From the NCBI GenBank assembly GCA_947258875.1, contig CAMYKB010000024.1, positions 1-34,744 on the forward strand: a DNA stretch of 34,744 bases. The letters are read 5' to 3'. The notes beneath the pieces were generated by a model that was not told the DNA's origin, ran no database searches, and saw nothing but the letters and a program-made list of their open reading frames with translations. Of this stretch, positions 1-34,744 are shown in pieces. The DNA is from an uncultured Gammaproteobacteria bacterium. GTDB lineage: Bacteria; Pseudomonadota; Gammaproteobacteria; CAMYKB01. Position numbers and translations under genes: made by a program. Each line of letters begins with the position of its first letter. The stretch's first letter is position 1.

Positions 1-1
1 C

Positions 2-598
2 ATCGACTACGGCGACTGGCTGATCCTCGGCCTGGACTCGGCCTACTACGACACCAGCACACTGTACATGAACGGCGCCTTGTATAACCCGAAGATCGCC
101 AAAAGCCTCAAACAACAGCAGTTCATCAAAGACTGTGCGCAATCAGCCAAGGCCAATGGACAACGCCTGATTGTCCTCACACACCACAACCCCCTGCAAA
201 CCAACGGCGTGTTAGCGAGCGATGAAAAAGACCGGCTGTTATGGGACCAGCTCACAGACAACCTCGGCTACCCGGACTACTGGTATTGGGGACACATTCA
301 CAACGGCATCGTCTACACCGACAAATCCGGGGCGGGTAACAACACTAAATGCCGCTGCGTGGGCCACGGCTCCATCCCGTTTGCCAATGGCTACGAACTG
401 GAACAGGCCCACAACACCGGCGTGGTGGACTACTACGCCCACACCCCTATGACAGGCAGCAGGACACACCCACTCACCGCCAGCCAGAAACTGCGGGTGC
501 AAAACGGCTTTGCGATGCTTACCCTCAAGGGCAAAACTCTTCAAGAAGAATTTTATGAAACGGGGAAATCGACTGCGGTTTGGAGTAAGAGTGGTTGA
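2..598 (+). CDS. Metallophosphoesterase (calcineurin-like), C-terminal part
   Basis: The reading frame is open from the left edge of the window, so the gene is partial at its 5' end; 198 residues are visible, ending in TGA at 596-598. Two late motifs of the calcineurin-like metallophosphoesterase fold are present: THHNP (near residue 60 of the fragment) and GHIHNG (near residue 98), which supply metal-binding histidines. The early DxH and GDxxD motifs would lie upstream, outside the window. The fragment therefore belongs to a two-metal phosphoesterase, but the substrate cannot be told. The ATG at 68 lies inside the conserved domain and is not the true start. Family assignment is secure and function is not. 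Confidence 0.8.
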   Translation: MDYGDWLILGLDSAYYDTSTLYMNGALYNPKIAKSLKQQQFIKDCAQSAKANGQRLIVLTHHNPLQTNGVLASDEKDRLLWDQLTDNLGYPDYWYWGHIHNGIVYTDKSGAGNNTKCRCVGHGSIPFANGYELEQAHNTGVVDYYAHTPMTGSRTHPLTASQKLRVQNGFAMLTLKGKTLQEEFYETGKSTAVWSKSG

Positions 599-789
599 GG
601 ATCAGGTCGTCAAATTATTTACGGATGCAGAAGTTAAATAGATGTTAGATATGACCTAAAAAGAATCAGGGTAGCACCAGCAGCCGGCACAGGGATTTTC
701 CATGTTTGGCCTTGAATATGATAATACGTGGAAATATAGTCCGTATACATGCAATAAATACATGGAAAACAGGTTCCGCGTATTAACAA
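599..789. other. Gene-free AT-rich stretch before the first attC-like region
   Basis: I see no convincing gene here. The stretch holds a perfect 10-bp inverted repeat, TTTTCCATGT at 696-705 and ACATGGAAAA at 760-769, separated by a 54-base AT-rich loop. A GTTAGAT at 644-650 matches the integron core consensus GTTRRRY but has no partner palindrome, so I give it little weight. Confidence 0.4.
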
Positions 790-834
790 GTTAGAGCGGA
801 ACGCTCGCGCAGTGCGCTCGCATTCCACTCTAAC
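790..834. repeat. Hairpin with GTTAGAG / CTCTAAC ends
   Basis: Positions 790-804 (GTTAGAGCGGAACGC) pair with 820-834 (GCATTCCACTCTAAC) with two mismatches. The same left arm also pairs with 878-891 (GCGTTCCGCCTAAC), and 828-847 pairs with 959-978 at 18 of 20 positions. The ends resemble integron core sites in the reverse arrangement. This looks like a rearranged or duplicated attC remnant next to the better site at 885-978. Confidence 0.5.
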
Positions 835-884
835 GGCTCCTGGCAATCGAGATTGCGCATGTCAGACGTCACGCTTCGCGTTCC

Positions 885-978
885 GCCTAACATGGGCAAT
901 CAACGCGACCTCGGAGCAACTGAATGTTTCGAGAAACTCCAATGCTCCTCGGCGCGTTATTGCCAGGAGCCGTTAGGC
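885..978 (+). repeat. attC-like recombination site (integron cassette boundary)
   Basis: The 94-bp stretch starts with GCCTAAC (885-891, R'' consensus RYYYAAC) and ends with GTTAGGC (972-978, R' consensus GTTRRRY). Between them the two arms form a long imperfect palindrome: GGCAATCAACGCG on the left pairs with CGCGTTATTGCC on the right with one unpaired base, followed by a GGAGC/GCTCC stem and a GTTTC-GA-GAAAC tip. Boxes at both ends, unpaired bases on one arm and a length near 90 bp are the known hallmarks of attC. The lipoprotein ATG follows 13 bases after R', as expected for a cassette gene. No integrase gene is in the window. Confidence 0.65.
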
Positions 979-990
979 AGGAGAAAGAAT

Positions 991-1770
991 ATGAGAATTT
1001 GCATACTGCTGATAATAATTGCGGCAGGCACGCTGCTACTCACCGGCTGTGAGGGGCAGGTGTCCATTGCGGAAAAGAATACGCTAGATGTTATTTTAAC
1101 TGGAGACTGGAATGCCACAGTCAAGAATGCAAAGCTTTGGACACAACAAGAACCTGATAACCCGGTGCCACACTTTCTTCTCAGCTTGGGATACAACTAT
1201 ACAGACCAGAGAGACAAACAACGGGCGGAACTGCGCATTGCATTTCGAGACTCTAACAGCGTTCAGGTCATAAAGAAATGGAGTGGTCGAGTGGCGGAAT
1301 CTAACTCTGGAAACGCGTACGCGCAATGGATTGATGGCGTCATTTATGAACAGTTGGAACAGATCCCCTCTGCAATTAGCAGTTACGAAAAGGCAGCAGC
1401 AATTGATCCCGCGTTTTACCTAACGCAACAAAGCTTGGGGACCCTGTATCTCTCGTCTCGCAGATTCGATGACGCGCTCCGGTGCTATGAAAGAATCGTG
1501 AAGTTGAAGCCCTATTATTCCGGCGGTTATCTGAATATCGCAAGCGTTTACATTCTTAAGAAGGACATGGATACTGCAATCGAATTCATGAAGAAGGCGA
1601 TTGAGGTGGCTCCCAATGACCTGACCGCAAACTATAATCTAGGAATGGCGTATTATGAAAAGGGAATGCACGAATACGCAAGGCAGAGATTTAAAAAGGT
1701 AGCCGAGATTGACCCGGGTGGGTCCGCGGGTGCTGACGCAAGGAGAATTCTCAGTCAGCTGGGTAGATAG
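991..1770 (+). CDS. TPR-repeat lipoprotein
   Basis: This 259-residue protein starts with a lipoprotein signal peptide: hydrophobic residues 3-18 followed by lipobox LLTGC, giving an acylated Cys near residue 20. The rest contains about four tetratricopeptide repeats (roughly residues 110-255), seen as spaced G.Y/A...Y..A...DP patterns such as AISSYEKAAAIDP and YNLGMAYYEKG. It is probably an envelope-anchored scaffold; the partner is unknown. I chose the ATG at 991 because it has GGCAGGAG upstream and begins the signal peptide; the in-frame ATG at 853 would read through the attC-like palindrome. It sits directly behind that site, as cassette genes do. Confidence 0.8.
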   Translation: MRICILLIIIAAGTLLLTGCEGQVSIAEKNTLDVILTGDWNATVKNAKLWTQQEPDNPVPHFLLSLGYNYTDQRDKQRAELRIAFRDSNSVQVIKKWSGRVAESNSGNAYAQWIDGVIYEQLEQIPSAISSYEKAAAIDPAFYLTQQSLGTLYLSSRRFDDALRCYERIVKLKPYYSGGYLNIASVYILKKDMDTAIEFMKKAIEVAPNDLTANYNLGMAYYEKGMHEYARQRFKKVAEIDPGGSAGADARRILSQLGR

Positions 1771-1938
1771 ATGAAACCGCTAAATAAAGTTCGGCGTGGC
1801 CCTGTCTTACAAGCAGCGGATAAACACGAACCGCCGCCCAGCGTTGTGCCGGGTTCTTTGGGCACTGATTTCATAGTCTGCGCCCGTCTCCGGCGTCGAT
1901 CGGCGATCTTATCCGAGGCAAAAGAAAGGAACAAAACA

Positions 1939-2310
1939 ATGCGCACGGTAATATCTTTCATAATTGCAGGAATGCTATTTATATCTGGATGCGGTGAGAA
2001 GGATAGCTCGCAGGTCATCAAAATAACCGATAGCCGTAGTGGCAAAGTCGTGATCGTTAAACGCGATGAATGTTTTAAAATTACTGGAAATCCACCGACA
2101 GTTTCTGTTCTTCCTCTTCGTCCTGAAGTGATCGGGGCAGTTCTATCACAACATGACAACTTCGTAGCCAAGGCGATGAAAGAACGCGAGTCAAATCCGA
2201 ACGCATCCTTTCTTCTCATGTCACTTCACGAATCAATGAGCCGTGGCAATTTAGAAAGTGTTGCTCAAAATATACTATATTATGAGTTCACTGGGGAAGC
2301 ACTTCCATGA
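1939..2310 (+). CDS. Small lipoprotein of unknown function
   Basis: The 123-residue product begins with a signal peptide ending in lipobox FISGC, so the mature protein would be lipid-anchored at a Cys near residue 18. No known domain is recognisable in the rest, which is mixed charged and polar with a short DSRSGKVVIVKRDECF segment. The ATG at 1939 has AAGGA about nine bases upstream; the longer in-frame opening from 1771 lacks a signal peptide and is rejected. The stop codon is 27 bases before the second attC-like site, the normal position for the gene in an integron cassette. It may share one cassette with the TPR lipoprotein, since no clear attC separates them. Confidence 0.65.
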   Translation: MRTVISFIIAGMLFISGCGEKDSSQVIKITDSRSGKVVIVKRDECFKITGNPPTVSVLPLRPEVIGAVLSQHDNFVAKAMKERESNPNASFLLMSLHESMSRGNLESVAQNILYYEFTGEALP

Positions 2311-2337
2311 CTTGAAGTTTTACCATATGGCAACATT

Positions 2338-2443
2338 GCCTAACAAGACAAATGCACTCGGACAGGTTAAAGCGTCACTTCTTTTGCAAAAAACGCAAAA
2401 TAAGCGCCACTTTAACCTGCCGTTGATTTGTGGCGTTTTAGGC
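2338..2443 (+). repeat. attC-like recombination site, second copy
   Basis: The 106-bp stretch opens with GCCTAAC (2338-2344) and closes with GTTTTAGGC (2435-2443). It folds into one long imperfect hairpin: ACAAAT near the left end pairs with ATTTGT on the right, CAGGTTAAAG pairs with CTTTAACCTG exactly across an intervening C/T change (AAAGCG against CCACTTT), and the tip is TTTTGC/GCAAAA. A CTCGGA bulge on the left arm faces CCGTTG. The right core box has two extra T compared with GTTAGGC, so it may be a decayed site. Its location, between a small lipoprotein stop and the TIR gene start 48 bases later, is that of a cassette junction. Confidence 0.65.
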
Positions 2444-2491
2444 ATACAATCGCTACTCGTAGATGCGCTTGAATCTTAGAATATATTGCAA

Positions 2492-3462
2492 ATGACGGAC
2501 ATATTCATTTCATATAAGCGAGAAGATAAGCGCTATGCGAAAATCATCGCAGAGTATCTTGTATATGAAGGGTATGAGGTATGGTGGGATATCGAGTTGC
2601 TTCCTGGCGAGCGATTCGCCGATGAGATAAACGAAGTTATTTCCAAAGCCAAACTGATTGTTGTCCTGTGGACTCCAGAAGCAATAGCTTCTGATTGGGT
2701 TAAAGCCGAAGCTACTGTCGGCTAAAGCGAAATAATCTAATCCCAATTATGCTCCGAAAAGTGGAGATTCCTGTCCCGTTTAATACCATACAGACACTGG
2801 ACTTTACCGAATGGGATGGTAATGGGCCCCCGCTTGAATTAGGCGCTCTGCTCAGACAAATAACCGAGAAGCGGGAAACTACGATACCGCAGCAAAAATT
2901 TGAATCGAAAGAGGAAAGACAGAAAGTACTCGAAAAGCCTGAGCATGAAGTTGAATTCTGGACATCGATCGCAAATACGGAGAAGCAAAGGGTTGAAGAG
3001 TATCAACTTTATCTCGAAAGATATGGAGAAGAAGGAAGTTTCTCTAAATTAGCCCATCGTAGAATTGTCGCGCTGAAACAGGTACCAAAGAAACCCACAA
3101 AAGCAAAAGAAAGCTTGGCTATTATCAGCATCGTAATGGGCATTGCAGTTGGAGTATTTACGATTGCCAACTTACTTGGTGCATTTGAGCACAAAAATCC
3201 CAAAGAAGCGAAGCTTGTTTGTTCTTATATAGAAATCAAAAAACTCGGTTGGTCAAGCAGCCGCAAGAGCAATTTTTGTATAGCTAATGGTTATGAGCAG
3301 GGCAATTTTAATCAGGGTGATTATAAGAACGGCGGTATATGCATGAAGGGCCCTGAGCCTGATGTATGCAAAGCCGCGTATACTGGTCGAATTGGTGATA
3401 ACGTCGAATGCCGTTCAGAAGGCTCATTAGTAAAATGTTTTGCCAAAATCGAGGATTCCTAA
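2492..3462 (+). pseudogene. TIR-domain membrane protein, interrupted by a frameshift
   Basis: The first frame (2492-2725) encodes the start of a TIR domain: DIFISYKREDK at the N terminus, YEVWWDIELLPGERF, and SDWVKAE, which holds the glutamate position used by TIR NADases. It stops at TAA 2723-2725. The second frame resumes at 2725 with KRNNLIPIMLRKVEIP and WDGNG, the normal TIR continuation, and runs to 3462. Restoring one base near 2722 (for example GGCCTAAAG) would give a 323-residue protein. After the TIR domain come a charged, probably helical stretch, one membrane segment (AIISIVMGIAVGVFTIANLL) and a Cys-bearing C-terminal domain of about 85 residues that I do not recognise. The stretch is AT-richer than the core genes. 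Either a recent pseudogene or a sequence error. Confidence 0.7.
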
Positions 3463-3485
3463 ACCTTTGTAGTTGGAAAAAAATC

Positions 3486-3537
3486 GGGGTCAGAAAACAA
3501 TTTCCACTAATATTAGAAACAATTGTTCACTGACCCC
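3486..3537. repeat. 52-bp palindromic element (GGGGTCA...TGACCCC)
   Basis: GGGGTCA at 3486-3492 is matched by TGACCCC at 3531-3537, with AACAATT (3496-3502) pairing AATTGTT (3519-3525) inside. The middle is AT-rich (CACTAATATTAG). One end lies exactly where the aldehyde dehydrogenase reading frame leaves its family sequence. The form resembles REP/MITE-like palindromes found between genes in gammaproteobacteria; no transposase gene is next to it. Confidence 0.6.
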
Positions 3538-4003
3538 AGTTATTGGCAGCGACCACACCAATGGGTTGCTTGATGACCACAAGCCGTCGATCCGACTGGG
3601 TTGCCGGGATAACATCTCCATAAATGCGCTTTGCCTCTTCAGCAAACCACTCGACGAAGGCAGCACCATAAGCAATCTCCCCGCGCGCTTCTGCCAACGG
3701 CTTGCCCATTTCCAGGGTCAGCAGCTGCGCCAGGTCTTCCTGATGCGTCATGATCAGTTCATACCAGCGCTTCAAAACAGTGGCACGTTGCCTGGCAGTA
3801 CGCGCACGCCACGCTGGCAGCGCCTGCTCTGCGGCGTTAATTGCACGCCGGGTTTCGGCACTGCCACAGTCCGCGACAGTTGCAATGACACGCCCATTGG
3901 CCGGATTGCGAATGTCATGGGTCGCTGCAGAATCTGCGCTTACCCATGCACCATCGATATATGCCAATTGTTGAAACAGTTTTGTGTCTTGCAATTTGAT
4001 CAC
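3527..4003 (-). pseudogene. NAD(P)-dependent aldehyde dehydrogenase (GabD-like), 3'-truncated
   Basis: Only the first 158 residues of a family normally about 480 long are present. They read as the N-terminal part of succinate-semialdehyde dehydrogenase-type enzymes: AYIDGAWV, NPANGRVIATVADC, LLTLEMGKPLAEARGEIAYGA, FVEWFAEEAKR and RRLVVIKQPIGVVAA. The family would continue ITPWNFP; here it becomes NNWGQ and stops, because the 52-bp palindrome begins there. The cofactor-binding core and catalytic Glu and Cys are all missing, so the product cannot be active. A GTG start at 4003 has a strong AGGAGG seven to nine bases upstream. The 5' end is intact, so the loss is a truncation. Confidence 0.85.
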
Positions 4004-4112
4004 GTGATATCCCTCCTGATTAGAGATCATCCCCGTATCAGGATGCAATAAATCAGAATATATAGCACTGTAGGTCGGTGTTCGCTGCATTCATCCCAGC
4101 CTCCAACACTAT

Positions 4113-5000
4113 TCATGCATACCTCGGCAGCACATAGGCCAGCGCCAATGACAGGGTGAGCAGGGCCAGCACATTACCGAACATTACGATTGCAGCGACC
4201 TTGGCGGGTTCCTGCGCGTAGCGTTCGGCAAACAGGAAGTTCAGCACCGCAGGCGGCAAAGCGCCGAACAGAAACAATGCACCGGCGTGCATCCTGGGTA
4301 AGTCGAGTACTTGCAACAACACCGCAGCTACTGCGACACCCAATAGCGGGCTTAGCAAGCCACCCAGCAGGCCGATCCTCCATTCATCCAAGTCAACCTT
4401 GGAAAGCCGCACACCCAGAGAGAACAACATCAAAGGCACTGCAATCTGACCTAGCATGTGCAGTGGCAAGTGAATGACCTGCGGCACTGTGAGGCCCGCA
4501 CCGCCGACAGATAATGCAGCAATGGCGGCGATGATCGTAGGTTGCACCAACATTCGCCAGACCTGGGGCTTGTGGTGCAGAATGTAGGTGCCGACACCAA
4601 AATGCGCAAGATTACCGACAAGGAACAATACCAACGCCACTGGCCAGACCTCATCACCAAAGGCCAACACCATCACGGGCAGTCCCAGGTTGCCGGCATT
4701 GCGAAATATCATGGGTGGAACCAGGGTTTTGGGCTGAATATTGAAAGCCCGGCTGAGCAACCATGCCGCAATACCCGAGACGCTGTAAATCACCACCGCT
4801 CCCAGCGCCAGCTGGCCGTAAGTCGCGACATCGAAGCTCTGTTTTGATAAGGCCGAAAACACCAGCGCAGGAACGAACACGTCCATGTTGATGCGATTGG
4901 CAACCTCCATATCCGTATGGAACAAACGGCCATAGATCGCACCAATACTCACAATGGCGAATACGGGAAAGACGATCTCGAGGATGCGAACTATCAGCAT
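4113..5000 (-). CDS. AEC-family (auxin efflux carrier-like) permease
   Basis: The 295-residue protein is hydrophobic throughout, with about ten predicted membrane segments starting at residue 5 (ILEIVFPVFAIVSIGAIYGR). It carries the FRNAGNLGLPV motif of the AEC / Membrane transport protein family near residue 100 and a matching half near the C terminus (PPAVLNFLFAERY). Members export or import carboxylates, malonate or amino acids in bacteria; the substrate here cannot be inferred. It is encoded just upstream of the truncated aldehyde dehydrogenase on the same strand, with about 110 bases between them. Length and ends fit the family. Confidence 0.85.
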   Translation of the reverse strand: MLIVRILEIVFPVFAIVSIGAIYGRLFHTDMEVANRINMDVFVPALVFSALSKQSFDVATYGQLALGAVVIYSVSGIAAWLLSRAFNIQPKTLVPPMIFRNAGNLGLPVMVLAFGDEVWPVALVLFLVGNLAHFGVGTYILHHKPQVWRMLVQPTIIAAIAALSVGGAGLTVPQVIHLPLHMLGQIAVPLMLFSLGVRLSKVDLDEWRIGLLGGLLSPLLGVAVAAVLLQVLDLPRMHAGALFLFGALPPAVLNFLFAERYAQEPAKVAAIVMFGNVLALLTLSLALAYVLPRYA

Positions 5001-5120
5001 TGGAATGGCGCAGCCTCACGCGCGAGGATATTTGTTCGCCTCACTTGTATATACCTCAATTGAATCACAGAAAGCCTTGTTACGGTGTAGTGACAGCGGT
5101 TACATCATAACAATTATTAT

Positions 5121-5468
5121 ATGGCTGTATTATGTAAGACTGGTGCGTGTTGGACATGCAAAAGCAAAAACAAATCATCAGTTGGGCTTCTTTTATTAAT
5201 CCTGACCCTTTTCTGCCTTGCCAATGAAGTGCGTGACAGCATCGTGCCCCTTTATGGCGATTATTTGCAGTACCAACGTGCCGCCAAACAGGTTATGCGC
5301 AGGCTGGGTATACCGATAGAAATTCCGAATACGGGAGACGGGTCTGAACCGATTATTGATAATGAGCGTGTCGATGAGATGCTGAGCATCTCCGAAGGAT
5401 ATTATTTTGATTTAACGGGTGAACCGTTCAGTCAGATAAATAGCGGAACGAAACCCTGCCCTGAATAA
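5121..5468 (+). CDS. Small unknown protein with one N-terminal membrane segment
   Basis: The frame could give 115 residues. A Cys-rich opening (CKTGACWTCK) is followed by one hydrophobic segment (VGLLLLILTLFCLA, about residues 21-34) and a polar domain rich in acidic residues, ending GTKPCPE. I do not recognise the family. No good ribosome-binding site precedes the ATG at 5121, so the start is uncertain. The composition after the membrane segment (YGDYLQYQRAAKQVMRRLGIPIEIPNTG) looks like real protein. Confidence 0.45.
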   Translation: MAVLCKTGACWTCKSKNKSSVGLLLLILTLFCLANEVRDSIVPLYGDYLQYQRAAKQVMRRLGIPIEIPNTGDGSEPIIDNERVDEMLSISEGYYFDLTGEPFSQINSGTKPCPE

Positions 5469-5489
5469 TTAGTTCTATAAGATAGGAGT

Positions 5490-5520
5490 GTTGGGGGCGC
5501 TAGAAGGCGCTCAGCCCAAC
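5490..5520. repeat. Palindromic intergenic repeat (GTTGGG...CCCAAC)
   Basis: GTTGGGGGCGC at 5490-5500 pairs with GCGCTCAGCCCAAC at 5507-5520, with a short unpaired bulge. The pattern GTTGGGC...GCCCAAC-CTA is a common interspersed palindrome in proteobacterial intergenic DNA. It could also act as a weak hairpin at the end of the upstream small gene, but no T-run follows. Confidence 0.45.
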
Positions 5521-5537
5521 CTATTTCTGGCTATTGC

Positions 5538-5670
5538 GTCATTCCCGCGTAGGTGGAAATCTAGTGCAAATGGATAGTTACGAGCCAATTGTTTACTGGA
5601 TACCCACCTCGGCAACTGCTCCCTGCGTTGCTCTACCTCCTGCATCCATGCAGTCGTGCGCGGGCATGAC
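5538..5670. repeat. Interspersed inverted repeat (GTCATTCCCGCG...CGCGGGCATGAC)
   Basis: GTCATTCCCGCG at 5538-5549 is mirrored by CGCGGGCATGAC at 5659-5670. Further inside, AGGTGGAAATCTAGTGC faces TGGATACCCACCT. This is the form of the widespread GTCATTCCCGC...GCGGGAATGAC intergenic repeat, here with an unrelated stretch of about 60 bases near the right end. No coding function is seen. Confidence 0.55.
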
Positions 5671-5692
5671 AATATCTTCATTTTCTCAGTAT

Positions 5693-6289
5693 TTAGGCGC
5701 CAATTGATCTAAGCTGGCGGTCATGCAGTTTTTGCAATGCGAGTAGCGCGATGATGGCGCCGATCAAGGCCAGCATCATGTCGGACTGGGTGTCCCAGAC
5801 GTAACCCTGTGTGCCGAGGAATGAATCTGCCGCTTCGTCCGACAGCAGGGCCACCCACCATTCGATCAATTCGTAAAATGCGCTGATCGCGAGGCACACA
5901 CTCACGGTCACTACAAACAGCCAACCACGCTTTGGCACCACATGATTGCGTATCAGGATTTCGCGCGTGATGATAGCGGGGATAAAGCCCTGTGCGAAAT
6001 GCCCGACCTTATCGTAATTATTCCGCTCCCAACCGAATTGCTCACTTAACCAATCAAACAACGGTACTTCAGCATAGGTGTAGTGTCCGCCGATCATCAG
6101 GATCACGCAATGAATGAGAATAAGCCAGTAGGCCAGCGGTGTGAATTTGAAGAAATGCTGTGTACCCAACAACAAAGCCAGGGCAATTACAGCGGGAGAC
6201 ACTTCCAGTGCCCAGGTGAAATAGTCCTTGGGTGCTATGCCTGACCAGATCAACACGACGGCGAAAACAAGATACCAAAGTTTCGTCAT
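5693..6289 (-). CDS. YjdF-like membrane protein (DUF2238)
   Basis: The 198-residue protein has about five to six membrane segments and the signature of the DUF2238/YjdF family: VLIWSGIAPKDYFTWALEV at the N terminus, the conserved NNYDKVGHFAQGFIPA loop, AISAFYELIEWW, and GTQGYVWDTQSDMMLALIGA near the C terminus. Its function is unknown. I place the start at the ATG 6289, which matches the family's N terminus; the opening frame extends 20 codons further but those residues are polar and out of family. It is followed on the same strand by an interspersed repeat and separated from purH by a terminator. Confidence 0.85.
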   Translation of the reverse strand: MTKLWYLVFAVVLIWSGIAPKDYFTWALEVSPAVIALALLLGTQHFFKFTPLAYWLILIHCVILMIGGHYTYAEVPLFDWLSEQFGWERNNYDKVGHFAQGFIPAIITREILIRNHVVPKRGWLFVVTVSVCLAISAFYELIEWWVALLSDEAADSFLGTQGYVWDTQSDMMLALIGAIIALLALQKLHDRQLRSIGA

Positions 6290-6354
6290 GCGTTGACTAT
6301 ACCCTTTTTTATCATGGGCCGGATACGTGTGGCGGTTTAAACCTATCACATAAT

Positions 6355-6391
6355 AAAAAAGCCGCAGACCGTTTCCGGTCTGCGGCTTTTA
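6355..6391. terminator. Bidirectional rho-independent terminator after purH
   Basis: AAAAAAGCCGCAGACC is followed by loop GTTTCC and GGTCTGCGGCTTTTT. The 11-bp GC-rich stem is perfect, with A's on one side and T's on the other, so it can work on both strands. It lies 20 bases beyond the purH stop and ends the aroQ-to-purH run. Confidence 0.9.
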
Positions 6392-6411
6392 ATCGAGTTC
6401 GACTTTAACAG

Positions 6412-7980
6412 TCAGTGCCTGAAATGCCGCATGCCGGTAAACACCATGGCCATGCCGTGCGCATCTGCAGCCTCAATGACCTCATCATCCCGCATGGAAC
6501 CGCCGGGCTGAATCACTGCCACGATACCAGCATCATGTGCCGCATCAATGCCATCACGGAACGGGAAGAAGGCGTCCGAGGCCATCACTGAATGCTTAAC
6601 CTCAAGCCCTGCGTGCTTGGCCTTGATGCCGGCGATACGTGCCGAGTTGATACGACTCATTTGCCCTGCGCCCACACCGATGGTCATATTATCCTTGCCA
6701 TACACAATGGCATTGGATTTGACAAACTTGGCAACCTGCCATGTAAACAACAGGTCCTGCATTTCGGCGTCCGAGGGTGTGCGCTGGGTCACCACTTTGA
6801 GTTCTTTGTACAAGGCAAGATCGGCTTCCTGCACCAGCAGCCCACCATTGACGCGTTTGAAGTCAAAGCGGTGTATTACCTCAGCTAACCAGGCGCCGCA
6901 CTCCAGCAGACGCACATTCTTTTTGCCGGCAACAATATCGACCGCTTCTTGCGAGACCTCAGGCGCGATGATGACCTCAACGAACTGTCGCTCCACTATG
7001 GTCCTGGCGGTTGCCCCATCGAGTACCTGGTTAAAAGCAATTATCCCGCCGAATGCGGATTCAGGATCGGTGCTGTAAGCACGTTCATACGCCTCCAGGA
7101 GGTTACTGCCGAGCGCCACGCCACAGGGATTGGCATGCTTGACGATCACACAGGCAGGCAAATCGAACTGTTTGACACATTCCAATGCCGCATCGGTATC
7201 GCCGATGTTGTTATATGACAGTTCCTTACCCTGTAGCTGCCGTGCCGTGGCGATAGATACTTCTTCAATATTGCGTTCGCGATAGAACGCCGCATTCTGG
7301 TGCGGATTTTCACCGTAACGCATAGCCTGCGCCTTGTCATATTGCAGGCTCAGGGTGCGTGGGAATTCGGATACATCGCCTACGCGCTTGCCAAGATAGT
7401 TGGCGATCATGCCGTCGTAACGCGCAGTATGCTCGAAGGCCTTTACGGCCAGATCAAAACGGGTGTCGTCGCCGATAACATTATCGTGCGCCTGCATTTC
7501 TTCCATCACACGCGCGTAGTCGGCAGGGTCTACAACTATACTGACATAAGCATGATTTTTGGCGGTGGCACGTACCATGGTTGGGCCGCCGATATCGATG
7601 TTCTCGATGGCATCAGCCAGGCTGCAATCCGCTGTGGAGACGGTTTGTTCAAAGGGGTACAGGTTGACCACTACCAGGTCGATAGGCGGAATGTCGTGTG
7701 CCTGCATCACCTCATCATCAATACCGCGCCGCCCTAAAATGCCACCATGGACTCTCGGGTGCAGGGTCTTGACGCGGCCGTCCATCATTTCGGGGAAACC
7801 GGTGTAATCCGAGACTTCGGTGACAGGAATGGCCGCTTCGGTTAGCATCCTCGCCGTGCCCCCTGTGGAGAGGATCTCGACACCAGCGGCATGCAGGAAA
7901 CCTGCAAAATCCACGATACCGTGTTTATCGGAAACACTGATCAGAGCCCGGCGGACGGGCAAGCCTAGAGTCTGCGCCAT
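6412..7980 (-). CDS. purH: Bifunctional AICAR formyltransferase / IMP cyclohydrolase
   Basis: PurH carries out the last two steps of IMP synthesis in the cytoplasm. The 522-residue protein has the normal length. The N-terminal MGS-like cyclohydrolase domain (about 1-195) shows [27 protein letters not shown] and [13 protein letters not shown]. The C-terminal formyltransferase domain has [12 protein letters not shown] and the catalytic KHANPCG motif (near residue 270), plus [15 protein letters not shown]-like sequence near the end. It lies 90 bases downstream of fis. In many gammaproteobacteria purD follows purH; here a terminator follows instead and purD is not in the window. Confidence 0.97.
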
Positions 7981-8070
7981 GCTACTTCCATTAGTGATTA
8001 AAGCCAGCGCGCAATTATAGCTGATGCGCCCGGCCTACCACAGGCCTGCGCGTTAGAGTTTTAGAGAAAA

Positions 8071-8355
8071 TCAGACGAGGTCGTACTGCTTGAGCTTCTT
8101 GCGCAGGGTACCGCGATTAAGACCAAGACACTGGGCAGCTTTAGTCTGGTTACCCCGACAATAGTCCATCACACTTTCCAGCAACGGACGTTCAACTTCT
8201 GTAAGTACAAGATTATAGAGTTCATCCGGCTCATGGCCGTCAAGCTGGCGAAAGTACTTTTGCATGGCGACCTTTACAGCATTACCCAACGGCTGATTGC
8301 GGCGCTCCGCCGGTGTCATACTTGTTACTACCTGGTTACTCATCTGCGCATTCAT
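8071..8355 (-). CDS. fis: DNA-binding protein Fis
   Basis: Fis is the small dimeric nucleoid-associated protein that bends DNA and regulates rRNA promoters and recombination. The 94-residue product ends in the classic Fis helix-turn-helix (YCRGNQTKAAQCLGLNRGT then LRKKLKQYDLV, residues about 64-94). Its ATG overlaps the dusB stop codon by four bases (ATGA), so it is translationally coupled to dusB, the arrangement known from enteric bacteria. A GGAGGGAGG ribosome-binding stretch precedes it inside dusB. A second in-frame ATG follows four codons later. Confidence 0.96.
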   Translation of the reverse strand: MNAQMSNQVVTSMTPAERRNQPLGNAVKVAMQKYFRQLDGHEPDELYNLVLTEVERPLLESVMDYCRGNQTKAAQCLGLNRGTLRKKLKQYDLV

Positions 8356-9347
8356 GCTACCTCCCTCCGTACCTGATTATTATTGTGATGCCCTTCAAAA
8401 AACGCCTGTATCATTTCGAGTTGCTCCCCTGCAGTTTCCAGCCGATTAATTGCTTGGCGGAAACTGTTTGTCACCTTATGTTGTTTTAAGTACCAGCCCA
8501 CGTGCTTCCTTGCCACCCTTACGCCAGTGTACTCACCATAGAATGCGTAGAGCGCCTGCAGATGAGACAACATGATCTCGCATACTTCCGCGTGTGACGG
8601 AGGTTGTCGTAATTTACCGGTGCGTAGGTAGTCTTCAGTCTCGCGAAACAACCAGGGCCTCCCCTGTGCTGCGCGGCCAATCATAATGGCATCAGCGCCG
8701 GTAAATTCCAAGACCTTTTTTGCTTTTTGCGGACTATTAATATCGCCATTCGCAATCACAGGGATCTGAACAGTATTTTTTATATCCCTGATAGTAGAAT
8801 ATTCGGCCTCACCCTTGTATGCACATGCACGTGTGCGTCCGTGCACCGCTAACGCCTTGATTCCCGAGTCTTCAGCGATGCGTGCAATACGTGTACCATT
8901 TTTATTTGTTTGATCAGTTCCGGTGCGAATTTTCAAGGTTACCGGAACATTTACTGCACCCACTACAGCATGCAATATTTTGGCCACCAGTAATTCATCT
9001 TGCAATAAGGCTGAACCCGCCATTTTGTTGCAGACTTTTTTTGCCGGGCAGCCCATATTAATATCTATTATCTGCGCACCACGATCGACATTATAGAGTG
9101 CGGCATGCGCCATCATAGACGGTTCGGTGCCTGCAATTTGCACTACGCGCGGCTCGGTTTCGCCATCGTGGTCCAGCCGCCGCTGCGTTTTCACACTGCC
9201 CCACAATTTCGGATTGGATGTCACCATTTCAGACACCGCCATACCCGCACCCAAACGCTTACAGAGCTGCCTGAAAGGGCGGTCGGTCACGCCCGCCATA
9301 GGCGCGAGTATCAACTTATTATCGACGCTGAACGGTCCTATACGCAT
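8352..9347 (-). CDS. dusB: tRNA-dihydrouridine synthase B
   Basis: DusB is an FMN enzyme that reduces uridines in the tRNA D-loop. The 331-residue protein shows LILAPMAGVTDRPFR (FMN-binding start of the barrel), INMGCPAKKV with the active-site Cys at residue 100, LKIRTG, AVHGRTR, IANGDI and IMIGRAAQGRPW, all typical. The C-terminal helical domain (about 250-331) binds tRNA. It is the first gene of the dusB-fis pair; the 152 bases separating it from the DUF3426 gene leave room for a promoter, though I see no clear one. Confidence 0.96.
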   Translation of the reverse strand: MRIGPFSVDNKLILAPMAGVTDRPFRQLCKRLGAGMAVSEMVTSNPKLWGSVKTQRRLDHDGETEPRVVQIAGTEPSMMAHAALYNVDRGAQIIDINMGCPAKKVCNKMAGSALLQDELLVAKILHAVVGAVNVPVTLKIRTGTDQTNKNGTRIARIAEDSGIKALAVHGRTRACAYKGEAEYSTIRDIKNTVQIPVIANGDINSPQKAKKVLEFTGADAIMIGRAAQGRPWLFRETEDYLRTGKLRQPPSHAEVCEIMLSHLQALYAFYGEYTGVRVARKHVGWYLKQHKVTNSFRQAINRLETAGEQLEMIQAFFEGHHNNNQVRREVA

Positions 9348-9499
9348 TATCCAGATTGTCTATACGCTGAAATTAGGCGGGGCCGCGCATGATACCGCGT
9401 GCACCAGACCAGTAAAACCCATTTCAATACAACTCAGCCAGGGAAACCCTGATTAATTCTGGACTGTGGGTAGCTGGGCATGAAATATTCAATGATCCC

Positions 9500-10318
9500 C
9501 TAGATAATGTCGAACTCGAAGGCGAGCGCATTCTCGCCCGGGTCAATCACTTCCAGAGAAACACTAACCGGAACACCCGTTGGTAGCGCCTCATTTACAT
9601 CTGTCCCGGACAGGTATTCGATTGGCATAAAGCGTCGTGTCGCAATAATCTTGCCCTGCAAATTCGTCAATGACACCTGCAACAAGGGATAAGGCTGAGC
9701 GAACGGCGCGTTGTGCTTAAAGGTCGCTGTTATCACGAGGGCGCCGGACTCGTTGGGGTGTGAGTAGATGTTACGGTCAACCAGCTCAAATGCCGCAACA
9801 TCACGCAACGGGCCCACTTCGCAACCCAGAAAACGGCAGGCCTTTTGCATAACACGATGCCCCGCCGGCTCCTGCATCAGGTTTGGGAAATTAAAGTAAA
9901 TTAGCTGTGCCGCCAGCATCAATACCATCAGCACTGAAAAGACTCGCCATGGCAAGCTGGACCGGGTTACCGGCGGTTCGAACGCACTTTCAAGTTCCCG
10001 ATGTAACACACTCGGTATTGCGGCGGGATCATGAGCGGCCTCTGGTTGTTCATCAGTCTCGCCCCCCATGTCAGCAAACGAGTCGAAATCCAACTCAGAC
10101 TCGGGTGTTTCCAGCACGATATGCTCCATATCATCTTCTGGATGATCGGGGGCAAACAAATCCTTCTGTTTTAAATGGTCGCCCACAGACGACATGACGT
10201 GTTCCAGGCCGTTAAAAACCTTACTGCACTGACCGCAGCGCACCATACCGTCAGCTGATTTAAGCTGCTGCTTACTGGCGAGGAATACGGAATGACAGTC
10301 GGGGCAACGAATCTGCAT
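9500..10318 (-). CDS. Zinc-ribbon membrane protein (MJ0042 / DUF3426)
   Basis: The 272-residue protein starts with a zinc ribbon: CPDC at residues 5-8 and CGQC at 28-31. An acidic linker follows, then one membrane segment (VFSVLMVLMLAAQLIYFNF, about residues 126-144), then a DUF3426 domain of about 120 residues that includes LRDVAAFELVDRNIYSHP and PSGTDVNEALPTG-like sequence near the end. The function is unknown. The gene occurs between prmA and dusB in Pseudomonas and relatives, and the same order is kept here, which supports the call. Confidence 0.9.
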   Translation of the reverse strand: MQIRCPDCHSVFLASKQQLKSADGMVRCGQCSKVFNGLEHVMSSVGDHLKQKDLFAPDHPEDDMEHIVLETPESELDFDSFADMGGETDEQPEAAHDPAAIPSVLHRELESAFEPPVTRSSLPWRVFSVLMVLMLAAQLIYFNFPNLMQEPAGHRVMQKACRFLGCEVGPLRDVAAFELVDRNIYSHPNESGALVITATFKHNAPFAQPYPLLQVSLTNLQGKIIATRRFMPIEYLSGTDVNEALPTGVPVSVSLEVIDPGENALAFEFDII

Positions 10319-10365
10319 AACAAATCAAGATACCTGTATTTAGCGCCCCGGAACAAGGAATAATT

Positions 10366-11238
10366 TCATAACTTACGTACCGCTTCGATGAGCGCCCAGC
10401 CCTGCTCATCTTCGATGTTACGTATTTCAAACAGCTGCGCATAGGCGCTGACCACCTCTTCTATCTGCTCGGCCAGTATTCCGGAAAGAACGATATACCC
10501 TCCTTTCCTGACCTTGGCAGCAAGCTCAGTTGCCAGATCGACTAACGGCCCGGAGAGAATATTCGCCAACAATAAATCGGCTTGTACAGGCGGCGCCTCA
10601 GCTGCCAGGTAGGTCGAGATTTGAGTTTCTGCAATGATGTTTTTCAATGTATTGTTACGCGTCGCTAACAGGGCCTGCGGATCGATATCCACGGCACACA
10701 CATGAGCTGCGCCCAGCTTAAGGGCTGCAATGGCCAGGATACCCGAGCCGCACCCGTAATCGATCACTTGCAAGCCCGCAGGCGCATGGCCGTCCAGCCA
10801 TTTGAGACATAACGCGGTCGTCGGATGAGTACCCGTGCCAAAGGCCAATCCGGGATCGAGCAGGATATTGACGGCATCAGGCACTACAGGAGCGCACCAG
10901 CTTGGGCAGATCCACAACCCTTTACCAAAACGCATAGGCTTGAACTCATCCATCCAGACGCGCGTCCAGTCCTGATCCGGCAGCACCTCGACAGCCACTT
11001 CAGGTTCGCGGCCAACCGCCTCAGCCAAGGCGGCACGCAAGCCCGCGCAATCCGGCTCAGCATCGAACAGAGAGTTTATGACCACATCCGGCCACAAGGG
11101 TGTTTCACCAGGCGCGGGCTCCAGCACCGGTGAATCGGCAGCGTCACTCAAGGTGACAGAAAGCGCGCCATACGTTTCAAGCACGCGCTCGATCGCATCG
11201 AGTTCACTTTTTAGGGCGTGGATAATGGTCTGGTGCAT
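10366..11238 (-). CDS. prmA: Ribosomal protein L11 methyltransferase
   Basis: PrmA uses S-adenosylmethionine to trimethylate L11. The 290-residue protein has the small N-terminal L11-recognition domain (about 1-55), the linker containing WTRVWMDEFKPMRFG and LWICPSW, and the Rossmann catalytic domain with GLAFGTGTHPTTALCL, the SAM-binding motif DYGCGSGILAIAALKLGA and LLANILSGPL. Length and motif order fit the family. It lies 35 bases downstream of accC. Confidence 0.96.
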   Translation of the reverse strand: MHQTIIHALKSELDAIERVLETYGALSVTLSDAADSPVLEPAPGETPLWPDVVINSLFDAEPDCAGLRAALAEAVGREPEVAVEVLPDQDWTRVWMDEFKPMRFGKGLWICPSWCAPVVPDAVNILLDPGLAFGTGTHPTTALCLKWLDGHAPAGLQVIDYGCGSGILAIAALKLGAAHVCAVDIDPQALLATRNNTLKNIIAETQISTYLAAEAPPVQADLLLANILSGPLVDLATELAAKVRKGGYIVLSGILAEQIEEVVSAYAQLFEIRNIEDEQGWALIEAVRKL

Positions 11239-11273
11239 CGAAAACCCGCTCGCGGGTATCCCAGTAAGCGGCC

Positions 11274-12614
11274 TTATAGGCCGAGTTTTTTCTCAAGATA
11301 GTGAATATCGGTACCGCCCGCCTGGAAAGCGGCATCATTCACAATGTCGTGGTGCAACACAATATTGGTCTTGATCCCTTCCAGAACGATTTCACTCAAG
11401 GCGCCATCCATACGGCGTAGCGCCGCGCGGCGATCATCGGCATAAGTGATAAGTTTGCCGATCATGGAGTCATAATAGGGCGGCACACGGTAACCATTAT
11501 AGACATGGGTATCGACGCGCACACCAGGCCCCCCCGGACTGTGGAACAAACTGATGGTGCCCGGCGAAGGCATGAAGGTTTCCGCGTCCTCGGCGTTGAG
11601 GCGGCACTCGACAGCGTGCCCGCGGATACGCACATCCTGTTGCTTGTAGGAAAGCTCTTCACCCGCGGCAATCCGTAACTGCTGCTTGACGATGTCGATA
11701 CCCGTCACCATTTCGGTAACGGGATGTTCAACCTGCACACGGGTATTCATTTCAATGAAGTAGAACTCATCGTTTTCATAAAGGAACTCGAAGGTACCGG
11801 CACCGCGATAGCCGATCTGCCGGCAAGCCTCCGCACAACGCTCGCCCATACGATTGCGTTGCTCTTCGCTGATACCCGGCGCAGGCGCTTCCTCAACCAC
11901 CTTCTGATGACGGCGTTGCATCGAACAGTCACGCTCACCCAGGTGTATAGCATTACCATGGGTATCAGCCAGCACCTGAAACTCGACATGTCGTGGCGTT
12001 TCCAGAAACTTTTCCATGTAGAGCGTGCCATTGTTGAACGCCGCTTCGGCCTCACCGCGTGTTAGCGCGATCGAATTCAGCAACGCCCCTTCCGCGTGCA
12101 CAACACGCATGCCACGCCCGCCGCCGCCACCAGCGGCCTTGATGATAACGGGATAACCGATCTCTTTAGCAAGCCGCAAATTTTCTTCCGGATCATCACC
12201 CAGCGGGCCATCCGAGCCCGGCACGCAGGGTACCCCTGCTTTTTTCATTGCGCTGATGGCTGAAATTTTGTCACCCATCACGCGGATAGTCTCGGCACGC
12301 GGACCAATAAAAATAAATCCGCTGGATTCAACACGTTCCGCAAAATCGGCGTTCTCGGACAAGAAACCGTAGCCGGGATGAATCGCCATCGCATCGGTGA
12401 GTTCAGCTGCGCTGATTATTGCAGGCGCATTCAAATAGCTGAGAGCGGATTGTGCTGGGCCGATACAAACTGATTCGTCCGCCAGGCGTACATGCATTAG
12501 ATCGCGGTCAGCATCGGAGTGCACCGCGACCGTCTTGATACCCAACTCACGACACGCGCGGTAGATACGTAATGCGATTTCGCCACGATTAGCGATAACA
12601 ACTTTATCAAGCAT
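11274..12614 (-). CDS. accC: Acetyl-CoA carboxylase, biotin carboxylase subunit
   Basis: AccC carboxylates the biotin on AccB with ATP and bicarbonate, the first step of fatty-acid synthesis. The 446-residue protein matches the E. coli enzyme nearly end to end: [34 protein letters not shown], the glycine-rich ATP loop [52 protein letters not shown] and HYLEKKLGL at the end. I use the ATG at 12614, which gives the family N terminus; the frame opens 12 codons earlier. It lies 67 bases downstream of accB, in the usual accBC operon. Confidence 0.97.
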
Positions 12615-12681
12615 AATTCTAGTTGGAAGCTTCCCGTTGGATGACTGCAACCGGCATAGCCGGAACGTTACTGCAATTTTA

Positions 12682-13137
12682 TTACTCGATCACAACTAGG
12701 GGCTGGCCATACTCCACCGGTTGCGCGTTTTCCACCAGGATCGCCTTGACGGTGCCGGCCTTGTCCGCCTCGATCTGGTTTAGCATCTTCATCGCCTCAA
12801 TGATGCACAGGGTGTCACCCACCTCAACACTTTGGCCGACATCGACAAACGCCTTGGAACCGGGTGACGGCGCGCGGTAAAAGGTGCCCACCATCGGTGA
12901 CTCGACAACATGCCCTGCCGGTACGGCATCAACGCCCTGATCGATTGCTTCAGCTGGCGGGGCAACCGCAGCAACAGGCGCCACGGGTGCAGCAGGTGGC
13001 GGCATATACGTGGGCGCAGCAGCAGCCGGGCCGGCGCGGCTGATACGCACCGATTCCTCGCCTTCCTTGATTTCAATCTCGGCCACGCCGGACTCATCCA
13101 GCAATTCAATCAGTTTTTTAATTTTGCGTATATCCAT
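12682..13137 (-). CDS. accB: Biotin carboxyl carrier protein of acetyl-CoA carboxylase
   Basis: AccB carries the biotin that shuttles CO2 from AccC to the carboxyltransferase. The 151-residue protein has the N-terminal [13 protein letters not shown] helix, a flexible Ala/Pro-rich linker (about residues 36-66) and a C-terminal biotinyl domain with the biotinylation motif EAMKM, Lys117. The ATG at 13137 has GAGGTAG upstream; a TTG one codon earlier is less likely. The aroQ stop is four bases upstream, so the two are probably translationally coupled. Confidence 0.96.
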
Positions 13138-13141
13138 CAAT

Positions 13142-13588
13142 CTACCTCGATGGGTTAAGCCAATCCGCGGCAGCCGTTAACGCCAACTCGTAACCTCTTG
13201 CCCCGAACCCCGAGATGACGCCTTTGGCGATATCCGACAGATAGGAGTGTTGACGAAATGACTCGCGCGCGAAGATATTGGATAAGTGGATTTCGATAAA
13301 GGGTATTTCGACACCTAATAGTGCATCCCGTAACGCGATACTGGTATGTGTGAATGCGCCTGGATTGAAAATAATAAAACCTGTGCCATCATGACTCGCG
13401 GCATGAATACGCTCCACGAGCTCACTTTCGGCATTGCTTTGCAGGGCCTCGAGGGCATGGCCTAGGGAAGCCGCCTGAACACGCAAGCCGGACTCGATCT
13501 TGTCCAGCGTAACCGAGCCATAGAGCTCGGGTTCGCGTTGCCCCAACAAATTGAGGTTAGGCCCGTTCAAAAGCAGTATTTTCGCCAT
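13142..13588 (-). CDS. aroQ: 3-dehydroquinate dehydratase, type II
   Basis: AroQ dehydrates 3-dehydroquinate in the shikimate pathway. The 148-residue protein has the type II signature: [20 protein letters not shown] with catalytic Tyr23, [19 protein letters not shown], and [16 protein letters not shown] with the catalytic His. The length is normal for the dodecameric enzyme. It is the first gene of the minus-strand run aroQ-accB-accC-prmA. Confidence 0.97.
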
Positions 13589-13882
13589 TTTGTGTAAATT
13601 TTGTAGCGATTTGTCGCAAACTCCCCAAAAATCACAACATCAGGGAACGATTGAGCGCATTCTGCACCATCCGTTAGTCATTGTCCAGATTGCAGTAGTT
13701 AGAAACAGAATCGCTTCATATCGAGACAATTTCGCAGCATTAAGCCTTTCCCGAGAACAGTATGAATAACCATCGGAAAAACGCCCGACAAGCGCTTTAA
13801 AGGGACAGCAACAGGATTATAGCGTCGATATGCCCGTTAATGCTTGCTGTATGCGGTAACTTAAGATTGTTTCCGTAGCCGG
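13589..13882. other. Gene-free region upstream of aroQ
   Basis: These 294 bases lie between the aroQ start and the TlpA-like stop, both on the minus strand. The half next to aroQ is AT-rich (TTGTGATTTTTGGGG and TACAAAATTTACAC on the minus strand) and probably holds the promoter of the aroQ-accBC run, but I cannot assign exact boxes. I see no terminator or gene here. Confidence 0.4.
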
Positions 13883-14476
13883 CTACAGCAGTTTCCTGAG
13901 CTCACTCTCCAACACTTCGCCGCTGAGTTCACCAGGGCGAATAAAACGCACCTTGCCTTCACGATCCAACAACACACTGTATGGCAACACGCCATAACGA
14001 TTGCCAAACTGCCGCGCAACATTCACTGCATCGTCATCGCCTATCAATAATGCATACTCAACACCCATGGCGTCGGTGAAATCAATCACAGCCTGGGCAT
14101 CGTCCAGGGCAATACCGACAATTTCAAAACCCTGTTGACGGTATTTTTCATGCATCTCTACAAAGGCGGGCATCTCTTTGCGGCAGGGCGGACACCAGGT
14201 CGCCCAAAAATTAATCAGCAATACCTTGCCATCCCAGTGGCTGACCGATACCGGGCTGCCGGCAGGGTCCTGCAAGGTAAAATCAGGGCGTCGTGTCCCC
14301 AGTATGCCATTCGCTGGTGCAGGACCGCTACTCTTGATGACAGGCAAAGGCTTGACTGTTTCAATGGCGCTCGATTGATTCATCCACTGGAACATAAAAA
14401 AACCGGCAGCCACAGCAACAGCGAGACCCGCGATAAACAACGGAGTGAACAGGGTTTTTGGTCTGGGCGAATTCAT
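13883..14476 (-). CDS. TlpA/ResA-like periplasmic thioredoxin
   Basis: The 197-residue protein has an N-terminal membrane anchor (about residues 10-30) and a periplasmic thioredoxin domain of the AhpC/TSA-Redoxin type. It has LLINFWATWCPPCRKEMP with redox Cys95 and Cys98, IVGIALDD and the cis-Pro segment GVLPYSVLLDREGKV. Proteins of this kind reduce disulfides during cytochrome c maturation or other envelope tasks and draw electrons from DsbD. The dsbD gene is 20 bases upstream on the same strand, which supports that link. Its exact substrate cannot be told. Confidence 0.9.
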   Translation of the reverse strand: MNSPRPKTLFTPLFIAGLAVAVAAGFFMFQWMNQSSAIETVKPLPVIKSSGPAPANGILGTRRPDFTLQDPAGSPVSVSHWDGKVLLINFWATWCPPCRKEMPAFVEMHEKYRQQGFEIVGIALDDAQAVIDFTDAMGVEYALLIGDDDAVNVARQFGNRYGVLPYSVLLDREGKVRFIRPGELSGEVLESELRKLL

Positions 14477-14496
14477 GGCTAGTATTTTCCTATTGG

Positions 14497-16779
14497 TTAT
14501 TCGCCAGCGTTGGCGCGCCGCACATGCGCAGCAAACTTCTCTGCAGGCACATAACCGACCACGCGGTAGCGCGAGAGTTCCTCTCCCTTGAGATCAAAGA
14601 ACAGGATGGCAGGCGGACCAAATATTCCGAAATGCTTTAACAAGGCCTTGTCCACTGCGTCGTTGGCGGTGACATCAGCTTGTAATAACACTGTATTCCC
14701 GAGTGCGGCTTGTACTTCTGGATCCGTAAAGGTGAAGGCCTCCATCTCCTTACACGAAGTACACCAGTCAGCGTAGAAATCAAACATGACCGTTTTGCCT
14801 TGTTGGTTGGCCGTTGCCACCGCACGCTGCAAATCATCGATACTTTTAATGCGCTGGAATTGTAGTCCGGCGTGCGCCACTTGCCCGGAGGTACCAGCAA
14901 CACCACCACCGAACACACCCTTCAGAGGTTGTAACACACTGTGACCACCGGCTGCGGCACCCACCACCAATAACGCGCCATACAATAACATGATGAGTCC
15001 AACACCCTTCCACAGCCGGTACCAACCGGAAACACCTTGCTTGATACCTTCCAATGCGCCCATATAAATGCCGGAAACAATCAGCAACACACCCCACAGG
15101 ACCATTGTCACTTGCACGGGCAATACGCGCTCGACCAACCAGATCGCTACCGCGAGCAACAACACGCCGAATACAGCCTTAATCGCATCCATCCAGGGAC
15201 CGGCCTTGGGTAGCAACTTGCCGGCAGAGGTGCCGATCGCCAGCAATGGCGCCCCCATACCCATACTCAAAGCAAATAAGGCCAGACCACCGAGCACGGC
15301 ATCACCCGTGTTGGCGATATAGATCAACGCGCCGATGAGGGGCGCGGTCACGCAAGGGCCGACGATAAGCGCCGACAAAAATCCCATAATGGCGACACCC
15401 ATCAGGGTGCCACCTTGTTGACTGTTGCTAACCTGGCTGAGCTTGCTCTGCACGGCATTCGGCATCTGTAATTCGTAGAAACCGAACATGGAAAAGGAAA
15501 GTGCGACAAACACAACAGCGAAGATGCCCAGCACCCAGGGATTCTGGAACAACGCCTGAACGTTTTCACCGGAAAGCCCGACCAGCACACCCACGACGGT
15601 ATAGGTCAACGCCATGGCAAGCACATAAACCAGCGATAAGGTAAAGGCACGCCCGGTAGTAATCTTATCGCCCTGCCCGATAATAATACCCGACAGGATC
15701 GGGATCATCGGGAATACGCATGGCGTGAATGCAAGCAACAAACCAAGACCAAAGAAGGTCAATAGACTCAGCCATACCTTGCCGGAAGACAATGACCCGG
15801 CAATACGGTCCTGCTCGGACTGATAGGCATCACCGGAAGCCGTTTCAGTCTTTGTCACAGCATCTGTCTTGGTCGCCGCTATCGTTGTTGTTGTCGCTGT
15901 GTGCGCAGGCAAATTTACACTCAGCTGTTTGGTGATCGGCGGGTAACAGATGCCCTGTTCGGCACAACCCTGATATTTCGCTTCCAATGTGATTGTTTGC
16001 GCCGGGCCTGTTGCACGCTCCAGGGGGATGGGCGCTTCAATTACATGTTGATAGATCTCTACGGGTCCAAAAAAGGGATCGTTCTTGGTCTTTCCCGGTG
16101 GCAACTGTATCGGACCCAGCACAATGTCTTGCGCATCCTTCAGGACAAATCCGGTTTTATCCCGATACAGGTAATAACCCTCGGCTATCACCCAGCTGGC
16201 GCGCAAGGTATTGGAATCCGTGACATCCACAGTGACCTGGAAGGCATCATCGGGGTCGAGAAATTCATCTCCGCTGCTACCACCAAGATTGCCTGCTAGG
16301 TCGCTTAGCGCCGCCAGCGGCGCGGGGCGTTTCATTGTTTGCACAGCAGCAGGCAGGGTCAGGTTGGCCTGCTGAGTCAGCGGCGGATAGCACACACCCA
16401 GATCAGCGCAGCCCTGGGACACGGTCTTGAGTTGCAGTGTATCTGCAGCACCGGCAGCACGCTCTATCGGTATTACGATCTCAATCTGGTTACGATGAAC
16501 CTCCACGTCACCGAAAAACTCGTCATGCTTGACCTTGCCAGACGGAATAATGGGCGAACCCAACGTATAGCCAGGCGTGGTGATTTCAAATTTGAATTTG
16601 TCACGGTAGAGGTAATAACCTTCGGCAATCTTCCAGCGGGCGATCAGCGTATTACCATCTTTCACCGATGCCTGTAGCTGAAAAGCCTTTTCCGGTTCCA
16701 GCAGTTCGTCGCCAGCACTCTCGGCAAACGCATTACCCATAAAAAATGAGAACAATAGTAATAATAAAAACTGTTTCAT
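14497..16779 (-). CDS. dsbD: Thiol:disulfide interchange protein DsbD with two alpha domains
   Basis: DsbD carries electrons from cytoplasmic thioredoxin to the periplasm. This one has 760 residues; the E. coli protein has about 565. After a signal peptide (1-19) there are two complete N-terminal alpha domains: residues about 22-145 (CADLGVCYPP, Cys124/Cys130) and about 168-292 (CAEQGICYPP, Cys272/Cys278). Each begins with a DELLEP/DEFLDP stretch followed by AEGYYLYRDK. Then come the eight-helix beta domain (about 335-610) with FTPCVFPMIP (Cys354) and VGPCVTAP (Cys476), and a thioredoxin gamma domain with DWCTSC (Cys673/Cys676). The ATG at 16779 gives the signal peptide; it overlaps the cutA stop by four bases. 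Confidence 0.95.
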   Translation of the reverse strand: MKQFLLLLLFSFFMGNAFAESAGDELLEPEKAFQLQASVKDGNTLIARWKIAEGYYLYRDKFKFEITTPGYTLGSPIIPSGKVKHDEFFGDVEVHRNQIEIVIPIERAAGAADTLQLKTVSQGCADLGVCYPPLTQQANLTLPAAVQTMKRPAPLAALSDLAGNLGGSSGDEFLDPDDAFQVTVDVTDSNTLRASWVIAEGYYLYRDKTGFVLKDAQDIVLGPIQLPPGKTKNDPFFGPVEIYQHVIEAPIPLERATGPAQTITLEAKYQGCAEQGICYPPITKQLSVNLPAHTATTTTIAATKTDAVTKTETASGDAYQSEQDRIAGSLSSGKVWLSLLTFFGLGLLLAFTPCVFPMIPILSGIIIGQGDKITTGRAFTLSLVYVLAMALTYTVVGVLVGLSGENVQALFQNPWVLGIFAVVFVALSFSMFGFYELQMPNAVQSKLSQVSNSQQGGTLMGVAIMGFLSALIVGPCVTAPLIGALIYIANTGDAVLGGLALFALSMGMGAPLLAIGTSAGKLLPKAGPWMDAIKAVFGVLLLAVAIWLVERVLPVQVTMVLWGVLLIVSGIYMGALEGIKQGVSGWYRLWKGVGLIMLLYGALLVVGAAAGGHSVLQPLKGVFGGGVAGTSGQVAHAGLQFQRIKSIDDLQRAVATANQQGKTVMFDFYADWCTSCKEMEAFTFTDPEVQAALGNTVLLQADVTANDAVDKALLKHFGIFGPPAILFFDLKGEELSRYRVVGYVPAEKFAAHVRRANAGE

Positions 16780-17096
16780 AATGATGTTTGACGCTCTATC
16801 CATTCAAAATATTCCGGAAGGCCATGGCTGATTGGAGTCGCAATGATCTCCGGTAGTTCATACGGATGCGTCTGCTGGATGGATGCCTCCAACGCAGCGT
16901 AACGCGTTTGTGTGGTTTTAATGAGCAATAAGTGTTCGTTGCCTTCGCAGGCTTCATCTTGCCACTCGTAGACCGAGGTCATGCTCGGCAATACATTCAC
17001 GCATGCCGCCAGGTGTTCCTTTACCAGACGCCTGGCGGTCGCTAATGCGGAGCCCTCATCAGGGTAAGTTGTTAATACCAACAGTTTATCATTCAT
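16776..17096 (-). CDS. cutA: CutA1 divalent cation tolerance-like protein
   Basis: The 106-residue product is the small trimeric CutA1 protein, first linked to copper tolerance though its role is still unclear. It has LVLTTYPDEGSALATARRLV, LAACVNVLPSMTSVYEWQ, LLLIKTTQTRY and HPYELPEIIATPISHGLPEYFEWI, all conserved in the family. It precedes dsbD with a four-base ATGA overlap, the same pairing as in E. coli, and is likely cotranscribed with it. It lacks a signal peptide. Confidence 0.95.
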   Translation of the reverse strand: MNDKLLVLTTYPDEGSALATARRLVKEHLAACVNVLPSMTSVYEWQDEACEGNEHLLLIKTTQTRYAALEASIQQTHPYELPEIIATPISHGLPEYFEWIERQTSL

Positions 17097-17164
17097 AATG
17101 TGAAAAGCTTGTTTTCCCTAGCAACGCCGGACGTTCTATATAAAAGATACGACAGAAGGTCATC

Positions 17165-17935
17165 TTACTTGGTGACAATTACCGCGGGTAATCCGGAGCG
17201 CATCACGGCATTACCGGCATCAAAACTGACCGATAGCTCATAACCGGACGCGTCACCCACAGTTACGGGTTCAAGGCCCAGGGAGGTGATTTTGCCCTCA
17301 TAACGCCGCCCGTTCACCTGCACCTCGGCAGCAGCACCCGGCGCCAGCTTCGTCAGTTGTTCTGCATTCAGCACCGCACGCGCTAACATGGGCCTGTCAC
17401 TGCCGATAACAACCAACGGCATAGCCTGCTGCTCATTGATGACACTCTCACCCACCGCCACGTTTACAGCCAGCACCACAGCATCGAAGGGTGCGTGCGC
17501 AATACTGTACTCAAGATCAAGTTTTGCGCGCGTCAACTCACTGCGCGCGTTAGCATAGTCGGCTAGAGCCACATTGTAGGCAATCTCGGCAACTTCCAGG
17601 TCATGCTGCGATGTAACAGTACGTTCGTAAAGCTCCTGGTTACGTTCAAATTCACGCTGCGCTTCATCGCGTGTCAGCGTCAGCTTTTTAATCTGTGATG
17701 ATGCACGGTACACGGCGTTTTTAAAGTGGCGTTCATCCAGGGCGAGCAGGCGCTGCCCCGTGCTGACGCGGTCACCGGGCTTTACCTCTATGGTCTTGAC
17801 CACACCCGAAACAGGCAGGCTGACTTCCGCCCGCTGCGACCATGTCAGTGTTGCCGGATATTCCGCCGCCCAGGTGACAATCGGCAGCAAGGTACACAAT
17901 ACCAACAACAACTTATTGCATTTCATAGCCGTCAC
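17165..17935 (-). CDS. Membrane-fusion (HlyD/RND-type) periplasmic adaptor
   Basis: The 256-residue protein has a signal peptide (about residues 6-23 of the GTG-started frame) and the adaptor architecture: a first lipoyl half (VSGVVKTIEVKPGDRVSTGQ), a long helical hairpin (about 75-140, ending LTRAKLDLEY), a second lipoyl half (APFDAVVLAVNVAVGESV) and a beta-barrel region up to the C terminus. It lacks the membrane-proximal tail of longer adaptors. The GTG at 17935 overlaps the TolC-like stop by four bases; the ATG at 17926 is an alternative start. The gene must work with an outer-membrane channel, encoded just upstream, but no inner-membrane pump is encoded nearby. Confidence 0.88.
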   Translation of the reverse strand: MTAMKCNKLLLVLCTLLPIVTWAAEYPATLTWSQRAEVSLPVSGVVKTIEVKPGDRVSTGQRLLALDERHFKNAVYRASSQIKKLTLTRDEAQREFERNQELYERTVTSQHDLEVAEIAYNVALADYANARSELTRAKLDLEYSIAHAPFDAVVLAVNVAVGESVINEQQAMPLVVIGSDRPMLARAVLNAEQLTKLAPGAAAEVQVNGRRYEGKITSLGLEPVTVGDASGYELSVSFDAGNAVMRSGLPAVIVTK

Positions 17936-19260
17936 CCGCCTGAAGCTTCCGCTGCCTGGTCATCTTCAACCCCCAGCAAACGTGAATAGGATTTACCCGT
18001 CAATATACTGAGCCGCGTCCTCGCCAATGCCAGCTCGAATTCCACGCGCGCCGCAAACAGGCGTGCCTCGGACTGGCCAACCAGCGAATCACCGAAATTG
18101 GTTTCCAGATCCAGCTCATAACGCGCGCGGCTGCGATCCAGCGCCAACTCCCGGTACTCGGTAAAAACTTCTGCCTGTTGCCGCTGCGCCTGAAGACGCT
18201 GAATCGCCTGCCATGTTTCCAGTACATCCTGACGGATGTCATATTCCAGACGTAATAAACCGGCCTGTAACTGTTGTAAGCGTGCGCGATCCCTGGCGAC
18301 ATCAGCCTTTACGCGCTCACCCTGATAAAGTGGAATTTCAAGTATCAAACCCGCTTCCACTGGATACCGTGAACTGGTCTGCCTTTCATACTCAGCCGCC
18401 TCTATCTCTGCAGACAACACTGGACGCCAGCTGGCGCGGCTGGCGTCAATACGGCGCTGTGCAGCAGCTACCAGGCTGCGTGCAGCCTTCAGGCGCGCGT
18501 TGTTTTCAAGCGCCTCTGCAAGCAGTTGTCCATAATCGGGTAGCGCATCGCTGTTGTCCACGAGATCGGGTAGCACCAGCTCACTGGAAAGACTTTCCGG
18601 ACGATTCAATGCTTGCGCCAGCAGTGCCCGGCTGGAACGCTGTCGTGCTTCACTGGCATGGCGCTGAATGCGAACTTGTTGATAGTTACTCTGTGCTTCC
18701 AGCAAATCAATATCTGAGACTTGTCCCAACTCGTTCCTGTCCTGTGCCCTATCTTGGTTGATGAAGGCTACCGCCATAGCTTCGTTATCCCGTGCATATT
18801 CGAGGTCGGCCAGCAGCACATCAAAAAAACGGCGTATGATTTGCAGCTTCTGCTGTAACAGCCCATCCTGGTATTGTAATTCGCGTGCGGCAAGGTCAGC
18901 CTCGGCGGCATCAACGCCTGCGCGGGTACGGCCGAAATCATGTAACTGCTTTTGCAGTGTCAAGCGTGCGTATGAATCATTATTGGTAGTCCGTAGCGCA
19001 TTATCCGGGGGATCAATCCAACGCCCTTCCAGTGCCAGATCCAGCCTTGCGTCATCCGCCGCGCGTAGCCTCTGCAATTCCGCAGCAGCCAGCGATTGCT
19101 CTGCCGCACTGGCAGACAGGAGCGGATGCAATGCGGAGGCCAACGCGATTGCGTCTTCAATACTCAGTGGATCGGGTAAGGTGTTATCCTGCGCTGACAC
19201 TACAGATGGCACGCAAACAAATACCAGGATTACCGCCAGCCCGCGGCAGATACAATGCAT
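17932..19260 (-). CDS. TolC-like outer-membrane efflux protein
   Basis: The 442-residue protein has a signal peptide ending VVSAQD and the outer-membrane efflux protein fold with two repeats rich in long coiled-coil helices. Typical stretches are LSIEDAIALASALHPLLSAS at the start, LRTTNNDSYARLTLQKQLHDF, and in the second half ARLKAARSLVAAAQRRIDAS and LEIPLYQGERVKADVARDRA. It probably forms the export duct for the adaptor encoded next to it. The ATG at 19260 is preceded by AGATAGG; the opening TTG one codon before is disregarded. It follows the CPWC thioredoxin gene by 11 bases. Confidence 0.9.
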   Translation of the reverse strand: MHCICRGLAVILVFVCVPSVVSAQDNTLPDPLSIEDAIALASALHPLLSASAAEQSLAAAELQRLRAADDARLDLALEGRWIDPPDNALRTTNNDSYARLTLQKQLHDFGRTRAGVDAAEADLAARELQYQDGLLQQKLQIIRRFFDVLLADLEYARDNEAMAVAFINQDRAQDRNELGQVSDIDLLEAQSNYQQVRIQRHASEARQRSSRALLAQALNRPESLSSELVLPDLVDNSDALPDYGQLLAEALENNARLKAARSLVAAAQRRIDASRASWRPVLSAEIEAAEYERQTSSRYPVEAGLILEIPLYQGERVKADVARDRARLQQLQAGLLRLEYDIRQDVLETWQAIQRLQAQRQQAEVFTEYRELALDRSRARYELDLETNFGDSLVGQSEARLFAARVEFELALARTRLSILTGKSYSRLLGVEDDQAAEASGG

Positions 19261-19271
19261 CAAGACCTATC

Positions 19272-19826
19272 TCATGAATTACCAGATTGCCGACGCTTGC
19301 CTCGTTTATAACGGGTGAAATTTTTATCTTTATATGCGCCCTGTGCCATGAATTCGCCCAGCCACATAAATTCTTCAACACCGGATGTCGGCCCGGTATG
19401 CCGCACCACCATTTCGCCCTCCAGATCGAAGAAACCAATCACTGGCGTCGCGCGTACTTTGTATTGCTTGAACGAGAAATCCTTTTGCGTAGTTGTATTA
19501 CCCTGAAAATCGACCATTTCGATATCGCCTTCTATATCGACAGTGAAGATTTTAAAGTTTTTGCGGTAATACTCCTGAACGACAGGCTGATTGAGTACCG
19601 TGGTTTTCATACGGTGACACCATGGACACTCATCCAACTCAAAAAAGATCATGACGCCTTTCTTGCCCTCAGCTTTTGCCGTAGCCAGCTCCTCCTTAAA
19701 GTCGCCAAAGGTCTCCTGGAAGAAGTGCTTACCAGGATCGCGGGGTGTGGCGGCAACAGCAATGTTGGTGATCAACATAGCTGCCAACAGTGGCCAGACC
19801 GTACGTGGGAGATAATTCAGCATCAT
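19272..19826 (-). CDS. Periplasmic thioredoxin-fold protein with CPWC (SoxW-like)
   Basis: The 184-residue protein has a signal peptide (about 1-26) and a thioredoxin_2-type domain. The active site is DECPWCHRM with Cys67 and Cys70, and the cis-Pro loop is VRATPVIGFFD. It resembles SoxW and other periplasmic thioredoxins that keep partner proteins reduced, but no sox genes are seen here. GAGGAAGG lies upstream of the first of two adjacent ATG codons. It heads the minus-strand cluster that runs to the TlpA-like gene and is divergent from fxsA. Confidence 0.85.
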   Translation of the reverse strand: MMLNYLPRTVWPLLAAMLITNIAVAATPRDPGKHFFQETFGDFKEELATAKAEGKKGVMIFFELDECPWCHRMKTTVLNQPVVQEYYRKNFKIFTVDIEGDIEMVDFQGNTTTQKDFSFKQYKVRATPVIGFFDLEGEMVVRHTGPTSGVEEFMWLGEFMAQGAYKDKNFTRYKRGKRRQSGNS

Positions 19827-19911
19827 CGTATTAACGCCTTCCTCATGGAATGTGTTGGGAGCCCATTGATGTGACCCGAAACCCGGAGGAAAGTTTTCCC
19901 TTGGCAGCGAC

Positions 19912-19941
19912 TTGTTATTGAAGAATCCGACCCAATATAAG
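19912..19941 (+). promoter_or_regulatory. Possible sigma70 promoter of fxsA
   Basis: TTGTTA at 19912-19917 and TATAAG at 19936-19941 are 18 bases apart, about 40 bases before the fxsA start. The fit to consensus is moderate, so the call is tentative. Confidence 0.35.
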
Positions 19942-19981
19942 GATTCACACTACATCAATAAGACGATTCTCCATCCAATTT

Positions 19982-20443
19982 ATGCCGATATTCCCGTTAT
20001 TAGTGGTGCTTTTTTTCACAGTGCCCCTGATCGAGATCTACCTGTTCATCAAGATCGGGGGTGCCATTGGCATTCTGCCGACGATGGCTATGGTGGTGCT
20101 GACAGCAGTCCTGGGCTCTTTCCTGCTGCGCGCCCAGGGATTGGCAACCTTCAAACGGTTCCAGGCCAATATGGCCCGCGGCCAGGCACCGGCCATGGAA
20201 ATTATGGAGGGTATGGCGCTACTGGTGGGCGGTGCTTTGTTGCTGACGCCGGGGTTTTTTACTGACACCGTCGGTTTCCTGTGCCTGATCCCGTATACCC
20301 GCCAAACCCTGATTCGCGGTCTAATGGCGCGTTATGCCACGCGCTTCAAACAATCCGCCCATATTCACACCGAGTGGCGCACGAGCCAACACAGCGACAG
20401 CCGGGTCATAGAGGGGGAATTCAATAAAGACAAGGATGGCTAA
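19982..20443 (+). CDS. fxsA: FxsA-family membrane protein
   Basis: FxsA is a small inner-membrane protein whose overproduction in E. coli prevents exclusion of phage T7 by the F plasmid. The 153-residue product has the family pattern: FTVPLIEIYLFIKIGGAIG, TMAMVVLTAVLGSFLLRAQG, GMALLVGGALLLTPGFFTDT and GFLCLIPYTR, giving about three membrane segments, then a cytoplasmic polar tail ending in EGEFNKDKDG. It stands directly upstream of groESL, as in Pseudomonas and E. coli relatives. The promoter of groES lies after its stop codon. Confidence 0.92.
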   Translation: MPIFPLLVVLFFTVPLIEIYLFIKIGGAIGILPTMAMVVLTAVLGSFLLRAQGLATFKRFQANMARGQAPAMEIMEGMALLVGGALLLTPGFFTDTVGFLCLIPYTRQTLIRGLMARYATRFKQSAHIHTEWRTSQHSDSRVIEGEFNKDKDG

Positions 20444-20471
20444 AAGCAGGCACAAATTTTCCCTGCCAACC

Positions 20472-20499
20472 TTGACATGTTAATAACCGATACTATTAT
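20472..20499 (+). promoter_or_regulatory. sigma70-type promoter of groESL
   Basis: TTGACA at 20472-20477 is a perfect -35 box; TATTAT at 20494-20499 is a good -10 box with 16 bases between. The -10 box overlaps the left arm of the CIRCE palindrome, so a repressor bound there would block RNA polymerase. Confidence 0.75.
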
Positions 20500-20531
20500 T
20501 AGCACTCACTATAGGTGAGTGCTAATAATAG
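20493..20531. promoter_or_regulatory. CIRCE operator (HrcA binding site) of groESL
   Basis: TTAGCACTC (20499-20507), nine bases, then GAGTGCTAA (20517-20525) is an exact match to the CIRCE consensus bound by the HrcA repressor. The symmetry goes further: CTATTATTAGCACTC at 20493-20507 is perfectly mirrored by GAGTGCTAATAATAG at 20517-20531. Heat-shock control of groESL here is therefore by HrcA derepression; no sigma32 promoter was noticed. Confidence 0.95.
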
Positions 20532-20589
20532 TCACCTGGCAGCTATATTAATTTGAGACTTTCATATTCAAATCAAGGAGTTAATCCCA

Positions 20590-20880
20590 ATGAAACTACG
20601 TCCTTTACATGACCGTGTGGTCGTCAAGCGGATGGAAGAAGAACGTACCAGCCCAGGCGGCATCGTAATCCCTGATTCTGCCACTGAGAAACCCGTCAAA
20701 GGCGAGATCATCGCCGCCGGCAACGGCAAAGTCGCTGAAAATGGTGACGTGCGTCCCCTGGACGTGAAGGTCGGTGATACGGTGCTGTTCGGTAAATATT
20801 CCGGCACCGAGATCAAGGTCGAAGGCGATGACCTGCTGGTGATGCGCGAAGACGACATCATGGCCGTCATTGAAGGCTAA
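20590..20880 (+). CDS. groES: Co-chaperonin GroES
   Basis: GroES is the heptameric lid of the GroEL folding chamber. The 96-residue protein shows [18 protein letters not shown], the mobile loop [38 protein letters not shown] and the DIMAVIEG end, all standard. AAGGAG precedes the ATG by about eight bases. It is cotranscribed with groEL, 47 bases downstream, under the CIRCE-controlled promoter. Confidence 0.98.
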
Positions 20881-20915
20881 CCCCCCTCCCGCTTACTTTA
20901 GTAATTCAAGATTAA

Positions 20916-22580
<1,665 letters not shown>

Positions 22581-22587
22581 GCCACCC

Positions 22588-22607
22588 GACGCTTAAGCTT
22601 AAGCGTC
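22588..22607. repeat. Perfect 20-bp palindrome after groEL
   Basis: GACGCTTAAGCTTAAGCGTC reads the same on both strands and starts seven bases after the groEL stop codon. No T-run follows, so it is not the main terminator. In RNA its self-pairing could form a hairpin that protects the 3' end. Confidence 0.6.
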
Positions 22608-22633
22608 TCCTCAAGCTTTATCGCTTGCAAAAC

Positions 22634-22662
22634 AAAAGCCCCGCAACAGCGGGGCTTTTTTA
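22634..22662 (+). terminator. Rho-independent terminator of groESL
   Basis: AAAAGCCCCGC (22634-22644), loop AACA, then GCGGGGC (22649-22655) and a run of T's. The 7-bp GC stem with flanking A and T runs is a standard terminator. It may also act for acr3, which ends from the other side at 22733. Confidence 0.9.
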
Positions 22663-22732
22663 TTTTGGGCTTTATTGCAGCACGGACTCATGTCAGCTAC
22701 TGCCGCAACCATCCATTCGGTTTGTGGTTATT

Positions 22733-23851
22733 TCAATTGTCTACAGCAGGACCATTGCCTTTGCTGCTGGCAGATATTTTGGCACTGCTCTCGTACCATC
22801 CACGCGTCTTATTTGTAATATTAACCACGGATAGCATAACTGGCACTTCCACCAACACGCCTACGACCGTCGCAAGTGCAGCACCTGAGTCAAAACCAAA
22901 CAGCACAATGGCAGTGGCCACAGCCAGCTCAAAAAAATTACTGGCCCCAATCAGCGCTGATGGCGCAGCAACACAATGCGCAACACCGAGGCTACGATTT
23001 AGCAAATACGCCAGTCCTGAATTGAAATAAACCTGTATCAGGATCGGCACGGCCAGCATCAGGATTATCAACGGCTGACTCAGGATCTGTTCACCTTGAA
23101 AGCCGAATAGCAATACCAGGGTCACCAGTAATGCCCCAAGCGATATCGGGTGCATCCTCCCCAACACCTGTTTTAATCGAGATTCGCCACCCACGGCCAG
23201 CAAGCGCCTGCGCCACCACTGCGCAAATAACACTGGGATGACAATATAGAGCACCACCGTAAGAAAAAGCGTAGCCCAGGGCACACTAATCGCCGACAGT
23301 CCAAGCAACAACCCTACAATCGGCGCGAAAGCGAAAATCATGATGGTGTCATTAAGTGCTACCTGAGTCAGGGTAAAGTGCGGTTCACCATCAGACAAGT
23401 GACTCCATACGAAAACCATGGCGGTGCAGGGCGCAGCCGCGAGGATGATCAACCCTGCAAGATAAGAGTCGATTTGCTCAGCTGGCAGATAAGGTGAAAA
23501 AATACCGCGAATAAAAATCCAGCCAAGCAATGCCATTGAGAAAGGCTTCACTGCCCAGTTGACAAATAATGTCACGCCCACGCCTTTCCAGTGTTCTTTA
23601 ACATGATGCATGGCAGCGAAGTCAATTTTAAGGAGCATCGGTACAATCATCAGCCAAATCAAAATAGCAACCGGCAGATTCACCTGCGCAACCTGCAACT
23701 GACCAATCAACTGAAAGGGCTCAGGGACAAGATGCCCCAGCGCGATACCCGCAATAATGCAGAGAAATACCCACACGGTCAGGTAACGTTCAAATAAACC
23801 CATTTCCGCGCTAGCGGCGGTTTTCACTGCTGCTTCACATTGTTTGCTCAT
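22733..23851 (-). CDS. acr3: Acr3-family arsenite efflux permease
   Basis: The 372-residue protein has about ten membrane segments and the Acr3 signatures: LTVWVFLCIIAGIALGH, LMIVPMLLKIDF, the essential Cys in AAAPCTAMVFVWS (Cys142), QVALNDTIMIFAFAPIV and SALIGASNFFELAVATAIVLFG with the conserved Glu. Acr3 exports arsenite (and in some cases antimonite) with the proton gradient. No arsR, arsC or arsH is encoded next to it, so it is an orphan at this locus. The start at 23851 overlaps an imperfect palindrome that might be an operator. Confidence 0.92.
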   Translation of the reverse strand: MSKQCEAAVKTAASAEMGLFERYLTVWVFLCIIAGIALGHLVPEPFQLIGQLQVAQVNLPVAILIWLMIVPMLLKIDFAAMHHVKEHWKGVGVTLFVNWAVKPFSMALLGWIFIRGIFSPYLPAEQIDSYLAGLIILAAAPCTAMVFVWSHLSDGEPHFTLTQVALNDTIMIFAFAPIVGLLLGLSAISVPWATLFLTVVLYIVIPVLFAQWWRRRLLAVGGESRLKQVLGRMHPISLGALLVTLVLLFGFQGEQILSQPLIILMLAVPILIQVYFNSGLAYLLNRSLGVAHCVAAPSALIGASNFFELAVATAIVLFGFDSGAALATVVGVLVEVPVMLSVVNITNKTRGWYESSAKISASSKGNGPAVDN

Positions 23852-23881
23852 ATCAAATAATCCGAAACATTATTCAGATAT
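23850..23881. promoter_or_regulatory. Possible operator of acr3 (imperfect palindrome)
   Basis: ATATCAAATAAT at 23850-23861 faces ATTATTCAGATAT at 23869-23881 with seven bases between; the arms match except for one substitution and one extra base. The AT-rich composition and the position over the 5' end of acr3 resemble ArsR-type operators. No ArsR gene is in the window, so the call is tentative. Confidence 0.35.
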
Positions 23882-24193
23882 ATAATCCGCGCCATCTATA
23901 CAATCATACATCCAACTTGACTCAGGCTATTTTGTTTTCAAGTCAGCACTGACACAGAGCACTGTTGCTTGCTTGAAAACGTTTCGGGCAAGCTCACGTG
24001 GCATGACGATTGAGCGCTCTTGTATCGGATTTTACGATATAAAATAATACACATTATTTGATTGTAATGAATTGGGTTAGATACGCCGAAGGCGCCAAAG
24101 ACACCGATACAACAAGTTTATTATTTAGGTATCGACGCGGCGCAAATGCTACCGAGGAATCAAGGTATCCCGTCACCAAGATTCGGTATTTGA
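23882..24193. other. Gene-free region between acr3 start and rep stop
   Basis: No gene is supported. A perfect 9-bp inverted repeat lies at 23934-23942 (GTTTTCAAG) and 23972-23980 (CTTGAAAAC). The rest is AT-rich in the middle (ATATAAAATAATACAC near 24040) and featureless otherwise. The acr3 promoter should be in its left part, but I cannot mark exact boxes. Confidence 0.35.
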
Positions 24194-26215
24194 TCAACCT
24201 CCAAGGATATCCCTCAGGCTGGAGAGATGCGCACGTCCCGATTCACGTGCCTTGACACCACCTGGTTGTGATTCGCCGTCTTCCCACTCCAGATGTTCTT
24301 CGGGGAGCTCCTCCAGAAACCGGCTGGGCGTACAATCATACTGTTCACCACGCCGGTTGCGTGCCTGTGCATGGGTCAACGTCAGGTGTTGTTGCGCCCG
24401 TGTGATACCTACATAGGTAAGGCGGCGTTCTTCCTCAATGTGATCATCGTCGATACTGTTCTGGTGCGGCAACAAGCCCTCTTCGAAACCCACCATAAAT
24501 ACGTGTGGAAACTCCAGACCCTTGGCGGAATGCAGGGTCATCATCTGCACGCCGCCCTTGTCGTCTTCATCGCGATCAATAATATCCATCAAGGTCATGT
24601 GCGCAACAACCTGGTCGAGCGGCGTATTGCTGCTATCTGTTTCTTTAATATGCTTCTGCAGGTTACCTATCCAGGACAACAGCTCTTCAACATTTTCCAT
24701 ACGCCGCTCTGCCAGTTCGCGCGTTTTGCTGGTTTCATAAAGCCAGTCCCGATAACCAATCTCATCGATGAATTGTGAGAGCAGGTTTACCGGCTCTTCG
24801 TGTTCGGCCTTGCGTTGCATCTCGTGCATCAGGTCTACAAAACGTTGCAGGCGCTGCATGGCGCGCGCGGAAAGTTGCTCGCTCAGCCCCAGCTCACTGC
24901 AAGCCCCGAACAAACCACTGTGACGTTGTTGCGCATAACCACTTAGCTTTTCCAGTGTTCCCGCGCCAATTTCGCGGCGCGGCGTATTGACTATACGCAA
25001 AAAGGCGGAATCATCGGCAGGATTCACAATAAGCCGCAAATAGGCCATCAAGTCCTTTATTTCCGTACGTTCGAAAAACGAACTGCCACCGCTGATACTA
25101 TACGGAATGTCGTGTTCGCGTAGCGCTTTCTCAAACGGCCGCGATTGAAAATTGCCACGATACAGGATGGCATAATTACGGTAGTCATCGCGGCGATTAA
25201 AACGAATCTTAAGAATCTCGCTGACCACGCGCTCGGCCTCGTGCTCCGGGTGCTTGCACGGGATCACGCGTAGGGGCTCGCCCATGCCCTGCCCACTCCA
25301 CAAGCGCTTTTCGAATAAATGCGGGTTATTGGCAATCAAATGATTTGCACTCTGCAAGATGCGTTCGCTGGACCGATAGTTCTGTTCTAGTTTAATAAGC
25401 CGGAGTGTTGGAAAATCCTTTTCCAGCAAAGCCAGATTCTCGGGGCGCGCGCCGCGCCAGGCGTAGATCGATTGATCGTCATCTCCCACTGCCGTGAGCC
25501 CATGATTCACGCCAACCAGTTGCTTCATAAATTCGTACTGACAGGCATTGGTATCCTGGTACTCATCTACTAGCAAATGGCGCACGCGGGCCTGCCAGTG
25601 TTCGCGTACTTCAGCATGATCGCGCAATAACACAACGGGTTGCATGATGAGGTCATCGAAGTCCATAGCATTATAGGCCTGCAGCTGGCGCTGATACGCC
25701 GCATAGACACGGGCCTGCCCATGCACGCGCTCATCCGCTGCTGCCGCGAGCGCCTGCTCCGGCAACAGCAAGTCATTCTTCCAGTTCGAGATCTGCCAAC
25801 GCAGGCTATTCAAATCTGCTTGCCCAACCTCTTTATGTGTCAGTTCATGCAACAGGGCCTCGGTGTCCTGCATATCAAGTATCGAAAACCCGGCGCGATA
25901 CCCGAGACGTTTACATTCGCTGCGCATTAAACGCAGACCCAGTGAGTGAAACGTCGAAACCACCACCGCCTGTGCCTGCTCAGAATTAATCAAGGCGGCT
26001 GCACGCGCCTTCATTTCGCGCGCTGCCTTGTTGGTGAAGGTCACCGCGAAGATGCTCTCGGGCCTGAGTCCGGTATGAATCAGTTGCGCAATCTTGTGTG
26101 TTATCACACGCGTCTTGCCACTACCGGCACCTGCCAGCACCAGCAGCGGCGAGCCGATATGCTCGGCCGCGGCGCGCTGCTGCGGATTCAGGGAATGGGT
26201 GATTTTGTTTCGCAT
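24194..26215 (-). CDS. rep: ATP-dependent DNA helicase Rep
   Basis: Rep is a superfamily 1A 3'-5' helicase that helps replication forks pass proteins on DNA. The 673-residue product has exactly the E. coli Rep length. Motifs in order: LNPQQRAAAEHI, Walker A VLAGAGSGKTRVITHKI (about residues 27-43), FTNKAAREMK, DEYQDTN (motif II), GDDDQSIYAWRGARPENL (motif III), LEQNYRSS (motif IV), MTLHSAKGLEFPHVF (motif V) and YVGITRAQQ (motif VI). The EEGLLPHQNSIDDD loop and HLSSLRDILGG end fit Rep better than UvrD. It appears monocistronic. Confidence 0.96.
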   Translation of the reverse strand: MRNKITHSLNPQQRAAAEHIGSPLLVLAGAGSGKTRVITHKIAQLIHTGLRPESIFAVTFTNKAAREMKARAAALINSEQAQAVVVSTFHSLGLRLMRSECKRLGYRAGFSILDMQDTEALLHELTHKEVGQADLNSLRWQISNWKNDLLLPEQALAAAADERVHGQARVYAAYQRQLQAYNAMDFDDLIMQPVVLLRDHAEVREHWQARVRHLLVDEYQDTNACQYEFMKQLVGVNHGLTAVGDDDQSIYAWRGARPENLALLEKDFPTLRLIKLEQNYRSSERILQSANHLIANNPHLFEKRLWSGQGMGEPLRVIPCKHPEHEAERVVSEILKIRFNRRDDYRNYAILYRGNFQSRPFEKALREHDIPYSISGGSSFFERTEIKDLMAYLRLIVNPADDSAFLRIVNTPRREIGAGTLEKLSGYAQQRHSGLFGACSELGLSEQLSARAMQRLQRFVDLMHEMQRKAEHEEPVNLLSQFIDEIGYRDWLYETSKTRELAERRMENVEELLSWIGNLQKHIKETDSSNTPLDQVVAHMTLMDIIDRDEDDKGGVQMMTLHSAKGLEFPHVFMVGFEEGLLPHQNSIDDDHIEEERRLTYVGITRAQQHLTLTHAQARNRRGEQYDCTPSRFLEELPEEHLEWEDGESQPGGVKARESGRAHLSSLRDILGG

Positions 26216-26496
26216 AAAGGGCGCGTATTCTACCCTGCTTTATTCAAACTTTCGTAAAAAAATTCACTGCAGGGGCGCGCAGTACGCAAATAAAAACATT
26301 GATTTTTGCATGATTATCATTTAGCTAACCGACACACATATTCATTCAATAAATACTTGAGATAATCTTCTGCTTTACTTTGCGCGCTTTGCGCCTTGGT
26401 AACCGTTCCCGCGTTATTCTAATTACGGGCTTCCTGCCCTAATGCATTACGCTACTGCTCCACCCATGGAGTCGTTTTGCGGTCTAATGACACTCA

Positions 26497-26840
26497 ATGC
26501 AGTATATACACAAACTGGACCAGTTTAACTTCCATCACGCATTAGCAGCCACGCCTGGGACTGCATTAATTTTTTTCAGTGGGCCACGTTGTCATAGCTG
26601 CCATGCGTTATGTAATGTCTTGCACCATTTACCGACTACGCGCCTGGCATGACTGTTTTCGCAGTGAATGCCGAGAGGGACGCCGGGCTGGAGCGCGAAT
26701 TTGAGGTGTTTCATCTGCCCGGCATGTTTCTGTATCATAGTGGTGCGTTTCACTGTGAGACACACGGTGAAGCGCGTGCGAAGAAATTACGGTACGCCAT
26801 TGTATCTGCACTTAAGATACCCGCTGGAGAAGCACCTTGA
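26497..26840 (+). pseudogene. Thioredoxin-fold protein gene with a frameshift
   Basis: In the first frame, from ATG 26497, the translation includes LDQFNFHHALAATPGTALIF followed by FSGPRCHSCHALC, a thioredoxin strand-active-site unit with CHSC. It ends a few codons later at a stop near 26650. The other frame, which has a TAA at 26613-26615, then supplies the second half: PGMTVFAVNAERDAGLEREF, EVFHLPGMFLYHSGAFHCE (the cis-Pro strand) and KLRYAIVSALKIPAGEAP, ending TGA 26838-26840. The total span of 344 bases is one base short of a whole number of codons, so a single missing base between about 26616 and 26645 would explain it. The stop overlaps the ampD TTG start. True mutation or sequence error cannot be told apart here. 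Confidence 0.7.
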
Positions 26841-27403
26841 AAGTTGATATTCATACCGGTGTATTGGTGGGAGCGCGCCATGTCCCCTCGCCCAACTGCG
26901 ACGCAAGACCCGCAACCGTTGAGCCGGAGCTAATAGTGATTCACAATATCAGCCTGCCTCCCTCCGCCTTTGGCACCCCCTGGATCGAGAAATTTTTCTG
27001 CAATGAACTGGATGCCGATGCACACCCTTATTTCAAGGAAATATGCGATATGCAGGTCTCGGCACATATCCTGATTCGACGCGACGGCGAGGTCGTACAA
27101 TTCGTACCCTTCATGAAGCGCGCCTGGCACGCTGGTCAGTCCAGCTACCAGGGCCGTGAATGTTGCAATGATTTCTCGATTGGTATCGAACTGGAAGGTA
27201 CCGACCACATCCCCTATGAAAATAAGCAATACGAGGCACTCGGCAGGGTGATAAGCACGCTGTTACGTGCGTATCCCAGCCTGTCGGCAGAGCGCATCGT
27301 CGGCCATTCGGATATCGCACCCGGCCGTAAGACCGACCCGGGGCCGGCGTTTGATTGGCAGCGCCTGGATACTGCCTTGAATATTGGCTTTACCGGTTTC
27401 TAG
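26837..27403 (+). CDS. ampD: 1,6-anhydro-N-acetylmuramyl-L-alanine amidase
   Basis: AmpD is the cytoplasmic zinc amidase that recycles peptidoglycan fragments and controls beta-lactamase induction. The 188-residue protein matches E. coli AmpD throughout: GARHVPSPNCDARP, VIHNISLPPSAFGTPWI (His36), VSAHILIRRDGEVVQFVPF, KRAWHAGQSSYQGRE, DFSIGIELEGTDHIPY and VGHSDIAPGRKTDPGPAFDW with zinc ligands His157 and Asp167. The start is a TTG at 26837 with GGAG eight bases upstream; it overlaps the stop of the broken thioredoxin gene by four bases, which implies translational coupling in the original operon. Confidence 0.96.
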   Translation: MKVDIHTGVLVGARHVPSPNCDARPATVEPELIVIHNISLPPSAFGTPWIEKFFCNELDADAHPYFKEICDMQVSAHILIRRDGEVVQFVPFMKRAWHAGQSSYQGRECCNDFSIGIELEGTDHIPYENKQYEALGRVISTLLRAYPSLSAERIVGHSDIAPGRKTDPGPAFDWQRLDTALNIGFTGF

Positions 27404-27417
27404 GACGCAAGCGGAGG

Positions 27418-27741
27418 CTATGCCTTCCAGATGGTTTTTACAAAATAACTCAGATCCTGCTCGATGATGGCAAACAGCCGATCGATATTCGGGTGCTTGC
27501 CGGGATTGGCGCGGGCATCGTCCACATGTTCGCCGTACAATTCCAATGCCTCGCGCGCCGCATCGGCATCGATTTGGCCATCGCGATCCATCGCAACCTT
27601 GTAATATACCGCCAACGAGCCGCTTTTCCCGGGCTCGTTTTTAATCACGGCTTCGGGGATTGAACCCTTCTGGAACAATTCGAGCTCGTCCAGATCATCG
27701 ATTGGCGGTAACGACTTAAGATTTTTTGCGAATTGACTCAT
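27418..27741 (-). CDS. DUF2322 family protein
   Basis: The roughly 107-residue protein has the pattern of DUF2322: LKSLPPIDDLDELELF, KNEPGKSGSLAVYYKVA, DADAAREALELYGEHVDDA and ANPGKHPNIDRLFAII. It is soluble, with no signal peptide or membrane segment. The function is unknown. I place the start at ATG 27741 (MSQFAKNL); a GTG four codons upstream is possible. It is convergent with ampD and divergent from the inositol-monophosphatase-family gene. Confidence 0.75.
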   Translation of the reverse strand: MSQFAKNLKSLPPIDDLDELELFQKGSIPEAVIKNEPGKSGSLAVYYKVAMDRDGQIDADAAREALELYGEHVDDARANPGKHPNIDRLFAIIEQDLSYFVKTIWKA

Positions 27742-27837
27742 TTGTTTCGGCACCGCTAAAAACTTAATTCAAGAGATTGGGACTGCACTTGATATACTAG
27801 CAGGAATAACAGCAAAAGATCAGAGGTAAACATTCCC

Positions 27838-28605
27838 ATGAGCCCGTTTTTACGTGTCGCGATCCAGGCGGCCGAGGTCGCGCAAGTCGTGATCAAAAAA
27901 TACTACGCACAGAGCCTTGAGGTACAACTCAAAGAAGATCAGAGTCCCGTCACGGAAGCTGATATCGAGACTGAAAAAACGATAAAAAGCCTGATCCACG
28001 GCGCTTTTCCCGATCATGGCTTTCTTGGAGAAGAAACCGGGTTGACCAATCCCGATGCGGAATACGTCTGGTTGACCGACCCCATCGATGGCACCAAGAG
28101 CTTTATTCGACAGTACCCGTTTTTTTCAACCCAGATCGCCTTAATGCATCATGATGAACTGATCCTGGGTGTCTCCAGCGCACCGTTATTCAATGAACTG
28201 GCCTACGCCGAGAAAGGCAATGGCGCCTTTCTCAATGACGAGCGGATTGAGGTCAGCATGATTACCGATATCAAGGCCGCCACCTTATCGTTCGGAAACA
28301 TCAAAACCCTGGCTGCAGGTGGGCAGTGGCAACACCTCGGTGAGATCCTACAACAGGTCAACCGCACGCGCGGTTATGGTGATTTTTATCATTACCATCT
28401 GCTAGCGGCCGGCAAGATTGATGTTGTGGTTGAATCCGACGTCAACATTTTGGACATCGCGGCACTGAGCGTCATTATCAATGAAGCGGGTGGTGTGTTT
28501 ACCGATCTCGATGGCGATGCCTTAAATCTGGATACCACTAGCGTACTGGCAGCCGGTTCCCAGGAACTTCACGATTACATGCAGCTTGCCCTGCAAGGTG
28601 ATTAA
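27838..28605 (+). CDS. Inositol monophosphatase family phosphatase (HisN-like)
   Basis: The 255-residue protein has the magnesium-dependent phosphatase fold shared by inositol monophosphatase, CysQ and HisN. The metal site is seen in FLGEETG (Glu65, Glu66) and WLTDPIDGTKSFIRQYPFF (Asp81, Asp84), with a late Asp206 in NILDIAAL; the Trp usual before that Asp (WDxAA) is replaced by Leu. The segment DPIDGTKSFIRQYPFFSTQI is more like histidinol-phosphate phosphatases of the HisN type than like CysQ (DPLDGTKEF). AGAGGTAAA precedes the ATG. The substrate is therefore probably a sugar or amino-alcohol phosphate, not settled by sequence. Confidence 0.85.
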   Translation: MSPFLRVAIQAAEVAQVVIKKYYAQSLEVQLKEDQSPVTEADIETEKTIKSLIHGAFPDHGFLGEETGLTNPDAEYVWLTDPIDGTKSFIRQYPFFSTQIALMHHDELILGVSSAPLFNELAYAEKGNGAFLNDERIEVSMITDIKAATLSFGNIKTLAAGGQWQHLGEILQQVNRTRGYGDFYHYHLLAAGKIDVVVESDVNILDIAALSVIINEAGGVFTDLDGDALNLDTTSVLAAGSQELHDYMQLALQGD

Positions 28606-29171
28606 AAAGCGCGGGTGAATTTCAAGGTAAGAAAATCCATCCCTGGATTAGGTTCCTCGATATTAGCATTAGAGATGTGATTAAAACGCACCCCTGTTTC
28701 ATAACGCTGTTGATCCCCAAAGCGCCAGGCCAAACCAACGTAATACATGAATTGAAAGTGTGTGGAAACCGGGCGCTTGCCAAGCATGGTTTCACTGAAA
28801 TGTCGAAACCCGGTACCGGCTTCCAGCCGCGGCGCTAACGGCTTAGCATTCATTTTGGCAAGACTATAGGCCAGCGCCACGCCTGCGGTGTAAAGCATAT
28901 CCGGTTCCGGCGTGCCCGGCTCATACACCTTCCACACTCCAAGCGTTCCTTCGGCATACAGATCCAGCGCGAACGCACGCCACGTCGGCCGGTATGGCAA
29001 GTGTTTCTGTAGACTGAGTTGCAAATGCCCCCGACGATCACCGTTCATGCCATAACCCGCCTCGATCTGTGCCCGATGATCAAGCTCAGCGGCAAATGAC
29101 ACTTGGTTCATCATACACACTAGCAGTAAACCGTAGCACACACGCAGTGTCATACTTTTGCCGCTATTCAT
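28602..29171 (-). CDS. pagL: Lipid A 3-O-deacylase, PagL family
   Basis: PagL removes the 3-O-acyl chain of lipid A at the outer membrane. The 189-residue protein has a signal peptide (ending near VSFAAELD, residue about 28) and alternating strands of an eight-stranded barrel. The catalytic pair is in RFNHISNANIEEPNPG: His165 and Ser167. In Pseudomonas PagL the third triad residue is a Glu 14 residues after the His; here that position is Asp179. The protein ends in Phe (KFTRAF), as outer-membrane barrels do. Its ATG overlaps the bpt stop by four bases, and its stop overlaps the convergent phosphatase stop. A second ATG at 29153 would also give the signal peptide. Confidence 0.85.
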   Translation of the reverse strand: MNSGKSMTLRVCYGLLLVCMMNQVSFAAELDHRAQIEAGYGMNGDRRGHLQLSLQKHLPYRPTWRAFALDLYAEGTLGVWKVYEPGTPEPDMLYTAGVALAYSLAKMNAKPLAPRLEAGTGFRHFSETMLGKRPVSTHFQFMYYVGLAWRFGDQQRYETGVRFNHISNANIEEPNPGMDFLTLKFTRAF

Positions 29172-29896
29172 ATTGATGTTGCAGTATTATCAGTGAGACG
29201 CCGCCAACGTTGCTGTACCAACACCTCGATAGGACGAAATGTTATCTTGTACTGCATCTTAGGGTGCTGATCAATCCAGTATCCAAGATATATATATGGC
29301 AACCCACGCCGCTGCGCTTCTTCTATCAGCCATAGGATGGCATAAGTGCCTAACCCATCTCCCAACCTTGCTGCATCGAAGAAGGTGTACACCGCTGACA
29401 GTCCCTGCGGCAATACATCGCAGACACTCACCGCAACCAATGTGTCGCCACTACGCATTTCGACAAACACGGTATCCGACCACGCCGAGGTCAGAAAACT
29501 TATAAAACTATCCGGCTCGGGCTCATCCATGCCACCGCCGGGATGACGCGCGGCAAGATAGGCTTTATATAATGAGAAATACTCGTCTGTATATTCCGCT
29601 TCTTCAACAGACACACGTAGCCCCAGGTTGCGCATGCGGTTGCGACGTTGACTACGGTTGGGCCGGAATTCAGCGACTGGCAGCCGCGTCGACACACAGG
29701 CCTGACAGGCAGGGCATATAGGCCTGTAGACGTGCGCCCCACTACGCCGAAAACCCAAGTCAATGAGACGCGCATAGATACTATTGCTCATTTTGAGTGC
29801 CGGGTCAGCGAAGGCATTCACGTTCTCCTCCGCCGGCAGGTACACGCAGGTATCGGGTGCGCTTGCATAGAACTGTAATTTTTGTGTTCCAGACAT
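29168..29896 (-). CDS. bpt: Aspartate/glutamate leucyltransferase
   Basis: Bpt (related to Ate1) adds Leu from Leu-tRNA to N-terminal Asp or Glu, marking proteins for ClpAP degradation. The 242-residue protein has the N-terminal ATE domain with the Cys cluster CPACQAC (Cys61, Cys64, Cys67) and YRPICP, and the C-terminal acetyltransferase-like domain with LSAVYTFFD, RLGDGLGTYAILWLIEEA and GYWIDQHPKMQYKITFRPIE. I use the ATG at 29896 (MSGTQKLQFY), which matches the family; the frame opens nine codons earlier. It is divergent from metH and coupled to pagL. Confidence 0.93.
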   Translation of the reverse strand: MSGTQKLQFYASAPDTCVYLPAEENVNAFADPALKMSNSIYARLIDLGFRRSGAHVYRPICPACQACVSTRLPVAEFRPNRSQRRNRMRNLGLRVSVEEAEYTDEYFSLYKAYLAARHPGGGMDEPEPDSFISFLTSAWSDTVFVEMRSGDTLVAVSVCDVLPQGLSAVYTFFDAARLGDGLGTYAILWLIEEAQRRGLPYIYLGYWIDQHPKMQYKITFRPIEVLVQQRWRRLTDNTATSI

Positions 29897-30026
29897 GGTA
29901 CTTTTCTGCCTCGGATCTAACACCCATCATTACTTATCAGCCTGTATCCATGCAAGCCATGCTAGAATACACGGCTTTCCACAGCTATTTTAGCGACCAA
30001 AGAACTGATTTATTAAAGGCCACGGC

Positions 30027-33000
30027 ATGCCTGATAATCCACGCATACAACAACTATATAAGCAACTGCAACAACGCATCCTGATTCTGGATGGCGCCAT
30101 GGGCACCATGATCCAGGGCTACAAACTGGATGAGGCAGGCTACCGTGGCGAACGTTTCAAGGACTGGGCCTACGACCTCAAAGGTAACAACGACTTGCTG
30201 GCACTTACCCAGCCACAGATCATCAAGGACATCCACACCGCTTACTTTGAAGCGGGAGCCGATATCATTGAGACCAACACCTTTAATGCCACGCGGGTGT
30301 CGATGTCAGACTATGAGATGCAGGATTTGGCGGTCGAACTCAACCTCGCGGCCGCACGCATCGCGCGTGAGGCCGCCGATGCAGTGACCGCACAAACCCC
30401 GGAGCGCCCGCGCTTTGTCGCTGGCGTCCTCGGTCCGACCAGCAAAACAGCATCGATGTCAGTCGATGTCAACGATCCTGGCGCGCGCCTGATCACCTTT
30501 GATGAGCTCGCGGACGATTATCTTGCATCGGCACGAGCATTAGTCGAAGGCGAGGTGGATATCCTTCTCATCGAAACCATTTTTGACACACTCAACGCCA
30601 AGGCCGCGGTATTCGCAGTGGAAACCCTGTTCGATGAACTCGGCTATCGGCTGCCCGTCATGATCTCCGGCACCATCACCGACGCCTCCGGACGCACACT
30701 AACCGGCCAGATGACCGAGGCCTTCTACAATTCGCTGCGTCATGCGGAACCGCTGTCGTTCGGTCTTAATTGCGCGCTCGGACCCAAGGAGCTGCGCCAG
30801 TATGTTGAAGAACTCTCCGGCATTGCCGGCATGTTCGTTTCGGCACACCCCAACGCCGGCCTGCCAAACGACCTTGGCGGCTTCGACGAAACCCCCGAAT
30901 CCATGGCGAAGGAGATCGGTGAATGGGCAGCCGGCGGATTCCTGAATATCGTCGGTGGTTGCTGCGGCACCACCCCCGCTCACATCCAGGCTATCGCTGC
31001 GGCTGTACAACAACACCCGCCGCGTAAAATTCCCGCGCAGTCCGTGGCATGCCGCCTCTCTGGCCTGGAACCCTTTAATATTTATGAAGATTCGCTGTTC
31101 GCGAATATAGGTGAACGCACTAATGTCACAGGCTCGGCGCGTTTCCTGCGCCTGATAAAGGAACAAGATTACGAGACCGCACTCGAAGTCGCCCTCGATC
31201 AGGTGGCAAACGGCGCGCAAATCATCGACATCAACATGGATGAAGGACTGCTGGAATCCGCAGAGGTGATGGTACGGTTTCTGAACCTACTGGCTTCAGA
31301 ACCAGACATCGCGCGCGTGCCGATCATGATCGATTCCTCCAAGTGGGAGGTAATCGAGGCCGGACTCAAGTGCATCCAGGGCAAGGGGGTGGTGAACTCA
31401 ATCTCCATGAAAGAGGGCGAGGAAAAATTCATCGAACAGGCCAAACTGGTACGCCGTTATGGTGCGGCGGTCATCGTCATGGCCTTCGACGAGCAGGGTC
31501 AGGCTGATACCATCGAGCGCAAGGTGTCGATTTGCACGCGCGCCTACAAGATATTGACCGAGCAGGTCGGTTTCCCGCCTGAAGATATCATCTTCGACCC
31601 CAATATCTTTGCCATTGCCACCGGCATCGAAGAACACAACAATTATGGCGTCGATTTTGTTGAGGCCACACGCCAGATCAAGCAGACCTTGCCCCATGCG
31701 CTGGTCTCGGGTGGCGTCTCCAATGTGTCATTCTCTTTCCGTGGCAACAATCCGGTGCGCGAAGCCATCCACGCGGTATTCCTGTATCACGCCATTCAGG
31801 CCGGTATGGACATGGGCATCGTTAACGCCGGTCAGCTTGCCATCTACGCAGACATCCCTGAAGAGCTGCGTGAACGCGTCGAGGACGTGGTACTCAATCG
31901 CCGCGACGACGCTACTGAACGCCTGCTGGATATTGCCGAGAAATATCGAGGTGACGGCGCAGTCGCCGCGAAAAAAGACGATCTGGAATGGCGCAAGCTA
32001 CCGGTCAACAAACGCCTCGAACACGCGCTGGTCAAGGGCATCACCGACCACATTGAGGACGATACCGAAGCTGCGCGTCAACAGAGCGAACGCCCGTTGC
32101 ACGTCATTGAAGGCCCATTGATGGACGGCATGAATGTGGTCGGCGATTTATTCGGTTCCGGCAAGATGTTCCTGCCGCAGGTAGTCAAGTCAGCGCGCGT
32201 TATGAAAAAGGCGGTCGCCCACCTGTTGCCCTACATGGACGCCGAAAAAGAAGCGGCGGGCGACTTGTCCAGCAACGGCAAGATCCTTATGGCCACGGTC
32301 AAAGGCGATGTGCATGACATCGGCAAGAACATCGTTGGTGTTGTGTTGCAATGCAACGGCTATGAGGTCGTCGACCTCGGGGTGATGGTGCCCACAGAAA
32401 AAATCCTGCAAACCGCGCGCGACGAGGGCTGCGACATCATCGGACTGTCGGGCCTGATCACGCCCTCGCTGGACGAGATGGTACATGTCGCCAAAGAAAT
32501 GCAGCGCCAGAATTTCGATATTCCACTACTAATCGGTGGCGCCACCACCTCCAAGGTGCATACCGCCGTCAAGATTGAGCCCGGTTATGAACACCCGGTG
32601 GTTTATGTGCCGGATGCCTCACGCGCGGTGGGTGTCGCCAGCAATCTACTGAGTAGGGAACACAAGGCGGCCTATATTGATGACATCCGTAGCGAGTATG
32701 TAACGGTACGCGAGCGCCGCCGCAACCAGTCAGAGGTTCGCAGCTATACTAAACTGGACACTGCGCGCGCCAACAAGGCGAAGATCGACTGGCCGCATTA
32801 CACACCACCACAACCGCAGTTCTTGGGCACCCGCGTACTCGACGACTATCCCCTCGGAGAGCTGGTTGATCGCATCGACTGGACACCGTTCTTTATGGCC
32901 TGGGAACTGGCGGGCAAATACCCGCGCATACTCGATGACGACGTTGTCGGCGAACAGGCGCGCAACCTGTTCGATGACGCCCAAGCAATGCTGAAAAAAA

Positions 33001-33728
33001 TCGTTGACGAAAAATGGCTAACCGCGCGCGCCGTGTTCGGTTTCTTCCCAGCCAACAACGTTGGCGACGATGACATCGAGCTCTACACTGACGATTCACG
33101 CAATGAGTTACGCACCACCCTGCACCACATTCGTCAGCAGATGGAACGCAAAACCGCACAGCCTAATTTTTGTCTATCTGATTTCATTGCACCGAAGGCT
33201 AGCGGCGTTAGCGACTACCTTGGCGCGTTTGCAGTCACCGCTGGCATTGGCGTTGATGAGCGCGTGGCGCATTTCGAGGCCGAACATGACGACTACAACG
33301 CCATCATGCTAAAGGTGCTAGCCGATCGCCTCGCCGAAGCCTTCGCTGAACGCCTGCATGAACGCGTACGCAAGGAATTCTGGGGGTACGCTGCCAACGA
33401 GGATCTTAGCAACGAAGAATTAATCAAGGAAAAATACCAGGGCATTCGCCCCGCACCTGGCTACCCCGCCTGTCCAGACCACAGCGAGAAGGCGTTGCTA
33501 TGGGAGCTCATTAAACCTGACGAAACCATTGGTCTCAATATCACCGAAAGTTTTGCGATGACGCCTACGGCGGCGGTCTCCGGCTGGTATTTTTCACACC
33601 CGGACGCACGCTACTTTGGCACTGGCAAGATTCAGAAAGACCAAGCCGAAGACTACGCTCGCCGCAAGGGTATGGACCTGGCCACCGCCGAACGCTGGCT
33701 GGCGCCGGTATTGGCCTATGACACTTAA
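30027..33728 (+). CDS. metH: Cobalamin-dependent methionine synthase
   Basis: MetH transfers the methyl group of 5-methyltetrahydrofolate to homocysteine through cobalamin. The 1233-residue protein is complete (E. coli about 1227). Domains in order: homocysteine-binding barrel ([11 protein letters not shown]; zinc ligands Cys249 and Cys312/Cys313 in GGCCGTT), folate-binding barrel ([24 protein letters not shown]), cap and B12 domain ([14 protein letters not shown] with cobalt ligand His763; [16 protein letters not shown]) and the AdoMet-binding reactivation domain ([15 protein letters not shown]). AAAGG precedes the ATG. It is monocistronic. Only 103 bases (or 130 from bpt's start) lie upstream, too few for a cobalamin riboswitch, and none is visible. 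Confidence 0.98.
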
Positions 33729-33741
33729 AGCTGACACAACC

Positions 33742-33770
33742 AATTACTAATATATACTATATTAGTAATT
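33742..33770. promoter_or_regulatory. Perfect AT-rich palindrome upstream of fic (operator-like)
   Basis: AATTACTAATATA (33742-33754), TAC, then TATATTAGTAATT (33758-33770) form a perfect 29-base palindrome. It lacks GC pairs and a T-run, so it does not look like a metH terminator. The TACTAAT/ATTAGTA half-sites recur at the next palindrome, which suggests a protein-binding operator. Confidence 0.6.
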
Positions 33771-33789
33771 AATCGGCGATACCTGTCTA

Positions 33790-33829
33790 AAGTACTAATT
33801 TTCTACTAATTAATACTAAATTAGTACTT
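33790..33829. promoter_or_regulatory. Second palindrome upstream of fic with TACTAAT half-sites
   Basis: AAGTACTAATTT (33790-33801) is exactly mirrored by AAATTAGTACTT (33818-33829). Further TACTAAT and TACTAAA copies lie inside (33804 and 33814). The element ends six bases before the Fic ATG, so it covers the ribosome-binding region and probably the start of transcription. Binding here would control expression of the Fic gene. Confidence 0.6.
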
Positions 33830-33835
33830 AAAGTC

Positions 33836-34744
33836 ATGAAGCTTCCCCAAAGCCCACCCCCTCTGACCCGATTATTAGGCCAGATTAACGTCGAAGACAT
33901 TGACAGAGTCTTGAACCTGCCATCACTGGTGAAGGATCAATACATCCATTGGGACAAACTGAGGCACCGTCAGCCCCCCGAAGGACTCAGCCATGAATCC
34001 TGGTGGCTGGGAATCAAGCAAGCACGCAACAGTCTACTCAAACAGTTGCCGTTACAAGACAAGCAAGGCCAACCCTTCCAGTTTGGTATTCCGGAACCCG
34101 TTTTACAGCACTTGCATCGTATTGACCGTAATGCCGCTGGCGGCATAGACATGGATTCTCCCATTGCAACAGAAGAAGACCGCGACCGTTATCTCGTCAG
34201 TTCATTAATCGAGGAGGCAATCACTTCCAGTCAACTGGAAGGCGCAGCAACTACGCGGGATGAAGCAAAAAATGCTACGCTCGGGCCATAAACCGCAAGA
34301 CCGTAGCGAGCGGATGATCATCAATAATTTCCATGCCATGGAATATATCCGAGAGATGAAGCTTGAACCGTTGACGCCCGACAACATCCTTGAACTGCAT
34401 AGAATTGTTACCGAAAACACACTGGATAATCCCGCTGATTCGGGCAGATTGCGAACAAACAACAAAGTCCACGTTATCGATAATCGCGACGGAAATATCA
34501 TGCATGAGCCACCCGACGCCGATGAACTACCTGAGCGCCTACAACGCCTGTGCACATTTGCCAACTGTAACGAGAACAGCAAACCCATCGTACACCCCGT
34601 TGTTCGCGCCATCTTTTTGCATTTTATGATCGGCTATGACCACCCGTTTGTAGACGGTAACGGCCGAATTGCACGCGCATTATTTTATTGGGCAATAGCA
34701 CACACAGGCTACTGGTTGATGGAATATATCTCGATTTCAAGATT
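33836..34744 (+). pseudogene. Fic-family AMPylase, frameshifted, cut by the window end
   Basis: The first frame (33836-34291, 151 codons) encodes the Fic_N part (HWDKLRHRQPPEGLSHESWW) and the inhibitory helix SSLIEEAITSSQLEGA, whose S-S-Q-L-E-G fits the (S/T)xxxE(G/N) motif of class II Fic enzymes. It then runs out of frame at an A6 run (34267-34272). From 34272 a second frame is open to the window end (about 157 codons): MLRSGHKPQDRSERMIINNF, NTLDNPADSGRLRTNNKVHV and the catalytic HPFVDGNGRIAR. The two frames together read as one normal Fic protein (AMP transfer to hydroxyl groups of target proteins). The gene continues past the window; a C-terminal winged helix could follow. Confidence 0.85.

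Follow-up and report, generated by a model that had tools for sequence, protein, structure and literature searches.

The window analyzed here is a 34,744-bp stretch of DNA that makes up the entire contig C24 of a 3.01-Mb, 67-contig genome of an uncultured Gammaproteobacteria bacterium. Near its left end lie two long hairpins with genes between and beyond them. The original prediction took these hairpins for attC sites and the region for a relic or distant part of an integron array. The question is therefore whether this region is a block of integron gene cassettes, and, if so, how cassettes came to lie there with no integrase gene beside them.

Two hairpins in the window have the form of attC sites

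Site A (885-978, + strand) reads GCCTAAC...GTTAGGC and site B (2338-2443, + strand) reads GCCTAAC...GTTTTAGGC, exactly where the original prediction had placed them, and each folds, as claimed there, as a single hairpin; the fold energies lie well below those of shuffled sequence. As single-stranded DNA, the bottom and top strands fold at -23.4 kcal/mol (z -4.6) and -22.8 kcal/mol (z -4.4) for site A, and at -30.6 kcal/mol (z -7.2) and -23.0 kcal/mol (z -3.8) for site B. Both sites have R''/R' boxes (RYYYAAC/GTTRRRY) and L''/L' arms, although the R' box of site B (GTTTTAG) is off the GTTRRRY consensus. The unpaired bases predicted on one arm are also present, in that each L'' arm has one additional base (GGCAATcAACGCG versus GGCAATAACGCG; ACAAATgCA versus ACAAATCA). 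Site A has an unusually long 3' spacer. Gene placement is likewise as described, with an ATG at 991, a stop codon ending at 2310, and the ATG of the TIR gene at 2492 giving spacings of 13, 27, and 48 bases.

With the IntI of this genome as query, 80 integrase loci were collected from other genomes, and an attC covariance model was built from 31 sites, 28 of them beside those integrases and 3 beside the IntI on contig C41, with the window sites left out. The underlying alignment contains the classical R'', L'', L', and R' arms with covariation, such as columns 18/159, which occur as AT, CG, and GC. This model found both sites, as the original prediction had anticipated. In the 34.7-kb window there were four matches at E up to 10, namely site A (25.0 bits, E 0.00064 in the window), site B (20.0 bits, E 0.0097 in the window), and two of 8.8 and 8.1 bits. 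Genome-wide, the 20 bits of site B are marginal (E about 1 in 3 Mb), so that the case for this site depends on where and on which strand it lies with respect to site A and on an R'/R'' match described below. A loose first genome-wide model scan listed neither window site. In a cruder, stem-only test, one of 60 dinucleotide-shuffled versions of the window reached the score of site A. An Rfam scan of the window gave no match.

It is very improbable that these palindromes are REP, MITE, or terminator hairpins unrelated to integrons. They share with such elements the form of imperfect palindromes in intergenic DNA; however, both fit the attC model, and neither was called as an intrinsic terminator. 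Moreover, each hairpin occurs once in the genome, and no copies of the two scattered outside cassettes were found.

The left end of attC site A is ambiguous (828 or 885), because inverted repeats are nested and interleaved in 790-978. Bases 830-847 are an exact inverted copy of 959-976 (100%), and GTTAGAGCGGAACGC (790-804) recurs, nearly unchanged but inverted, as GCGTTCCGCCTAAC (877-890).

attC arrays recur in the genome and follow the cassette rule

Further attC sites are present on at least eight other contigs. Matches to the model fall on C41 (three sites), C36 (five sites), C27, C31, C20, C22, C7, C38, and C34, with weak matches on C17, and the sites within each array are all on one strand. 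In the approximately 166 kb of the genome that were scored without filters, all matches of about 12 bits or more lie in an array or intI context.

The R' box that starts a cassette and the R'' box that ends it derive from one circle and are hence expected to be complementary. Over eight arrays, 8 of 15 R'/R'' pairs were perfect compared to 1.5 expected by re-pairing, and none of 10,000 shuffles was as good. Boxes were extracted automatically, and the few that were misread bias against the observed result.

Cassettes and cargo of the window

The window contains three cassettes, all on the + strand. Cassette 1 (791-972) has no evident gene and holds most of attC site A, whose alternative left end is at 828. 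Cassette 2 (973-2435) begins with R' GTTAGGC (972-978), which matches R'' GCCTAAC (2338-2344) at 7/7 positions. It contains two ORFs on the + strand, one for a TPR-repeat lipoprotein-like protein (991-1770; Pfam TPR families, best E 8.7e-23) and one for a small lipoprotein-like protein of 123 aa (1939-2310) to which no family was assigned. Because the boxes at 972 and 2338 match 7/7, we place both genes in one cassette. Cassette 3 (2436-3480) starts with R' GTTTTAG at 2435-2441 and has lost its right end; no recognizable attC follows its TIR gene, and the model found no match past 2443 in this region.

The TIR-domain gene (2492-3462, + strand) is split by a frameshift near 2720-2725 into ORFs at 2492-2724 and 2749-3462. 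Its first piece matches TIR_2 (E 4.9e-18, profile positions 1-73 of 122), and PADLOC gave matches to SAVED_TIR/ThsB-type TIR. Judged by sequence, this piece resembles the TIR domains of anti-phage systems, in a gene that is broken in the assembly; the frameshift (window 2700-2750) may reflect either genuine decay or a mistake in the assembly. The cargo named in the original prediction, two lipoproteins followed by a TIR gene, is thus present, with the amendments that both lipoprotein genes share one cassette and that the TIR gene is frameshifted and lacks its own attC.

The cargo of these cassettes is rare. The TPR gene had no relative at E 1e-20 in 55 other genomes, the small lipoprotein had none in 368 other genomes of the class, and the C-terminal TIR piece had one distant partial relative among the 368 genomes. 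Against plasmids, the cassette proteins matched generic TPR proteins only. The gene upstream of the block (1-598) is metallophosphoesterase-like by a weak Pfam match below the cut-off and had one plasmid match, at 24%.

The genome encodes one complete IntI on another contig

A whole-genome search with TIGR02249 (cut-off 265 bits) found one complete IntI, at C41:1670-2611 (508.7 bits, residues 1-314, no internal stop), in the translation of which the tyrosine-recombinase motifs GMRLME, GKGNKDR, HTLRH, and GHKDVKTTMIYTH are visible. The order on C41 is intI, a leader, three cassettes with three attC sites and one barstar gene, and the contig end; this is a sedentary chromosomal integron. Four degraded intI copies were found on C38, C17, C11, and C53. 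Matches on C7 and C29, with open frames of 306-307 aa, appear to be Xer-type recombinases. No intI match was found on C24.

The degraded intI copies at loci L012 (C38), L013 (C17), and L014 (C11) adjoin a leader several hundred bases long, also present at the right end of C3 (L192), whose copies are 70-97% alike. C38 and C17 have nearly the same first attC. This pattern suggests that one integron platform was duplicated repeatedly. At L015 (C53), degraded intI occupies 4460-4967, directly past glmS. The left end of C36 (L120, 1-2600) carries a five-site attC array at the contig start, and since the C53 right and C36 left ends have 26 bases in common and C36 opens with this array, C53 and C36 are probably one integron.

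The integron gene cassette block of the window covers bases 691-3480, with no integrase beside it. Its two attC sites lie 1.36 kb apart on the + strand. C24 has neither an intI match in the cluster nor the adjacent intI, attI, and array of a complete integron; on the left, the contig itself ends 690 bp before the leader described below. Given an intact IntI and attC sites on other contigs and cassettes with no intI in cis, we conclude that the block is very probably a CALIN (cluster of attC sites lacking an integron-integrase). Direct support comes from the form, strand, and order of the attC sites, the R'/R'' cassette rule, the intact IntI elsewhere, and a 100-bp leader that ends where the block starts. 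The central claim of the original prediction, an integron cassette block without a local integrase, stands on the model matches at both sites and on the intI of another contig.

A repeated leader opens the block

The leader is an element of approximately 100 bp (690-790, + strand) that starts 92 bp past the unrelated gene at 1-598 and ends in an attI-like core, TATTAACAAG|TTA (AACAAG|TTA). Copies of the leader (690-793) occur on C22 (93% identity), C1 (87%), and C7 (85-92%, with an internal deletion). The match stops at the same base on C24, C22, and C7, and within about a base of it on C1, and the left neighbors are unrelated at the different loci. On C24, C22, and C7 the leader runs straight into cassettes, and the arrays on C22 and C7 also lack an integrase. 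The fourth copy (L249 on C1, approximately 1080-1610, minus strand) has a decayed core (ATTAACTAAATTAG), is followed by a small membrane-protein ORF, and is flanked by inverted copies of another repeat; no attC was detectable beside it. Given that the 3-Mb genome has about ten attC loci, the location of three of the four leader copies just upstream of same-strand attC arrays is hard to ascribe to chance.

The junctions also follow the cassette rule. The R' of the first cassette after the leader is GTTAGAG on C24 (790-796), GTTATGT on C22, and GTTATAA on C7, which puts an attI crossover core (G|TTRRRY) at the start of the first cassette at all three loci. The start of the next attC is complementary to this R' at 7/7 positions on C7 (TTATAAC) and 6/7 on C22 (ACACAAC); on C24, the exact complement is CTCTAAC at 828-834 (7/7), and GCCTAAC at 885 agrees at 5/7. 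The leader core resembles the delta-attI1 consensus AAACAAAGTTRRRY (consensus from PMC12901181). The leader also holds sigma-70-like hexamers, identified by consensus match, at 712-740 (TTGAAT-17-TATAGT) and 697-725 (TTTCCA-17-GATAAT). The leader itself is not an attC, as it has no R'' box and no model match.

From the leader copies, the array junctions, and the delta-attI1-like core, we infer that the leader may be an attI-like acceptor for IntI, without an intI of its own and used in trans, a reading for which we judge the chances to be about even. None of the four leader copies adjoins an intI match. The leader has no similarity to the region beside the C41 intI, and the C41 integrase may therefore not be its user; nor is it similar to the second leader family of C38, C17, C11, and C3. 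Searches of plasmids, phages, and viral contigs found no relatives of the leader, and the fetched integrase loci gave none that was convincing. A stronger version, which we put forward tentatively and consider doubtful, is that this dispersed, four-copy element of approximately 100 bp is a portable attI with a landing core and a promoter, so that one integrase located elsewhere seeds and feeds several scattered integrase-less arrays.

The visible start of the block bears on whether it is the distal end of the C41 array, or another, split from its integrase by a contig break. On the side where such an array would join, both C24 and C41 reach a contig end, the attC orientation in the window is compatible with this arrangement, and draft assemblies do split integrons in this way (PMC9024848). 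However, the block begins inside C24, at the leader 92 bp past a different gene; the same leader opens the arrays on C22 and C7 well inside contigs; and the left end of C24 overlaps none of 125 contig ends compared, C41 included. The contig-end overlaps that were found are the 26 bp between the right end of C53 and the left end of C36 and several of 99 bp elsewhere. With its start visible at 690-790 and its leader common to other integrase-less arrays, the block is quite unlikely to be a cut-off distal array. Of the relic or distant array part in the original prediction, the array without an integrase holds and the cut-off distal part probably does not.

The leader could instead be an attI region left behind after deletion of intI, making the block the relic of a once complete local integron. 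Integrase decay is common in this genome, as the four degraded copies attest, and the other leaders on C38, C17, and C11 do adjoin degraded intI and are repeated. By contrast, the leader of the window is unlike those beside intI, and its left boundary is nearly the same at four places with unrelated neighbor genes and no trace of intI. Because independent deletions are not expected to stop at one point, we disfavor this explanation and regard it as possible but rather unlikely.

Similarly low is the likelihood that the cassettes inserted at attG-type genomic sites and that the leader is a small dispersed repeat holding a good one. Insertion of cassettes into genomes at attG has been reported (cited in PMC12444791 and PMC12901181), and the mixed neighbors and internal inverted repeats of the leader are MITE-like. 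On the other hand, a repeat split by cassettes should resume past the array, and no right-hand half was found for any copy, nor was any clearly empty leader copy with a common right side.

The right edge of the block

On this side, the block looks as if sequence was lost by deletion. A truncated gabD-type aldehyde dehydrogenase gene (3527-4090, - strand) retains the N-terminal third, and the rest was not found in this genome. At the edge lies a dispersed palindrome, GGGGTCAG...CTGACCCC (3480-3545), with approximate copies at C22:107522-107577, C22:25279-25346, C7:43297-43345, C7:44471-44504, C3:96644-96699, C35:9035-9078, C35:4569-4623, and C2:123043-123100. It lies at the right edge of a cassette block in two of about nine places. 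We rejected the idea that the palindrome forms the second end of a mobile unit, as most of these places have no attC within 1.5 kb.

Proposed origin and relation to known systems

If the leader does act as an acceptor, IntI would have been supplied in trans, either now from C41 or formerly from a degraded copy. As at attI, the folded bottom strands of the cassettes would have recombined with AACAAG|TTA, where the leader ends on the right, and the promoter-like hexamers of the leader could transcribe the first cassettes. The right end may have eroded later, with loss of the last attC and most of gabD, and breakage of the TIR frame; the palindrome lies at the scar. At present, the block is probably near-static, with cassette 2 a candidate for excision in trans; CALINs mobilizable in trans have been described (PMC12444791).

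CALINs are a known kind of locus and about as common as complete integrons, with 2961 CALINs and 2760 complete integrons in a RefSeq survey, in which more than one was present in 22% of genomes with IntI (PMC9024848). Cassettes without an ORF and cassettes with two ORFs have also been described (PMC12444791). The block shares with other CALINs at least two attC sites in an array on one strand, cassette genes between them, and no nearby intI; unlike these, it starts at a leader that is repeated before other CALINs of the same genome. No report of such a repeated leader before several CALINs of one genome was found in open-access text. Compared to sedentary chromosomal integrons (IntI, attI, and an attC array), the block has the same attC architecture, cassette rule, and cargo of unknown function, but it has no intI and its attI is putative. 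It resembles attG-site insertions (Loot et al. 2024, as described in citing papers) in that cassettes lie outside the integron platform, where IntI acting in trans presumably put them. It differs in its proposed acceptor, a conserved 100-bp element that has an attI1-like core, in place of scattered unrelated sites.

The less ordinary feature is thus the leader repeated before several CALINs, whose recurrence suggests a repeated landing site for cassettes, perhaps used by IntI in trans. The origin of CALINs is debated between loss of intI, split arrays, and insertion in trans. As several CALINs here have in common a leader ending at the crossover point, seeding in trans at a repeated acceptor becomes directly testable; should that idea fail, what remains is a cassette block of the ordinary, decayed kind.

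Other arrays in this genome carry, in or next to their cassettes, genes for an Antibiotic_NAT family acetyltransferase (L120 on C36, 3079-3882), a barstar (L011 on C41, 206-529), and a SUKH-type protein (L121 on C27, 4287-4565).
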